Positions 1-64,000 of a DNA stretch of 64,000 nucleotides are shown in pieces. The stretch is from Burkholderiales bacterium. GTDB lineage: Bacteria > Pseudomonadota > Gammaproteobacteria > Burkholderiales > SG8-41. The DNA is taken from the NCBI GenBank assembly GCA_019634975.1, contig JAHCAI010000002.1, positions 372,001 through 436,000 of the forward strand, written 5' to 3'. The stretch's first letter is position 1; every line of letters begins with the position of its first letter. The notes under the pieces were generated by a model. The model ran no database searches. It saw only the letters and a list, made by a program, of their open reading frames with translations, and was not told the DNA's origin. The position numbers and the translations under genes are program-made.

Positions 1-51
1 CGCCGCGGCGAAGCTGTCCTGCAGCAGGGTGCGGGCCTGTGCCGGGGTCAT
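1..51 (-). CDS. Partial CDS, N-terminus only, unknown
   Basis: An ATG at 51-49 overlaps the uvrA stop codon as ATGA, a common sign of translational coupling, and the frame stays open for 17 codons to the window edge. The residues begin [17 protein letters not shown], far too few to assign a family. It would be the next gene downstream of uvrA on the minus strand. The overlap and the alanine-rich codon use suit a real gene, but this is an inference from 51 bases. Confidence 0.45.
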
Positions 52-2939
52 GGCAGGTATGGCTTGAGGTGGGCACCGGTATGGCTGTCGGCGCAGGCCG
101 CGACCGCCTCCGGCGATCCCTCGGCGATGATGCGGCCGCCGCCATCACCGCCCTCGGGGCCGAGATCGACGACCCAGTCCGCAGTCTTGATGACATCGAG
201 GTTGTGTTCGATGACGACGATGGTGTTGCCGTGGTCGCGCAACCGGTGCAGCACCCGCAGCAGCAGGTCAATGTCGTGGAAATGCAGGCCGGTCGTGGGT
301 TCGTCGAGGATGTACAGCGTGCGCCCCGTGTCGCGCTTGGACAGCTCCAGCGCGAGCTTGACGCGTTGCGCCTCGCCGCCGGACAGCGTCGTCGCGCTCT
401 GGCCGAGCGTGATGTAGCCGAGACCCACATCCATCATCGTCTGCAGCTTGCGCGCAATGGCCGGCACCGCCGAGAAAAACTCGAGGGACTGCTCCACGGT
501 CATTGCCAGCACCTCGTGCACGGTCCTGCCCTTGTAGCGGATGTCCAGGGTTTCGCGGTTGTAGCGCATGCCGTGACAGACGTCGCAGGACACATAGACG
601 TCCGGCAGGAAGTGCATTTCGACCTTCAGCACGCCGTCGCCCTGGCAGGACTCGCAGCGCCCGCCCTTGACGTTGAAAGAGAATCGCCCCGCGCCGTAGC
701 CGCGCGCCCGCGCCTCGGGGACGCCCGCGAACAGCTCGCGGATTGGCGTGAACAGGCCGGTGTAGGTCGCCGGATTGGATCGCGGCGTGCGGCCGATGGG
801 GCTCTGGTCGACATTGACGACCTTGTCGAAGAACTCGATGCCCTCGATGGCCTCGCAGGGCACCGGCTCGACACTGCTGCCGTGCAGTTCCCTTGCCACC
901 GACAGATACAGTGTGTCGTTGACCAGGGTCGACTTGCCGGAACCGGATACGCCCGTGACACAGGTCAGCAGGCCCACGGGGATGCTGACATCGACGCCCT
1001 TCAGGTTGTTGCCCGAGGCGCCGCGAATCTTCAGCTGGCGCTGGGGGTTTGAACGATGGCGCAGGGCCGGCACGTCGATGCGCCGCCGCCCGGAAAGATA
1101 CTGGCCGGTGAGCGACTCGGCGCTGGCGCTGATCTCGGCCGGCGCCCCCTGCGCGATCACCCTGCCGCCGTGCTCGCCGGCGCCCAGTCCCATGTCGATG
1201 ACGTGGTCCGCGCTCATGATGGCATCCTGGTCGTGCTCCACTACGATGACCGAGTTGCCAATGTCGCGCAGGCGCCTGAGCATCCCCAGCAGGCGGGTGT
1301 TGTCGCGCTGGTGCAGCCCGATCGAGGGTTCATCGAGCACATACATCACGCCCGTCAGCCCCGATCCGATCTGGCTGGCGAGCCGGATGCGCTGCGCCTC
1401 TCCGCCGGACAGCGTGTCCGCCGAACGATCGAGCGACAGGTAATCGAGGCCGACATCGACGAGGAAACGCAGGCGGCTGCGGATCTCGCCGGCGATCTTC
1501 TCGGCGATGGCCTGCCGGGCTCCGGAAAGCGACAGCTGCTCGAAAAAGCGCAGCGCATTGCCGAGCTGCAGCGCCGACAATGCGTAGATCGGCTGACCCG
1601 AGACCATCACGTGCCGCGCCTCGACGCGCAGCCGGGTGCCACCGCAATCCGGGCATGTCTGGGTGTTCAGGTACTTTGCCAGCTCCTCGCGCACCACCGG
1701 CGAATCGGTTTCCCGGTAGCGCCGCTCTAGGTTCGTGACCACACCCTCGAAGGGATGCTCGCGCACGTAAGACCGGCCGCGCTCCCCGGTATAGGTGAAA
1801 CGGATCGGCGTGCTGCCCGAGCCGTGCAGCACTGCCTCGCGTACCTGCTCCGGCAGCTCGCCGAACGGCGTTTCAATGTCAAAGCCGTAATGCTCGGCCA
1901 GCCCCTGCAGCATCTGGAAATAAAACTGGTTGCGGCGATCCCAGCCCTTGATCGCGCCGGAAGCGAGCGAGAGCTCCGGAAACGCGGCAATGCGCTTCGG
2001 GTCGAAAAAGGTGATCGTGCCCAGGCCGTCGCAGCGCGGGCAGGCGCCGGCCGGATTGTTGAACGAGAACAGCCGTGGCTCGAGCTCCGGCGAGGAACGG
2101 CCGCAGGCCGGGCAGGCGAGCAGCGCCGAAAACACCGTTTCCGCACCGCTATCCATGTCGGCGGCGATGGCGCGCCCGCCGCCGTGGCGCAGCGCGGTCT
2201 CGAAGGATTCGGCGAGCCGCTGCCGGACCGCCGGGCGCACCTTGATGCGGTCGACCACCACGTCGATCGTGTGTTTGGCATTCTTCTTCAGGGCGGGCAG
2301 GGCATCGATGTCGAGCACCTTGCCGTCGATGCGCACGCGCACGAAGCCCTGGGCGCGCAGCTCGTCGATCAGCGCCGACTGTTCGCCCTTGCGGTCGCTG
2401 ACCACGGGTGCGAGCACCATCAGCCGCGTGTCCTCCGGCAGCTTCAGCACATGGTCGACCATCTGCGCCACCGACTGCGCAGCGAGCAGCGTGCCGTGTT
2501 CCGGGCAGTGCGGTTCGCCGATGCGCGCATAGAGCAGCCTCAGGTAGTCGTGGATCTCGGTGACCGTGCCGACGGTGGAACGCGGGTTGTGGCTGGAGGC
2601 CTTCTGCTCGATGGCGATGGCCGGCGACAGGCCCTCGATCAGGTCGACGTCGGGTTTTTCCATCAGCTGCAGGAACTGCCGGGCATAGGCCGACAGCGAT
2701 TCCACGTAGCGGCGCTGGCCCTCGGCGTAGAGCGTGTCAAAGGCGAGCGAGGACTTGCCCGACCCCGACAGCCCGGTGATCACCACCAGCCGGTTGCGCG
2801 GCAGGTCGAGGGTGATGTTTTTCAGGTTGTGGGTGCGCGCGCCGCGCACGCGGATCTGTCCGGCGGCAGGCAATTGCGGATCCCGCTGCTGCGGGGCAGG
2901 CAGGGAAACCAGCCGGGGCGGTGTATTGCGCGCGCTCAT
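48..2939 (-). CDS. uvrA: Excinuclease ABC subunit A
   Basis: UvrA, 963 residues, is the DNA-damage sensor of nucleotide excision repair; it is a cytosolic ATPase that loads UvrB on lesions. Two ABC modules are visible: a Walker [10 protein letters not shown] near residue 56 and a second GVSGSGKST near residue 660. Each module carries zinc-binding CxxC pairs (CPAC...CPRC in the first half, CESC...CDVC in the second) and an LSGGEAQR signature. The frame is open much further upstream, but that extension is glutamine/arginine-rich antisense to the MFS gene; the start at 2939 gives MSARNTPPR, which leads directly into the conserved domain. It is divergent from the MFS gene at 3057. The length is slightly above the usual 940 because of a short N-terminal tail. 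Confidence 0.97.
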
Positions 2940-3056
2940 GCGATGGCAGGGGGCAAAGGGTAAACCTGTTAATATACGCGCATACGGTGTTATGCCCAAC
3001 CGTCGCGAGTCGGGCTTCCGAGATTGCCTACTGGTTCCCCCGGCCCCCCCCATTCC

Positions 3057-4250
3057 ATGTCGTCCAGCACCAAAATGACCGCGCTGGAACTGCGGTCGAG
3101 CATCGGATTGTCCGGGATATTCGGACTGCGCCTGCTCGGCATGTTTGTAATCCTGCCGGTATTCGCCATTTATGCGGAATCGCTGCCGGGCGGCAGCGAT
3201 CTGACGCTGGTCGGCATCGCCATCGGCGCCTATGGACTGACCCAGGCCATCCTGCAGATCCCCTTCGGCTGGTGGTCCGACCGCATCGGACGCAAGCCGG
3301 TGGTCTACGCCGGGTTGCTGATTTTCGCGCTCGGCAGTTTCATCGCCGCGCTTGCGCCGAACATCTACATCGTCATCCTCGGCCGCGTCCTGCAGGGGGC
3401 GGGCGCGATTTCCGCAGCGGTGATCGCGATGACCGCCGACCTCACGCGGGAAAGCCAGCGCGCGAAGGCGATGGCGATGATCGGCTCCACCATAGGCGCG
3501 TCGTTCGCGCTGTCGCTGGTTGCCAGTCCGTGGCTGGACCGCGTGATTGGCGTGCCGGGCATTTTCGCGCTTACCGGATTGCTGGCGCTCGGGGGCATGC
3601 TCGTCATGTGGCGGTTCATTCCCGACGTGCCCGCGGCACCGCCGGTGCCGGGCCGCGCACTGAAGGATTTCTGGAACGTGCTGACCGATCCGCAGCTGGC
3701 ACGGCTGAACTGGGGGATTTTCGCGCTGCACGCCGTGCTGATGGCTTTGTTCATCGTGGTTCCCTTCAGCCTGCGCGACGCGGGCCTGCCGCTGGCCGAG
3801 CACTGGAAGGTTTACCTCCCGGTGATGATCGGTTCGTTCATCCTGATGCTGCCGCCGGTGATGCAGGCCGGCAACCCGCTGCTGCTGCGGCGCTGGTTCA
3901 TTGTCGCCGTCGGATTGCTGCTGGCCGGCCACGTCGCGCTGCCCTGGCTGTCGTCAAACATCCTGCTGCTGTCCCTGTTTTTGCTGCTGTTTTTCGTGCC
4001 CTTCAATGTGCTGGAGGCGATGCTGCCGACGCTGACGACGCGGCTTGCACCGGCACATGCCAAGGGCACCGCGATCGGCCTTTACAGCACGATCCAGTTT
4101 TTCGGCACTTTTCTGGGCGCGGCTGCCGGGGGCTACATCTACAAGCACTGGGGCGTGACCGGCATTGTCGTGCTGGATGCTGGGCTGCTGCTGATCTGGC
4201 TTATACTCGCGCTGGGCATGCGCATGCCGCAGTCGGCGGCTCCGGCGTAA
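3057..4250 (+). CDS. MFS transporter (YajR-like)
   Basis: A 397-residue inner-membrane protein with about twelve hydrophobic segments. The MFS motif between helices 2 and 3 is clear ([11 protein letters not shown]). Sequences such as the early [12 protein letters not shown] resemble the proton-driven drug-efflux group that includes YajR, but the substrate cannot be read from the sequence. The start at 3057 ([12 protein letters not shown]) is chosen; ATG 3075 is an alternative. The uvrA - MFS - ssb arrangement is common in betaproteobacteria. The ssb gene follows 72 bases later on the same strand. Confidence 0.9.
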
Positions 4251-4322
4251 ACGGACGGCCGGCGGACGCGTTGATGCGGACATGGTCCGGCGGCACAGAA
4301 CATCTGAAAAAGGAACCCTGAC

Positions 4323-4784
4323 ATGGCATCGGTAAACAAGGTCATTCTGATCGGCAATCTCGGCAAGGATCCCGAGACGCGCTACCTGCCCAGCGGCGAT
4401 GCCGTGACCAACATCACTGTGGCGACCACCGAGTCCTGGAAGGACAAGAAAAGCGGGGACAAGCAGGAACATACCGAGTGGCACCGCGTGTCGTTTTTCG
4501 GGCGGCAGGCCGAAGTGGCGGGCGAGTACCTGAAAAAGGGTTCACCGGTCTACATCGAGGGCCGCATCCGCACCCGCAAATGGCAGGACAAGGAAGGCCA
4601 GGACCGCTACTCGACCGAGATCGTGGCTGACCGCATGCAGCTGCTGGGCAGCCGTGGCGGTGGTGGTTCCGGCGGCGATGGCGGTGGCATGCGCGAGGCG
4701 CCGTCCTCGTCCGGCGGCAGCAAGGCGCCGGCGAAGAAAAGCGCCGGCAGCTTCGACGACATGGACGACGATATCCCGTTCTAA
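4323..4784 (+). CDS. ssb: Single-stranded DNA-binding protein
   Basis: SSB, 153 residues, coats single-stranded DNA in replication, recombination and repair. The N-terminal OB fold ([18 protein letters not shown]...) covers about residues 1-110. A glycine/serine-rich disordered linker follows, and the protein ends in the acidic DDDIPF tip that docks partner proteins. Length is typical. It sits downstream of the MFS gene and divergently from uvrA, the usual context. It converges with the phosphotransacylase gene 30 bases away. Confidence 0.97.
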
Positions 4785-4814
4785 ACGGCTGTCGCAGCCT
4801 CTGTCCGGAGGCAA

Positions 4815-5741
4815 TCAGTCGCGCAGTGCGCGGGCGCGGGCGACAAGGCAGGCCACCGCCGCGGACGCAATGCGGCTGTGTGCCGAGTCGGCGCGGCTGG
4901 TCAGGATGACGGGCACCCGGGCACCCATGACGACACCGGCTGCCACGGCTCCGCTGACGTAAACCAGCGACTTGTAGAGGATATTCCCGGCTTCCAGACC
5001 GGGCATCACCATGATGTCGGTGGCGCCGCTCACCGGGGACGAGATGCCCTTGATGCGCGCGGCTTCGGCGGAAAACATGTTGTCAAAGGCCAGCGGGCCG
5101 TCAACGATTGCCCCGGTGATGCGTCCGTTGTCAGCCATCTCGCGCAGTGCGGCAGCGTGCTCGCTCGAGGGGATTGCGGGATTGACGTTTTCCACCGCTG
5201 ACAGCACGGCGACGTGCGGCAGGGCGATGCCCAGCGCATGCGCGACATCGATGGCATTCAGGGTGATGTGGCGCTTGGCTTCGAGATTGGGCGCGATGTT
5301 GACTGCGGCATCGCTGAGCAGCAGCAGCCGGTCGTGACCCGGCACATCCATCACGAAGACATGGCTTACCCGGCGATCGGTGCGCAGGCCCGCATCGCGC
5401 GCAACGACGACGGTCATCAGCTCGTCGGTATGCAGGCTGCCTTTCATCAGCATCGCAGCGTCCCCTGCGCAGGCCATTTCCGCCGCGCGCCGGGCGCTGG
5501 CATGGGCATCCGCCGCGTTCTCGATCACGCACCCCGAAATATCCAGCTGCGATTCCCCGGCAAGCCGGATGATCTGTTCCCGCGGCCCGACCAGCAGCGG
5601 CAGGATCAATCCCGCAGCGGCAGCCTCCAGTGCGCCGGCCAGAGCAGGCGCGCTGCACGGATAGACGACAGCGGTGGCGGCGGGACCCGGGGCGCGGGCG
5701 CGTTCGACGAGCTGGTGGCTGCGGGGGGCGTTGGTTTTCAT
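4815..5741 (-). CDS. Phosphate acetyl/butyryltransferase family protein
   Basis: A 308-residue cytosolic enzyme of the phosphate acetyl/butaryl transferase fold, which moves an acyl group between CoA and phosphate. Recognisable family stretches are LLVGPREQI early, MKGSLHTDELM in the middle, VFVMDVPGHDRLLLLSDAA, and the C-terminal GATDIMVMPGLEAGNILYK and ARVPVILTSRADS. It is the short form (about 300 residues), closer to phosphate butyryltransferase and to the C-terminal half of enoyl-CoA hydratase/transacylase fusions than to long Pta. No acetate or butyrate kinase gene is adjacent, so the acyl substrate is open. The start at 5741 (MKTNAPRSHQ) is chosen over longer low-complexity extensions. 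Confidence 0.88.
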   Translation of the reverse strand: MKTNAPRSHQLVERARAPGPAATAVVYPCSAPALAGALEAAAAGLILPLLVGPREQIIRLAGESQLDISGCVIENAADAHASARRAAEMACAGDAAMLMKGSLHTDELMTVVVARDAGLRTDRRVSHVFVMDVPGHDRLLLLSDAAVNIAPNLEAKRHITLNAIDVAHALGIALPHVAVLSAVENVNPAIPSSEHAAALREMADNGRITGAIVDGPLAFDNMFSAEAARIKGISSPVSGATDIMVMPGLEAGNILYKSLVYVSGAVAAGVVMGARVPVILTSRADSAHSRIASAAVACLVARARALRD

Positions 5742-5944
5742 GTGTTCCGCGAGGAGACTGGTGGCGCTGTCCGGAAGATTCCGGCGATGATATGGCAACT
5801 CTTTGATTATAGGGGGGATCCCCAACCGGGACCCGCGGATCGCGGGGCCTGCTGCGGGCCGTACTGCCACGTGCAGGGGCGGGGGCTTGAAATTCCGTGT
5901 CCCCTGCCCGCATATCGCCGGGGAAAGTCCGTAACCGTCTCAGG

Positions 5945-5950
5945 TATAAT
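5945..5950 (+). promoter_or_regulatory. Likely -10 box for fmdB
   Basis: A perfect TATAAT lies 27 bases before the fmdB start. No good -35 hexamer is visible at the standard distance, so only the -10 element is called. Confidence 0.4.
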
Positions 5951-5977
5951 GCTTTTTTACGATTTTTGGAGTGCGCC

Positions 5978-6268
5978 ATGCCGATTTACGAGTATCGATG
6001 CCAGGCGTGCGGGTTCCAGAAGGAATTCCTGCAACGCATCAGTGATGCGCCGTTGACCGAGTGTCCGGAATGCCGCAAGAACACGCTCAGCAAGATGGTG
6101 ACTGCTGCCGGCTTCCAGCTGAAGGGCAGCGGATGGTACGCAACCGATTTCCGCGACAAGGGCGGCAAGCCGGCCACGGATGCCGGGAAATCGGGAGACG
6201 GTGCCAAGAAGGATGAATCCAAGGCCGAGGCTGCCTGCGGCGCCGGAGCCTGTCCCGCCTGCAACTGA
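5978..6268 (+). CDS. FmdB family zinc-ribbon protein
   Basis: A 96-residue protein beginning MPIYEYRCQACG, with a second CPEC pair near residue 33, forming the FmdB/CxxC_CxxC_SSSS zinc ribbon. The rest is a charged lysine/alanine tail that ends with extra cysteines (ACGAGACPACN). The family was named as a putative regulator in methylotrophs, but its role is not well established. It heads the conserved betaproteobacterial order fmdB - DUF502 - aspS. ATG 5978 is preferred because the family always begins MPxYEYxC. Confidence 0.93.
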   Translation: MPIYEYRCQACGFQKEFLQRISDAPLTECPECRKNTLSKMVTAAGFQLKGSGWYATDFRDKGGKPATDAGKSGDGAKKDESKAEAACGAGACPACN

Positions 6269-6321
6269 CCCTTGCGGAACGCGCCTGCGGCTGAGCGCCG
6301 CGGCGGCCGTTGTCCGGATGC

Positions 6322-6348
6322 GCATGCCCGGCGATTTGCCGGGCATGC
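6322..6348. repeat. Perfect 11-bp inverted repeat between fmdB and DUF502
   Basis: GCATGCCCGGC and its complement are separated by a 5-base loop. No T-run follows, so it is not a classic terminator. It may be a processing or pausing hairpin within the operon, or a REP-like unit. Confidence 0.4.
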
Positions 6349-6368
6349 CGCGTACTGCCTGAAGATCC

Positions 6369-7016
6369 ATGTTCAAGAACACTTCCATCAAAAGCTATTT
6401 CATCACCGGCCTGCTGATCTGGGTGCCGCTGGTGATCACGCTGTGGGTGCTCAACCTGCTCGTCGGCATGATGGATCAGAGCCTGCAGTTGCTGCCGAGC
6501 GCACTCCTGACGGAAAACTGGCTCGGCGTGCATGTGCCCGGCCTCGGCGTGATCCTGACGCTGCTGATCGTGTTCTCCACCGGCGTGCTCGCAGCGAACA
6601 TCATCGGCCAGAGGCTGGTGCTGTTCTGGGAGGGCATCCTCGCCCGGATTCCGGTCGTCAACACCATCTACAACAGCGTCAAACAGGTCAGCGATACCCT
6701 GTTCTCCGGCACGGGCCACGCATTCCGCAAGGTGCTGCTGGTGCGCTATCCGCATCCGCAGGCATGGTCGCTCGCTTTCCAGACCAACGTGCCCGTCGAA
6801 GTGGGTGTGCGCCTGCCCGAGGATTATGTTGCGGTGTTCATCCCGACCACACCCAGCCCGGTCAACGGCTTTTATTTTTATGTGCGGCGGGAGGATGTCA
6901 TCGAGCTCGACATGTCGGTGGATGCCGCGTTCAAGTACATCGTGTCCATGGGGGTGGTGGCGCCGACCGGCAGCAACGGCAACGGTGCCCCGTCCAAGGC
7001 GCCGATATCGAAATAA
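6369..7016 (+). CDS. DUF502 family membrane protein
   Basis: A 215-residue membrane protein of the DUF502 family. Two hydrophobic segments are visible (about residues 8-30 and 58-80), followed by a soluble domain containing GRIPVVNTIYNSVKQ-like and SPVNGFYFYVRREDV stretches typical of the family. The function is unknown. It lies between fmdB and aspS on the same strand, with 100 and 22 bases of spacing. The ending PSKAPISK is low complexity. Confidence 0.9.
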   Translation: MFKNTSIKSYFITGLLIWVPLVITLWVLNLLVGMMDQSLQLLPSALLTENWLGVHVPGLGVILTLLIVFSTGVLAANIIGQRLVLFWEGILARIPVVNTIYNSVKQVSDTLFSGTGHAFRKVLLVRYPHPQAWSLAFQTNVPVEVGVRLPEDYVAVFIPTTPSPVNGFYFYVRREDVIELDMSVDAAFKYIVSMGVVAPTGSNGNGAPSKAPISK

Positions 7017-7020
7017 TTTT

Positions 7021-7040
7021 GTTTAAAATCAAATACTTAT
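7021..7040 (+). repeat. AT-rich TTAAAATCAA motif before aspS
   Basis: A strongly AT-rich stretch with the core TTAAAATCAA followed by TACTTAT, running directly into the aspS start codon. No Shine-Dalgarno sequence separates it from the ATG. The same core recurs at 23351-23375, 45367-45386 and 59829-59848. Confidence 0.5.
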
Positions 7041-8823
7041 GTCTATGCGCAGCCATTACTGCGGGTTGGTCGACCGCAAACTCCTCGGCCATACCGTAAG
7101 CCTCTGCGGCTGGGTGCACCGTCGCCGCGACCATGGCGGCGTCATCTTCATCGACCTGCGCGATCGCGAAGGCCTGGTGCAGATCGTCTGCGACCCGGAC
7201 CGGGCGGAAACCTTTGCCGCGGCCGACAGCCTGCGCAACGAGTTCGTGATCCGCGTCGAGGGCAAGGTGCGGGAGCGTCCCGCCGGCACCGTCAATGCCA
7301 ACCTCGTCAGCGGCGAGATCGAGGTGCTCGCGACGGCGCTGGAAGTTCTCAACCCTTCGCAGACGCCGCCGTTCATGATGGACGACGAGCAGCTGTCGGA
7401 AAACGTGCGCCTGCAGTACCGCTTCCTCGACCTGCGCCGCCCGCAGATGCAGGGCCACCTGCGGCTGCGCCACCGCGCTGCGCGCGCGGTGCGCAACTAT
7501 CTCGATGACAACGGCTTCATCGACGTCGAGACGCCGATGCTCTACAAGTCGACGCCGGAGGGCGCGCGCGAGTTCCTGGTGCCCTCGCGCATGCATGACG
7601 GCCAGTTCTATGCCCTGCCGCAGTCGCCGCAGCTGTTCAAGCAGCTGCTGATGGTGGCCGGCTACGACCGCTATTACCAGATCGTCAAATGTTTCCGCGA
7701 CGAGGATCTGCGCGCCGATCGCCAGCCCGAGTTCACGCAGATCGACATCGAGACTTCATTCCTCGGCGAACGCGAGATCCAGGACCTGATGGAAGGCCTG
7801 ATAAGGCACCTGTTCAAGCAGGTGCTTGATGTCGACCTCGGCGCGTTTCCCCGCCTGAGCTACGCGGAAGCGATGGCGAAGTACGGTTCGGACAAGCCCG
7901 ACCTGCGCGTGAAGCTCGAGCTGACCGACCTCAGCGACCTGATGGCGCAGGTCGAGTTCAAGGTGTTCAAGCAGGCGATTGCGCTGAAGGACGGCAAGGT
8001 CGTCGCGCTGCGCGTGCCCGGCGGCGCCGCGCTGACGCGCAAGGAGATCGACGACTACACCGCCTTCGTCGGCATCTACGGCGCCAAGGGCCTTGCCTAC
8101 ATCAAGGTCAACGACGTGACCCAGCTCAACGAGCAGGGGCTGCAGTCGCCTATCGTCAAGTTCCTGCCGCCGCCTGTGCTGGCCGGCATACTCCAGCGCA
8201 CCGGCGCTGCCAACGGCGACCTGATTTTCTTCGGTGCCGACCGCAAGAAGGTGGTGTGGGACGCGCTGGGCGCCCTGAGGGTCAAGGTTGGCCACGAGAA
8301 AGGCCATGCCGAAGCCGGCTGGAAACCCTGCTGGGTCGTCGATTTCCCGGCCTTCGAGTACGACGAGGAAGCGCAGCGCTGGAACGCCGCGCACCACCCT
8401 TTCACCGCGCCCAAGGACGAGCATGTCGGCTTGCTGGCCAGGGATCCCGGCCAGGTACTGGCCAAGGCCTATGACGTGGCGCTGAACGGCTGGGAAATCG
8501 GCGGCGGCTCGGTGCGCATACACCGTGCCGAGGTGCAGTCGCAGGTGTTCGCCGCGCTGGGCATCACGCCCGAAGACGCGCGCGCCAAGTTCGGCTTCCT
8601 GCTCGATGCGCTGTCCTACGGCGCGCCGCCGCACGGCGGCATCGCCTTCGGGCTGGACCGCATCGTCACGCTGATGACCGGCGCCGAGTCCATCCGCGAG
8701 GTGATCGCCTTCCCCAAGACCCAGCGCGGGCAGGACCTGATGGTGGATGCGCCGACACCGGTGACCGAGCGCCAGCTGCGCGAGCTGCATATCCGCCTGC
8801 GCAACGCCAACCCGGCCACCTAG
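7039..8823 (+). CDS. aspS: Aspartyl-tRNA synthetase
   Basis: AspRS, 594 residues, charges tRNA-Asp (and, in bacteria that lack AsnRS, also tRNA-Asn). The N-terminal OB anticodon-binding domain covers about residues 1-110 ([23 protein letters not shown]). Class II motif 2 ([18 protein letters not shown]) and motif 3 (GIAFGLDR near residue 540) are intact, and the GAD insertion domain characteristic of bacterial AspRS lies between. Length is standard. The start has no obvious ribosome-binding site, only an AT-rich leader. It leads a tight run of RNase, barstar and nudB genes. Confidence 0.97.
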
Positions 8824-8854
8824 GCGGATCCGGCCGTATCGCGGGCAGGCCAAC

Positions 8855-9298
8855 ATGCGCTTTCCTCGGGTCATGCGGCAGGCTTGGCGCTGGACGGCCC
8901 TGCTTGCGCTCGCCGCAGCGTCCGCCGCCGTGCTGGCGCGCGGCGATGCGCGCGGCCTATCCGAGGTTCGGCTGCATGAACTGCCGCCCGAAGCCCGGCA
9001 GACGCTGCAGCTGATCCGCGCGGGCGGCCCTTACCCCCATGCCCGTGACGGCATCACGTTCAACAATTACGAGAGGCTGCTGCCGTCCGCACGGCGCGGC
9101 CACTATCGCGAATACACCGTCGCGACGCCCGGCCTCAGCCATCGCGGCGCACGGCGCATCGTCGTCGGCTGCGAACGGGCGCGAGCGCAGTCCCGCAGTC
9201 CGTCGCCCTCCCCGCTGTGGCTGGCGCACTGCGCGGGCGGCGGAGAGTTCTACTACACTGCGGACCACTATCGCAGCTTCAGGCGCATCGTTGAATGA
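8855..9298 (+). CDS. Secreted barnase/RNase N1-T1 family ribonuclease
   Basis: A 147-residue protein with an N-terminal signal-like hydrophobic stretch (about residues 10-28, ending AVLARG) and a guanyl-specific microbial RNase domain. The catalytic layout of the barnase/RNase Sa family is present: the glutamate in NNYERLLP, the arginines and tyrosine in GHYREYTV, and the general-acid histidine in YYTADHYRSFRRI. It should cut RNA in the periplasm or outside the cell. The barstar gene overlaps its stop codon by four bases, which makes the pair a toxin-inhibitor module. Confidence 0.88.
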   Translation: MRFPRVMRQAWRWTALLALAAASAAVLARGDARGLSEVRLHELPPEARQTLQLIRAGGPYPHARDGITFNNYERLLPSARRGHYREYTVATPGLSHRGARRIVVGCERARAQSRSPSPSPLWLAHCAGGGEFYYTADHYRSFRRIVE

Positions 9299-9696
9299 GC
9301 ACGCCGACACTGACCCCCAGGGACAATGGCGTTTTCCGCCTGCCGGCGGAGATCGGGCCGTTGCGAGACGCGGCTGCCGGTCTGCGGTGGCATGTCGCGG
9401 AAGTCGGAGGCGCCGCCGACGGGACGGCGGTCTGCGCCGCGCTCGCTGCCGAGCTGGAGTTTCCCGCAGACTTCGGCGGGAACTGGGATGCCCTGAACGA
9501 TGCCCTGCAGGATCTGTCCTGGTTCAAGACCGGGGGCTGTGTGCTGCAACTGAAGGGCGTTGCGGCGCTTACACCGGCCGCGCGCGGCACGCTGCTCGAG
9601 ATCCTCGCGGACGCGGCGGCATTCTGGCGGCGACGCGGCCAGGTGTTCGTCGCGCTCGTGGATGGCGGCCGCTTGCCGGTCCTGCCGCCGCGATGA
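9295..9696 (+). CDS. Barstar family RNase inhibitor
   Basis: A 133-residue cytosolic protein with the barstar family core FPADFGGNWDALNDALQDL near residue 60, followed by a helix-strand pattern typical of barstar. It should bind and block the preceding ribonuclease before export. The ATG overlaps the RNase stop (ATGA), so the two are translationally coupled, and its own stop overlaps the nudB start in the same way. The N-terminus (MSTPTLTPRDNGVFRLP) is a short extension beyond minimal barstar. Confidence 0.9.
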   Translation: MSTPTLTPRDNGVFRLPAEIGPLRDAAAGLRWHVAEVGGAADGTAVCAALAAELEFPADFGGNWDALNDALQDLSWFKTGGCVLQLKGVAALTPAARGTLLEILADAAAFWRRRGQVFVALVDGGRLPVLPPR

Positions 9697-10142
9697 GCTA
9701 CAAGATTCCGGTGTCGGTGCTGGTGCTGGTGCACACCGCCGATCTGCAGGTGCTGCTGCTTGAGCGTGCCGACCGCCCGGGATTCTGGCAGTCGGTGACC
9801 GGCAGTGTGCAAGAGGGCGAAACGCTGCCGCAGACCGCGCAGCGCGAACTCGCCGAGGAGACCGGCATCGCGGCCGCGCCCGGCCAGCTGGTCGACTGGA
9901 AGCGCGAGAACCGCTACGAAATATATCCCCACTGGCGCCACCGTTATGCGCCCGGCGTGACCCACAATACGGAACACGTGTTCGGATTGACCTTGCCGGA
10001 GGTCCGGAACATCGTGCTGGCGCCGCGAGAGCATCTCGCCTTCGCCTGGCTGCCCTGGCGGGAAGCGGCCGACCGGGTTTTTTCGTGGAGCAATGCCGAG
10101 GCGATTCGCGAATTGCCGCAGCGGCTTGCATCCCGCGCCTGA
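9693..10142 (+). CDS. nudB: Dihydroneopterin triphosphate diphosphatase (Nudix)
   Basis: NudB, 149 residues, removes pyrophosphate from dihydroneopterin triphosphate in folate synthesis. The Nudix box is complete (GSVQEGETLPQTAQRELAEETG, residues about 37-58). The C-terminal part with WKRENRYEIYPHWRHRYAPGVTHNTEH matches the NudB subfamily, which has this aromatic tract. Position downstream of aspS is conserved in proteobacteria. The start overlaps the barstar stop by four bases. Confidence 0.93.
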   Translation: MSYKIPVSVLVLVHTADLQVLLLERADRPGFWQSVTGSVQEGETLPQTAQRELAEETGIAAAPGQLVDWKRENRYEIYPHWRHRYAPGVTHNTEHVFGLTLPEVRNIVLAPREHLAFAWLPWREAADRVFSWSNAEAIRELPQRLASRA

Positions 10143-10251
10143 ACTTTCCGCAAACACCGGCATGCGGCGGGATTTTCCGCGTGGTTTTTCTGTCAAAATC
10201 CTGTAATGTAGAAACTTTTCCCGTACCGGGCATCAGGAGAAGGGCCTGACG

Positions 10252-11349
10252 ATGGAAGTGAATACGATCGCATTTGAGGGTTTCAAGCCGCTGGCCGACG
10301 AAGCCTGCCAGGAGCGCATACTCGCGGCCCGGCGGAAGCTCGGCGACCGCGTCGTGCTGCTGGGGCACCACTACCAGAGGGCCGACGTGTACCGGCACGC
10401 CGACCTGACCGGTGATTCGCTGCAGCTGTCGAAGCTCGCGGCTCAGACCGACGCCGAATACATCGTGTTCTGCGGCGTGCATTTCATGGCCGAGGTCGCC
10501 GACATCCTGTCGCGTCCCTCGCAGCAGGTGATCCTGCCCGACATGAATGCCGGCTGCTCGATGGCCGACATGGCGAGCCTGCCCAAGGTCGAGCGCGCGT
10601 GGCGCGAGATCGCCGAGGTCCTCGACCCGGACGAGCATGTCACCCCGATCACCTACATCAACTCCGCCGCCGACCTGAAGGCCTTCTGCGGCGAGCATGG
10701 CGGCATCGTCTGCACGTCCTCCAATGCCCGCAGCATCCTGCAGTGGGCGCTCAACCGCCGCGATAAGGTGCTGTTTTTCCCCGACCAGCACCTCGGCCGC
10801 TGGACCGGTTACCTGATGGATATCCCGCTGTCGGAAATGCTGGTCTGGGATCCCGACGAGCCCATGGGCGGACTCACGCCCCAGCAGATCAAGATGGCGA
10901 AGGTCCTGCTGTGGAAGGGCCATTGCTCGGTGCACCAGATGTTCCAGGCCCAGCACATCCTGCGCTGGCGCCAGCAGCATCCGGGCGGGCTGGTGATCAG
11001 CCACCCGGAGTGCAATTTCGAGGTCTGCAAGCTGTCGGATTACGTCGGCTCCACCGACTACATCATAAAGACCATCGCCGCGAGCCATCCCGGCTCGCGC
11101 TGGCTGGTCGGCACCGAGTTGAACCTCGTCAACCGCATTGCCGAGGAGTTCGGGCCGCAGGGCAAGTCCGTGCAGTTCATGGCGCCGACGGTGTGCATGT
11201 GCTCGACGATGCAGCGCATCGATCCGCAGCATCTCGCCTGGGCGCTGGAAAATCTCGTGGCCGGCAAGGTCGTCAATCCGATCAAGGTGCCGGCATACGA
11301 GGCGGAACTGGCGCGCATCGCGCTGGAGCGCATGCTGTCTGTCTCCTGA
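10252..11349 (+). CDS. nadA: Quinolinate synthase A
   Basis: NadA, 365 residues, condenses iminoaspartate with dihydroxyacetone phosphate to make quinolinate in NAD synthesis. Its [4Fe-4S] cluster cysteines are visible in MNAGCSMADMA, in SHPECNFEVC and in TVCMCSTMQR near the C-terminus. The substrate-binding stretch LLGHHYQRADVY lies near residue 38. Length is standard. A ribosome-binding site (AGGAGAAGG) precedes the ATG. nadB is not in the window. The following EEP gene starts 8 bases after the stop. Confidence 0.96.
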   Translation: MEVNTIAFEGFKPLADEACQERILAARRKLGDRVVLLGHHYQRADVYRHADLTGDSLQLSKLAAQTDAEYIVFCGVHFMAEVADILSRPSQQVILPDMNAGCSMADMASLPKVERAWREIAEVLDPDEHVTPITYINSAADLKAFCGEHGGIVCTSSNARSILQWALNRRDKVLFFPDQHLGRWTGYLMDIPLSEMLVWDPDEPMGGLTPQQIKMAKVLLWKGHCSVHQMFQAQHILRWRQQHPGGLVISHPECNFEVCKLSDYVGSTDYIIKTIAASHPGSRWLVGTELNLVNRIAEEFGPQGKSVQFMAPTVCMCSTMQRIDPQHLAWALENLVAGKVVNPIKVPAYEAELARIALERMLSVS

Positions 11350-11356
11350 GCCTGAC

Positions 11357-12139
11357 GTGTCCGGCGCGCCGCTGCAGCTGAGCGTCGCCACCTACAACAT
11401 CCACAAGGGCTTTTCGGTCACGCCGCTGTTCGCGCGGCGTCCGACCCTGCGCGTCCTGCGCGAGGAACTGCGCCTGCTCAATACCGACCTGGTGTTCCTG
11501 CAGGAGGTCATCGGCGAACACGCTGTGCACGCCGCCCGGCATCGCGAGTGGCCCGGCCAGTCCCAGTACGAATACCTTGCCGACAGCCTGTGGCACAGCC
11601 ATGCCTACGGCAAGAATGCGGTCTACGACGCAGGCCATCACGGCAACGCGGTGCTGTCGCGCTATCCGATCACCAGCTGGGACAACGAGGACGTTTCCGC
11701 ACACCGCTTCGAGCGCCGCGGCCTGCTGCACTGCGAGATCGCGATTCCCGGATGGCCGGTCGCCCTGCACTGCGTGTGCGTACACCTCGCGCTGACCGCG
11801 CGCGGCCGCAGCCTGCAACTGGAGCGGCTGCGACAGCGCATCGAGCGGCTGGTGCCCCCGGGCGCGCCGCTGATCGTCGCCGGGGATTTCAACGACTGGC
11901 ACTGGCGCCACCGCGCCACCCAGGAGCTGGCGCTGCCGCTGAACATGCACGAGGTGTTCGAGCTGAAGGGCGGTATGCCGGCACGCAGCTTTCCGGCGGC
12001 GCTGCCGCTGTTGCGCCTGGACCGGATCTATGTGCGCGGGTTCTCGGTGCGCGAAGTGCGCGTTCATCATGGCCGGCACTGGGGCCGCATATCGGACCAC
12101 GCGCCATTGACCGCGCAGCTCGAGCGCCTGCCGGACTGA
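11357..12139 (+). CDS. Endonuclease/exonuclease/phosphatase (EEP) family protein
   Basis: A 260-residue EEP-fold hydrolase. Family residues are the first-strand asparagine in ATYNIHKGF, the metal-binding glutamate in VFLQEV, the GHHGNAVLSRYP stretch, the GDFNDW motif near residue 180, and the closing SDHAPLTAQ. The substrate (DNA, phospholipid or another phosphodiester) is unknown. The best start is GTG 11357, eight bases after nadA, because upstream codons are antisense-like nadA frame. Its position behind nadA suggests cotranscription. Confidence 0.85.
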   Translation: MSGAPLQLSVATYNIHKGFSVTPLFARRPTLRVLREELRLLNTDLVFLQEVIGEHAVHAARHREWPGQSQYEYLADSLWHSHAYGKNAVYDAGHHGNAVLSRYPITSWDNEDVSAHRFERRGLLHCEIAIPGWPVALHCVCVHLALTARGRSLQLERLRQRIERLVPPGAPLIVAGDFNDWHWRHRATQELALPLNMHEVFELKGGMPARSFPAALPLLRLDRIYVRGFSVREVRVHHGRHWGRISDHAPLTAQLERLPD

Positions 12140-12293
12140 CGGGGCCGGCGGCACCACGGGCGTCCGGGTGAGCGATAATTGCGCGCCCTGCCGATTGCGG
12201 TTGCCGCGGGCGCGCCGCAGCGGCCACCACAGTATTTTATAAGTCATTGTTTATTTTGATTAAATTTTATGATTGCCGAATGGCGGTGCCGCA

Positions 12294-14138
12294 ATGACGG
12301 CTGAGCTTGCCGGTCGCGCCGGACAGAGGCAGGGCGCCGCAGGGCGCGGCGACCGCGACTGGCGCGTGGTGCCGATGCTGCTGCCCTACCTGTGGGAATA
12401 CAAATGGCGCGTGGTGGTGGCGCTGCTGTTCTTGGTGGCGGCGAAAGTCGCCAACGTCGGCGTGCCGCTGGTGCTCAAGGACATCGTCGACAGCCTGGAT
12501 TCGAAGCAGACGGTGCTGGTGCTGCCGCTGGCGCTGCTGGTCGCCTACGGCGCGCTGCGCCTCGCCACCGTGCTGTTCGCGGAGCTGCGCGATGTCGTGT
12601 TCGTTCCGGTCACCCAGCGCGCGACGCGGCGCATCGCGCTCGCGGTGTTCCGCCACCTGCACGCGCTGTCGCTGCGTTTCCACCTCGACCGCCAGACAGG
12701 GGGCATGTCGCGCGACATCGAGCGCGGCACGCGCGGCATCTCGACGCTGCTGTCGTTCATGCTGTTCTCGATCATCCCGGTGGTGCTCGAGTTCCTGCTG
12801 GTCGCGGCCGTGCTGTTCGCGAAGTTTGACTGGCGCTTCGTCGCAATCACTTTTGCCGCCGTCGTCGTCTATATCGCCTTTACCATCGGCATCACCGAGT
12901 GGCGCACGGCGATCCGCAAGAAGGCCAACGAACTCGACTCACACGCCAACACGCGGGCGATTGACAGCCTGCTCAACTACGAAACGGTCAAGTATTTCAA
13001 CAACGAGGATTACGAGGCGAGGCGCTACGACGAAAGCCTGCAGCGCTATGAGGTGATGGCGGTGCGCAACGAGGCCTCGCTGGGGCTGCTCAATGTCGGG
13101 CAGGCGGCGATCATAGCCGTGGCGGCGACCCTGCTGATGATCCTGTGCGCGCAGGGGGTGGTCGCGCGAGAGCTGACGCTCGGCGACCTGGTGCTGGTCA
13201 ACGGCCTGCTGATCCAGCTCTACATCCCGCTCAATTTCCTCGGCATGGCGTACCGCGAAATCAAGCAGGCGATGATCGACATGGAGCGCATGTTCGGCCT
13301 CCTCGAGGAGCACCGCGAGGTCGATGACGCGCCCGGTGCCCTGGAGGTGCCTGAGGGGCCGGCGACGGTGCGCTTCGACCGCGTTGATTTCGGCTACGAT
13401 CCGCGGCGGCAGATCCTTCACGGGATGAGCTTCGAGATCCCGCCGGCGGCGAAAGTGGCCGTGGTCGGCGCCAGCGGCGCGGGCAAATCGACGCTGGCGC
13501 GGCTGTTGTACCGGTTCTACGACGTCACCGGCGGCGCCATACTGGTCAACGGCGCGGACATCCGCGGCTTGCGGCAGGCCAGCCTGCGTGCGGCGATCGC
13601 GATCGTGCCGCAGGACACCGTCCTGTTCAACGACAGCATCCACTACAACATCCAGTACGGCCGGCCCTCGGCGACGCGCGAGGAAGTGATCGCGGCGGCA
13701 AGGGCGGCCCACATCCACGATTTCATCAGCGGCCTGCCCGACGGCTACGATTCGATGGTCGGCGAGCGCGGGCTCAAGCTGTCGGGCGGCGAAAAGCAGC
13801 GTGTGGCGATTGCGCGGGCGATCCTGAAGAACCCGCGCATCATGATTTTCGACGAGGCAACCTCGGCGCTGGATTCGCGCACCGAGCAGGCGATACAGCA
13901 GGAGCTCGATGCAATCGCCCGGGGCCGTACCACGCTGGTCATCGCCCACCGCCTGTCGACAGTCATGGACGCCGATGAAATCCTGGTGCTTGACCAGGGG
14001 CGCATCGTCGAACGCGGCCGCCATGGCGCCCTGCTGGCGCGTGGTGGCGCCTATGCGCAGATGTGGGCGCTGCAGCAGCAGGAAAAGCTCGATGCGGAAC
14101 GGCGCGGGCCGGATCCGCTCAGCCCGGCGCAAACCTGA
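12294..14138 (+). CDS. Atm1-type ABC exporter (fused permease/ATPase)
   Basis: A 614-residue half-transporter: six membrane segments at about residues 35-310, then a nucleotide-binding domain with Walker A GASGAGKST, signature LSGGEKQRVAIARAIL, Walker B IMIFDEATSALD and an H-loop in VIAHRLSTV. The permease resembles the Atm1/HMT group (LRLATVLFAELRDVVFVPVTQRA, LDRQTGGMSRDIERG), which exports glutathione-linked compounds or heavy metals and is widespread in alpha- and betaproteobacteria. Its 3' end overlaps the converging histidine kinase gene by 20 bases. An AT-rich tract precedes it at 12230-12272. Confidence 0.93.
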   Translation: MTAELAGRAGQRQGAAGRGDRDWRVVPMLLPYLWEYKWRVVVALLFLVAAKVANVGVPLVLKDIVDSLDSKQTVLVLPLALLVAYGALRLATVLFAELRDVVFVPVTQRATRRIALAVFRHLHALSLRFHLDRQTGGMSRDIERGTRGISTLLSFMLFSIIPVVLEFLLVAAVLFAKFDWRFVAITFAAVVVYIAFTIGITEWRTAIRKKANELDSHANTRAIDSLLNYETVKYFNNEDYEARRYDESLQRYEVMAVRNEASLGLLNVGQAAIIAVAATLLMILCAQGVVARELTLGDLVLVNGLLIQLYIPLNFLGMAYREIKQAMIDMERMFGLLEEHREVDDAPGALEVPEGPATVRFDRVDFGYDPRRQILHGMSFEIPPAAKVAVVGASGAGKSTLARLLYRFYDVTGGAILVNGADIRGLRQASLRAAIAIVPQDTVLFNDSIHYNIQYGRPSATREEVIAAARAAHIHDFISGLPDGYDSMVGERGLKLSGGEKQRVAIARAILKNPRIMIFDEATSALDSRTEQAIQQELDAIARGRTTLVIAHRLSTVMDADEILVLDQGRIVERGRHGALLARGGAYAQMWALQQQEKLDAERRGPDPLSPAQT

Positions 14139-15504
14139 CGATCATCCGGCTGCCGTGCCCGCCGGCTCCGGCGTGGGCGGAAACCCGGGCGCCGTGTCCC
14201 TGCGCGATTTCGCGGACGATGGCCAGTCCGAGTCCGCAGCCCTCGGGTGATCCGCCGGGCAGGCGGTAGAAGCGCTCGAAAACCTTTTCCCGCTCTTCCG
14301 CGGGTATGCCCGGTCCGTCGTCCTCGACTTCGAGCACCGTGTCCGCGTCTTCGCTGCGCACGCGCACCGTGACATGTCCTCCCGGCTGCGTGTACTGGAT
14401 TGCATTGTCGATGAGGTTGCCGAGCAGTTCCCGGAGCAGGAAAGGATCGGCGCTGATGGTGGATCTCGTCGGGCGGTCGTCGAAGCCGAGGTCGATGTTG
14501 CGCGCCAGTGCGCGCGGCACCCATTCCCCGGTGGTCTCCCTCGCGAGCACGGACAAGTCAACCGGCTGGCGCATCACGCTGCGGTGTGATCCCGGCTCGG
14601 CGCGCGCCATGCTCAGCAGCTGGTTGACGAGCCGGGCGGAATGATCCGCCGCGCTGTGCAGCTGCTGCAGCGTGGCCGACAGCTCGGTATCGCGCGCCTG
14701 GCGTGCTGCGAGTTCGGCCTGGGTCTTCAGGGCGGCAACCGGGGTGCGCAGCTGGTGCGCCGCGTCGGCGATGAAGCGCTGCTGCGAGGCCAGCGCCGCG
14801 CTGAGCCGCTGCAGCAGTCCGTTCATCGCCCGCACCAGGGGGCGCACTTCAGCCGGGGCCGCGCTTTCGTCCAGCGGGCTGAGGTCGACATGCGAGCGGC
14901 TTTCGATTTCGCGGCGAACCGCGGTCAGCGCGCGCAACCCGAGCCCGATGCCGAACCAGATGGTCAATGTCGACAGCAGCACGAGGATGCCCTGCGGAAT
15001 CATCATCCTGACCATGATCTGCCGGGCGAAGTTCTCGCGCAGCTGGGAGCGCTCTGCAACCTGGACCAGGATTGTCCCGCTGCCCGTGCCCGGCCGCAGC
15101 GGCACGCGCAGGGCGACGGCGCGGATTGCGTCGTTGCGGTAAACCGCGTCGTAATAGGTGACACGGTCGTCCAGTGCTTCGGGAGGCGGGTCGGGCAGGT
15201 CGGGGTCACCGGTGATGTAGGCGCCGTCGGGCCCGTTGGCACGGTAGTAGAAGCGCCCCTGCTGCCCGGAGATCAGCATCTCGACCACATGTTCAGGCAG
15301 ATCAAGGTAGAGCTGGTTGCCGGACTCGCGCACGTTGCGTCCGAGGTCGAGAGCCGTGTCGAGCAGCGCGCGATCGTAGTTGAGATTGACGAATCCCTTG
15401 GCGACGCCGTGGTCCACCAGCGTGCTGATGATCCACAGCGCGATGAGCGGGATGCTGACCCACTGCAGCAGCTTGCGGCGCAGCGTGCGCGGCCTGGAAT
15501 CCAT
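14119..15504 (-). CDS. Sensor histidine kinase (TctE/QseC-like)
   Basis: A 461-residue inner-membrane kinase. Two membrane segments (about residues 14-34 and 165-190) flank a periplasmic domain resembling the 2CSK_N sensor found in TctE and QseC kinases. A HAMP-like linker follows, then the H-box HQLRTPVAALKTQAE, the N-box NLIDNAIQYT, DDGPGIP and GLGLAIVRE. It is 49 bases downstream of its response regulator and likely cotranscribed with it. TctE relatives sense tricarboxylates, and a tctCBA system lies about 18 kb away, but a functional link is only inferred. Confidence 0.92.
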   Translation of the reverse strand: MDSRPRTLRRKLLQWVSIPLIALWIISTLVDHGVAKGFVNLNYDRALLDTALDLGRNVRESGNQLYLDLPEHVVEMLISGQQGRFYYRANGPDGAYITGDPDLPDPPPEALDDRVTYYDAVYRNDAIRAVALRVPLRPGTGSGTILVQVAERSQLRENFARQIMVRMMIPQGILVLLSTLTIWFGIGLGLRALTAVRREIESRSHVDLSPLDESAAPAEVRPLVRAMNGLLQRLSAALASQQRFIADAAHQLRTPVAALKTQAELAARQARDTELSATLQQLHSAADHSARLVNQLLSMARAEPGSHRSVMRQPVDLSVLARETTGEWVPRALARNIDLGFDDRPTRSTISADPFLLRELLGNLIDNAIQYTQPGGHVTVRVRSEDADTVLEVEDDGPGIPAEEREKVFERFYRLPGGSPEGCGLGLAIVREIAQGHGARVSAHAGAGGHGSRMIVRFAPG

Positions 15505-15553
15505 TCAGGCGCCGGCCATGCGCGGATGGCGGGAGTGGCCCCGGCCCGGACTC

Positions 15554-16228
15554 TTATTCATGCGCCGCCTTGTCGAGCAGATAGCCCAGGCCGCGAATCG
15601 TGCGCACGTTGACTGCGGCGGGTTCGAGCTTCTTGCGCAGGCGGTGCACGCAGACCTCGATGGCGTTGGCGCCGACTTCCTCGCCCCACCCGTAGAGCTG
15701 CTCCGCCAGCTGCTCCTTGCTGACCACGCGTCCCGCGCGCAGCATCAGGACCTCCAGCACGCCGAACTCGCGCGCCGACAGATCGAGCGGCGCCCCCCTG
15801 ATGGTGGCGCGACGTCCCGCGGTATCCAGCACCAGCGGACCGTGGGCAAGCTCGGCGCCGCCGCCCGACTGGCCGCGCCGGATCAGCGCCCGCACGCGGG
15901 CTTCAAGTTCCGGCAAGTCGTAGGGCTTGGTCAGGTAGTCGTCGGCGCCGAGGTCGAGTCCCTTGACGCGGTCCTCCAGCGCATCGCGCGCAGTCAGCAT
16001 CAGTACCGGGGTCTTGGAACCGCGACGCCGCATCCGGCGCAGGACCTCGTAGCCGTCCAGCCCGGGCAGTCCGATGTCGAGTATCACGGCGTCGTAATGC
16101 TGTGCCGCCAGCATGTGGTCGGCGCGTTCACCGGATGCCGCGTGGTCGACAGCGTAGTCGGCGCTTTTCAGCGCGGTAATCAGGCCGTCGGCCAGTATCG
16201 GGTGGTCTTCGATGATCAGCAGGCGCAT
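15554..16228 (-). CDS. OmpR/PhoB-family response regulator
   Basis: A 224-residue regulator. The receiver domain has the acidic pair in IIEDH, the phospho-acceptor aspartate in ILDIGLPGLDG near residue 51, and the conserved lysine in LTKPYD. The C-terminal winged helix (about 130-220) ends VRTIRGLGYLLDKAAHE. It is the first gene of the pair with the kinase at 15504. It resembles TctD/QseB. It is divergent from the pbpG region across a 432-base spacer. Confidence 0.94.
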   Translation of the reverse strand: MRLLIIEDHPILADGLITALKSADYAVDHAASGERADHMLAAQHYDAVILDIGLPGLDGYEVLRRMRRRGSKTPVLMLTARDALEDRVKGLDLGADDYLTKPYDLPELEARVRALIRRGQSGGGAELAHGPLVLDTAGRRATIRGAPLDLSAREFGVLEVLMLRAGRVVSKEQLAEQLYGWGEEVGANAIEVCVHRLRKKLEPAAVNVRTIRGLGYLLDKAAHE

Positions 16229-16419
16229 GTGGGTGCCCGGTTGCAGCCAGAGAGTATCCGGCGCTCATGATACTGGCTCCCGGCCCGGCGTACCCGGGGG
16301 CATCGTAAGTTTGCTGTAAGCGACGGGGCTTATCGTGCTTGCCGAAGTATCGCAATCCGTGGTTCCGGTTTTGCGCGATCCGCGGATCGGCGTTGTTGAT
16401 GCCCTTGCTGGTGTTTCTG

Positions 16420-16534
16420 GTTTTTCCTCCTCGGAGGCCCGGTAACTGCAGTGACCTGTGCTGAGCGGGTGATCTGTAGGGCCTCTTTAAGCTCCGCCGG
16501 GACTACCCACACCGTCCCGTGCGGAGTTTTTTTT
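16420..16534 (+). ncRNA. Candidate small RNA with intrinsic terminator
   Basis: On the plus strand GAGGCC (16434-16439) pairs with GGCCTC (16480-16485). Inside, CTGCAG pairs with CTGTAG (16474-16479, one G-U), giving a long irregular hairpin. Seven bases later comes the terminator at 16492-16534. No open frame ends there, so the simplest reading is a short noncoding transcript or a pbpG leader attenuator. The 5' end and promoter are not identified, so the start coordinate is a guess. It did not match any RNA family I can recognise. Confidence 0.4.
16492..16534 (+). terminator. Strong intrinsic terminator, no upstream CDS
   Basis: The stem CTCCGCCGGGAC (16492-16503) pairs with GTCCCG-GCGGAG (16514-16526, one bulged T) across a 10-base loop and is followed by eight Ts. 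Confidence 0.8.
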
Positions 16535-16588
16535 GCCTCCAGACTTCCCTGAGGCCGGGCGCAGGAAGCCCCGTTGTCCCCAAATTTG

Positions 16589-16617
16589 TTGAAAAAGCCG
16601 ATGTAACACTGTATTTT
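16589..16617 (+). promoter_or_regulatory. Likely sigma-70 promoter of pbpG
   Basis: TTGAAA (16589-16594) and TATTTT (16612-16617) are spaced by 17 bases, 44 bases before the pbpG start and downstream of the terminator. Confidence 0.45.
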
Positions 16618-16660
16618 TACAGGGAAATTCAAACGATATCACCGCGATTCACGGGGAGGC

Positions 16661-17542
16661 ATGTCGCGAATGCACTGGCTGGCCACTGTTCTGATTGCCG
16701 CTCTGGCGGCTTCGCCGACCCTCGCGGAGGCCCGTGATCGCACGCAGAACACGGTCAAGGCGGCGGTTGCAGGCCGCGATGCAGCGCCGGAGCTGAAGTC
16801 TTCCGCGGCGCTGGTGGTCGATCAGGCGGCGGGGCGGCCGCTGTTTTCCAAGAACACCGACAGCGTGGTGCCGATTGCGTCGATCACCAAGCTGATGACG
16901 GCCATGGTGGTTCTTGATGCCGGCTTGCCGCTGAACGAGAAAATCGCCATCACCGAAGCGGATCGGGACCTGATCAAGGGCACCCGTTCACGGCTGCATA
17001 TCGGGACGGTGCTGACCCGCCGCGACCTGATGCAGCTCGCCCTGATGGCCTCGGAAAACCGCGCGGCCGAGGCACTGACGCGGGTATTCCCCGGGGGCAC
17101 GCCGGGTTTTGTCGCGGCGATGAACCAGAAGGCCATGGAACTGGGCATGTGGCGAACGCGCTTTGTCGACGGCACCGGATTGTCCAGCGACAACGTGTCG
17201 ACCGCGCGGGACCTGACGAAGCTGGTCGCCGCCGCCCACGGGTATCCGCTGATCCGCGAGTTCACCACCGATACCGGGGCGTCGGTGAAGATGGCGAACG
17301 GCCGGGTCATGGCTTATCGCAATTCCAACCGGCTGGTGAACAACCCGGAATGGCAGATCGGCCTGTCCAAGACCGGCTACATTTCCGAGGCCGGACGCTG
17401 CCTGGTAATGCAGGCTGAAATCGCCGGCAAGCCGGTGATCATCGTGCTGCTCGACTCCTGGGGCAAGCTGACCCGGATCGGGGACGCCAACCGCATCAAG
17501 CGCTGGATGGAAACGCGCTACGCCTCGAATACTTCGGGCTGA
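16661..17542 (+). CDS. pbpG: D-alanyl-D-alanine endopeptidase (PBP7 family)
   Basis: A 293-residue periplasmic serine peptidase of the peptidase S11 family that cuts peptidoglycan cross-links. A signal peptide spans about residues 1-22 (ending TLAEA). The three penicillin-binding motifs are present: SITK near residue 73, SEN near residue 130, and KTG (LSKTGYIS) near residue 232. The length and lack of a C-terminal membrane anchor suit PBP7/PbpG rather than DacA. egtD follows 24 bases later and may be cotranscribed. Confidence 0.93.
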   Translation: MSRMHWLATVLIAALAASPTLAEARDRTQNTVKAAVAGRDAAPELKSSAALVVDQAAGRPLFSKNTDSVVPIASITKLMTAMVVLDAGLPLNEKIAITEADRDLIKGTRSRLHIGTVLTRRDLMQLALMASENRAAEALTRVFPGGTPGFVAAMNQKAMELGMWRTRFVDGTGLSSDNVSTARDLTKLVAAAHGYPLIREFTTDTGASVKMANGRVMAYRNSNRLVNNPEWQIGLSKTGYISEAGRCLVMQAEIAGKPVIIVLLDSWGKLTRIGDANRIKRWMETRYASNTSG

Positions 17543-17566
17543 GCCTGTCTGTTTCCCGGCAGGCCG

Positions 17567-18523
17567 ATGCCACCCGCGCCGTCGTTTGTCGACCTGCAGC
17601 CGTCCGCCGGCTCCTTCCTTGAAGACGTGCTCCAGGGGCTGGGCAGCACGCCCAAGGCCATTTCACCGAAGTATTTCTACGATGCCCGTGGCAGCGAATT
17701 GTTCGAGGCAATCAGCGGGCTGCCCGAGTACTACCCGACCCGAACCGAACTTGCGCTGACGCGGGATTGCGCGGCTGACATTGCCGCCGCAGTCGGCGCC
17801 GGCTGCCTGCTGATCGAATTCGGCAGCGGCGCGAGCCTCAAGACCGGCCTGCTGCTGCGCGCGCTGCACCCGGCGGCGTACGTCCCGGTAGACATTGCGG
17901 CCGACGCCCTGAAGGCTGCAGCGAAGCGGGTCGCGCAACAGTTTCCGGACCTGCCGGTCGTCGCCGTCTGCGCCGATTACATGCGGCCGCTGGAGGTGCC
18001 CGCGCTCAAAGACATCGCGGCTCCGCGCCTGATCTATTTTCCGGGCTCGACCATAGGCAACCTGACTCCGGCCGAGGCCCTCGAATTCCTGCGTCGCGCG
18101 CGCGAGCTTGCCGGCCGCGGCGGCGCGATGCTGGTCGGCGTCGACCTGAAAAAGGATCCGCAGCGCCTTCATGCCGCCTACAACGACGCGCAGGGCGTCA
18201 CCGCGGAGTTCAATCTCAACCTGCTGCGGCGGATCAACCGCGAGCTGGGGGCGGATTTCGATCCCGGCCTTTTCCGGCATGTCGCCTTTTACGACGCCGC
18301 TGCCGGCCGCATCGAGATGCACCTCGAGAGCCGGGTCGGGCAGACCGTCACCGTCGCCGGACAGCGCTTCGTTTTTGCCGCCGGCGAACGCCTGCATACC
18401 GAGAACTCCTGCAAGTACTCGGTCGCCGAGTTCCGGCGCCTTGCGCAATCGGCCGGCTATGCCGCCGAGAGCGTCTGGGTGGACGGCGAGGCGCTGTTTT
18501 CCCTGCACCTGCTCCGCGGCTGA
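17567..18523 (+). CDS. egtD: L-histidine N-alpha-methyltransferase (EgtD-like)
   Basis: A 318-residue SAM-dependent methyltransferase of the EgtD family, which makes hercynine (trimethylhistidine), the first step of ergothioneine synthesis. The family opening PKYFYDARGSELFEAISGLPEYYPTRTE is clear at residues 35-62. The SAM-binding stretch LIEFGSGASLKT follows, and FPGSTIGNLTP and the late HTENSCKYS are also conserved. The usual partner egtB (sulfoxide synthase) is not adjacent, so hercynine may be the end product or egtB may lie elsewhere. Confidence 0.92.
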   Translation: MPPAPSFVDLQPSAGSFLEDVLQGLGSTPKAISPKYFYDARGSELFEAISGLPEYYPTRTELALTRDCAADIAAAVGAGCLLIEFGSGASLKTGLLLRALHPAAYVPVDIAADALKAAAKRVAQQFPDLPVVAVCADYMRPLEVPALKDIAAPRLIYFPGSTIGNLTPAEALEFLRRARELAGRGGAMLVGVDLKKDPQRLHAAYNDAQGVTAEFNLNLLRRINRELGADFDPGLFRHVAFYDAAAGRIEMHLESRVGQTVTVAGQRFVFAAGERLHTENSCKYSVAEFRRLAQSAGYAAESVWVDGEALFSLHLLRG

Positions 18524-18660
18524 CCATCATCATGCGGACTGTTCGGGTCTTCCGCGGCTGAACGCCGCGGAGCTTCCCTGCTGAAGTCCGGGTTGCGCCG
18601 GCTACAGTGTGGAATGTACTGCGGCCTGCGCCTGCCCCGGTGATACCATCGGCAGCGCCG

Positions 18661-19794
18661 ATGGCCATTTATCTCACCCTGGTACTGATCGTCCTGAATC
18701 ATGTCGCCTTCGGCGGCAGCCGGGTGGTGGTGTCGCTGTTCGCGCTGGAATCCGGCGCGAGCCAGATGCAGGTCGGCATCCTGATGGCCCTCTACGCGCT
18801 GTGCCCGATGCTGTTCGCCATCGCCATCGGGCGGCTGGCGGACCGGGTCGGCGCACGCCTGCCGATGCTGCTGGGCAGCGCGGGCCTCGGCATCGGCCTG
18901 CTGCTCACCGTGGCCTGGCCGACCCTGGGCATGCTCTACGTCGTCGCGCTGCTGCTGGGATCCTCCTTCCATTTCTTTTTCGTCACCGTCACCGGCGTTG
19001 CCGGCGGCATCGGCGGCACCCAGCACCGCTCGCGCAATTACGCGCTGGTCAGCCTGGGCTTTTCGGGCGCGGGATTCGTCGGCCCGCTGGTCGCCGGTTT
19101 TTCCATCGATTACCTCGGCCATCTGCAGGCGTTCATGATCCTTGCCGCCTGCACGGTAATACCGGTCCTGATGCTGTGGCTGAAGCCGGATTTCCTGCCG
19201 GGCGCGGCAAAGACCTCTGCCGATCCTGCCGGAAGCAGCGCGCTGGAACTGTGGCGTGCGCCGCAGCTGCGCAACACCTTCATCGCCAGCGGCTTCATCT
19301 CCGCGGGCTGGGACCTGTTCAACTTCTACCTGCCGGTGTACGGCCACGGCATCGGCCTGTCGGCCTCGGCGATCGGCATCATCCTCGGCGCTTTCGCGCT
19401 GGCAACCTTCGTCATCCGCGCGGCGCTGCCGTTGCTGCTGCGCCGGACCAGCGAGGCGCAGATCCTGATTTACGCGATTTTCGTCGCCGCCGGCGCATTC
19501 ACGCTGTTTCCGCTGTTCGACAGCCCGGTGGCGCTGTGCATGGTGGCCTTCCTGCTCGGGCTCGGTGTCGGCTGCGGCCAGCCGATGTCGATGTCGCTGA
19601 TCTATTCGCTGGCGCCCAAGGGCCGCGCATCGGAGGCCGCGGGATTGCGCGTCACCGTCAACAACCTCACCCACCTGGTGATCCCGCTGCTGTTCGGCAG
19701 CGTCGGCACGGCCTTCGGCTACGCGCCGGTGTGGCTCGCCAACTCGGCACTGCTCGGCGTCGGCGGCTGGCTGGTGCGGCGCGGCCGGGAATAG
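18661..19794 (+). CDS. MFS transporter
   Basis: A 377-residue membrane protein with about twelve hydrophobic segments and an MFS motif at GRLADRVGARLP. The first helix begins right at MAIYLTLVLIVLNHVAFGG, which favours ATG 18661 over an upstream in-frame ATG. The substrate is unknown. It follows egtD by 137 bases with a GC-rich hairpin between them (TCCGCGGC...GCCGCGGA at 18551-18571) that lacks a T-run. It converges with the Do protease gene. Confidence 0.9.
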   Translation: MAIYLTLVLIVLNHVAFGGSRVVVSLFALESGASQMQVGILMALYALCPMLFAIAIGRLADRVGARLPMLLGSAGLGIGLLLTVAWPTLGMLYVVALLLGSSFHFFFVTVTGVAGGIGGTQHRSRNYALVSLGFSGAGFVGPLVAGFSIDYLGHLQAFMILAACTVIPVLMLWLKPDFLPGAAKTSADPAGSSALELWRAPQLRNTFIASGFISAGWDLFNFYLPVYGHGIGLSASAIGIILGAFALATFVIRAALPLLLRRTSEAQILIYAIFVAAGAFTLFPLFDSPVALCMVAFLLGLGVGCGQPMSMSLIYSLAPKGRASEAAGLRVTVNNLTHLVIPLLFGSVGTAFGYAPVWLANSALLGVGGWLVRRGRE

Positions 19795-19828
19795 AACAAC
19801 AACCCGGCGCTGGAAGAGCAGCAGCCTT

Positions 19829-21217
19829 TCAGCGCAGGATGATGGTCAGGCTGAAATCGCCGCGCAGCAGGCTGATCGCATAGCCACGCTCGGAGCCGCG
19901 CAGCAGGCCCTGGAATTCGGCGATGCTCTGCACGCGGCGGCGGTTCACCGCGTAGATGATGTCGCCGGGCCGGAAGCCCGCCTGCAGCGCGCGGCTGCCG
20001 GGGTCCACGGCGGCAACCACCAGGCCGCCGCCGCGCAGGCGCTGGAACAGCGGGCTGCCGCGCTCGATTTCGACCACCCGCAGTCCCGGCAGCTGTGCCA
20101 CCGGCCGCGGCTCCCCGTCGCTGGCGGCCTGGGGCGGCGCGATGCGGGTGCGGATGCGTTGTTGCGCGCCGTTGCGCAGCACGCCGAGCTCGACTTCCTC
20201 ACCGACCGGCGTCATGCCGAGCCGCGCGCGCAGTTCGCCGGAAGTGCGGATCGGGCGGCCGTTGAGCGATACGACAACATCGCCTTCGCGCAATCCCGCG
20301 CGCTCTGCGGGCGAGCCGTCCTCGACGTTGGCGATCAGCGCGCCGTCGAGCGTCGGCAGCCGCAGCTTGCGCTGCAGCTCCGCCGGCACGTCGGCCATTT
20401 CGATGCCGAGCCGTCCGCGGCGGACCTCGCCATGGCGCACGATCTGTTCCATCACTGCGCGGGCCATCGCCGAGGGTACGGCGAAGCCGATGCCGACGTT
20501 GCCGCCGGCGGGGCCGATGATCGCGGTGTTGATGCCGACCAGCTCGCCGCGCAGGTTGACCAGCGCGCCGCCGGAATTGCCGGGATTGATCGAGGCATCG
20601 GTCTGGATGAAGTCCTCATAGCCCTCGACCGACAATCCGCTGCGGCCGAGCGCGCTGACGATGCCCGAAGTCACGGTCTGGCCGATGCCGAAGGGATTGC
20701 CGATGGCGAGCACATAGTCGCCGACCTGCAGCGCATCCGAGTCGCCGAAAGCCAGCGCCGCAAGGTTCTGCGCAGGGATCTGCAGCACCGCGATGTCGGT
20801 GCCGGGGTCGGTGCCGACCAGCTTCGCCGGGAAGCTGCGGCGATCCTTCAGCGTGACGATGACCTGCTCGGCATCCTTGATCACGTGGTTGTTGGTGAGC
20901 ACATAGCCGCGCGCGGCGTCGACGATGACGCCGGAGCCGGCGGCCTGTTCCTTGCGCTGCGGCCGGTCGGGCAGGTTGAAGAAGCGGCGGAAGAAAGGAT
21001 CGCGGAACAGCGGGTTGTCTTCCATCGGTGCCCGGGTGACGACCGAGATGTTCACCACCGCCGGCGTCACCTGGTTGACCAGCGGCGCCAGCGTCGGCAG
21101 GCCGCGGACTTCCGGCGCCGGCTGGGCGGCGGCGGGCGCAACGGGCAGCAGGCCCAGCAGCAGCGTGGCGGCTGCAGCAAGCAAATGTCCGAAAAACAAC
21201 GGGATACGGTTATTCAT
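19829..21217 (-). CDS. Do-family periplasmic serine protease
   Basis: A 462-residue DegP/DegQ/MucD-type protease for envelope protein quality control. A signal peptide ends around APAAAQ near residue 32. The catalytic triad is visible: histidine in TNNHVIKDAE, aspartate in GTDIAVLQI, serine in NPGNSGGALV. Two PDZ domains follow (about 270-360 and 380-460). The length and the motif order resemble DegQ/MucD. It is monocistronic, and its 3' end faces the MFS gene. Confidence 0.95.
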   Translation of the reverse strand: MNNRIPLFFGHLLAAAATLLLGLLPVAPAAAQPAPEVRGLPTLAPLVNQVTPAVVNISVVTRAPMEDNPLFRDPFFRRFFNLPDRPQRKEQAAGSGVIVDAARGYVLTNNHVIKDAEQVIVTLKDRRSFPAKLVGTDPGTDIAVLQIPAQNLAALAFGDSDALQVGDYVLAIGNPFGIGQTVTSGIVSALGRSGLSVEGYEDFIQTDASINPGNSGGALVNLRGELVGINTAIIGPAGGNVGIGFAVPSAMARAVMEQIVRHGEVRRGRLGIEMADVPAELQRKLRLPTLDGALIANVEDGSPAERAGLREGDVVVSLNGRPIRTSGELRARLGMTPVGEEVELGVLRNGAQQRIRTRIAPPQAASDGEPRPVAQLPGLRVVEIERGSPLFQRLRGGGLVVAAVDPGSRALQAGFRPGDIIYAVNRRRVQSIAEFQGLLRGSERGYAISLLRGDFSLTIILR

Positions 21218-21320
21218 GCGCGGTTTTCCCCGGTGGTGTGGCTGACCAGATGGTTGCCGCCACGGCGTATTTCAAGCCGCGCATGATACGCCCGCCCCGC
21301 GCACGGCGGGACGGGTGTCG

Positions 21321-23348
21321 TTACTTCAGGATCTTGAACAGGTTGTTGAAGCTGTCGGTCCACAGGCGCAGTTCCGGGATATGGCTGATGTCATGTGCCG
21401 CCCCGGTGATATGCGGATGTTCCAGCAGCTTGGCGTTGCGCGAAACCAGCACCCAGTCGGTGTTGGCGAGGTCCGAGCCGGTGTCGGGATCATCGCTGAC
21501 CAGCACCGTGTGCAGGCCGAACTCGTCGGCGATGCGCTTGACCACCGGCGCCAGGTTGAGGAAGCGGTTGGTGACATGGAAGGCGATCACGCCGTCGTCC
21601 TTCATGTTCTTCAGGTAGATGCCCATCGCCTGCTGGGTCATCAGGTGGGTAGGGATCGAGTCGCTGGAGAAGGCGTCGATCGCCAGCACGTCGTAACGCT
21701 GCGCCGGTTCCCGCTCCATGGTCAGCCGCGCGTCCCCGAGCAGGGTTTCGATCTTGGCCCGGCTTGAGCCAAGGTAGCTGAACTCGCTTTTCGCGACATC
21801 GATGACCTGTGGATTGATCTCGTAGAAGCGGTAGGTGTCGCCGGGCCGGCCGTAGGTGGCGAGGGTGCCCGCGCCGAGTCCGACCACCCCGACGCGGAGC
21901 TCGCGGCCGGCCTCGCGCTTGAGGTCGATGATGCGGCCGATGCCCGAGCTCGGGCCGTAGTAGGTCGTCGGCTCCATGCGCCGCGAGGGATGCAGGAACT
22001 GCTCGCCGTGCATGATCACGCCGTGCATCAGCCGCCGCGTGCCGCGGAGGTCGCTTTCGCTGCCGAAATCCTTGACGCGCAGGGTGCCGTAGAAATTGCG
22101 CGTCATCACCCGCGTGTCCTTTGACAGCATGTTGACGTAGAGGTGGATGTGGAAGCCGGTGAAGCCGGCGGCGACCAGTGCCAGTACCGGCACCACGGGC
22201 ACCAGTCTCCGGGTCAGGAAGGCGGCGAGCAGCAGCGTGCCGAACAGCCCCATGCCGAACTCGTAATAGGTGTTGAACAGCTTGGGCGCGACAAAGCCGA
22301 TCGCGAGGCCGCCGATGGCGCCGCCCAGCGAGATCATCAGGTAGTAGCCGGTGAGATGGCGCGGCGCGGGTTTCAGCGCGGCCAGCTCGCCATGGAAGAA
22401 CATGCACATCACGAACAGGCCCGCCGCAAACAGCGGGATCGCCTGCTTGATGTCCATCACCCCGCCGTCGGTATGCAGCGCCCAGGCCATGGCGCAGACG
22501 ATCACCAGCAGCGGGCCGAAGAACAGCTTGCGCTGGTACCAGTTGCGGCCTTCGAAGCAGAGCACGAAGGACAGCAGATAGAGGGTCAGCGGCAGGATCC
22601 ACAGGAAGGGGACCGAGGCGACGTCGTGGGTGATGTGGTTGGTGACCGCGATCAGCATGAAGGAGCCGAGCGCTGCCAGTGTCAGCCACAGCAGGTAATC
22701 ACCGATGCGCGGTGCCGGACCGTCGGAGGCCACCCGTCCCGCGACCACGGCGGCGGCGCCGGCGGCCGGGCGCAGGCTGAAGAACGCCGATGTTGCGCAG
22801 AGCAGCACGAACAGGCCGTAGCCCACGCTCCAGCCGATCGATTGTTCATAGGTGGTGATATAGGGTTCGACGACGAAGGGATAGGCCACCAGTGCCGCGA
22901 GCGAGGCGGCGTTCGACAGCGCGAACAGGCGGTAGACATTCTTCGCCTGCGGATAGCTGCGCGCGAACCAGGCCTGCAGCAGCGGGCCGGTGGTCGACAG
23001 CAGGAAATAGGGGAGGCCGATGGTGGCCGTGAGCAGGCCGAGGATCAGCCAGGTCGGATCCTCGTCGCCTTCCGGTTTCCAGCCGCTGCCGGCGATGATC
23101 GGCAGCGAGATCAGGCTTGCTGCCAGCAGCACGACATGCAGGATCACTTGCGGCCGTGGTTTCTGGAAGCGCACCGTCCAGTCGGCATAGGCATAGCCGG
23201 CGAGCAGCACCAGCTGGAAAAACATCAGGCAGGTCGTCCATACCGCCGCAGAGCCGCCGAACCAAGGCAGGATCTGCTTGGCCATGATCGGCTGCACCAG
23301 GAACAGCAGGAACGCGCTCGCAAAGATCGTCAGCGCGTAAATCGGCAT
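21321..23348 (-). CDS. Fused membrane protein / spermidine synthase-like
   Basis: A 675-residue protein. The N-terminal half (about residues 1-410) has roughly ten hydrophobic segments beginning MPIYALTIFASAFLLFLVQPIMAKQILPWFGG. The C-terminal part carries a polyamine-synthase-like SAM fold with GVVGLGAGTLATYG, an acidic residue in YEINPQVID, and VLAIDAFSSDSIPTHLMT. Members of this fused family are often annotated as spermidine synthase, but their substrate is not established. The AT-rich core TTAAAATCAA sits just before the start codon. Confidence 0.87.
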   Translation of the reverse strand: MPIYALTIFASAFLLFLVQPIMAKQILPWFGGSAAVWTTCLMFFQLVLLAGYAYADWTVRFQKPRPQVILHVVLLAASLISLPIIAGSGWKPEGDEDPTWLILGLLTATIGLPYFLLSTTGPLLQAWFARSYPQAKNVYRLFALSNAASLAALVAYPFVVEPYITTYEQSIGWSVGYGLFVLLCATSAFFSLRPAAGAAAVVAGRVASDGPAPRIGDYLLWLTLAALGSFMLIAVTNHITHDVASVPFLWILPLTLYLLSFVLCFEGRNWYQRKLFFGPLLVIVCAMAWALHTDGGVMDIKQAIPLFAAGLFVMCMFFHGELAALKPAPRHLTGYYLMISLGGAIGGLAIGFVAPKLFNTYYEFGMGLFGTLLLAAFLTRRLVPVVPVLALVAAGFTGFHIHLYVNMLSKDTRVMTRNFYGTLRVKDFGSESDLRGTRRLMHGVIMHGEQFLHPSRRMEPTTYYGPSSGIGRIIDLKREAGRELRVGVVGLGAGTLATYGRPGDTYRFYEINPQVIDVAKSEFSYLGSSRAKIETLLGDARLTMEREPAQRYDVLAIDAFSSDSIPTHLMTQQAMGIYLKNMKDDGVIAFHVTNRFLNLAPVVKRIADEFGLHTVLVSDDPDTGSDLANTDWVLVSRNAKLLEHPHITGAAHDISHIPELRLWTDSFNNLFKILK

Positions 23349-23350
23349 TT

Positions 23351-23375
23351 ATATAACCTATTGATTTTAAACAAC
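23351..23375 (-). repeat. AT-rich TTAAAATCAA motif before the fused spermidine synthase gene
   Basis: Read in the gene direction the sequence contains GTTTAAAATCAATAGGTTAT, very similar to the element before aspS. It ends two bases before the start codon at 23348. Confidence 0.5.
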
Positions 23376-23573
23376 TATTTATTTTTCTGTGCCGCCATGA
23401 CAGCAGAGGGCGGCCGACTGACAGACCCTTGCGGGTGCCCGAAAGTTGCGTTGGCCGGGGGGCCGTGGCGCAGGCCGCCGCGATTGTAACCGCAGTCCGG
23501 GGTGTCGCGCAGACGGACGCGGCATCGCGCAACTTTTGCGTGACGCGGTGCTGCGAATCCGCTGCTCCGGCGC

Positions 23574-24944
23574 TCAGCCGGATGCGGCAATGGCCAGCGT
23601 GCGGCAGTCCGCCACGCCTTCCAGCGTCGCAAGCTGGGCGTGCAGCCCGGCCGCGCCCGGATGGCCACCGGCCATGCGCATGAACTTGGTCTGCAGTTCT
23701 CCCGCCGACAGCGGCGTGGCCGGCGTGCCCTTGAACTCCTCGGCAAAACGTTCGAAGCGGCGGCCGTCCTTCAGCACGACCTCGACCCGAGTCGCCCAGG
23801 CGCCGCCCTTTTCCTCTTCGCCCATCTCGACGACCTTCAACTGCTTGGCGAGGCTGCGCACGCGCATATCGTTGAGCGCCGTTTCCGAGAAGGCCAGCGG
23901 ATCGTTGACGTCGTAGTGGAGCGCGATCGCCGCGCAGAAGGGCACGCTGTACTGGGCACCGGCGACGTCCTGCGGCTCGCGGATGTCGTGATGAGACAGG
24001 ATCTTGTGGCGGGCGTGGATGGTCAGTTGTGCCACGTCATCACCGCTGAAGCCGTGTTCGGCGCGCAGCTCCTGCAGCGACTGCACGGGAGTGTGCGCGG
24101 TGATGTGGCAGGCGTAACGCTTGAGGCAGGCATGGACGATGTCGTAGTGGCGGCCGAGGTCTTTCGTGAACTGCGTGGCGTCGCCGTCGCGGGCATAGGC
24201 CTCGAGGTAGCCGTATTTCCCCTCGAGCACGCTGTCCGGGCCTTCGTAGCCGTCGCGGGCGAGCAGCGCCGCAACCACGCCGGCCTCGGCGGCGCGGCCC
24301 ATGTGCAGGCGTTTCACCATCGCGCCGTTGCCGGCCTTGGCGAAGGCGAGCAACCCGCCGCCCATCGAGCCGGCGATGCCCAGCGCCTGGACCAGCTGTT
24401 CCGCGTTCAATCCCAGCAGCTTTCCGGCGACCACCGCCGAGCCGAAGGGGCCGTTGGTGCCCGGCGCATGAAAGCCCAGCGATTCCGTGGTCTGTTTCGC
24501 CGCGAGCCCGATGCGGAACATCACCTCCGCGCCGGCGACGAAGGCGGTCAGCAGCGCCTTGCCGCCCGCCCCCTGTTGTTCGGCAACTGCGAGGGCCGCC
24601 GGCAGCAGGATCGCCCCGGGATGCACGCCGGCGCTGGGTTTGCGCAGGCCGTCGAGTTCAAAGGCATGGGCGGCGACGCCGTTGGCCAGCGCTGCCGCCG
24701 GCGCCGAAACTTTGAACGGGGTGCCGATGACGCGGCTGGCGCCGTTGCCGCCGCAGTTTTTGGCATGGGCGGCGACGATCCCGCTCCACGGCAGGCGCGC
24801 GCCGAACAGCGCGGCACCCGCGGTGTCGATGATGCACTGGCGCGCGCGTTCGCGTGCCGCATCCGGAATGTCTTCGTAACGCAGGCCGGCGGCCCAGGCC
24901 GCCAGCGTACGGGCCGCCGTCTGCGCCTTCGCCGCCGTGCCCAT
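23574..24944 (-). CDS. MmgE/PrpD family protein (paralogue 1)
   Basis: A 456-residue member of the MmgE/PrpD fold, which includes 2-methylcitrate dehydratase and cis-aconitate decarboxylase. Active-site-like positions are the acid in HAFELDGLRK, the histidine in GVHPGA, the lysine in AMVKRLHMGRAAEAG, and the histidine in ACHITAHTP. One usual aspartate (LDD) is G here (LDG). The start MGTAAKAQ at 24944 lies 5 bases after paralogue 2, so the two are in one transcript. The substrate is unknown; the nearby tricarboxylate genes suggest a tri- or dicarboxylic acid. Confidence 0.88.
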   Translation of the reverse strand: MGTAAKAQTAARTLAAWAAGLRYEDIPDAARERARQCIIDTAGAALFGARLPWSGIVAAHAKNCGGNGASRVIGTPFKVSAPAAALANGVAAHAFELDGLRKPSAGVHPGAILLPAALAVAEQQGAGGKALLTAFVAGAEVMFRIGLAAKQTTESLGFHAPGTNGPFGSAVVAGKLLGLNAEQLVQALGIAGSMGGGLLAFAKAGNGAMVKRLHMGRAAEAGVVAALLARDGYEGPDSVLEGKYGYLEAYARDGDATQFTKDLGRHYDIVHACLKRYACHITAHTPVQSLQELRAEHGFSGDDVAQLTIHARHKILSHHDIREPQDVAGAQYSVPFCAAIALHYDVNDPLAFSETALNDMRVRSLAKQLKVVEMGEEEKGGAWATRVEVVLKDGRRFERFAEEFKGTPATPLSAGELQTKFMRMAGGHPGAAGLHAQLATLEGVADCRTLAIAASG

Positions 24945-24949
24945 GGGGC

Positions 24950-26347
24950 TCAGGCCGCCAGCAGCTTCGACAGCACCGTGGCGTCGGGCAGCTTCTCGAT
25001 GCCCATCACCGCGTCGCGCAGTTCCGCGACGCGCGCCTTCGGCAGCGCCTTGACGGCGAGTTTCTCGAATTTCTCGATGATCTCGGCGTCCGAGGCGAAA
25101 TGTTTCTCGCTGCCGCGCGCGGCTTCGACGGTGCGTTTCATCACCGTGCCGTCGTTCAAATGCAGCTCGACATGGACCTTGTGGCGCAACTTGGCGCCGA
25201 GCGCGGTGATCGCCGGGTCGTGGATCACCTCGACCTTCTTCGACAGCGCGATGCGCTGTGGATCGGCGACCATGGCCTCGGTGAACTGGTCGACGAAGCA
25301 GTCGTTCTCGATCAGCCAGGCGGCGATGCAGTACGGCATGTTGAGCTGTGCCGAGGTCAGGCCCTGCGGCTCGTAGGGCCAGCCGACGTGGTGAACCGTG
25401 ACTTCGGAGCCGTGGACGACGACCTTCTTCACGTCGTTGTGGGTGAAGGGGCGTTCCCTGCGCATGTCGCGCAGCGCGTCGAGCGTGGTGTGGTTGGTGC
25501 CGACGCAGGCGTAGAACTTCAGCGCGATGCCCATCGTCTGCCATACCTCGCCGAGACCCGCGGTGAGTTCCTTCAGGTTGAACTTGTCGGTGGACTGAGA
25601 CATTGTCGTGCAGAAGCCGCCGTATTCGCTCTCCAGCACGTTGAGAATGCCGGTGAAGCCGGCCTCGGCGAACAGCGCGCCGTAGAGACCGGACTGGGAC
25701 GAACGGCCGGCGTGCATGCGCTTGACCATCGCGCCGAACTGCGCCGCCATCAGGCCCGCGGCCTGGGTGCCGGCGATGCCCAGCGCGTGCACGGTCTTGT
25801 CGACATCGAGTTTCAGGCCGCGCGCGGCGCCGGCGGCGGAGGAGAACACGCCCAGCGTCGCGCCCGAATGCCAGCCGGAGGCGATGTGCGAGGGGCCCAT
25901 GCACAGGCCGACGCGCGGGCCGATTTCATAACCGGCGACGGCGGAGGTCAGGAATTCCTTGCCGCTCATGCCCGGCTTCATTTCGGTGATCGCGATCAGC
26001 GACGGCAGCACCACGGCACCGACATGGAGCACGCCGGCGCGATGCACGTCGTCGAGTTCGAAGCCCTGCACCTGGGTGCCGTTGACCAGGGCCGCATGCG
26101 GTGCCGAGAGTTTTTTCCTGGTGCCCCACACGCTGCACTGGCGCGTCGTGTCGATGCTCTCCAGCTTGTCCTGCAGGATGCGGCTCCATTCGAGGTCGGC
26201 GCCGTACAGCGCACAGCCCAGCGAGTCGAGCATCAGCAGCTTGTTGCGGTGGCGGACTTCCTCCGGAATCCGGTCGTAGGTCAGCCCGGAGACAAACTCG
26301 GCGATGCCGCGGGTGTAGGGATTGGAGTGGGTCGATTGTTTGGCCAT
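24950..26347 (-). CDS. MmgE/PrpD family protein (paralogue 2)
   Basis: A 465-residue MmgE/PrpD protein. The family motif appears as GFELDDVHRAGVLHVGAV near residue 100. The catalytic-lysine region is GAMVKRMHAGRSSQSG and the second histidine region is ACVGTNHTTLDAL. It sits between paralogues 3 and 1 on the minus strand. A GAGGAA ribosome-binding site precedes the ATG. The 56-base spacer upstream is very AT-rich. The function is a lyase of the PrpD type, with the substrate not readable. Confidence 0.88.
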   Translation of the reverse strand: MAKQSTHSNPYTRGIAEFVSGLTYDRIPEEVRHRNKLLMLDSLGCALYGADLEWSRILQDKLESIDTTRQCSVWGTRKKLSAPHAALVNGTQVQGFELDDVHRAGVLHVGAVVLPSLIAITEMKPGMSGKEFLTSAVAGYEIGPRVGLCMGPSHIASGWHSGATLGVFSSAAGAARGLKLDVDKTVHALGIAGTQAAGLMAAQFGAMVKRMHAGRSSQSGLYGALFAEAGFTGILNVLESEYGGFCTTMSQSTDKFNLKELTAGLGEVWQTMGIALKFYACVGTNHTTLDALRDMRRERPFTHNDVKKVVVHGSEVTVHHVGWPYEPQGLTSAQLNMPYCIAAWLIENDCFVDQFTEAMVADPQRIALSKKVEVIHDPAITALGAKLRHKVHVELHLNDGTVMKRTVEAARGSEKHFASDAEIIEKFEKLAVKALPKARVAELRDAVMGIEKLPDATVLSKLLAA

Positions 26348-26372
26348 GATGCCGGTTCCTCAGGGATTTATA

Positions 26373-26403
26373 AAAATATAAATATAATCAAATACTTAAA
26401 TCG
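26373..26403. repeat. AT-rich tract between PrpD paralogues 3 and 2
   Basis: This almost GC-free stretch contains AATCAAATACTTAA on the plus strand, matching part of the element before aspS. Confidence 0.35.
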
Positions 26404-27816
26404 TCATTTCGGGGCATGTACTGCTGCACCCAGTTGCGGCATGAATTCGCCGATGTCGGCGAGGGTTTCAAAGCGGTCAACCGCCGCGATGATTTTTTCG
26501 GCCGCCGGCTTGTCCATGCAGGGCGCGACAACATTGCGGAACTTGTGGATCACTTCTTCCGGCGCCAGCGGATTTTCCGGGCTGCCGCGGCGGTGCAGCG
26601 CAAGCTTCTCGTGAATCCTGCCGTCGCGGGTGGTGATCTTCACGCGAGAGGCGTGGCGGAAGGGCGCGCCCATTTTCTCGATCTCGGGATCGACATGGGC
26701 GGTGATGCGCGAGATGAAATCGAGGATCTGCGGGTCGGCGAGCCGCGCTTCGCGGAACTGTTCGGTGAAGGCCGCGCCGTCGAGGGCGATCACCGCCATG
26801 CCGTAGTAGAGGTTCATCTGTGCCGCGGTGACGCCCTGCGCCTTGTACTCCCAGGCGCAGTGCACATGGGTCATCGGCGAAAGTCCTGTTTCGACCTTCG
26901 CGATGTCGCCGGCCTTGAGCTTGTGCTCCTGCATCAGTTCCGACAGCGCATCGAGCGCGCTGTGGATGCTGGTGACGCTGGCATGCGGTTTGTAGCCGAC
27001 GTTGAGCGTTTCCCAGATCTTGCCGAGGCCGTCGGTGAGGCGCGGGGGATTGGGTTTGTCGGAGTAGGTCGACAGATAGCCGCCGTAGGGCGCTTCCAGC
27101 GCGTCGAGGATGCCGGTGAATCCGCGGGACGCCAGCTGCGCCGCGTAGACGCCGCTCTGCGCGGCGCGGCCGCTGTGGAAACGCTTGACCATCGCGCCTT
27201 CCTGGGCCGCCATCAGGCCGCCGGCCTGGGATCCGGCCATGCCCAGCGCGTGCTGGAACTGCGTGGCGTCGAGATCGAGCATGCGCGCCGCGGTGGCGGC
27301 GGCGACGAAGGCGCCGGAGGTTCCCTGCGGATGAAAACCGCGGAAAAAAAGGCTCATCGTCGCGGCATTGCCGACGCGGTGGCCGATTTCGTAACCGGCG
27401 ACCATCGCGGTCAGCAATTCCTTTCCTGAAACCTTGCCGCCCTTCGCTTCCGCCAGGTTCAGCGCCACCGGCGTTGCAATCGAGCCGGCGTGGACGATGG
27501 ATTCCTTGTGGATGTCATCAAGCTCGAAGGCATGGCCCGAGGTGCCGTTGACCAGCGCCGCAAGCGCGGGCGAGGTCTTGCGGCCGAGGCCGATCAGTGT
27601 CGCGACGGGTCGGGCCTGTTCGGCATCGGCGAGTTCGGCGACCTTGCGCGTCCACGGCAGCGTCGCGCCGTAGAGGCAGCAGCCGAGGCTGTCGAGCAGG
27701 GACAGCTTGATTTTCGCGACCGCTTCGCCGGGGATGTCTTCGAAGCGCAGCGCCGCGCCGAAGCGGGCGAGGTCGCGGGTGGCGTCGGGGAGCAGGGGGG
27801 CTTTGGTGGAGGACAA
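26404..27816 (-). CDS. MmgE/PrpD family protein (paralogue 3)
   Basis: A 470-residue MmgE/PrpD protein with GHAFELDDIHKESIVHAGS near residue 95, GAMVKRFHSGRAAQSG near 195 and ASVTSIHSALDAL near 265, which match the acid, lysine and histidine positions known from cis-aconitate decarboxylase and PrpD. The frame has no ATG near its 5' end; a TTG at 27816 preceded by AAGGA nine bases earlier is the best start. It lies 98 bases downstream of the TcuA-like gene and upstream of paralogues 2 and 1. Confidence 0.87.
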   Translation of the reverse strand: MSSTKAPLLPDATRDLARFGAALRFEDIPGEAVAKIKLSLLDSLGCCLYGATLPWTRKVAELADAEQARPVATLIGLGRKTSPALAALVNGTSGHAFELDDIHKESIVHAGSIATPVALNLAEAKGGKVSGKELLTAMVAGYEIGHRVGNAATMSLFFRGFHPQGTSGAFVAAATAARMLDLDATQFQHALGMAGSQAGGLMAAQEGAMVKRFHSGRAAQSGVYAAQLASRGFTGILDALEAPYGGYLSTYSDKPNPPRLTDGLGKIWETLNVGYKPHASVTSIHSALDALSELMQEHKLKAGDIAKVETGLSPMTHVHCAWEYKAQGVTAAQMNLYYGMAVIALDGAAFTEQFREARLADPQILDFISRITAHVDPEIEKMGAPFRHASRVKITTRDGRIHEKLALHRRGSPENPLAPEEVIHKFRNVVAPCMDKPAAEKIIAAVDRFETLADIGEFMPQLGAAVHAPK

Positions 27817-27850
27817 ATCAAATTTTCCTTGTCGACAACAGGTCAGGAAT

Positions 27851-27888
27851 CGTCATTCCGGCCACGCGCGGCGCGGGCCGGAATCCAG
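27851..27888. repeat. Dispersed inverted-repeat fragment
   Basis: CGTCATTCCGG...CCGGAATCCAG forms an imperfect inverted repeat in the TcuA/PrpD3 spacer. The same type of sequence (TCATGCCGG...AAGCCGG, with CCCAG) occurs in the selA-selB spacer. Such units are widespread intergenic repeats in betaproteobacteria. Confidence 0.5.
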
Positions 27889-27914
27889 CGGGCTCGCTGA
27901 CGGGGCGCAAGGAC

Positions 27915-29402
27915 TCAGCCCTGTACCGCCGCCCTGCCCGCCGAAGCGCCGGCAAGCTTGCCGAACACCGCGCCCGAGACCAGGCCGGTGCCGCTGGCGT
28001 AATTGAAATAGAACAGGCCGCCGACCATCTCGCCGGCGCAGTAGAGGCCGGGGATCGGCAGCTGGTTGGAATCGAGCACCTGCCCCGAGTCCTTGTCGAT
28101 GCGCAGGCCGCCGAAGGTGAAGGTGATGCCGCAGGTGGTGGCATAGGCGTCGTAGGGCGGGGTGTCGAGCGCCTGCGCCCAGTTCGACTTCGGCGGATCG
28201 ATGCCGACCGTGCACTTGCCGTCCTTGATCACATGGTTGAAGGGCACGTCCTTCTTCACCGCAGCGTTGTATTCACGGACTGTCTTCAGGAACTGCTCGC
28301 CGTTGACGCCTTCGAGCTTGGTCGCCAGTTCCTCCAGCGTGTTGGCGCTGACCTTGGTCACGAACTTGATGCGGTACTCCGAGCGCAGCAGCTTGGTGAC
28401 CTTGGAATCGAAGACCTGCCAGGCGAACTGGCCCGGCTGTTTCAGCACCTCGCCGCCGTACTTGGCGTAGGTGAAGGAGTGGAAGTCGTAGCCTTCGTCG
28501 ACGAAGCGCTTGCCTTCGGAATTGATCAGCAGGCCGAAAATGTAGCTGTGTTTCTGGAACTGGTCGCCGACGTTGACGTCGCCGAACTCCGGCGCGTAGC
28601 GGTCCCAGCCGGTGGCATGGCAGCCCGACCAGTTGCCGTAGGGGGCGGCGCCGATGTCGAGTGCCATCTTCAGGCCGTCGCCGACGTTGAAGCGGGTGCC
28701 GCGCACCTTGGCGAGCTCCCAGCCCGGACCGAGGTAGCGTGCGCGCATCTCCGGATTGGCTTCGAAGCCGCCGCAGGCGAGCACCACTGCCTTGGCCTTC
28801 ATCTCGAAGGCCTTGCCCTTCTGCCGCACCTGCACGCCGCCGACGGTGGCGCCGTCGTAAATCAGCTTGATCGCGCGGGTCTCGAAAAACACCGGTATGC
28901 CGGCGGCCTTGACCGCCTTGTTCAGGTACTCGACCAGGCCGGCGCCGCCGCCGTGGGCCTCGATCGGCATGTTGCCGAAGAACCTGCGCTTGCCGTCGAC
29001 CACCGCCGACTGGCGGCCCCAGTTGGGCACGAACTTCACGCCTTTCGAGCGCAGCCAGATCATCGCCGGCAGGCTCTCGTTGACCAGGTATTCGGAGAGG
29101 TCGGGATCGGTGCGATAGGCGGTGAGCTGGTAGATCTTGTCGAGGAATTCCTCGCGGGTGTTGGTGCCGAAATCGGTGTTGGCGATTTCTTCGTCGGTGA
29201 TGTCCGTGATCTTGAGCAGGTCCTCGACCGTCTCGTAGGCGAAGCGCATGACGCCGCCGGCAAAGCGGCTGTTGCCGCCGCCTTCCTCCTCCGGCGCGGC
29301 CTCAAGGATGGCGACTTTGGCGCCCTGGTCATGGGCGGACAGCGCCGCGCACATCGCGGCATTGCCCTTGCCGACGACGATGACGTCGAATTCCTGTTGC
29401 AT
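27915..29402 (-). CDS. tcuA: FAD-dependent tricarballylate dehydrogenase-like flavoprotein
   Basis: A 495-residue flavoprotein of the fumarate reductase/succinate dehydrogenase group. The FAD-binding start VIVVGKGNAAMCAALSA with a later glutamate is at residues 8-35, and the C-terminal GLYCAGEMVGGLFYFNYASGTGL is typical of TcuA-like proteins, which oxidise tricarballylate to cis-aconitate. The partner tcuB is not present, so electrons may go elsewhere. It starts at 29402 (MQQEFDVIVV) and is divergent from the LysR gene. The downstream PrpD genes and the tctCBA transporter support a role in tricarboxylate breakdown. The exact substrate is inferred. Confidence 0.8.
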   Translation of the reverse strand: MQQEFDVIVVGKGNAAMCAALSAHDQGAKVAILEAAPEEEGGGNSRFAGGVMRFAYETVEDLLKITDITDEEIANTDFGTNTREEFLDKIYQLTAYRTDPDLSEYLVNESLPAMIWLRSKGVKFVPNWGRQSAVVDGKRRFFGNMPIEAHGGGAGLVEYLNKAVKAAGIPVFFETRAIKLIYDGATVGGVQVRQKGKAFEMKAKAVVLACGGFEANPEMRARYLGPGWELAKVRGTRFNVGDGLKMALDIGAAPYGNWSGCHATGWDRYAPEFGDVNVGDQFQKHSYIFGLLINSEGKRFVDEGYDFHSFTYAKYGGEVLKQPGQFAWQVFDSKVTKLLRSEYRIKFVTKVSANTLEELATKLEGVNGEQFLKTVREYNAAVKKDVPFNHVIKDGKCTVGIDPPKSNWAQALDTPPYDAYATTCGITFTFGGLRIDKDSGQVLDSNQLPIPGLYCAGEMVGGLFYFNYASGTGLVSGAVFGKLAGASAGRAAVQG

Positions 29403-29476
29403 GGTGTGGACCTTTCGGGAGTGCATTCAGCGGGGAGGCGTCATTATCCGGCGCCGACACTCTTGAGTAAAATGAG

Positions 29477-29494
29477 ATTGTTGCAACAATTGTT
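29477..29494. promoter_or_regulatory. Palindromic LysR-type operator
   Basis: A perfect 14-base palindrome ATTGTTGCAACAAT (29477-29490) overlaps a second palindrome AACAATTGTT (29485-29494) in the divergent tcuA/lysR spacer. It contains the T-N11-A pattern that LysR-type regulators bind. Confidence 0.65.
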
Positions 29495-29575
29495 CCTTTT
29501 AATGCATCAATATCCATGGGCTGTTCATCCCGGGCCGCTCGCAGGACGGGCCGCCTTTCGCACAGGTCCTGATCC

Positions 29576-30496
29576 ATGAACCTCGACATCCCCGGCCTCC
29601 AGGCCTTCGCCCGCATTGCGGAACTCGGCAGCTTCCACCAGGCCGCCGCAGCCCTGCACCTGTCGCAGTCCGCGCTGTCGCGGCGCATCAGCAAGCTCGA
29701 GCAGGGCCTTGGCGTGCGCCTGCTCGACCGCACCACGCGCAAGGTGCGGCTGACCGCGGTCGGGCGCGACTTCCTGCCGCAGGCGCGGCGCCTGATCGAG
29801 GAACTGGAACAGTCGCTGGGCGGCCTGCGTGACATGGCGGCGCGCGGCGCCGGCCAGGTCACCGTCGCCTGCGTGCCCACTGCCGCGCTGCAGGTGCTGC
29901 CGCCAGTGATCCGCGCCTACAGCGCGAAACACCCGGAAAACCGCATCCGCATCCTCGACGTCCACGCCAACGAAGTGCTGCAGGCGGTGCAGGGCGGCGA
30001 GGCCGAATTCGGCCTGACGCTGTCCGGGGCCGACGCGCCGGAGATCGAGGCCGAACCGCTGTTCGACGATCCCTTCGTGCTCGCCTGCCGTGCCGACCAC
30101 CCGCTGGCGAAAAGGAAAACCGTGAAATGGGCCGAACTCGCCCCGCACCGCGTGATCACCGTCGGCCGCCTTTCCGGCAACCGCGCGCTGCTCGATTTCG
30201 GCCTGCCCTCCGGCCTGCCGCAGCAGCGCTGGACCTACGAGGTGCAGCACTCCTTCTGGACCGGGCTGGGCCTGGTCGAAGCCGGCATCGGCGTCATTGC
30301 AGTGCCGATGCTGGCGCTGGCGGGGCGGAAAAATTCGGGACTGGTGAGCCGGCCGCTGGTGGAGCCGAAACTCAACCGCACGCTGGCGGTGATTCGCCGC
30401 CGCGGCGTCACGCTGTCGCCGGCGGCGCAGGAGTTCCTGGCGATGCTGAAAAAACGCTGGGGGCAGCGCGGGCGCGAATCGCGTGCATCTGGTTGA
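29576..30496 (+). CDS. LysR-family transcriptional regulator
   Basis: A 306-residue LysR regulator. The N-terminal winged helix spans residues 1-65 (LQAFARIAELGSFHQAAAALHLSQSALSRRISKLEQGLGVRLLDRTTRKV in short overlapping motifs). The effector-binding domain follows from about residue 90. It is divergent from the TcuA-like gene across 173 bases that hold a palindromic operator, so it most likely controls the tcuA-prpD transcript in response to a carboxylic acid. It could also act on tctCBA. Confidence 0.92.
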   Translation: MNLDIPGLQAFARIAELGSFHQAAAALHLSQSALSRRISKLEQGLGVRLLDRTTRKVRLTAVGRDFLPQARRLIEELEQSLGGLRDMAARGAGQVTVACVPTAALQVLPPVIRAYSAKHPENRIRILDVHANEVLQAVQGGEAEFGLTLSGADAPEIEAEPLFDDPFVLACRADHPLAKRKTVKWAELAPHRVITVGRLSGNRALLDFGLPSGLPQQRWTYEVQHSFWTGLGLVEAGIGVIAVPMLALAGRKNSGLVSRPLVEPKLNRTLAVIRRRGVTLSPAAQEFLAMLKKRWGQRGRESRASG

Positions 30497-30550
30497 GCAT
30501 GCCGGGACTGCCCGACGATCAGGAGGGTCGGTATCGCCGCCCCGATGCGG

Positions 30551-31792
30551 TCACCGGGAAGGTTCCGGCTGCCGGGCCGGCGGATCAATCCGCCCGGCAA
30601 CCTGCGCACCGCCGGAACCGGGAACCCAGTCGGGCGGATTCCAGAACACCTGCGGCGTGATTTCCTCGACGCTGTTGAGTCCGAGCTGCGCCATGACCCG
30701 GTCCATCTCGGTCTGGAACACCTCCAGTGCGCGGTAGGCACCGGCTTCGCCGGCGGCGGCGGCGCCATACAGGGTGGGCCGGCCGGACATGACCAGATCC
30801 GCGCCCATGGCGATCGCCTTCACCAGGTCGGCGCCGCGCCGCGCGCCGCTGTCGATGATGATCTTCAGGCGCTTGCCGACAGCCCTGCGCACCTCCGGCA
30901 CCAGTTGCAGCGGCGCCGGTGCGCTGTCCAGGTAGCGTCCGCCATGATTGGAGAGGACGACGCCGTCCATGCCGTTGTCGGCGGCGAGCACGACGTCCTC
31001 CCAGCTCTGCAAGCCCTTGACCAGCATGTGGCCAGGCCAGACGTCACGGATGCGCTTGATATCGTCCCAGCACTGGGTGTCCGGCTTGGTGAGTTCATGG
31101 TCGGTGGGCCTGTCCGTGAGCCGGCTCGACAGCTCCGCCGGGTAATTCGCCTTGCGGAAGGGGCCGCGTTTCAGGTACTGCGGGGCCAGCACGCGCAGGC
31201 ACCAGCCCGGATTGGAGAGTACCCCCGCAACGAGTTTCGGCGTGTAGCGCAGCGGCATGCTGTAGCCGCTTTTCCGGTCGTGCTCGCGGTTGGCGCCTAC
31301 CGAGCCGTCGACGGTGACGAGCAGGGTGTCGAAACCGGCGGCCTTGATCCGCTCGACGAAGGCCATCCGCAATCCCTTGTCCACCCACATGTAGAGCTGG
31401 AACCAGAGATTGCCGCCGGCGGTCTCGACGATCTCTTCCATGGGCGTCAGCGAGTTGGTGGCGACCGTGCAGGGCACGCCCATCCGGGCCGCCGCCCTGG
31501 CAAGCGCGACTTCGCCGCCATCGCACATCAGGCCTGCCGATGCGGTCGGTGAAATGGCGAAGGGCATGGCGACAGTCCTGCCGAAGATCTCGGTGGCAGT
31601 CGAGCGCTTCGACACATCCCGCAGGACCCGGTTGCGCAGATGCAGCGACCGGTACACCTCGCGGTTGTTGCGGAGCGCCATGCCATCCTCCGCGGCGCCG
31701 TCGATGTACCCGAATATGGGGCGAGGCAGGCGCTTGCGCGCGATCTGCCGGAGATCCTCGATGTTGCAGAGCCGCAGCTCGTCACTCGTCAT
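30551..31792 (-). CDS. FMN-dependent alpha-hydroxy-acid oxidase/dehydrogenase
   Basis: A 413-residue member of the lactate dehydrogenase (LldD)/glycolate oxidase family, which oxidises 2-hydroxy acids with FMN. Visible features are PTASAGLMCDGGEVALARAA for FMN binding, WFQLYMWVDKG, the lysine in HMLVKGLQSWEDV, the active-site histidine in VVLSNHGGRYLDSAPAPL, and the phosphate-binding SGARRGADLVKAIAMGADLVMSGRP. Length is slightly above usual due to the C-terminal proline-rich tail. It is 92 bases downstream of paralogue 4. The substrate hydroxy acid is unknown. Confidence 0.9.
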   Translation of the reverse strand: MTSDELRLCNIEDLRQIARKRLPRPIFGYIDGAAEDGMALRNNREVYRSLHLRNRVLRDVSKRSTATEIFGRTVAMPFAISPTASAGLMCDGGEVALARAAARMGVPCTVATNSLTPMEEIVETAGGNLWFQLYMWVDKGLRMAFVERIKAAGFDTLLVTVDGSVGANREHDRKSGYSMPLRYTPKLVAGVLSNPGWCLRVLAPQYLKRGPFRKANYPAELSSRLTDRPTDHELTKPDTQCWDDIKRIRDVWPGHMLVKGLQSWEDVVLAADNGMDGVVLSNHGGRYLDSAPAPLQLVPEVRRAVGKRLKIIIDSGARRGADLVKAIAMGADLVMSGRPTLYGAAAAGEAGAYRALEVFQTEMDRVMAQLGLNSVEEITPQVFWNPPDWVPGSGGAQVAGRIDPPARQPEPSR

Positions 31793-31884
31793 GGTGCATT
31801 CCGTTCAGTTCGGCCTGTATTGCCTGAAAGATCGCGGCTGCGCGGCGATGGCTCCCGCCGCGGCCTGCCGGTCCAGGTGGAATG

Positions 31885-33270
31885 TCAGGCCGCCACCCGC
31901 TTCGGCCCGCCGATGCCCGCGGCCAGTGCCGCAATCTCGCGCACGTCCTGCGCGTTCTCGAAATCCTGGATTGCCGCATAAAGCCGCGCAACGTTGTCGG
32001 CCGACAGCGCACGCGCGGCGCAGTTGTCGAACTTGGCCTTCAGCATCTCTGCCGGCAGCGGCTTGTCGACGCTGCGGCCCAGTGCCTGGTCGGTCTTGGC
32101 ACTGACCACGCGGCCGTCGGTCAGCGTGACTTTCACCTCGGCACCGAAGTGCTGGTCGGCGGGGAACTGTTCGGTGGTGTAGGGGGCGACGTGGATCTTC
32201 GGCAGGATTGCGCGCGTCGCGGGGTCCTGCCAGTTCGTGCCTTCGAAATGTTCCAGCTTGACCGTGCGGTCCTTCAGCGCGCGCGCCAGCGTGTACTGCA
32301 CGCTGAACTTGGCGTCGAGGTCGGACTGCGGATCGGGGCGGTTGGTGTGTTCCAGCCGCCGTGCGTGGGTCCAGGAATCGATGCGCGCAACCTGTTCGGG
32401 TTTCAGGTCGTGCCTGCGCACCAGCTCCAGCATGCAGTCGATCGCCGGGTGGGTGCTGCCGCAGCAGGGATAGGACTTGATCGCGATGGCGGGGCGGGTG
32501 ATGTCCAGTGGATTGGCCCAGGCCGGCAAAGCCTTGCCGGCATCGTAGTTGCCGGCGCCGTTGAAGACCTCGAAATAACCCTGCTTGTGTTCGAAGGCGA
32601 GTGCGCCTGCAGTGAAACCGTCGCGCGCGAGCAGCGCGGCGAAAAGGCCGCTGCGCGCGCAATGGCCGACGTGCAGCGGCTTGGTCATGGTGCCGAAGTT
32701 CGACTTGAGGCCCGCGGCGAGCGAGGCGGCGATCGACAGCGCGGTGGCGGTCTGCTCGACCGACAGCTTGAGCAGATGCGCACAGGCGGCGGCGCTGCCG
32801 AACACGCCGATGGTCGTCGTCGGGTGCCAGCCCCTGGTGTACTGGTGGAAGTTGACCACCATCGACAGCTTGCATTCGGTTTCGAAGCCGGCGACATAGG
32901 CGGCGATGAAGTCCTTGCCCGTCGCGCCGGTTTCATCGGCCAGCGCGAACAGCGCGGGCAGGATCGGCACCGAGGGATGGCCGCCCAGCGTGTTGTTGCA
33001 GTCGTCGAAGTCGAGGGCGTGCGAGGCGGTGCCGTTGACCAGCGCGGCGTCGAGCGCGCCGATACGCCGTGCGTGGCCGAATACCAGGGCGGGGCCGCTG
33101 GCGGAGCCGGAGACGCCGAGCACGATGCGCGTTGCCGGCTCCTGTGCGCCGGCGAGGGTCACGCCGACGGTGTCGAGGATGCCGACCTTGGCCCAGTGCA
33201 GGGCTTCGGGGGGCAGGGAGTCGTATTGCAAATCATTGATTTTATTGGATAATTCTGTGGCAAAACTCAT
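31885..33270 (-). CDS. MmgE/PrpD family protein (paralogue 4)
   Basis: A 461-residue MmgE/PrpD protein, more divergent than paralogues 1-3: HALDFDDCNNTLGGHPSVPI near residue 85, GTMTKPLHVGHCARSG near 200, and YPCCGSTHPAIDCM near 275. The acid, lysine and histidine positions are kept. The first codons are unusually AT-rich and include the AAAATCAA core that recurs in this window. It precedes the FMN oxidase gene on the minus strand and probably shares its transcript. The selC gene lies 161 bases upstream. Confidence 0.88.
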   Translation of the reverse strand: MSFATELSNKINDLQYDSLPPEALHWAKVGILDTVGVTLAGAQEPATRIVLGVSGSASGPALVFGHARRIGALDAALVNGTASHALDFDDCNNTLGGHPSVPILPALFALADETGATGKDFIAAYVAGFETECKLSMVVNFHQYTRGWHPTTTIGVFGSAAACAHLLKLSVEQTATALSIAASLAAGLKSNFGTMTKPLHVGHCARSGLFAALLARDGFTAGALAFEHKQGYFEVFNGAGNYDAGKALPAWANPLDITRPAIAIKSYPCCGSTHPAIDCMLELVRRHDLKPEQVARIDSWTHARRLEHTNRPDPQSDLDAKFSVQYTLARALKDRTVKLEHFEGTNWQDPATRAILPKIHVAPYTTEQFPADQHFGAEVKVTLTDGRVVSAKTDQALGRSVDKPLPAEMLKAKFDNCAARALSADNVARLYAAIQDFENAQDVREIAALAAGIGGPKRVAA

Positions 33271-33344
33271 CGACCTGCTCCTCGGTGATGGTGGCGGCTT
33301 CGAGGCGTCACAAAGGCGGGGCCATCGGAAGCACGGTGGAAGCC

Positions 33345-33400
33345 CCTCACCCCGGCCCTCTTCCCATCAGGCGACGGGTCGAGGGGGAGGCGTTCCTGCA
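33345..33400. repeat. Possible REP-like unit upstream of PrpD4
   Basis: CCCTCACCCCGGCCCTCTTCCC followed by GGGGGAGG resembles a widespread proteobacterial intergenic repeat. It is partial and imperfect. Confidence 0.3.
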
Positions 33401-33430
33401 ACGCCCGGTGGGCCGGGCACTGGTGAATAT

Positions 33431-33525
33431 TGGCGGAAGAGAGTGGGAGTCGAACCCACACAGGACCGCTCGCGGCCCCTACCGGGTTTGAAGTCCGGCC
33501 GCCCCACCGGGAGCGATTCCCTTCC
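33431..33525 (-). tRNA. selC: tRNA-Sec (anticodon UCA)
   Basis: A 95-nt tRNA whose 3' CCA is encoded. The acceptor stem is eight base pairs (GGAAGGGA with TCTCTTCC, one G-U), the variable arm is long, and the anticodon TCA is read from 33491-33489 in GGACTTCAAACCC. The T-arm GTGGGTTCGACTCCCAC is intact. The 8-bp acceptor and long variable arm separate it from ordinary tRNA-Ser. It delivers selenocysteine at UGA with SelB, whose gene is 5.5 kb away. Confidence 0.97.
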
Positions 33526-33649
33526 CTTGTGCCTTGCTGCGTGCACCCATTGTAATTCGCGGCGGCCCCGGCGCGAAACCGCGGTCCAGACTGTGATGCC
33601 GGCGTGCCGGTATACTTTGCCCACTTCAAAACAGACAAAGGAGGAAACC

Positions 33650-34636
33650 ATGAAAGTGATTCAAGGACTGGCCGCGGCTCTGGCCGCGGCATTGCTGGGA
33701 GCGCCGGCGGCCATTGCCGCCGGCTATCCCGAGCGCCCGGTGGAGATGGTGGTGGCGGGCAATGCCGGCGGCGGGCTCGACCTGACCGGACGCGCGCTGG
33801 AGACTGCGCTGCGCGAGTCGAAGCTGTTTCCCCAGAATTTCGTCATCAAGAATGTCGGCGGCGCCGGCGGCAACGTCGCGCGTTCCCAGGTGCACCAGAA
33901 AAAGGGCGACAGCCACATGCTTTATGTGGAGTCGAACCGCATTTACGTGAACCGCATTGTCGGCACCACACAGCTCACGCATAACGATGTCACCCCGATC
34001 GGCCGCCTGATCACCGAATATGTGGCCTGGGTGGTGCGCGCCGATTCGCCGTACAAGTCGCCGAAGGACATTCTCGACGCGTTGAAGAAGAATCCGGAGG
34101 CCGTGACCTTCGGCGTCGGCACCGTGCCGAGCAATGACCAGATGAACATCCTGCGTCCGGTGATGGCCTCCGGCATCGACCCGAAGAAGATCAAGGTCGT
34201 TTCCTTCAAGAGCGGCGGCGACCTGATGATCCAGCTGCTGGGCGGCCATATTCCGGTGATTTCCACCGGGCTGTCGGAGGCGATCGAGCAGGTCAAGGCC
34301 GGCAAGGCGCGGGTGATCGCGGTGTCGGCGCCGAACCCGCTGCCCGGTGATCTGGCGAAAGTGCCGACCTGGCGCTCGCTGGGCATCGACGTGGCGATCC
34401 TGCACTGGCGCGGCCTGTTCGCGCCGCCCGGCATTCCCAAGGAAGTGGTGGCCTATTGGGACAAGGCGCTGGGCCAGATGGTGAAGACCGATGCCTGGAA
34501 ACAGCAGCTGGAGAAACACGGCTGGTTCGACGCCTATGCCGACTCGGCGACCTTCAAGAAGGACCTCGATGCGGAGGAAAAGATCTACGCCGAAATCCTC
34601 AGCGACCTTGGCATGGCGAAGGGGCTGAAGAAGTAG
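33650..34636 (+). CDS. tctC: Tripartite tricarboxylate transporter receptor (TctC/Bug)
   Basis: A 328-residue periplasmic binding protein. A signal peptide ends around AIAAG near residue 24. The Bug-family start YPERPVEMVVAGNAGGGLDLTGRAL and the later GAGGNVARSQVHQKKG and HIPVISTGLSEA follow. It binds a carboxylate and hands it to TctA/TctB, encoded next. An AAAGGAGGAAACC ribosome-binding site precedes ATG 33650. A terminator follows directly, which would let the receptor be made in excess over the permease. Confidence 0.93.
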   Translation: MKVIQGLAAALAAALLGAPAAIAAGYPERPVEMVVAGNAGGGLDLTGRALETALRESKLFPQNFVIKNVGGAGGNVARSQVHQKKGDSHMLYVESNRIYVNRIVGTTQLTHNDVTPIGRLITEYVAWVVRADSPYKSPKDILDALKKNPEAVTFGVGTVPSNDQMNILRPVMASGIDPKKIKVVSFKSGGDLMIQLLGGHIPVISTGLSEAIEQVKAGKARVIAVSAPNPLPGDLAKVPTWRSLGIDVAILHWRGLFAPPGIPKEVVAYWDKALGQMVKTDAWKQQLEKHGWFDAYADSATFKKDLDAEEKIYAEILSDLGMAKGLKK

Positions 34637-34650
34637 CCGGCCCAGCCCCG

Positions 34651-34683
34651 AAAAAAACCGCCGGTTCCGACCGGCGGTTTTTT
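34651..34683 (+). terminator. Intrinsic terminator between tctC and tctB
   Basis: AACCGCCGGT (34656-34665) pairs with ACCGGCGGTT (34670-34679) around a TCCG loop, followed by Ts. An A-run lies on the other side, so it may act in both directions. Partial read-through would set the receptor-to-permease ratio. Confidence 0.8.
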
Positions 34684-34918
34684 CATGAGGTGCTTGATGA
34701 GCCCGCTGTGTCCGCCGCAGCGGGTCGAAAATGTCCGCATCGCGGGCAATCCCTGCTCCAGCGAAAAATTCAGGGATCTGCAAGCCTCGATTCAGGAACT
34801 TGAGCGACACTCTTCATCATGCGCCCGGGACAGCAGCGAGGCGCTGGCCCGGTCGGCCTCCGCCAAGGCGGCGATTCCGGCATCAGAACAACATTGTGCA
34901 ACTGCAGGAGGAGTGATC

Positions 34919-35374
34919 GTGGCTGACCGTTGGCTGGCCGGATTCGTGCTCGCGCTGTCCGGCGTCTATCTCTTTGCAACGTCCCGCCTGCCCTCGCTCG
35001 AGATCGGCGATCCGCTGGGCCCCAAGGCGTTTCCCTTCCTGATCGGCGGGCTCGGATGCATCACCGCGGCATGGCTGTTCGTCGAATCCTTGCACCGGCG
35101 GCCGGGGACTCCGGCCGGGGAACAGCCCGCTGCGCGGCATCACCTGCCGGCCGTGATCGCGGTGATGGCATGGATGTTCGTGTTCTACTTCTTGATCGAA
35201 CGCCTGGGGTTCCTGCTGTCCTGCGCCCTGTTTCTCGCCGGTCTCACTGCCTACTTCAACCGCGGCCGCTGGCTGATGAATGCCGCCGTGTACCTCGGTT
35301 TTCCGGTGGGCGTGTATCTCGCCTTTACCCAGATCCTCGGCATCTCGCTGCCTCGCGGCGTGCTGCCGTTCTGA
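34919..35374 (+). CDS. tctB: Tripartite tricarboxylate transporter small subunit (TctB)
   Basis: A 151-residue membrane protein with four hydrophobic segments (about residues 5-23, 37-58, 78-100, 125-145). It is the small membrane subunit paired with TctA. A GTG start at 34919 with a strong GGAGGAG site seven bases earlier is preferred over longer in-frame extensions, which are low-complexity. It begins 282 bases after tctC and ends 21 bases before tctA. Confidence 0.9.
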   Translation: MADRWLAGFVLALSGVYLFATSRLPSLEIGDPLGPKAFPFLIGGLGCITAAWLFVESLHRRPGTPAGEQPAARHHLPAVIAVMAWMFVFYFLIERLGFLLSCALFLAGLTAYFNRGRWLMNAAVYLGFPVGVYLAFTQILGISLPRGVLPF

Positions 35375-35395
35375 GCGCGCAAGGGGCGCCTGGCA

Positions 35396-36913
35396 ATGGA
35401 GACGCTAAACGCCATACTGGGAGGCTTCGCGGTTGCCGCGCAGCCGATGAACCTGTTTTTCGTTTTTCTCGGTGCGGTGATGGGCACCGTGATCGGCATG
35501 CTTCCGGGCATCGGGCCGGCGGCGGGGATTGCGCTGCTGCTGCCGGTGACCTTTGGCATGGAGCCGGTATCGGCGCTGATCATGCTCGCCGGCATTTACT
35601 ACGGCGCCATGTACGGCAATACCGCATCGGCAATCCTGATCAACACGCCGGGCACTGCATCGGCCGCGATGACCACGGTCGACGGCTATCCGCTGGCGAA
35701 GAGTGGTCGTGGCGGCGCAGCACTTGCGATTGCCGCGATCGCCAGCTTCATTGCCGGCACCATGGGCATCATCATCCTGTCGCTGCTGGCCGTTCCGTTC
35801 GCGACCTTTGCGCTGCGCTTCGGTCCTGCCGAGTATTTCATGCTGATGGCCTTTTCCCTGACTGCGGTCAGTGCGCTGACCGGCAAATCGCCGGCGAAAG
35901 GGGCGATTTCGGCGGTGCTCGGCCTGATGGTCGCGAGCATCGGCATCGATCTGCAAAGCGGACAGGCCCGCTTCACCATGGGCATTCCGGAATTTCTCGA
36001 CGGCGTCGGCCTGCTGGTGGTGATCGTCGGGCTGTTCGCGGTGGGCGAATGCCTGCGCAATGTGGAGAAATGGTTCGAGGGCACGCTGCAACCGATACCG
36101 ATCAGGGGCAAGCTGTGGTTCACCAGGGATGAGTGGAACCGATCGGTGGGGCCGATCACCCGTGGCGGCCTGATCGGTTTCGCCGTGGGTGTTCTGCCGG
36201 GGGCCGGCGGCACCATTGCCACGATTCTGGCCTATGCCACGGAACAGAAGCTGTCGAAGCGCCCGGAGAAATTCGGCACCGGCGCAGTGGAGGGAGTTGC
36301 GGCGCCGGAGGCGGCCAACAATGGTTCGACCTGCGGGGCCTTCGTGCCGCTGCTGACGCTGGGGGTGCCCGGGTCCGGTGTAACCGCAGTGCTGCTCGGT
36401 GCTTTCATCATGTACGGCATCCAGCCGGGGCCCATGCTGTTCCAGAACCGTCCCGACCTGGTGTGGGGGCTGATCAACAGCATGTATATCGGCAACATCA
36501 TGCTGCTGGTGCTCAACCTGCCGATGATTCCGCTGTTCGCGAAGATGCTCTATGCGCCGCCGGGAGTGCTGCTTGCCATTATTCTCGGGATTGCGTCGGT
36601 GGGTATCTATTCGGTCGGCGGCAGCACCACCAGCCTCTACGTGCTGATCTTTTTCGGCGCTGCAGGCTACCTGTTCCGGAGACTGGAGATCCCCGCGCCG
36701 CCGCTGATTCTGGCGCTGGTGCTGGGCGGCATCATGGAGCAGTCCTTTCGCCAGGCGATGACCATATCCGGGGGAAATCCGAAGGTATTCGTCGGCAGCA
36801 CGATCTGCATCATTCTGCTTGCCATGATCGTCGTTGCCGTGGTGATGCCACTGCTGATGTCCCGCCTGCGCGCGTTGCCGGGACGTGTTGCCGCGAGATC
36901 GGGTTCCGGCTGA
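35396..36913 (+). CDS. tctA: Tripartite tricarboxylate transporter large permease (TctA)
   Basis: TctA, 505 residues, is the large inner-membrane permease with about twelve hydrophobic segments. Family motifs are GTVIGMLPGIGPAAGIALLLP near residue 35, the repeated GVLPGAGGTIATILAYATEQ in the second half, and YGAMYGNTASAILINTPGTASA. The inverted repeat of the GxxPGxG-type motifs is typical. It completes the tctCBA operon. Its 3' end lies 3 bases from the converging yaeQ gene. Confidence 0.95.
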   Translation: METLNAILGGFAVAAQPMNLFFVFLGAVMGTVIGMLPGIGPAAGIALLLPVTFGMEPVSALIMLAGIYYGAMYGNTASAILINTPGTASAAMTTVDGYPLAKSGRGGAALAIAAIASFIAGTMGIIILSLLAVPFATFALRFGPAEYFMLMAFSLTAVSALTGKSPAKGAISAVLGLMVASIGIDLQSGQARFTMGIPEFLDGVGLLVVIVGLFAVGECLRNVEKWFEGTLQPIPIRGKLWFTRDEWNRSVGPITRGGLIGFAVGVLPGAGGTIATILAYATEQKLSKRPEKFGTGAVEGVAAPEAANNGSTCGAFVPLLTLGVPGSGVTAVLLGAFIMYGIQPGPMLFQNRPDLVWGLINSMYIGNIMLLVLNLPMIPLFAKMLYAPPGVLLAIILGIASVGIYSVGGSTTSLYVLIFFGAAGYLFRRLEIPAPPLILALVLGGIMEQSFRQAMTISGGNPKVFVGSTICIILLAMIVVAVVMPLLMSRLRALPGRVAARSGSG

Positions 36914-36916
36914 CCC

Positions 36917-37465
36917 TCAGGCCCCCCGGGCGTCGCGACGCAGCAAAGGAGTGATCTCCACGGTGGTATCGCCGTCGGTAAGCCAGACGACGCCGTCCTG
37001 CACCGTGCACTGCAGCCGCATCGTGCGCTGCGCGAGACCCGCCAGTGACTGGGTGGCCTCCGCCGGCAGTTCGACGACCGTCAGGTTGTCGGGACGGGCA
37101 AGGCCGCCCTTCAGGTCCTGCCACCAGCGCTCCGCGGCGCGGCCATAGGCATAGATCAGGACCTGGTCGGCGCGGCCGCAGGCCTTGCGCACCGATTTCT
37201 CGTCGGGCAGCCCGACGTCTATCCACAGTTCGATGCGGCCGGTCAGATCCTTGCGCCACAGCGCCGGCTCGTCCTCGCTGCTGAGTCCCTTGCCGAACTC
37301 CAGCGCATCGCCGGCGTTCAGCGCGAAGGCCAGCAGCCGCACCATCATGCGCTCGTCGGTCTCGGAGGGATGGCGCGCCAGCACCAGCGCGTGGGTCGCG
37401 TAATGGCCGCGGTCCATGTCGCTGATCGTCAGCTCGGCCTTGAAGATGGTTGCGTTGAGCGCCAT
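36917..37465 (-). CDS. yaeQ: YaeQ family protein
   Basis: A 182-residue protein of the YaeQ family, which has a PD-(D/E)XK-like fold and an unproven role. Family stretches are MALNATIFKAELTISDMDRGHYATH at the start, RMMVRLLAFALNAGD, and GLPDEKSVRKACGRA. The start at 37465 gives the conserved MALNATIFKAEL. It is divergent from the DUF1415 gene, 37 bases apart. Confidence 0.92.
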   Translation of the reverse strand: MALNATIFKAELTISDMDRGHYATHALVLARHPSETDERMMVRLLAFALNAGDALEFGKGLSSEDEPALWRKDLTGRIELWIDVGLPDEKSVRKACGRADQVLIYAYGRAAERWWQDLKGGLARPDNLTVVELPAEATQSLAGLAQRTMRLQCTVQDGVVWLTDGDTTVEITPLLRRDARGA

Positions 37466-37502
37466 GAACTGGTTACCGTACTGCGATGATGAAAGGAAAC
37501 AA

Positions 37503-38066
37503 ATGAAGCCGCCGGACGAAGACGTGATCGCGGCGACCCAGGACTGGCTGGTGAGGGCCGTGATCGGCCTCAACCTGTGCCCGTTCGCGCGCGCAGTATA
37601 CGCCGGCGGGCGCATCCGCTACGCGGTGAGCCGGGCGACGACGCCGGAGGCGCTGCTGGAGGCGCTGGCGCAGGAGCTGCGGCGGCTGGCGGCGGCGGAC
37701 GAGGCGGAAACCGAGACCACGCTGCTGATCCATCCCGACGTGCTGGGCGATTTCCTCGACTACAACGATTTCCTCGAAGTCGCCGATGCGCTGGTCGCCG
37801 AGCTCGGTTACGAAGGGGTGCTGCAGGTGGCGAGTTTCCATCCGCAGTACCGGTTTGCCGACACCGAAGCCGGCGACGTCAGCAACTGCACGAACCGCTC
37901 GCCGTACCCGACGCTGCACCTGCTGCGCGAATCGAGCGTCGAGCGCGCGGTCGCCGCGCATCCCGACACCGACCGCATCTACCGCGACAACATCGAAACC
38001 CTGCGCCGCCTCGGCCACGAGGGCTGGGCGAAGCTCGGCGCCGGCGCGCCGGCCGCGAAAAAATAG
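37503..38066 (+). CDS. DUF1415 family protein
   Basis: A 187-residue protein of the DUF1415 family, function unknown. It shows the family start DVIAATQDWLVRAVIGLNLCPFAR, the middle VLGDFLDYNDFLEVADAL, and VASFHPQYRFADT followed by NCTNRSPYPTLHLLRE. An AAAGGAAAC site precedes ATG 37503, which is chosen over earlier in-frame ATGs inside the yaeQ leader. It converges with the thioredoxin-reductase-like gene. Confidence 0.92.
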   Translation: MKPPDEDVIAATQDWLVRAVIGLNLCPFARAVYAGGRIRYAVSRATTPEALLEALAQELRRLAAADEAETETTLLIHPDVLGDFLDYNDFLEVADALVAELGYEGVLQVASFHPQYRFADTEAGDVSNCTNRSPYPTLHLLRESSVERAVAAHPDTDRIYRDNIETLRRLGHEGWAKLGAGAPAAKK

Positions 38067-38072
38067 CGGCGG

Positions 38073-38978
38073 TTACTGCAGGCGTGCGGCGACCGCTTCG
38101 GCGGCGCGCCGCGCATCCGCCATCGCGTCGTCGAGGCTGCCGCCGCAGCCGCTGCGCACCGCGCCGACGGCCCACAGGCCGGGCAGCGCGGTTTCCAGCG
38201 TGTCGGCAGTGAGCAGGCGGCCGGTCGCGTCGCGTTTGACCGAGTCCGGCACGAAGGCGGCGTTGGGTTCGAGTCCGATGTAGGCAAAGACGCCGGCGAC
38301 CGCGAGTTCCTCGCTGCCGGCGGCGGTCTTGATGCGGATTTTTTCGACCACCTGCCCGCCGAGGATGGCCTCGACGCTGCTGCCGAAGCGGACTTCAATC
38401 TTCGGATTGGCCTTCACCTGTTCGACGAAGCGCGGCTGCGCGCGGAACGCGCTGCCGCGGTGGATCAGCAGCACCTTGCCGCAGTAATGGGTCAGCACGT
38501 TCGCTTCCTGCAGCGCCGAATCGCCGCCGCCGACCACGGCGACGGTCTCGTTCTGGAACATCGGGCCGTCGCAGTCGGCGCATTTCGACACGCCGCGGCC
38601 TTCGAATTCGACCTCGCCGGGCACGCCCAGGGTTTTCAGTTTCGCGCCGCTGGCGACGATGACCTGGCGCGCGTGGTAGCGGTTCGCCGCGGTGGTCACC
38701 GTGAAACCGCCGTCGGCGGCGGCGAGAGCGGTCACCTCCTCGGGAATGCTGGTGACGCCGGCATCGGCGTTGGCTCCGGTCATTTCGGAAGCGAAGGCGG
38801 CGCCGCCGGCTTCGCCCCCGGCGGGCGCGGGGTCGAGTTCGTTGACGTTGAGGACTAGGCCGCCGAACAGCTGCTGCTCGAAGCTGGCGGTGCTGAGGCC
38901 TTTTTGGGCGAGCAGGCCGGCGGCGGTGAGGCCGGCAACGCCTTCGCCGATGATGATGACGTCAAAGGAATTGGACAT
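38073..38978 (-). CDS. Thioredoxin-reductase-like FAD/NADPH oxidoreductase
   Basis: A 301-residue two-domain flavoprotein of the TrxR type. The FAD-binding start IIIGEGVAGLTAAGLLAQKG, the redox pair CADC in GVSKCADCDGP near residue 132, and the NADPH site VAVVGGGDSALQEA are present. The usual C-terminal FAD-binding GD is replaced (AVGAVRSG instead of AGDVR-like). It starts 15 bases after selB, so selA, selB and this gene likely share a transcript. That suggests, but does not prove, a role in reducing the selenoprotein. No in-frame UGA is present in it. Confidence 0.86.
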   Translation of the reverse strand: MSNSFDVIIIGEGVAGLTAAGLLAQKGLSTASFEQQLFGGLVLNVNELDPAPAGGEAGGAAFASEMTGANADAGVTSIPEEVTALAAADGGFTVTTAANRYHARQVIVASGAKLKTLGVPGEVEFEGRGVSKCADCDGPMFQNETVAVVGGGDSALQEANVLTHYCGKVLLIHRGSAFRAQPRFVEQVKANPKIEVRFGSSVEAILGGQVVEKIRIKTAAGSEELAVAGVFAYIGLEPNAAFVPDSVKRDATGRLLTADTLETALPGLWAVGAVRSGCGGSLDDAMADARRAAEAVAARLQ

Positions 38979-38993
38979 GGCTGGTTTTCGCTT

Positions 38994-41015
38994 TCAGTAA
39001 CGTTTGTTGCGGAAGGGGGGCCGCTGCTGCGGTTTTCCCGCGGCCGGTTTCTGCGGCTGGGTTTTGGCGACGGTGCCCGGAGGGGGCGGCGGCGCCGGAT
39101 CGGCGGCACCGAGGATCGGCGCGAAGTCCTTGCGCATCTTGCGCGCGTCGCCGATGCGCTGGGTGATCGCCAGGCCGTCGAGGGTTTCGAGGATCTCGAT
39201 CGCCAGTGTGCGGCCGATGCCAATGGCGTCGCGGTACTGCGCGGCGGTGTACAGGCCGTTGGGCTGCTTTTCCGAAACCGCTTTCGCGGTGGCGGCGAGC
39301 ACCGCCATCGTCGACTTCAGGTAGAAGCGGTCACTGCCGACGCGGTAGACATTGCCCGCCTTCATCTGGCGGTAGAGGAAGTCCTTGAGGATCGCGTCCT
39401 TCAGCTTCAGCTGCGGCGCAAGCTCGCGCAGCGTCGGCGGATTGAAGCCCGCCGCGGCGAGGGCCGGCTGCACGGTTTCCCACAGCCGCGCGTCGGCACT
39501 GTTGGCGGTGGTGTCATGGCCGGGCTTGCGCAGCAGCGAGCTGTGGATTTCGACTCGTTTCGCATCGGCGAGCGCGCGCAGTAACTGGCCGAAACCTTCG
39601 GCATCGAGTTCCGGGGCCAGTTCCTTGCGCAGGGTCTCGATTTCGATGCCCGGTGCCTGCGGCTGCGCCCGGTGGAAGGCCTCGACTTTTGCGGCAACCG
39701 CGTCTTCGAGGGTACTGATTCTGGCGGCGGTGACGCCGATGCGCTTTTCCTTGCCCAGCGCCACCAGGCCGGCGGCGGCGCAGGCTTCAGCCGCGATTTC
39801 GGGCAGCAGGTTGAACGCGGCTTCGAAGTGGCCAAGGTCGACCGGGCGTTTGGGGTCGGCGGCGAGCGCTGCGAGCGCTTCCTTGTGGCCGGCGGACTCC
39901 AGCGCGGCGAGCACCGCGGCGCGCGCCTTGCCGCGGCGGGAGGCCGGCGGCAGCGGGTCGATGACGAGGCCGCCGCCCAAGGTGCGCAGCGCCGACTGGT
40001 CGCGCAGGATGAAGCGGTCGCCGTGCAGCGCCGACACCGTCTCGTCGAGCACCAGCCGGGCGATGCCGTTGCCGCCCGGCGGCAGGGCTTCGCCCCGGCG
40101 CAGCGACACGCGCGCCGTGACATCGGCGGTGGCGAGGTGCAGGTGCACCGGTGTCCAGTGTTTCAGCGGCCGGCTTTCGCCGGGCAGCATCGACAGGCGC
40201 ACGTCGAGCAGCTGCGTCGGGCGGTGGATGGCTTCGGCCATCACCCAGTCGCCGCGGCGCACCGATTCGACGTCGGCGCCGGTCAGGTTCAGCGCACAGC
40301 GCTCGCCGGCCTGCGCCTGTTCGGCGGATTTGCCGTGGATCTGGATACCGCGCACGCGGACTTCGCGTCCCGCAGGTGAAATCACCAGCCGGTCGCCGGT
40401 CCTGACACGGCCGTTGAACACGGTGCCGGTGACCACGGTGCCGCTGCCGGCAATGCTGAAGGCGCGGTCGATGGCGTAGCGCAGGTGCTGGCCTGTCGCG
40501 CTGCGCCCGCCGCGGGCTTCGGCCTCGCGCAGCAGCAGGGCCTTCAGTTCGGCGATGCCGCTGCCGCTGACCGCGGAGACCGGCAGCAGCGGCGCACGGG
40601 CGAGCAGCGTCGGCGCGAGCAGTGCCTGGACCTGCGCCCGAACCTGTTCGATGCGTGCGGCATCGACGCGGTCGGTCTTGGTGATGGCCACGGCGCCGCG
40701 CGGGATGCGCAGCAGGTCGAGGATCTGCAGGTGTTCGACGGTCTGCGGCATCACGCCGTCGTCGGCGGCGACGATCAGCAATGCGTAGTCGATGCCGGAG
40801 ACACCGGCGAGCATGTTGCGCACGAAACGTTCGTGGCCGGGCACATCGACAAAACCGATCAGCCCGCCCTGCGGCAGCGGCAGGTAGGCGAAGCCGAGGT
40901 CGATTGAAATGCCTCGCGCCTTTTCCTCCGGCAGGCGGTCGGTATCGGTGCCGGTGAGGGTTTTGACCAGCAGTGTCTTGCCGTGGTCGATGTGGCCTGC
41001 GGTGGCGACGATCAT
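38994..41015 (-). CDS. selB: Selenocysteine-specific elongation factor
   Basis: SelB, 673 residues, is the GTPase that brings Sec-tRNA to UGA codons marked by a SECIS hairpin. The G domain shows [16 protein letters not shown] and the TKTD base-recognition motif. EF-Tu-like beta-barrels follow (to about residue 370), and four C-terminal winged-helix units that bind the mRNA hairpin extend to about residue 640. It ends with a basic proline-rich tail (PPFRNKRY). It is downstream of selA with 204 bases of repeat-rich spacer and upstream of the TrxR-like gene. Confidence 0.96.
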
Positions 41016-41047
41016 GGGTTTGAAGTCAAAGGCACAAAGTCAAAGGC

Positions 41048-41221
41048 TTAGCCACAGAGGACACAGAGAACTCAGAGGACTTCAAGATCTTTCGTCGTCA
41101 TGCCGGTGAAAGCCGGCACCCAGTGAAACGTTAGTGGCAGAGAATGCATCGCCTGGACCCCGGCTTTCGCCGGGGTTACGGCCTTTGGTTTCTCTCTGTG
41201 ATCTCTGTGCCCTCTGTGGCT
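41048..41221. repeat. Nested inverted-repeat element between selA and selB
   Basis: Outer arms AGCCACAGAGGACACAGAG (41048-41066) and its imperfect complement (41203-41221) enclose an inner pair, TCATGCCGG...AAGCCGGCACCCAG and CTGGACCCCGGCTTTCGCCGG. The two layers look like two kinds of dispersed repeat, one inside the other. selA and selB usually lie close together, so the unit probably separated them. Confidence 0.6.
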
Positions 41222-42617
41222 AGGTTTTTAGTTTTTTCAACTGCAATACAAATTCATCTTCATGATCCAGACAGCGCAGGTCGAGTTTCAGCGTGCCGTC
41301 GCGGATGTGGCCGATCACCGGCACCGGCAGCGCACGCAGCGCCGCCGCCAGTTTGTTGAGGTTGCCTTTTCTGCCTGCGGGCGTGATCGCGAGGCCGCTG
41401 CTGGGCAGGGCATCGACCGGCAGTGCGCCGCTGCCGATCTGCGATTTGCAGTCGCAGATTTCGACGCGCCAGTTCCCGCCGAGTGCCGCTGTCAGTGCCG
41501 GCAGCACCCGCGAGGCTTGTGCCGCGATGTCCGCGGCCGGGCGTGTGAGCAGCCGCAGCGCCGGCAGTTCCTCGCGCAGCCTTTCCGGATGCAGGTAGAG
41601 CCGCAGCACGGCGTCGAGTGCGGTCAGCGTCAGCTTGTCCAGACGCAGCGCGCGCTTCATCGGGTTTTTCGCGATGCGTGCCATCAGGTCCCTGCGCCCG
41701 ACGAGAAGCCCGGCCTGCGGCCCGCCGAGCAGCTTGTCGCCGCTGAAAGTGACGACATCGGCGCCATGGGCCAGTGTCTCGTGCGGTGTCGGCTCGTGCG
41801 GCAGGCCGTAGTCCTCGAGGTTGACCAGCGTGCCGCTGCCGAGGTCGACGATGAAGGGCAGCCCGTGCTCGTGCGCGAGTTTCGCGAGTTCCGGCTCGGG
41901 CACCGCGGCGGTGAAACCCTGCACCACGTAGTTGCTGGTGTGGACTTTCATGATTGCCGCAGTGCGCGGGGTGATCGCCTCGGCGAAGTCTTTCGGGTGG
42001 GTGCGGTTGGTGGTGCCGACCTCGACCAGCTTCACTCCGGCGCGGGCCATGATGTCGGGAATGCGGAAGGCGCCGCCGATCTCGATCAGTTCGCCGCGCG
42101 ACACCAGCACTTCGCGCCTGAGCGCCAGCGTGTTCAGCGCGAGGTAAACCGCCGCGGCATTGTTGTTGACCGCCACCGCCTTGTCGGCACCGGTGAGCTC
42201 TTTCAGCCAGCGCTCGACATGGCTGTCGCGCTCGCCGCGTGTGCCGCCGTCGAGGTCGAACTCCAGGTTGACCGGGCGCGTCATGGCTTCCGCCACGGCG
42301 CGCGCGGCACTGTCAGGCATCACCGCGCGGCCGAGATTGGTGTGCAGCACGGTGCCGGTGAGGTTGAACACCGGTTTCAGCGAAGGGGCCGAGGAGCGCT
42401 CAAGCGCCGCGGCGCAGGACTGCAGGAAACGTGCTTCGTCGTAGGGAACGGCTTCGGTGTCCGTCAGCCGATCGCGCTCGGCATCGAGGGCCCCGCGCAG
42501 AATGCGGGTGACGCGACTGCGGCCATGCTCGGCGAGCAGGCCCGCAACGGCGGGGCTGCCAAGCAGGCGATCCAGCGAGGGCAACGCGCGACGCGCGGCT
42601 GCGGCGGGATTCACCAT
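41220..42617 (-). CDS. selA: L-seryl-tRNA(Sec) selenium transferase
   Basis: SelA, 465 residues, is a PLP enzyme that turns Ser-tRNA(Sec) into Sec-tRNA(Sec) using selenophosphate. The PLP lysine lies in VVTFSGDKLLGGPQAGLLVG near residue 290. Family stretches include VFNLTGTVLHTNLGRA near residue 85, NNNAAAVYLAL and VEVGTTNRTHPKDF. The length is standard. It is the first gene of the selA-selB-TrxR-like run. SelD, which supplies selenophosphate, is not in this window. Confidence 0.97.
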   Translation of the reverse strand: MVNPAAAARRALPSLDRLLGSPAVAGLLAEHGRSRVTRILRGALDAERDRLTDTEAVPYDEARFLQSCAAALERSSAPSLKPVFNLTGTVLHTNLGRAVMPDSAARAVAEAMTRPVNLEFDLDGGTRGERDSHVERWLKELTGADKAVAVNNNAAAVYLALNTLALRREVLVSRGELIEIGGAFRIPDIMARAGVKLVEVGTTNRTHPKDFAEAITPRTAAIMKVHTSNYVVQGFTAAVPEPELAKLAHEHGLPFIVDLGSGTLVNLEDYGLPHEPTPHETLAHGADVVTFSGDKLLGGPQAGLLVGRRDLMARIAKNPMKRALRLDKLTLTALDAVLRLYLHPERLREELPALRLLTRPAADIAAQASRVLPALTAALGGNWRVEICDCKSQIGSGALPVDALPSSGLAITPAGRKGNLNKLAAALRALPVPVIGHIRDGTLKLDLRCLDHEDEFVLQLKKLKT

Positions 42618-43000
42618 CGCCGTCGGGGCTTGCGGCAGCCGTGGCTGAAGTTGCGGGACATGGGATTCGAGGTGGTGCGGCAGGGTTTTGCGATCGGATC
42701 AGTTTAGCGTAACTCGCTGCAGCGATGCTATGCTGGCTGCGGCCCGTATTGTGGTCGCCTGGAGGAAGTGCGGGCTGGCCGGCGGGAGCGCCGATAGTGT
42801 TGATGCCAGACCGTGGTGCATGTTGCGCCATCGCAGGGCATCCGCGATGCCCGTCGCCGGCCGACCGTTGCGGATGCCGTGTGCTTCTGTAATGGCATGT
42901 TTTTTGCATTTTGCTTTGCGTTTCGCGGTTTGTCGCCCACTGCGGCATGCCGGATTTCCGGCGGCGACATGACGGTCATGATCAATCGAAAGAGGATGCC
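42618..43000. other. 383-base spacer, no gene seen
   Basis: This separates selA (leftward) from the Bug receptor (rightward). Short frames exist but have no family match or codon pattern. A 7-bp hairpin GGGCATC-CGC-GATGCCC at 42836-42852 is present without a T-run. The Bug promoter presumably lies in the less GC-rich part near 42900-42930. Confidence 0.5.
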
Positions 43001-43972
43001 ATGAACAATCTGAAAATCCGCTGCGGTGCAGCCCTGGTCCTGGTGTTGTTTGCAGGTGCTGCACTTGCCCAGTCCTGGCCTGCCCGTCCGGTGCGGCTGA
43101 TCAGTCCCTTCGCGCCCGGCGGCGGTGCCGACATCACCTCGCGGGCCCTGGCGCAGAAGCTGGCCGTTTCACTGGGCCAGCAGGTGATCGTCGACAACCG
43201 TGGCGGCGCCGGCGGCATGCTCGGCGTGGATCTCGCCGCCAAATCACCGCCCGACGGCTACACGCTGGTGCTGGGTACCATCGGACCCATCGCCATCAAC
43301 CCGAGTCTGCTCAGCAAGATGCCCTACGACCCGATCCGGGATCTTGCGCCGATCTCGCAGGCTGCGGTGGCTGTGAACGTGCTGGTGGTGCATCCCTCGC
43401 TGCCGGTGAAATCGGTGAAGGAGTTCATCGCCCTGGCCAAATCGCGCCCCAATGATCTCAACTACGGATCCTCCGGTTCGGGCGCGGCGGACCACCTCGC
43501 CGGGGAGTTGTTCAACGCGATGGTCAAGGTGAAGATGACCCATGTGCCTTACAAGGGCGGCGCTCCGGCAATGCTCGATCTGGTCGGCGGCAATGTGCAG
43601 CTGGTGTTCTCGACTCTGTCGACGGCAACCGCGGCCATCGAGGGTAACCGGGTCAGGGCGCTGGCGGTTGCCGGCAGCCAGCGGTTTCCGGGCATGCCTG
43701 ATCTGCCGACGATGTCGGAAGCGGGGCTGAAAGGTTTCGAGGTCAACAACTGGTACGGCCTGTTCGCGCCGGCCGGCACGCCCAAGGATATCATCGCGCG
43801 TGTCAGCGCCGATGCCGCCAAGGCGCTGGCGATGGCCGACGTGAAAAAACGCCTGATGGACTCCGGCATCATTGCCGTGTCCAGTTCGCCGGAGGCTTTT
43901 GCCGCCTACATCCGCGCCGAAACCGACAAGTGGGGCAAGGTCATCCGCAGCGCGAACATCAAGGCTGACTGA
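43001..43972 (+). CDS. Orphan Bug/TctC solute receptor
   Basis: A 323-residue periplasmic binding protein of the Bug family. The signal peptide ends at ALAQ near residue 24. The conserved start SWPARPVRLISPFAPGGGADITSR and the later NRGGAGGMLGVDLAAKSPPDGYT and VPYKGGAPAMLDLVGGNVQ are clear. It has no tctAB genes beside it, the usual state for the large Bug families of betaproteobacteria. The amidase gene converges with it 4 bases away, so an amide or its carboxylate product could be the ligand (inference only). Confidence 0.92.
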   Translation: MNNLKIRCGAALVLVLFAGAALAQSWPARPVRLISPFAPGGGADITSRALAQKLAVSLGQQVIVDNRGGAGGMLGVDLAAKSPPDGYTLVLGTIGPIAINPSLLSKMPYDPIRDLAPISQAAVAVNVLVVHPSLPVKSVKEFIALAKSRPNDLNYGSSGSGAADHLAGELFNAMVKVKMTHVPYKGGAPAMLDLVGGNVQLVFSTLSTATAAIEGNRVRALAVAGSQRFPGMPDLPTMSEAGLKGFEVNNWYGLFAPAGTPKDIIARVSADAAKALAMADVKKRLMDSGIIAVSSSPEAFAAYIRAETDKWGKVIRSANIKAD

Positions 43973-43976
43973 GGAC

Positions 43977-45266
43977 TCAGGCGCAGGCGCGCTGCACCCA
44001 GCGCGCCGCCATCATCAGCCTGCGGTCGTCATCGCGGCGTGCGACGAGCTGCGCACCGACCGGCAGGCCCTTGGGACCGGTGAACAGCGGCAGGGTCACG
44101 GCGGGGACGTGCATCGTGGTCCAGATGGCGCAGAAGGAGGCGTTGCCGGTGGCCTCCAGTCCCGGCGGCGCCTCGCCGGCGACCGCGGGCGTCAGCAGGA
44201 TGTCGTAGCCGGCGAACAGGTCGTCGAGCCTGAGCCGGCAGCGTTCGGCGAAGGCACGGGCCTCGCGGTAGGTTTTCTCGCTGCAGTCGAGGCCGTTGCG
44301 GATGCGGTTGTTGCGCAGCGTCTCGCTGATCATGTCCCAGTGGTGGTCGATTTCCCAGGCGCGGTTGCGCGCGAACTCGAAACTCGAGATCCAGCGGTGT
44401 GCATCTTCGATGCGCGCGAATTCCGCGGGCAGTTCGACATCGCTGACGGCAGCCCCGGCCTGCGCCAGCCGTGATGCGCAGTTTTCCAGCAGCTGTTTCG
44501 TTTCCGGCTCACATTGATCCCACATCGGCGAGCGGCAGAAACCGATGCGCGGCGGAGCACCGGCGTCCGCGGGCAGCGCTTCCGGGGTAATGCCCATCAG
44601 CACGTCGCGGTAGAGCGCGATGTCGTCGATGGAGCGCGCGATCAGCCCCAGCGTGTCGAGCGACCCCGAGGCTTCCATGACGCCGGCGCAGCGCAGGTCG
44701 CCCCAGGTCGGGCGGTAGCCGACGCAGCCGCAGAAGGCGGCGGGGCGGATCGTTGATGCGGTGGTCTGTGTCCCGATGGCGAGCGGCACCATCTCCGCGC
44801 CCACGGCCGCCCCCGATCCACTGGATGAGCCGCCGGGCGTGCGCTGCGGGTCGAAGGGGTTGCGCGTCTTGCCCGGAAAGAAGTTTGCGAACTCGGTGGT
44901 GACGGTCTTGCCCATGATCAGCCCGCCCGCGCGCCGGGTCAGCGCCACGCAGGCGGCATCGAGCTGCGGCTGGCGCCCCTTGTGGATCGGCGTGCCGTAC
45001 TCGGTGGGCATGTCATAGGTATCGATGATGTCCTTGATGCCTACCGGTACGCCCTGCAGCGGTCCGATGCTGCCGCGGCGGTCGAGGGCGCGGGCCTGCT
45101 CCAGTACGAGCTGCGGATCGAGGTAATGCCAGGCTTCAACCTGAGGCTCGCGTTCTGCGATGCGCGCCAGACAGGCTTCGGCGACGGCAACGGCCGTTGT
45201 TTTTCCGGCGGCGATGGCGCGCACGATGTCACTGGCGGTCATTTGATGCGGCTTGTGAGCGGGCAT
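43977..45266 (-). CDS. Amidase signature family protein
   Basis: A 429-residue hydrolase of the amidase-signature family. The catalytic Ser-cisSer-Lys set is visible: lysine in VPVGIKDIID near residue 79, the glycine/serine loop TPGGSSSGSGAAVGAEM near residue 148, and the nucleophile region GTQTTASTIRPAAFCG. The loop normally reads GGSxR; here TASTIRPA is close to that. The substrate is unknown. ATG 45242 is an alternative start. The gene lies downstream of the selenoprotein gene on the same strand but is separated from it by a terminator. Confidence 0.9.
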   Translation of the reverse strand: MPAHKPHQMTASDIVRAIAAGKTTAVAVAEACLARIAEREPQVEAWHYLDPQLVLEQARALDRRGSIGPLQGVPVGIKDIIDTYDMPTEYGTPIHKGRQPQLDAACVALTRRAGGLIMGKTVTTEFANFFPGKTRNPFDPQRTPGGSSSGSGAAVGAEMVPLAIGTQTTASTIRPAAFCGCVGYRPTWGDLRCAGVMEASGSLDTLGLIARSIDDIALYRDVLMGITPEALPADAGAPPRIGFCRSPMWDQCEPETKQLLENCASRLAQAGAAVSDVELPAEFARIEDAHRWISSFEFARNRAWEIDHHWDMISETLRNNRIRNGLDCSEKTYREARAFAERCRLRLDDLFAGYDILLTPAVAGEAPPGLEATGNASFCAIWTTMHVPAVTLPLFTGPKGLPVGAQLVARRDDDRRLMMAARWVQRACA

Positions 45267-45336
45267 GGATTTGATCGTGTGATGGATGGAGTGAGGAGGG
45301 AGGGTCGGTTCGGGCCATTATCGCCTGCAGGTCTGA

Positions 45337-45361
45337 TAAAAAACGGCGCCCGCGGGCGCCG
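45337..45361 (-). terminator. Terminator of the selenoprotein gene
   Basis: On the minus strand CGGCGCCCGCGGGCGCCG is self-complementary and is followed by TTTTTT. It lies 28 bases after the selenoprotein stop codon and before the amidase gene. Confidence 0.75.
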
Positions 45362-45366
45362 TTAAC

Positions 45367-45386
45367 TTAAATAATTGATTTTAAGC
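45367..45386 (-). repeat. AT-rich TTAAAATCAA motif after the selenoprotein gene
   Basis: In the minus direction it reads GCTTAAAATCAATTATTTAA, between the stop codon and the terminator. It shares the core with the elements before aspS and the fused spermidine synthase gene. Confidence 0.45.
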
Positions 45387-45388
45387 CA

Positions 45389-46159
45389 TTATTCCCAAAG
45401 GCGTTCCGGCAACGGCAACCCTGCGAGTTGCTCCGCTGTCAGTGGCCGGTCGGGCGTGATGCCGACCCTCTCCAGCACTGCGGCGAGCTGCCGGCCGTGT
45501 TGAGCGCTGTGCCAGGTCGAGCGCTCGAAAAGCATGTGGATCGGCTGCATGCCGAAGAAGGTCTTGATCTTCTGCTGGCAGGATTTGTCCCCCAGTTTGT
45601 TCCACCAGTTCTCGAGGCGCGCAATGACGGTGTCACCGTAACGCGCGATTTCCTCCCCGGTCATGAAGGTGCCGTCCTTGGGCGGCACATTGGCGAGCTG
45701 GACCGCGTATTCGACGCCGTCTTCGACCGATTCGAGGTAGGCCTCGGCGATGCGGAAAATGTGATGGCACATCAGGCGGATCGAGCGGTCCCGGTTGGGA
45801 ATCACGCGCTCGGTCAGTTGCGCGTCGGGCAGCTGGCGCATCAGCCGCTGCGCGGTGCGCAGCACCGTGACCCAGCGCTTGATCAGCTCTTCCGGCGGCA
45901 GCGGCTTGTGGCCGGTACCCTGGAGGCCGACGAACTCGGCGACATCCTCGAGGTTCTGGCCGAACACGAACTGTTCGCCCTTGGCGACGACCGGAACATT
46001 GCGCACGCCGAATTTGAGCAGGCGCTCGCGGCCCTGCGGGTCGTTCAGCACGTCGATGGCGACGAAATCGATCTGTTTACGCGAAAGAAACTCTTTCGCC
46101 CGGAGACAGCTGCTTCACCCGGGCTGGGTGAACAGGATGAATTGCTCGTTTGCGCCCAT
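45389..46159 (-). CDS. Selenoprotein: glutaredoxin-like domain fused to DinB-like domain
   Basis: A 256-residue protein with an in-frame UGA at codon 15 (46117-46115), read as selenocysteine. The N-terminal part, QFILFTQPGU-SSC-LRAKEFLS, is a thioredoxin-fold active site with U-x-x-C in place of C-x-x-C. It continues VRNVPVVAKG with the cis-proline near residue 56 and FVFGQNLEDVAEFVG, typical of glutaredoxins. From about residue 85 a DinB-like four-helix domain follows with candidate metal ligands at H132/H133 and in WHSAQH (H217, H221). An AGAGGT site precedes ATG 46159. Without read-through the gene would start at GTG 46051 and lose the active site. The SECIS-like hairpin, selC, selA and selB support recoding. 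Confidence 0.88.
46081..46117 (-). promoter_or_regulatory. Bacterial SECIS-like hairpin with its UGA
   Basis: On the minus strand the UGA at 46117-46115 is followed after 15 bases by GCGAAAGA-GTT-TCTTTCGC (46099-46081), a perfect 8-bp stem with a GUU loop. Bacterial SECIS hairpins sit directly after the UGA with a short loop that starts with G or has G in its first two positions, and the loop here starts with G about 23 bases from the UGA. Confidence 0.75.
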
Positions 46160-46283
46160 GATTGACCTCTGAAGGCGGTTGAAAAGAGGGTCGAGACTAA
46201 CGTCGGGCGTGGCAGGGCGTCAAGGTTTGCGGTGTTATATAATCCGCGCGCTTTTCACCCTGCATGCACCGCAAGAAATCCAC

Positions 46284-46892
46284 ATGATGAAGCTTATCGG
46301 GACGGCCACCAGTCCTTATACCCGCAAGGTGCGCGTTGTGCTGGCGGAAAAACGCATGGAGTGCGAGTTTGCCATCGATGCGCCGAATACCGAAGGCAGC
46401 ACGGTCGCGCAGTTCAACCCGCTTGGCAAGATCCCGGTGCTGGTGCTCGATGACGAGAGCACCCTTTTTGATTCGAGGGTGATTGTCGAGTATCTCGACA
46501 ACGCCAGTCCGGGCAACCGGCTGATTCCGGAGGAAAAGCGCCCGCGGATCCAGGTGCGGCGCTGGGAGGCGCTGGCCGACGGCTGCGCCGATGCGGCAGT
46601 TGCCGTGGTCATGGAGAAGCGCCGTCCCGCCGCCCAGCAGTCGCCGGAATGGATCTCCCGTCAGCAGGCCAAGGTCGACCGCGCGCTGCAGGTGATGGCC
46701 GACGACCTCGCGGCGAAAAACTGGTGCACCGGAGACTTTTTCACGCTCGCCGACATTGCTGTCGGCTGCTGTCTGGGCTGGATTGAGCTGCGGCTGCCGG
46801 ATTTGCCCTGGCGCCGCAACCACCCGAATCTTGCGCGGCTCGCCGACAAGCTTGCCCAACGCCAGTCTTTCAGGGACAGCGCACCAGCCTGA
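46284..46892 (+). CDS. Glutathione S-transferase family protein
   Basis: A 202-residue GST. The N-terminal thioredoxin fold shows MMKLIGTATSPYTRKVRVVLAEK, then NPLGKIPVLVLDDESTLFDSRVIVEYLD with the cis-proline and the SNAIL-like DSR. The helical C-terminal domain runs from about residue 85. The serine in TSPYTRK may be the catalytic residue. It resembles the YibF group. Two in-tandem ATGs (46284, 46287) exist, the first chosen for its spacing to AAGAAA. It is divergent from the selenoprotein gene by 124 bases; both relate to thiol chemistry. Confidence 0.92.
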   Translation: MMKLIGTATSPYTRKVRVVLAEKRMECEFAIDAPNTEGSTVAQFNPLGKIPVLVLDDESTLFDSRVIVEYLDNASPGNRLIPEEKRPRIQVRRWEALADGCADAAVAVVMEKRRPAAQQSPEWISRQQAKVDRALQVMADDLAAKNWCTGDFFTLADIAVGCCLGWIELRLPDLPWRRNHPNLARLADKLAQRQSFRDSAPA

Positions 46893-46909
46893 GCGTAGCC
46901 GGCCCGCGT

Positions 46910-48058
46910 CTAGCGTGGGCCACCCACCGCGCCGGGCGGGCAGCCCGCGTCTTGCGGGGTGAACTGCGCGGGGCGTGCTGATTCGATTATGCCGCCGCCG
47001 ATGCAGACCCTGCTCTCATAGATCACGACAGACTGGCCGGGTGTCACTGCCCACTGGTTTTCGGCGAATTCGACGACGCAGCGCTCGCGGTTTGCCACGG
47101 ACAGCGAGCAGGCGGCGTCTTTCTGGCGGTAACGGGTTTTCGCGCCGTACACCCATTGGGTGTGCGGCGGTTCGCCGCTGATCCAGTTCAGGTTGACGGC
47201 TGTCAGTTCATCGGACAGCAGCATGGGGTGTTCATGCCCCTGCACCACGACCAGCCGGTTGTTCGCCATGTCCTTGCGCGCGACATACCAGGCCTCGCCG
47301 TCGCCGTTGCGGGTACCCCCGATGCCGAGGCCCTGGCGCTGACCCAGCGTGTAGAACATCAGGCCCATGTGCTGGCCGACTTTCATGCCCTCCGCGGTCA
47401 CGATATCCCCGGGGTTGGAGGGCAGGTAGCGGTTGAGGAATTCGCGGAACGGCCGCTCGCCGATGAAACAGATCCCGGTGGAGTCTTTCTTGTCGTGGTT
47501 GGCCAGCCCTTCGCGGCGGGCGATTTCGCGCACGTCGCGTTTGTACAGCGTCCCCAGCGGAAACATGGTTTTGGCGAGCTGCTGCTGGTTGAGGCGGTAG
47601 AGAAAGTAGCTTTGGTCCTTGCTGCCGTCCTCGGCCTTCAGCAGCTGGTGCAGACCGTCGACCTCGCGCACCTGCGCATAATGCCCGGTGGCGATGCGGT
47701 CGGCGCCGAGGCTCATCGCGTGGTCGAGAAAACACTTGAACTTGATCTCGGCATTGCACAGCACATCGGGGTTGGGCGTGCGCCCGGCCCGGTATTCGCT
47801 GAGGAATTCGCTGAACACGCGGTCCTTGTATTCCGTGCTGAAGTTGACCGCCTCGATCTCGATCCCGATGCGGTCGGCTACGGCAACCGCGTCAACCAGG
47901 TCCTGGCGGGAGGTGCAGTGTTCGTCGCTGTCGTCGTCCTCCCAGTTCTTCATGAACAGGCCGGTGACGTCATAACCTTGTTGCTTCAGCAGCAGGGCGG
48001 CGACCGCGGAATCGACACCCCCGGACAGGCCGACGACTATTTTCTGTTTGCGGGTCAT
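46910..48058 (-). CDS. mnmA: tRNA-specific 2-thiouridylase
   Basis: MnmA, 382 residues, adds sulfur to U34 of tRNAs for Glu, Gln and Lys. The PP-loop [19 protein letters not shown] is at residues 6-24. The two catalytic cysteines are in [12 protein letters not shown] near residue 98 and [13 protein letters not shown] near residue 197. The start MTRKQK at 48058 follows nudJ by 4 bases. The protein has a C-terminal tail ([12 protein letters not shown]...) beyond the usual GGGIIE end, about 20 residues long and proline/glycine-rich. Confidence 0.95.
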
Positions 48059-48062
48059 GGTT

Positions 48063-48521
48063 TTACCAATGGTGGTGCAGCAGTTGCAGCGGGTAGCGTC
48101 GCCCGTCAATGTAGTCTTCGACGCATTGCATCAGCAGGGGGCTGCGGTGCCGTTCGCGGCAGGCGCGGATGTCGGCCGCAGGCATCCACAACGCGCGCAG
48201 GATGCCGGTGTCCAGCGGACGGTCTTCCGGAGTGGAGACTTCCCCGGTGAAGGCGAAACGCAGGTAGGTGACCGGTGAGGCGGGCTTGCGGTACTGGTAG
48301 ATGCCGACCAGTGCGGTCGGGTTGAAATGCCGGGCCGATTCTTCGAGGGTTTCTCGGATCACGGCCTCGAGCAGCGATTCGCCCTCTTCGAGGTGGCCTG
48401 CCGGCTGGTTGTAGCGGACGCCGTCCGCGGTCTCTTCCTCGACCAGCAGGAATCCGCCATTGCGTTCAACGACGGCGGCGACCGTGACATTGGGTTTCCA
48501 CTGATTTGTTTCATCGGCCAT
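48063..48521 (-). CDS. nudJ: Nudix hydrolase (NudJ-like phosphatase)
   Basis: A 152-residue Nudix enzyme. The Nudix box is [22 protein letters not shown] near residue 42. The N-terminal [26 protein letters not shown] and the middle [11 protein letters not shown] match NudJ, which hydrolyses nucleoside di- and triphosphates and thiamine pyrophosphates. It is directly upstream of mnmA with a 4-base gap, the conserved arrangement. Length is typical. Confidence 0.93.
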
Positions 48522-48572
48522 CCGCGTATTTTATCGCCACCGGTGGCAGCTCGCCGCAGCGGCGGCAGGCGT

Positions 48573-48600
48573 AAAAAAAGCAGGGCCGAAGCCCTGCTTT
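48573..48600 (-). terminator. Terminator of small secreted protein A
   Basis: On the minus strand GCAGGGC-TTCG-GCCCTGC is followed by TTTTTTT. The tetraloop and stem are near-ideal. The stop of the upstream small gene is 23 bases before it. Confidence 0.85.
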
Positions 48601-48622
48601 CATCGGACAGAAAGACCGGTTT

Positions 48623-48760
48623 TTACTTCTTGTCTTTCTTGTCGGCTTTTTTCTCTTTTTTCTCGGTCTTTTTTTCGTCTTTCTTTTCGGCCGAGTAGGC
48701 CGGAGCGACGGCTACCGAAGCAAACATTCCAGCCATGATCATTGCAAACAGCTTCTTCAT
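48623..48760 (-). CDS. Small lysine-rich secreted protein A
   Basis: A 45-residue protein: MKKLFAMIMAGMFASVAVAPAYSA is a clear signal peptide, and the mature part is about twenty residues of repeated lysine with aspartate and glutamate (KKDEKKTEKKEKK...). It has its own GGGGAGGGG-like ribosome-binding site and a strong terminator. It is paralogous to the protein encoded at 48929-49087. The function is unknown; a cationic periplasmic peptide could bind nucleic acid, metal or envelope polymers. Confidence 0.8.
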   Translation of the reverse strand: MKKLFAMIMAGMFASVAVAPAYSAEKKDEKKTEKKEKKADKKDKK

Positions 48761-48881
48761 GTTCCCCTCCCCTTGTTGGACAGAATCGCGCCCGGAACCG
48801 GTACGCGGCTCGATGCGAGCGCCGCTACATTAGCGCATGCCCATGTCATTTACAACGGGGGTGGGGGGGTGCCCGGGCAAT

Positions 48882-48910
48882 AAAAAAGGCAGGGCTCGCG
48901 CCCTGCCTTT
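48882..48910 (-). terminator. Terminator of small secreted protein B
   Basis: On the minus strand GGCAGGGC-GCGA-GCCCTGCC, with three further A-T pairs, is followed by TTTTTT. The stem resembles the terminator of paralogue A in sequence, which suits a tandem duplication. Confidence 0.85.
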
Positions 48911-48928
48911 CTGAGCAAAACCGGAGAA

Positions 48929-49087
48929 TTACTTCTTGTCGGCTTTTTTCTCGTCTTTTTTCTCGGCTTTTTTCTCGTCTTTCTTCATTTCCTTCTTTTC
49001 TTCTTTCTTGGCTTCGGCAGCGAAGGCCGGGGCAACCGAGACAGAGGCGAAAACGGCGGCGATGATGGCGGCAAACAGTTTGTTCAT
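48929..49087 (-). CDS. Small lysine-rich secreted protein B
   Basis: A 52-residue paralogue of the protein at 48623-48760: signal peptide MNKLFAAIIAAVFASVSVAPAFAA, then a lysine/glutamate tail KKEEKKEMKKDEKKAEKK... . ATG 49087 with GAGGGAAT ahead is the start. The two genes and their terminators are similar along their whole length, so they arose by tandem duplication. Secreted lysine repeats of this sort are seen widely in betaproteobacteria without assigned function. Confidence 0.82.
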   Translation of the reverse strand: MNKLFAAIIAAVFASVSVAPAFAAEAKKEEKKEMKKDEKKAEKKDEKKADKK

Positions 49088-49353
49088 GATTCCCTCAATA
49101 AATGGGTGGTTGATCAACCAGGCCTTGCGGCCCTCGACCGAAACAGTCGGTCAGCGCGAATAACGGGCGGATTTGCCGGTGGTTGACACTGGGGAGTTAT
49201 ATTTCTTCAAAAAAAGAAACCGGAAAATCAAGGTGCTGCGTCAGAGTGCTGGCAGCTGATTGCTGCAGTGTGTATTGCAGGCACAGGGACTGGTGATTGA
49301 ACCGATGTCACTATTAATTGACGTTTGGATATTCTAGGTGGTCTGTTGTCGAT
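49088..49353. other. 266-base spacer, nothing certain
   Basis: The leader of small protein B lies at its left edge. The rest is fairly AT-rich (with an A-run at 49211-49216) and holds no convincing gene or hairpin. Confidence 0.4.
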
Positions 49354-49902
49354 TTAAATTGCCGACGAAAGTTTTCGCCATTGTCCCGGAGCCAGTTCGT
49401 CGATTGTCCAGGGGCCAATGCTGAAGCGGACCAGGCGCAAGGTCGGGAAGCCGGCGGCAGCCGTCATGCGCCTGACCTGCCGGTTACGGCCTTCGCGCAA
49501 GACAAGGCGCAGCCAGGCCGTCGGGATGGCCCGGCGCGAGCGGATCGGCGGTGTGCGCGGCCACAGCCAGTCGGGTTCATCGACCAGCGTGGCTTCCGCC
49601 GGACGCGCACGGAAATCGCCCAGACGGATTCCCCGGCGCAGGGGCTCGAGCGCAGAGTCGTCCGGAGCGCCTTCGACCTGGGCAAAGTAGGTCTTCGGCA
49701 GCTTGTGCCGTGGATCGCTGATCCGGTGCTGCAGGTTGCCGTCTCCGGTCAGCACGACCAGGCCCTCGCTGTCGGTGTCCAGCCGGCCCGCCGGGTAGAC
49801 ACCAGGAACGTCGACGAAGTCCTTCAGCGTGGGGTGTTTGCCTGAAGGGCTGAACTGGCAGATCACCCCAAAGGGCTTGTTGAGCAGGATGACGTCCGGC
49901 AT
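49354..49902 (-). CDS. rluE: 23S rRNA pseudouridine synthase (RluE-like)
   Basis: A 182-residue RsuA/RluE-type pseudouridine synthase without an S4 domain. It opens ILLNKPFGVICQFSP and has the catalytic aspartate in YPAGRLDTDSEGLVVLTGDG near residue 42. It ends with REGRNRQVRRMTAAAGFPTLRLVR. The short form and the sequence fit RluE, which modifies U2457 of 23S rRNA in E. coli. It is a single gene between the small proteins and malate synthase. Confidence 0.92.
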   Translation of the reverse strand: MPDVILLNKPFGVICQFSPSGKHPTLKDFVDVPGVYPAGRLDTDSEGLVVLTGDGNLQHRISDPRHKLPKTYFAQVEGAPDDSALEPLRRGIRLGDFRARPAEATLVDEPDWLWPRTPPIRSRRAIPTAWLRLVLREGRNRQVRRMTAAAGFPTLRLVRFSIGPWTIDELAPGQWRKLSSAI

Positions 49903-49945
49903 GCCCCGATTGTAAGGGGCGGCCGGACACTCCTGCCGTCAGTGG

Positions 49946-51571
49946 TCAGGCGGCGACGCCGGATTCCACTTCAAGCCCCAGCCGGTCGTAGCCGGGCAGG
50001 GTCAGGAACTCGACGTAGTCATCACTGCTGGTGATTTCATCGAACAGTGCGGCGGCCTCCTCGTAGCGCCCGGCACTCCAGGCCGCTTCGCCAAGTTCGC
50101 GGCGGACCCGGGCAAGCTCCTCAGGGAGCATGCGCCGGAACATGTCGCGGGTGATCTTGCGGCCGTCGTCGAGCACGCCCTTGGGGCTGCGCACCCACTG
50201 CCAGATCTGCGAGCGGGAAATTTCCGCGGTGGCGGCGTCTTCCATCAGGTTGTAGACCGGCACGCAGCCGTTGCCGGCCAGCCAGGCGCCGATGTACTGG
50301 ATGCCGACGCTGATGTTGTTGCGCAGGCCGGCCTCGGTGATCGGTGCTTCGGGTCTGAAATCGAGCAGGTCTTTGGCGCTGACGCTGACGTCGGGGCGCT
50401 GGCGGCCGACCTGATTGGGGCCCGGCATGTGCTTGTCGAACACCTCTTTGGCAATGTCCACGAGACCGGGATGGGCAACCCAGGTGCCGTCACAGCCGTC
50501 GGCGGCCTCGCGTTCCTTGTCGGCGCGGACCTTGGCCAGTGCGGTTTCGTTGGCCGCGGCATCGCCCTTGATCGGAATCTGCGCCGCCATGCCGCCCATC
50601 GCGAAGGCCTTGCGTTTGTGGCAGGTCTTGATCAAGAGCAGTGCGTAGGCGCGCATGAAGGGCGCGGTCATCGTGACCTGGCTGCGGTCGGCGAGGCAGA
50701 AATCCTTGTTGGAGCGGAATTTCTTGATGCAGCTGAAAATGTAGTCCCAGCGGCCGATGTTGAGACCGACGCAATGCTCGCGCAGTTCGAAAAGGATCTC
50801 ATCCATCTCGAAGGCGGCGAGCACCGTTTCGATCAGGACCGTGGCCTTGATCGTGCCCTGGGTCAGGCCGAGCTGCTGCTGGGCGGCGACGAAAATGTCG
50901 TTCCACAGCCGGGCCTCGAGGTGGCTTTCCATTTTCGGCAGGTAGAAGTACGGGCCCGTGCCGCGGTCCTGTGCCTCCCGCGCATTGTGGAAAAAGTACA
51001 GCGCGAAATCGAAAATCGCGCCTGACACCGCTGCCCCGTCGACCCGCATGTGATTTTCCATCAGGTGCCAGCCGCGCGGCCGCACCAGTAGCGTTGCAGG
51101 TTTTTCGCCCAGGCTGTACTGCCTGCCTTCGGGGCTGCGGAAAGTGATCGTGCGGCGGATGGCATCGCGCAGGTTGATCTGGCCTTCGATCATGTTGGCC
51201 CAGGTCGGTGCGTTGGAGTCCTCGAAGTCGGCCATGAACACATTGGCACCCGAGTTCAGTGCGTTGATCACCATCTTGCGGTCGGTCGGCCCCGTGATTT
51301 CCACGCGGCGGTCCTGCAGGTCGGCCGGCACCGGGCTGATGGTCCAGTCGCCGTCGCGCACAGCACGGGTTTCGGGAAGAAAGTCGGGCAGGACCCCGGT
51401 GTCGAACAGGGCCTGGCGATCCCGGCGCCGCTGCATCAGTTCCTGCCTGCGCCGCTCGAAGCGGCGCGATAGCCCCGCAACAAATCCCAGTGCTTCCGGC
51501 GTCAGGATCTCGGAGTATCCGGCTTTGAGGGGGGGGGTCAGGGTAATGCCTTCAGGCAGGGGCTGGTCCAT
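49946..51571 (-). CDS. aceB: Malate synthase A
   Basis: AceB, 541 residues, joins acetyl-CoA and glyoxylate into malate. The family stretch [21 protein letters not shown] near residue 110, the acetyl-CoA/catalytic region [39 protein letters not shown] near residue 260, and the late [24 protein letters not shown] are clear. ATG 51571 (MDQPLPEGI) is the start; upstream in-frame codons give atypical sequence. Isocitrate lyase is not next to it; the adjacent gene is an unrecognised protein. Confidence 0.95.
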
Positions 51572-51811
51572 GGCGTTCTCCGGGTGGGTTGCTGGGCGAT
51601 CAAGCAGGAATCTTGTTCCTGCATCGTGAAAAACCATCTCGAATGGGATGCTGCAACGCATTATCACAGACAACAGACGGTTTTCAATGGGCAGCCGGGA
51701 CTGGTGAAATTCACTATGTGAAAATTACAGAAATCGTAATCGGCGATTGTTGATGCATCGCAAAATGCCGGATTGGATACGGCTGCCGGTGGAGCTTCAG
51801 GCGCCGAAAAA

Positions 51812-51839
51812 GACAACGCCCGCGAGTGCGGGCGTTGTC
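51812..51839 (-). terminator. Terminator of the 458-residue unknown gene
   Basis: GACAACGCCCGC and its complement form a 12-bp perfect stem with a 4-base loop, followed by TTTTT on the minus strand (51807-51811). It separates the unknown gene from malate synthase. It is 40 bases after that gene's stop. Confidence 0.85.
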
Positions 51840-51878
51840 GGATGAAGTACTGAGCCGCTGGCGCGGCCGGGGCTTTGG

Positions 51879-53255
51879 TTACCGGCTGCCCCAGGGCTTG
51901 ATCGCAGCCTTGAGCTGGTTGTAACCGTCGAGGTAGCGCGGGCGCTTGCCGCTGTAGATCTTGTCGAAGGTCGCCAGTTGCGCGTCCAGCCAGTCGGCGA
52001 GCTGTTTGTTGCCGGGGTTGGCCGCCTTGTAGGCCTCGTTGATCAGCACGAAATGGATGCGCGGATCGTAGGGGTCCTTGGTGCCGCCGACGGTCTCGTC
52101 GCCGGCGAGCAGGCGCTGCAGCATCGCGTCGGCGGAGCCGAGGGTCTGTTCATAGATCGGCGCGCCTTCCATGCGGTACATGACGCTCGTCATGTCCTTG
52201 CCGTTGGTCATCGTGAAGCCCATCTCTTTCCACACGTCAGCCATTTTTTTGCCGGTCTTGGCGTGGTCGAGCACCATCTGGCCCCATTTGCGCAGCACGT
52301 CGGGCGCGTCGGCCATCAGGTCGGTCAGGCGGTCGCCGTCGAGGTCGGTCGAGTAGACGATGCACTCGCGCTGCTCGATCATGTCGTGCAGCAGCAGGCC
52401 GAAGTTGGTGTCGGAAATGTGTTCGTAAATGTCTCCACCCCAGTTCTCCATGCCGGCCTTGAAGTCCTTGGGCAGCAGCGCGACGATGGCGTGGACGTTG
52501 TCCTTGTGCTCCTCGTAGGCGTCCACCGCGTACTGGCGCTTCAGCTTGAACTTGGTGCCCTGGAGCAGCCAGCGGAACAGGCCTGCGTTGACCGCGTCTT
52601 CCTTGGCCTGGGTCGGTTTGGTGGCAACGCGGCCGATGCAGCCGCGCTCGTGTACGAGTTTCAGGAACAGGCGCGCGGCATAGGCCATGCGCACGCCCGG
52701 GGTGTTCATCTCGGAGTGGATGTTGCCGGTGGCTTTTTCAACCACGAATTTCTTGTTGTCCTGGGAATACGGCAGGCCGGGCATGAAGCGCACGTTGGTG
52801 ATCGAGCCGTAGGGGCGCACGTTGCAGTAGACGCCGGCGGCGGTGCGCAGCGGGGCATTGGCCGACTTGCCGGCGACGACGACCTTCTTGCCGCCTTCAT
52901 TGACCATGAAGTCGCCTGCGGTGGACCACTTCAGGCAGGTGTAGTCCATCTTGCCGAACCATTCCAGCGACTTCAGCTTAGAGTCGTGGCGGAACTGGGC
53001 CATCATCGGCACGCCGAGGAAGGGCAGGCCCAGGACGTCGAGGGCCATGATCGTGCCGTTCAGCGCGAAGGTGTCGGTAAGCGCGTGGGCAACGGGATTG
53101 ACGCCGCCGGTGAAGTTGCCGCCCTCCCAGATGATGGCGTCGCTGATGCCGCGCGGCTGGATCTTGGAGCGCTTGAACACGCCGTCCAGGTACTTGAAGA
53201 GGTCGCCGCTTGCTTCTTCCTGCGCGATTTTCAGCAGGTCCAGTTTTCCACTCAT
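51879..53255 (-). CDS. Conserved-looking unknown protein, 458 residues
   Basis: I do not recognise this family. The protein starts MSGKLDLLKIAQEEASGD at 53255, behind GGAGAATCGAG. It is soluble, with no signal peptide or membrane segment. It has balanced composition and native-looking motifs such as IIWEGGNFTGGVNPVAHALTD, MAQFRHDSKLKSLEW, GKMDYTCLKWSTAGDFMVNEGGK, and YSTDLDGDRLTDLMADAPDVL. Codon use matches neighbours. It has its own terminator, so it is a single-gene transcript. It is not isocitrate lyase, although it lies beside malate synthase. The composition suggests an enzyme of central metabolism, but nothing proves that. Confidence 0.8.
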   Translation of the reverse strand: MSGKLDLLKIAQEEASGDLFKYLDGVFKRSKIQPRGISDAIIWEGGNFTGGVNPVAHALTDTFALNGTIMALDVLGLPFLGVPMMAQFRHDSKLKSLEWFGKMDYTCLKWSTAGDFMVNEGGKKVVVAGKSANAPLRTAAGVYCNVRPYGSITNVRFMPGLPYSQDNKKFVVEKATGNIHSEMNTPGVRMAYAARLFLKLVHERGCIGRVATKPTQAKEDAVNAGLFRWLLQGTKFKLKRQYAVDAYEEHKDNVHAIVALLPKDFKAGMENWGGDIYEHISDTNFGLLLHDMIEQRECIVYSTDLDGDRLTDLMADAPDVLRKWGQMVLDHAKTGKKMADVWKEMGFTMTNGKDMTSVMYRMEGAPIYEQTLGSADAMLQRLLAGDETVGGTKDPYDPRIHFVLINEAYKAANPGNKQLADWLDAQLATFDKIYSGKRPRYLDGYNQLKAAIKPWGSR

Positions 53256-53458
53256 TTCTCGATTCTCCGTTCGAATAGGGTCTTTCAAGTGATCGGCGCG
53301 TTCATCGCGATCGGGAGGGGCGCTCCGGCAGGGGATTGCCGCCGGAGGCCGAGACCACTTTGGCTGTAACAGCCTGCTTGCCGGTCCGGGGCGGAATTAT
53401 CGCATCATTTACCCGCTGCCGGCATCTGTCGCCACGGGCGACGGGGCCGCCAGCCGAG

Positions 53459-53493
53459 AAAAAAGCCCGCAGTACCTCACAGGTCCGCGGGCT
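53459..53493 (-). terminator. Terminator of the cold-shock gene
   Basis: On the minus strand AGCCCGC and GCGGGCT pair, with an inner ACCT/AGGT stem, followed by TTTTT. It lies about 50 bases after the cold-shock stop codon. Confidence 0.75.
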
Positions 53494-53543
53494 TGGTCCG
53501 GCAGTGCCGCAGGCATTGATGCCTGCGGCGGAATCTCACAGCT

Positions 53544-53747
53544 TCAGGCTGCTTGGATGTTAGAGGCTTGTTTGCCCTTCGGGCCCTGGGTGACTTCGAA
53601 AGACACTTTCTGGCCTTCCTTGAGTGTCTTGAAGCCGTTCATCTGGATCGCGGAGAAGTGGGCGAAGAGGTCCTCGCTGCCGTCGTCCGGAGTGATGAAG
53701 CCGTAGCCTTTGGAGTCATTGAACCATTTCACAGTACCAGTTGCCAT
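53544..53747 (-). CDS. Cold-shock protein (CspA family)
   Basis: A 67-residue cold-shock domain protein, an OB-fold RNA chaperone. RNP1 (KGYGFIT) and RNP2 (DLFAHFS) are intact, and the protein starts [21 protein letters not shown] 53747 is the family start. A leader of about 130 bases lies upstream (to about 53880); such leaders often fold in temperature-dependent ways in csp genes. It is divergent from clpS, a conserved csp-clpS-clpA arrangement in betaproteobacteria. Confidence 0.96.
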
Positions 53748-54066
53748 ATGCCTGCCTTGATAGAAAAGCGGATGGGCTCCGCGATTTGTTCGAGTTCCAA
53801 GGATCGCACCGGCCAAACTCAGGTACTGCGCTGGTCTTGCGATAAAACCTGAACCCCAACACCCGACTGCTTTCTAGGATATTTGCCGGCGAAAGTCAAG
53901 CGGGGGCGGAAAAGCGGGTTTTCCGGCGCTTTCCCCCTTTCAATTCCGCTACTTGAAAAATTCCCCATTCCGGAGAAAATAGGTTTCCGGCGGGCCAGTT
54001 ACCGGCCCGCGGTGGTCCGGAGAGGCTTGCCGGGCCCTGATGAAGCAGGCAAGGCTCAGCAACGGC
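53748..54066. other. 319-base divergent spacer between csp and clpS
   Basis: It holds the csp leader, and possibly a clpS promoter at 53953-53980 (TTGAAA, then GAAAAT after 16 bases). No gene is visible in it. A run of short GC-rich repeats near 53990-54010 lacks a T-run. Confidence 0.4.
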
Positions 54067-54375
54067 ATGGCAACCAGGCAGCGTGAAGACACCGTCCTCG
54101 AGGCGAAGCGTACCAAGACCAAGCCGCCACCGATGTTCAAGGTGCTGCTGCTGAATGACGATTACACGCCGATGGATTTCGTCGTCAGCGTCCTGCAGCG
54201 GTTCTTCTCCCTGAGCCGGGAGCGCGCGACCCAGGTCATGCTCAAGGTGCACCGCGAAGGCATGGGTGTCTGCGGTATATTTCCCCGGGATGTTGCGGCA
54301 ACCAAAGTCGAGCAGGTAAAGTCGTACGCCAAGCAGCACCAACATCCGTTACAGTGCGTAATGGAAGAGAACTGA
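54067..54375 (+). CDS. clpS: ATP-dependent Clp protease adaptor
   Basis: ClpS, 102 residues, binds N-degron substrates and hands them to ClpA. The core [23 protein letters not shown] near residue 28 and the later [28 protein letters not shown] are typical. ATG 54067 (MATRQRED) gives the standard length; an ATG nine codons earlier is possible. clpA starts 41 bases after it. Confidence 0.96.
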
Positions 54376-54416
54376 GGAACCGAGGTCTCACCCCCAACAG
54401 CCATGATCGGACAACC

Positions 54417-56678
<2,262 letters not shown>

Positions 56679-56814
56679 TGGCCGGCCCCGGCGGAAACGC
56701 CGGGGTATGGCCTCGCGTTCTTGACACCATCCGCCGTTGCGCGGACACTGCATTTCATTAGAAAAGCCTGATGGACCGGGCTTCCGTAGTAGCCATTCGT
56801 TGATGGAGGAGCAC

Positions 56815-57153
56815 ATGCGTAGAGTGACCACCTTGCTGGCCGTGATCGCGGCCGGCGCATTGGCGCAGCCTGCGGCGGCGGCCGATGCCCAGTATGCCCG
56901 CAGCCTGGCGGCAACCTGCTTTGCCTGCCACGGCACCGACGGGCGCAGCGTCAACGGCGTACCGCCCAGCCTTGCCGGACAGAACCGCGACTACCTGCTG
57001 AAGCAGATGCAGGAATTCCGCGACGGCAAGCGCCCCGCGACAATCATGCACCAGCATGCCAAGGGTTACACCAACGAGCAGCTTGAACTGATTGCCGGAT
57101 ATTTCGCTTCGGTCACGCCGGGCCGCGCAGCGCCCGCGCCGGCCGCGCGCTAG
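56815..57153 (+). CDS. fccA: Monohaem cytochrome c (FccA-like)
   Basis: A 112-residue periplasmic cytochrome. Signal peptide ends at AAAA near residue 23. One haem site, TCFACHGTDGRS near residue 36, and a distal methionine in TIMHQHAKGY. It is the small class I c-type, shorter than the dihaem FccA of purple sulfur bacteria. It lies 9 bases before fccB, so it is the electron acceptor of the sulfide dehydrogenase flavoprotein. GGAGGAG precedes ATG 56815. Confidence 0.9.
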   Translation: MRRVTTLLAVIAAGALAQPAAAADAQYARSLAATCFACHGTDGRSVNGVPPSLAGQNRDYLLKQMQEFRDGKRPATIMHQHAKGYTNEQLELIAGYFASVTPGRAAPAPAAR

Positions 57154-57162
57154 GAGGACGAG

Positions 57163-58434
57163 ATGATGATTTCCAGACGCGAATTCATGAAATGGGCCTC
57201 GGCGGGCGCCGGGGTAGCGGCGGTTTCCGGCTGTGCCACCGCCGGTAGCGGCGGCGCCGGCAGGGTGGTGGTGGTCGGCGGCGGTTACGGCGGTGCGACC
57301 GCGGCGAAGTTCGTGAAAATGTGGGGTCCGGACATCGACGTCACCCTGGTCGAACCCAACCAGCACTTCATCTCCTGCCCGATCAGCAACCTGGTTCTCG
57401 GCGGCAACGCGCAGATGGGCGACATCACTTTCAGCTATGACGGATTGCGCAACCGCGGCATCCGTGTGATCCGCGACAGCGCGTTGGCCATCGATGCCGA
57501 GAAGCGGGTGGTGCGGCTCGCGGGCGGCGACAGCCTGCCATACGACCGCGCGATCGTTTCGCCCGGCATCGAATTCATGGTCGAGCAGATCCCCGCGCTG
57601 AAGAGCGCTGAGGCGCAGGCCCGCGTCCCGCATGCTTGGAAGGCCGGGGCGCAGACGGTGGCCCTGCGCAAGCAGCTGGAATCGATGCGCGACGGCGGCG
57701 TGTTCGTTATGCAGATGCCGATGGCGCCGTACCGCTGCCCGCCCGGACCATACGAGCGGGTCTGCCAGGTGGCCGACTATTTCAAAAAGGCCAAGCCGAA
57801 GTCGAAAATCATCCTGCTCGACTCCAACCCGGACATCACCTCGAAGAAGGGCCTGTTCCTGGCGGCCTGGAACGGCCTCTACAAGGGCATGATCGATTAC
57901 CGGCCGAACAGCGAGATCGCCGATGTCGACGTCAAGGGCATGACCGTCAAGCTGCAGTTCGACAACGTCAAGGGCGATGTGCTCAATGTCGTGCCGGCGC
58001 AGCGCGCCGCCGACATCGCGGTGAGGAGCGGGCTGATCACCGCCAACAACCGCTGGTGCGGGGTCGACTGGACCACCTGCGAATCGACTGCGGTGAAGGG
58101 CGTGCATGTTCTCGGCGACTCCACGCTGTCGGCGCCGGGGATGCCGAAATCCGGCAGCATGGCCAACCAGCATGCCAAGGTCTGCGCCGCAGCGGTGGTG
58201 GCACTGATCAAGGGGCAGCCGGTCAACCGCGATACGATGATGATGAACACCTGCTACAGCTTCGTCAGCGGGGACAGCGCGATGCACGTCGCTTCGGTGC
58301 ACCGTTTTGACCCGGCGCAGAAAACCATTGCGCCGGTGAAGGGCAGTGGCGGCGTGTCGAGCGCGGCAAGCGCGGCCGAGGCGGCCTATGCCTGGGGCTG
58401 GGCGCGCAACATCTGGGCCGAAGCCCTTGCCTGA
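57163..58434 (+). CDS. fccB: Flavocytochrome c sulfide dehydrogenase flavoprotein
   Basis: FccB, 423 residues, oxidises sulfide to sulfur and passes electrons to the cytochrome gene before it. A twin-arginine signal is visible (SRREFMKWASAGAGVAAVSGCA). FAD-binding motif VVVVGGGYGGATAAKF, the cysteine in HFISCPISNLVLGG that can hold FAD covalently, and the redox pair (YRCPPGPYER, NTCYSFVSG) are intact. It has the FCSD-flavin C-terminal domain. The gene pair suggests the cell can use reduced sulfur. A strong terminator follows. Confidence 0.93.
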   Translation: MMISRREFMKWASAGAGVAAVSGCATAGSGGAGRVVVVGGGYGGATAAKFVKMWGPDIDVTLVEPNQHFISCPISNLVLGGNAQMGDITFSYDGLRNRGIRVIRDSALAIDAEKRVVRLAGGDSLPYDRAIVSPGIEFMVEQIPALKSAEAQARVPHAWKAGAQTVALRKQLESMRDGGVFVMQMPMAPYRCPPGPYERVCQVADYFKKAKPKSKIILLDSNPDITSKKGLFLAAWNGLYKGMIDYRPNSEIADVDVKGMTVKLQFDNVKGDVLNVVPAQRAADIAVRSGLITANNRWCGVDWTTCESTAVKGVHVLGDSTLSAPGMPKSGSMANQHAKVCAAAVVALIKGQPVNRDTMMMNTCYSFVSGDSAMHVASVHRFDPAQKTIAPVKGSGGVSSAASAAEAAYAWGWARNIWAEALA

Positions 58435-58450
58435 CTGGGCTCACCGCTGA

Positions 58451-58479
58451 AAAAGAGGGGCGCTCCGGCGCCCCTTTTT
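58451..58479. terminator. Bidirectional terminator between fccB and DUF2784
   Basis: GGGGCGC-TCCG-GCGCCCC (58457-58474) is followed by TTTTT and preceded by AAAAAGA, so it can end both converging transcripts. Confidence 0.8.
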
Positions 58480-58856
58480 CATGCCCTGCGCGGCAGCGGC
58501 GGCACCCGCCACCAGGTCAGCGCGACGAGCAGGGCGTAGAGCAGGTAGGCGACGGTGAACACCCACGACGGCAGGTCGTAGAACAGCACCGCATGGATCC
58601 AGCGCGCGACGAAGCTGCGCTCGCTGCCGCTTCCGCGCAACGCGTCCTCCCACAGCGTCAGCGGACACCAGATGCCTGCCGCGGCTTCAGCGCTGACCAC
58701 CAGGATTGCGGCGAGGTGGGCGATGCGCAAGCCGCGGTTGCGCACCCAGCGCCAGCCGCGGGCAGCGCCGATCCACACCAGCGGCAGGCCGGCCACGACG
58801 AACAGCACGAAGGCGAAATGGACGACGAGGATCAGGTCGGCGAGCAGCAGCCGCAT
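58479..58856 (-). CDS. DUF2784 family membrane protein
   Basis: A 125-residue membrane protein of the DUF2784 family. It starts MRLLLADLILVVHFAFVLFVVAGLP and has four hydrophobic segments. The family stretch GIWCPLTLWEDALR is conserved near residue 68. The function is unknown. It lies 11 bases downstream of the sulfurtransferase gene, in the same direction. Confidence 0.9.
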   Translation of the reverse strand: MRLLLADLILVVHFAFVLFVVAGLPLVWIGAARGWRWVRNRGLRIAHLAAILVVSAEAAAGIWCPLTLWEDALRGSGSERSFVARWIHAVLFYDLPSWVFTVAYLLYALLVALTWWRVPPLPRRA

Positions 58857-58867
58857 CGCAACGGCGG

Positions 58868-59722
58868 TCAGGGTGCGGCGCCGGTGGCAACCGGACGGCG
58901 GCGGTCGCTGACCCATTCGCTCCAGGAACCGGGATAGAGCCGCGAGCCTTCAAGGCCGGCCACTTCCATCGCCAGCAGGTTGTGGCAGGCGGTGACGCCG
59001 GAGCCGCACTGGTGGACGATGTCGGCAGGGGCGTGTCCGTCGAGCAGCGCGGCGAATTCGGCTTTCAGCGCGGTCGGTGCCTTGAAGCGGCCGTCATCGC
59101 CGAGATTGAGCCTGAAGAAGCGGTTGACGGCTCCGGGAATGTGTCCCGCCACCGGATCGAGGGATTCGTTCTCGCCGCGATAGCGGTCGCCGCTGCGCGC
59201 ATCGAGGACGAGGGTGCTGCGTTCACCGAGGCTGGCCTGCAGCAACGCGCTGTCCACCGCGAGGCGCGGCTGGGGCCGGATGCTGAAGCTCCCCGGCTCC
59301 ACCGCCGGCTGTTCCACCGTGAACGGCAGTTTTGCCCGGGTCCAGGTCTGCCATCCGCCATCGAGCACCGCGACCCTGGCATGGCCGACCCAGCGCAGCA
59401 TCCACCACAGCCGCGAAGCGTAGACGCCGCCCGACTCGTCGTAGGCGACGACCTGGCTGTCGTTGCTGATGCCCAGTGCGGCGAGGCGCAATCCGAAAGT
59501 CGCCGGGTGCGGCAGCGGGTGACGGCCGTTGAGTCCGGTTTTCGGGCCGGAGAGGTCGGCATCGAGGTGCAGGAACCGCGCGCCGGGGATGTGCCCGGCG
59601 CGATAGGCGCGATAGCCGGCGCTGTGGTCGGCGAGATCGTGCCGGCAGTCGCAGATCACCCAGCGCGGATCCTTGAGGTGGGCTGCGGTTTCTTCGACGC
59701 TGATGAGCGTGGTGAAGGCCAT
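58868..59722 (-). CDS. Thiosulfate/3-mercaptopyruvate sulfurtransferase
   Basis: A 284-residue tandem rhodanese. The N-terminal non-catalytic and C-terminal catalytic domains are about 130 residues each. The active-site loop is CGSGVTAC near residue 236, the type found in mercaptopyruvate sulfurtransferases and some thiosulfate rhodaneses. It lacks a signal peptide when ATG 59722 (MAFTTLISVEE) is used. It fits the sulfur context set by fccAB, although it faces the other way. Confidence 0.92.
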   Translation of the reverse strand: MAFTTLISVEETAAHLKDPRWVICDCRHDLADHSAGYRAYRAGHIPGARFLHLDADLSGPKTGLNGRHPLPHPATFGLRLAALGISNDSQVVAYDESGGVYASRLWWMLRWVGHARVAVLDGGWQTWTRAKLPFTVEQPAVEPGSFSIRPQPRLAVDSALLQASLGERSTLVLDARSGDRYRGENESLDPVAGHIPGAVNRFFRLNLGDDGRFKAPTALKAEFAALLDGHAPADIVHQCGSGVTACHNLLAMEVAGLEGSRLYPGSWSEWVSDRRRPVATGAAP

Positions 59723-59796
59723 GGGCGGGGATTCCGGCGCAATTGTCGGGACGGCAAAGGTAGCAAACACCGAACGAAAAGCAAGCGCCGGAAAAC

Positions 59797-59825
59797 GAAG
59801 ACGGCAGCCCGAGGCTGCCGTCTTC
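59797..59825 (-). terminator. Terminator of the Rieske oxygenase gene
   Basis: GAAGACGGCAGCC and its complement make a 13-bp perfect stem with a 3-base loop; CGTTTT follows on the minus strand. Confidence 0.75.
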
Positions 59826-59828
59826 ATA

Positions 59829-59848
59829 TATAGGTGTTTGATTTTATT
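59829..59848 (-). repeat. AT-rich TTAAAATCAA-like motif after the Rieske oxygenase gene
   Basis: On the minus strand CAATAAAATCAAACACCTAT lies between the stop codon and the terminator, the same placement as at 45367-45386. Confidence 0.45.
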
Positions 59849-59854
59849 GATATT

Positions 59855-60958
59855 TCAGATGTGCGGCGCAATTTCCCGGCGCAGGAACTCATGGAAGTGC
59901 AGCATGCCGTCTTCCATCGGCGACTGGTAGGGGCCGGCTTCGCTGCGGCCCTGCTGCCACAGTGCGCGACGGCCTTCGGTCATGCGCGCGATGATTTCCG
60001 CATCCTCCACCGCAGTTTCGCGGTAGGCGGCCTGCTCCGCCTCGACGAACTCGCGTTCGAACAGCGCGATGTCCTCGGGGTAGTAGAACTCGATGACGTT
60101 GCTGCAGGCCTCGGGACCGCGCGGAATGATCGCACTGATCACCAGCACATGCGGATACCACTCGACCATGATGTTCGGGAAATAGGTGAGCCAGATCGCG
60201 CCATGTGAAGGCGCCTTGCCCTCGCCGTAGCGCAGCACCTGCTCGTGCCAGCGCCCGTAGACCGTGCTGCCGGGGCGCGCCAGTCCGTTCTTGATGCCGC
60301 AGGTCTGCACGCTGTACCAGTCGCCGAATTCCCAGCGCAGGTCGGACACGTTGACGAACTGGCCGAGGCCCGGGTGGAAGGGCTCGACGTGGTAGTCCTC
60401 GAGGTAGACCTCGATGAAGGTTTTCCAGTTGCAGGCGTACTCCTCGACCTCGACGCGGTCGAGCATGTAGCCCGAAAAATCGAGGTCCTGCATCACGCCC
60501 ATGTTGGCGAGGTCGCGCGCAACGTCGCGCGTGCCCGAGAACAGCAGGCCGTTCCAGCGTGTCAGCGGCGTGCGCGCAAGATCGAGGCAGGGGTTGTCGG
60601 CGAAATGCGGAGCGCCCAGCAGCCGGCCGTCGAGGCCATAGGTCCAGCGATGCAGCGGACAGATGATGTTCTGCGCGTTGCCGCGACCCTTGAGGATCAC
60701 CGCCTGGCGGTGGCGGCAGATGTTCGACAGCAGCTCAACGCCCTGTGCGTTGCGCACCAGCGCCTGGGCGTTGCCCTGCCAGGACAGCGCATGGTAGTCG
60801 CCGGCATTGGGCACCATCAGCTCGTGGCCGACATAGCCGGGCCCATTGTCGAACAGCAGGCGCTTTTCGACTTCGTGGATCCGCGGGTCGAAGTACCAGT
60901 GGACGGGAAGTTGCGAGGCGTTCGGCCGGAGCGCGGTGACGCTGGAAAGATCGGACAT
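59855..60958 (-). CDS. Rieske non-haem iron oxygenase, alpha-subunit type
   Basis: A 367-residue oxygenase of the ring-hydroxylating dioxygenase alpha-subunit type. The Rieske [2Fe-2S] ligands are in NICRHRQA near residue 82 and IICPLHRWTYG near residue 102. The mononuclear iron site is in LEDYHVEPFHPG near residue 190 with a later acidic ligand. The sequence looks more like the small-molecule (amine or carnitine) monooxygenase group than benzoate-type enzymes, but the substrate is unknown. No partner reductase is next to it. Confidence 0.88.
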   Translation of the reverse strand: MSDLSSVTALRPNASQLPVHWYFDPRIHEVEKRLLFDNGPGYVGHELMVPNAGDYHALSWQGNAQALVRNAQGVELLSNICRHRQAVILKGRGNAQNIICPLHRWTYGLDGRLLGAPHFADNPCLDLARTPLTRWNGLLFSGTRDVARDLANMGVMQDLDFSGYMLDRVEVEEYACNWKTFIEVYLEDYHVEPFHPGLGQFVNVSDLRWEFGDWYSVQTCGIKNGLARPGSTVYGRWHEQVLRYGEGKAPSHGAIWLTYFPNIMVEWYPHVLVISAIIPRGPEACSNVIEFYYPEDIALFEREFVEAEQAAYRETAVEDAEIIARMTEGRRALWQQGRSEAGPYQSPMEDGMLHFHEFLRREIAPHI

Positions 60959-61100
60959 GCAGCGGGGATGGTTTACGGTTTGAGCAGCCGGAAGGGGCTT
61001 TTCAAGGTCATGATTTTTAAGCGTTTTAGGCTGGCGGCCGGCCTGCGAAAAAGGTCGGCTATTTTTCCCCAGCCCCCCTCAAAAGGCAACAAGAATTTCC

Positions 61101-61874
61101 TCAGGGGGTGGATCCGGGGCTGGAGCCCTGCTTCATAACGCGCTGTTTGTTAAAGGAAATATCTCCAAAATAGGATGTTGCAAATGCGCCAGTGTTGTCG
61201 GTGTCGACCGCAATCGCAATGGCCGTCACCGCCGGTGGATCTTCGCCGAAGGCTGCCCGGAAATCCGCGGCAACATTGCGCTCGACATCCACCCAGCGCT
61301 TAACGCGCCTGTCGCCCGATTCGACGACGACCAGCCGTACGCGATTGGTGTAGGCGCTGGGCACAATGGTTCCTGCCGCAGCTTTGCCGTCCCAGACATA
61401 ACAGAGAGTCGCTGCAGGGAGATGGGGGTCAAACAGCGCCCTTGCAAGCCGCAGCTTGCTGCGCTCGACAAAAGAGAGTTTCTCCAGCGGATAGTCGAAC
61501 ATCACGTACAGGCGCGCCGGAAAATCGTCGCCCTCGCGCGTGCTGAGGTCGGCCTGTTCGATGAGATTGCCGATTTTCCAGCGCCAGCGCAGCCAGGGCG
61601 TGGCGGCCGGATCCACCCGCAGCGCATGCGACAGCGCGGAGGCGGAGGCTTTCGCTTCGGCGCGCAGCACGGTCGTGCCCTGATCATCCACCAGGGTGTA
61701 ACGCGTCGGCCTGGCTGATCCTGATGCGCTGAGCGGGGTCCATTCCGCCGGCAGCGCGGCTCCGGCCCTGGCGGCGGAGAAGGCGGCGACCCCGTGCCGT
61801 GCTTGATCCGCCGCCAGCGCCGTGGCGGCGAGGACGAGCAGCAGCAGGCCTTCAATCCGGTTCGGGCAGCGCAT
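61101..61874 (-). CDS. DUF3047 family protein
   Basis: A 257-residue protein of the DUF3047 family: signal-peptide-like start MRCPNRIEGLLLLVLAATALA, then LRWRWKIGNLIEQADLSTREGDDFPARLYVMFD and YVWDGKAAAGTIVPSAYTNRVR. The family role is unknown; members are likely periplasmic. It overlaps the upstream glycosyltransferase gene by 23 bases, so it is in the same operon. Confidence 0.88.
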   Translation of the reverse strand: MRCPNRIEGLLLLVLAATALAADQARHGVAAFSAARAGAALPAEWTPLSASGSARPTRYTLVDDQGTTVLRAEAKASASALSHALRVDPAATPWLRWRWKIGNLIEQADLSTREGDDFPARLYVMFDYPLEKLSFVERSKLRLARALFDPHLPAATLCYVWDGKAAAGTIVPSAYTNRVRLVVVESGDRRVKRWVDVERNVAADFRAAFGEDPPAVTAIAIAVDTDNTGAFATSYFGDISFNKQRVMKQGSSPGSTP

Positions 61875-62499
61875 CGAGCAGTCCCGATTGCAGCAGGCGC
61901 TGGTGATCCCCGGGGCGGTCGACATCCCACAGCGTGGCCAGTTCATGCCAGCGCAGACCGGCGGCGCGCAGCCGCCTGCGGGTGTCGGCCATGACTCCGG
62001 GGCCGCCCCAGGCAATACCGGAAAAAATCTCCGGCACCGGGCGCGCCAGCCCGACCAGCACGTAGCCGCCGTCCTCGGCCGGCGCGAATACCGCGTCTGC
62101 TCCGGCAACGAGCGCCGCAGCCGCGTCCTGCAGGTGCTGCACGTCCAGCACCGCGCAGTCGCAGCCGATGCCGATTGCGCGGCCCTGCCGCCGCAGGGCC
62201 TGGGCGAATGCATGGGCCATGCGTTCGCCGAGATCCTTGCCCTGCTGCGCGTGCAGGCTCGCGCCGTGGCGCGCTGCGGCGGCGCGCAGGAAAGGGTCGC
62301 TGTCGTCGGGCGCACACCACAGCTGGAGTGCTGACGGTGCCGCCGCGGCTGCCGTTGCGAGTGCCTGCTGCAGCAGGCGCCGGTGCAGCAACGCCGCTCC
62401 GTCGGCGCCGAGCCGCGGAAGCAGCCGTGTCTTCACCGCGCCTGCCACCGGCGCTTTCGCGAACACCAGGATCGCGGTGTCAGGAATCATGCCGGACAT
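61852..62499 (-). CDS. TIGR04282-like arsenosugar-type glycosyltransferase
   Basis: A 215-residue protein of the DUF2064/TIGR04282 group, a GT-A-like fold linked to arsenosugar clusters. It starts MIPDTAILVFAKAPVAGAVKTRL (ATG 62490, or 62499 with MSG ahead) and has GKDLGERMAHAF and GCDCAVLD near residue 110, where GSD is the usual form. It is between the TIGR04283 and DUF3047 genes, overlapping both. No arsenic methylase is visible nearby, so the product may be a different glycoconjugate. Confidence 0.88.
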   Translation of the reverse strand: MSGMIPDTAILVFAKAPVAGAVKTRLLPRLGADGAALLHRRLLQQALATAAAAAPSALQLWCAPDDSDPFLRAAAARHGASLHAQQGKDLGERMAHAFAQALRRQGRAIGIGCDCAVLDVQHLQDAAAALVAGADAVFAPAEDGGYVLVGLARPVPEIFSGIAWGGPGVMADTRRRLRAAGLRWHELATLWDVDRPGDHQRLLQSGLLDALPEPD

Positions 62500-63208
62500 A
62501 TCGCGCGGCGAGTCTCGCGGGATCTGCGCCCAGCCGGTAGGCGAGGCGCAGGCGCCACATCAGCACTGTCGTCCGCCAGAGGCCGTGCCGCTCCCAGCGC
62601 CGGCCGGAAGTCGTCAGGCGGTGAGCGAGGCACAGCGGCCGGCCATAGACTTTCAGCCGGCCCGACAGCGCAATGTCCTCCATCAGCGGGATTTCCGGAA
62701 AACGCCCGGCGGCCTCGAACAGCGAGCGCGTGACAAACATCGCCTGGTCGCCGGTGGCGATGCCGGTGAGCCGCGAGCGCGCGTTCATCATCCAGGCGAT
62801 GACTTTCAGCATCGGGTGGCGGCCGTCGATGTCGACGTCGAAGCGGCCCCAGCTGCGGCGGCTGCGGGCGAGGCCGCCGATGATCAGGCCGTCGGCGTTC
62901 TCGGGCAGCCGCGTGTCGGCATGCAGGAAACAGAGGATTTCACCCTGCGCCGCGGCGGCGCCGGCATTCATCTGCCGCGCCCGGCCGCGTTCGGCGCTGA
63001 TCACGCGGTCGGCCGCAGGCCGAGCGAGCGCCGCGGTGGCGTCGCTGCTGCCGCCGTCGACCACGATCACCTCGACACCGCGCCGGCGCAGCGGCTGCAG
63101 GTTCCCGAGCGTGGCCGCGATCTGCTCCGCCTCGTTCAGTGCGGGAATGATGATCGAAAGGGACAATGCAGGCGGACCGGTTATGGACGGGCGTCGTTCA
63201 GCGTCCAA
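62480..63208 (-). CDS. TIGR04283-like family 2 glycosyltransferase
   Basis: A 242-residue GT-A glycosyltransferase. It has LSLSIIIPALNEAEQIAATL near residue 16, the nucleotide site VIVVDGGSSDATAALA, and GRARQMNAGAAAAQGEILCFLHADTRLP with the metal-binding DxD-like HAD. The TIGR04283 tail WMMNARSRLTGIATGDQAMFV is also clear. The start is TTG 63208, overlapping the upstream gene by 28 bases; TTG 63166 is an alternative. It pairs with the TIGR04282 gene, which overlaps it. Confidence 0.87.
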   Translation of the reverse strand: MDAERRPSITGPPALSLSIIIPALNEAEQIAATLGNLQPLRRRGVEVIVVDGGSSDATAALARPAADRVISAERGRARQMNAGAAAAQGEILCFLHADTRLPENADGLIIGGLARSRRSWGRFDVDIDGRHPMLKVIAWMMNARSRLTGIATGDQAMFVTRSLFEAAGRFPEIPLMEDIALSGRLKVYGRPLCLAHRLTTSGRRWERHGLWRTTVLMWRLRLAYRLGADPARLAARYVRHDS

Positions 63209-64000
63209 TCATAATCGAGGTGGCGGATCACGGCCTTGCCCGCGGTGATCAGCTGGCGCTGCGCCGGGGCGTCGGCGAGCAGGTCCGCGTATTTCGCGAA
63301 GAACTGGGCGAGGGACTGCATGGCTTCGCCCTTGCCGTCGAAGCCGCGATAGCCGCTGGTCCAGTCTTCGCTGAACCATCTGAAGATCTCGGATACCTCG
63401 AGCGCGTTCGACTGCGGGTTGTAGCGGTTGCGGCTGCGGTCGGCGAGGAAGCGCCGCGTCTGTTCCTCGAGCTGCACCTCCAGCCGCGCGGCGACATAGG
63501 CCTCCTCGCGCAGCATCGGGCAGCCCACCGATGCGCAGTTCACCGCGAAATGCACGCGCGGTTCGTCGTAGGCGCCGGGCTTGCGCAGCGTGTCATGCTC
63601 GATCATGTCCAGCGAGAAGTCGCGGTCGAGCAGCCGGAAGAAGCGGTCCCGGAAGGGATTGCCGAAGACCTTGCCGAAATCCCAGATCGACTTGATGTTC
63701 GGATGACGGCTGAGGATTTTCTCGACCGTGAAGGCGTTGTAGGCATTGATCAGGAAGGCCATCTGCTGCGGCTTCGTCCAGCCGGCGAATTCCTGCATGC
63801 TCACCCGCGACAGCGTGTCCAGATAAGACTTCAGCGCGGCGCGATCCTGCGCCAAACCGGCGTACCGGACCTTCGAGGCCTTGCCGCCGTCGATCAGCAC
63901 GACGTGTTTTTTCAGCAGTGCGTTCCAGGCGCCATGCGCGTGGTCGAAGCCCTGTGCCGCGGCGGGCAGGGCCAGCAGGGACCACAGTAGGAACAGGATG
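63181..64000 (-). CDS. DUF547 family protein, 5' end outside window
   Basis: At least 272 residues of a DUF547 protein whose start lies beyond the window. The visible N-terminal part (ILFLLWSLLALPAAAQ) is a signal peptide, so little is missing. Family stretches are QQMAFLINAYNAFTVEKIL near residue 80, LDRDFSLDMIEHDTLR, HFAVNCASVGCPML and SEIFRWFSEDW. The catalytic-looking cysteine in NCASVGCP is typical. It is the first gene of the overlapping four-gene run. Confidence 0.9.
   Translation of the reverse strand, partial: ILFLLWSLLALPAAAQGFDHAHGAWNALLKKHVVLIDGGKASKVRYAGLAQDRAALKSYLDTLSRVSMQEFAGWTKPQQMAFLINAYNAFTVEKILSRHPNIKSIWDFGKVFGNPFRDRFFRLLDRDFSLDMIEHDTLRKPGAYDEPRVHFAVNCASVGCPMLREEAYVAARLEVQLEEQTRRFLADRSRNRYNPQSNALEVSEIFRWFSEDWTSGYRGFDGKGEAMQSLAQFFAKYADLLADAPAQRQLITAGKAVIRHLDYDWTLNDARP

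Follow-up and report, generated by a model that had tools for sequence, protein, structure and literature searches.

A window of 64,000 nucleotides from a Burkholderiales bacterium carries a gene in which a glutaredoxin-type domain, with an in-frame UGA at its active site, is fused to a DinB domain (Table 1). From the sequence comparisons below, we are all but certain that this UGA, at codon 15, is read as selenocysteine (Sec) and that the gene encodes a selenoprotein. With less assurance, we consider it probable that the single gene, joining a Sec glutaredoxin-type domain to a three-histidine DinB domain, specifies a metal-dependent thiol transferase fed by its own redoxin.

Table 1. Position of the fusion gene, its parts and the related genes within the window
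Feature	Position	Strand	Basis or remark
Sec-glutaredoxin/DinB fusion gene	45389..46159	-	256 codons + TAA, ATG start 46159
In-frame UGA, codon 15, predicted selenocysteine	46115..46117	-	read-through translation and homologue comparison
SECIS-like hairpin CGAAAGA-GUU-UCUUUCG	46082..46098	-	7 bp, loop begins 23 nt after UGA
Glutaredoxin/NrdH-like domain, residues 4-80, U15-S-S-C18, P56 of NVPVV	45920..46150	-	Pfam and predicted fold
DinB/S-transferase-like four-helix domain, residues 85-241	45437..45907	-	Pfam and predicted fold
DinB histidines His133, His217, His221	45763-45761, 45511-45509, 45499-45497	-	alignment and three-histidine rule
mnmA, constant upstream neighbour	46910..48109	-	neighbour comparison across loci
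Divergent glutathione S-transferase gene	46293-46892	+	in 21/28 loci, nearer relatives
selA, L-seryl-tRNA(Sec) selenium transferase	41220..42617	-	TIGR00474 576 bits, cut-off 267.9
selB, Sec-specific elongation factor	38994..41015	-	TIGR00475 429.5 bits, cut-off 242.25
Thioredoxin-reductase-like flavoprotein, CADC motif	38073..38978	-	TIGR01292 230.9 bits, below cut-off 343.45
tRNA-Sec, TCA anticodon	33435..33525	-	75.9 bits, gathering 47

The in-frame UGA and its cysteine counterparts

When TGA is read as U, the frame 46159-45392 gives 256 residues with a single U at position 15, followed by the TAA at 45391-45389, and residues 6-18 are QFILFTQPG-U-SSC. Frame and UGA are thus read directly from the sequence, and translation confirmed the ATG start, the single in-frame UGA and the flanking residues that a sequence-only reading of the window had described. 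With ordinary stops, the same frame is listed only from GTG 46051 (220 aa), since gene callers take the internal UGA for a stop and cut the gene short. A homologue search returned 3165 proteins, and in each of the best 120 the truncation falls directly behind the predicted active site (none exceeds 238 residues); where a name is given, these 120 are called hypothetical protein, DinB family protein or, once, glutaredoxin domain-containing protein. To judge from these best 120, a widespread protein is therefore on file without its key residue.

Codon 15 was compared between relatives with a search that reads through stops. A first set of 61 genomes, made up of the window's own and those of 60 relatives, gave 61 rows, of which 49 contain exactly one TGA and 12 contain none, the latter being one full-length Cys homologue, six C-terminal pieces that end short of codon 15 and five weak redoxin-only matches. 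For matches with E ≤ 1e-20 that span codon 15 in these genomes, UGA was found in 49/50 and Cys in 1/50. From a sample of 399 genomes across the order, 36 had a match, giving 52 rows: 43 with one TGA, one C-terminal piece and eight full-length rows without TGA, all eight with Cys at codon 15. The 61-genome set, the order-wide sample, one class-level genome and named contigs together provide 87 distinct genes, some of them closely alike. Codon 15 is UGA in 78 of them and Cys (TGC or TGT) in 9, and none of the 87 has TAA or TAG there; within these genes the UGA is conserved and replaced only by Cys.

The homologues with CSSC at this place, which the sequence-only reading had named, do exist: the active site reads GC[ST]SC in 120/120 relatives of a Cys homologue, among the matches listed, and U15 lines up with the conserved Cys in the Cys homologues. 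Homologues lacking a redox residue at this position were sought and none was found, either among the 87 genes (all UGA or Cys) or among the 120 listed relatives (all Cys). Residue 15 (U or C) and C18 are invariant in 31 aligned sequences. In addition, 61 UGA genes all keep Pro13 and Gly14 while using four codons for each, and hence it is the protein, not the DNA, that has been kept upstream of the UGA. Protein identity to the window's gene goes down to 27%.

In a tree of 98 rows, with position 15 masked and the root unplaced, a single Sec/Cys change was recovered (97/81 support), and one UGA paralogue (L062) forms a very long branch. A class-wide search of 369 genomes (E ≤ 1e-20) matched two of them, the window's own and one Cys genome. 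As far as sampled, the Sec form is seen confined to one order. Cys homologues are present in named Paraburkholderia, Ramlibacter, Caballeronia and Variovorax records, and in several genomes additional UGA copies sit at places or on contigs away from the first copy.

Hairpin, selenocysteine machinery and gene neighbourhood

Behind the UGA, the sequence CGAAAGAGUUUCUUUCG, which spans 19 to 35 nt behind its first base, is computed to pair into a short hairpin. The bacterial SECIS limits quoted in PMC13188914 are a loop of 3-9 nt with G in the first two positions, a stem of 4-16 bp, a distance of 16-37 nt from the UGA and an MFE of -7.5 or lower. Loop, stem and spacing lie within these limits in 77/77 genes (loop GUU in 76 and GUA in one, 7-bp stem in 77/77, spacing 23 nt), as does the energy of 76/77 folded 57-nt segments, so that a bacterial SECIS check comes out in favour of the hairpin. 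The 17 nt are identical in 74 of the 78 UGA genes, with A-U changed to G-U in three and a loop change in one. For 40 representatives with <80% nucleotide identity, the five codons covered by the hairpin are fully fixed wherever the residue is kept, and codon agreement is 33-82% in the 36 other conserved-residue columns (UGA excluded; the three genes with AAG fall outside these 40). By comparison, 2-4 of the 7 pairs are possible in the nine Cys genes, and 2-5 in five further plasmid-borne Cys genes. The loss of the hairpin with Cys is not clean in every case, because two of these plasmid-borne genes (L126 and L129) retain 5/7 pairs; in L129 this stretch also folds into another, A/U-rich hairpin. 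Since the hairpin of the UGA genes hardly varies, covariation proper counts for little as evidence; it is the frozen synonymous sites and the decay in Cys genes that carry the argument for a putative SECIS element. No second copy within 2 mismatches was found in the same genome, so the hairpin reveals no further selenoproteins there, and it is constant enough to be usable as a probe. At the hairpin position, L126 reads TAAAAGAGTTTCTTACG, three changes from the hairpin of the Sec genes, possibly a relic or mere codon use.

With selA, selB and tRNA-Sec in the window and selD on another contig, the genome has a full set of Sec genes. Its selD itself contains one in-frame UGA (GGG-U-GCK), and the fold behind that UGA differs from the hairpin of the redoxin gene. 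SelB scored over its cut-off in 35/37 UGA-carrying genomes of the first set vs. 5/24 of the others, and in 26/28 UGA carriers, 3/8 Cys carriers and 74/363 other genomes of the order-wide sample. For UGA carriers against the rest, Fisher's test gives p ~9e-15 with related genomes treated as independent. The UGA carriers in which SelB was not over cut-off are 91% and 80% complete in the first set, and 84% and 83% complete in the order-wide sample.

The gene order mnmA - fusion gene - selA - selB - thioredoxin-reductase-like flavoprotein is recurrent. In all 28 named loci mnmA precedes the fusion gene; 22 of them have selA and selB behind it on the same strand, and the remaining six hold at most ~4 kb behind the gene. 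The flavoprotein comes after selB in 19 of these 22 loci, the other three ending at or in selB, and its C-A-D-C motif is found in 18/18 long matches. One locus belongs to another family of the order, and there the selA match begins about a dozen bases behind the fusion gene. In the window, selA is separated from the fusion gene by a terminator-like hairpin (45363-45342), an amidase and an oppositely oriented TctC-type gene, for which reason we claim from gene order a conserved cluster and not one transcript; terminator-like hairpins behind the stop number 1 vs. 1.3 in shuffles.

Other neighbours were noted around paralogues and Cys genes. At L064:1940-2467, and at the same place in L104, L107, L109, L110 and L111, an upstream RidA-like frame (family named by eye) ends where a second UGA paralogue begins, an arrangement that suggests translational coupling. 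A group of UGA paralogues (L070, L100, L102, L103) adjoins a CoA-transferase-like gene, with a cupin-like gene also there in L070, L100 and L103 (both named by eye). On a Roseomonas marmotae plasmid (L127), the Cys homologue has an isochorismatase-family gene on one side and AtzG-like and amidase genes on the other; an amidase adjoins the window's gene too. Apart from the gene itself and its antisense frames, the recurrent features of seven Cys loci are limited to TctC-type genes and one MmgE/PrpD-like pair (named by eye). A defence role was considered and discarded, PADLOC giving no match.

Domain structure and proposed function

Pfam recognises Glutaredoxin at residues 8-65 (E 8.9e-13) and DinB_2 at residues 99-225 (E 8.1e-7), both over cut-off, and AlphaFold predicts a redoxin fold and a DinB four-helix fold in one chain (pLDDT 95, pTM 0.91). 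By predicted structure and alignment, the first half displays a thioredoxin fold, an active-site pair and a conserved proline before the third strand; this proline, P56 of NVPVV, is invariant in the 31 aligned sequences, and residue 15 is aligned with the first active-site Cys of 7c10 and 3zij. The redoxin half scores best with YruB, UXX-star and NrdH models. The second half has the four-helix bundle of the DinB/STL fold in the predicted structure, and the three-histidine pattern H...HxxxH, given as a rule of this superfamily in PMC5815605, is read directly from the alignment: H133 is invariant, and H217 and H221 are each kept in at least 90% of 31 and of 67 sequences. The fold comparison re-examined Foldseek matches, and so leaves room for families missing from them. 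The glutaredoxin-fold continuation with its NVPVV proline and the DinB-like second half of the sequence-only reading are both upheld, as is, by Sec/Cys pairing, SECIS-like hairpin, adjacent Sec machinery and predicted structure, its selenoprotein with a U-S-S-C glutaredoxin half.

Two divergent UGA paralogues, L062:1535-2299 (27% identity) and L099 at about 1020-1790 (29%), no longer have the HxxxH motif in the DinB metal site; the hairpin is exact in L099 and differs by one loop base in L062. We read them as a putative Sec subfamily with a changed second half. Neither the DinB half of L062 nor that of the pNK82 Cys protein has a Pfam match at E ≤ 0.001.

In the mechanism we propose, NADPH would supply electrons to the thioredoxin-reductase-like flavoprotein, whose gene comes after selB, and this would hand them on to the Sec15/Cys18 pair. 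In the DinB half, a metal would be held at the His133/His217/His221 site and would activate a low-molecular-weight thiol against an electrophile. This thiol would be glutathione or similar, glutathione being presumably the likely low-molecular-weight thiol in this order. The thiol adduct or mixed disulphide arising at the DinB half would next be reduced by the Sec redoxin, itself recharged by the flavoprotein with NADPH, so that a single polypeptide would both conjugate and release. These chemical details are far less secure than the transferase role itself. As for the electron donor, glutaredoxins take their electrons from glutathione and NrdH redoxins from thioredoxin reductase, and for the fusion protein the clues come from gene neighbours. 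A thioredoxin reductase over its cut-off is encoded 79 nt behind the Cys homologue of pNK82 (from the soil strain Caballeronia sp. NK8), which is the best independent hint; either reductase was matched in 1/12 Cys loci only, namely this one. In the unannotated PLSDB record of this plasmid (L126), Cys homologue (5998-6765) and thioredoxin reductase (6845-7855) stand side by side.

The sequence-only reading offered redox control of a DinB-type thiol or metal enzyme as the role. This is plausible as a proposal, and we prefer a relay that feeds electrons into a thiol transferase to a pure redox switch. That oxidation of the U15-C18 pair simply turns the DinB metal enzyme on or off seems unlikely: two domains predicted in one chain (pTM 0.91) and the invariance of residue 15 and C18 would suit it, but the reductase-like gene that travels with the fusion gene is a better fit to turnover, and slow redox switches seldom need Sec. 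A part in selenium metabolism, as a thiol-dependent carrier or reductase turning selenodiglutathione-like species into selenide for SelD, is harder still to favour. The constant place beside mnmA, selA and selB would be explained, and SelD is itself a UGA gene (one UGA in 13/16 genomes with a match, 21 searched), but in 5/8 cases the genome carrying a Cys homologue has no SelB over cut-off, and several genomes carry their extra UGA copies away from the first. We give even less credit to a detoxifying role, an idea put forward for UXX-star proteins, in which Sec would serve as ligand or nucleophile for a metal or metalloid (mercury, arsenic) or for an organohalide; the Grx half has weak UXX-star scores, and metal-binding roles for UXX-star proteins are suggested in PMC13188914, but every UXX-star score is below cut-off and no mer or ars gene was named or recognised around six Cys loci. 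Finally, that the UGA is a true stop, with a start at GTG 46051 and the upstream 14 codons as leader or decay, agrees with gene callers starting after the UGA and with the codon-15 motif being in none of the best 120 of 3165 homologues, but is extremely improbable, as Cys homologues run straight through and the conservation upstream of the UGA (Pro13/Gly14) led us to reject such a start or a leader peptide.

Keeping to the thiol transferase with its own redoxin, a wider proposal can be made, which we hold tentatively and rate somewhat short of probable. A Sec redoxin inside a metal-dependent thiol transferase may constitute a new selenoprotein family, a self-reducing conjugation enzyme that travels in the sel cluster with its own reductase and, with SelD, is maybe the main reason why the Sec code has been kept in this lineage of uncultured Burkholderiales. 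This last point is set against the formate-dehydrogenase-like matches: formate dehydrogenase alpha (TIGR01591) was matched at E ≤ 1e-60 in 20 of 21 genomes searched and over cut-off in 15, the window's own genome not being among these 15, and no row in any of the 21 genomes has an in-frame stop.

Comparison with known systems

Selenoproteins with a glutaredoxin domain like that of the redoxin half are already known, and so is the DinB superfamily. The pairing of the two in a Sec protein is new to the 2026 table of 119 selenoprotein families in PMC13188914, as far as that table goes. No NCBIfam model is over cut-off for the fusion protein or for two Cys homologues, and a full-text literature search for selenoprotein with DinB returned nothing related, as judged by title and abstract within a scope that leaves out most subscription journals. 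We present the fusion as a predicted new selenoprotein family. Since it comes in matched Sec and Cys forms, it lets one ask what selenium buys in a thiol-transferase setting.

Several known systems resemble one half or the overall plan. Selenoprotein Grx (PF00462, UxxC; PMC13188914) likewise has a glutaredoxin fold with Sec first in UxxC; it is given as PF00462 alone in Table 1 of that source, whereas here the redoxin is the N-terminal third of a fusion. UXX-star proteins (NF041212 and kin) are also glutaredoxin-like with Sec at the first motif position, but the fusion protein has the second Cys as well and continues into a DinB domain; membership was rejected, NF041212 giving 42.3 bits against a cut-off of 66. 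With the DinB/STL superfamily (BstA-H, mycothiol S-transferase, maleylpyruvate isomerase), the fusion has the four-helix fold and H...HxxxH in common (PMC5815605); unlike the fusion, these members are described without mention of selenium or a redoxin domain in the sources covered, the available text of PMC5815605 among them. Glutathione S-transferases share the same plan, a thioredoxin fold followed by a helical bundle, and GST chains appear in the fold searches.
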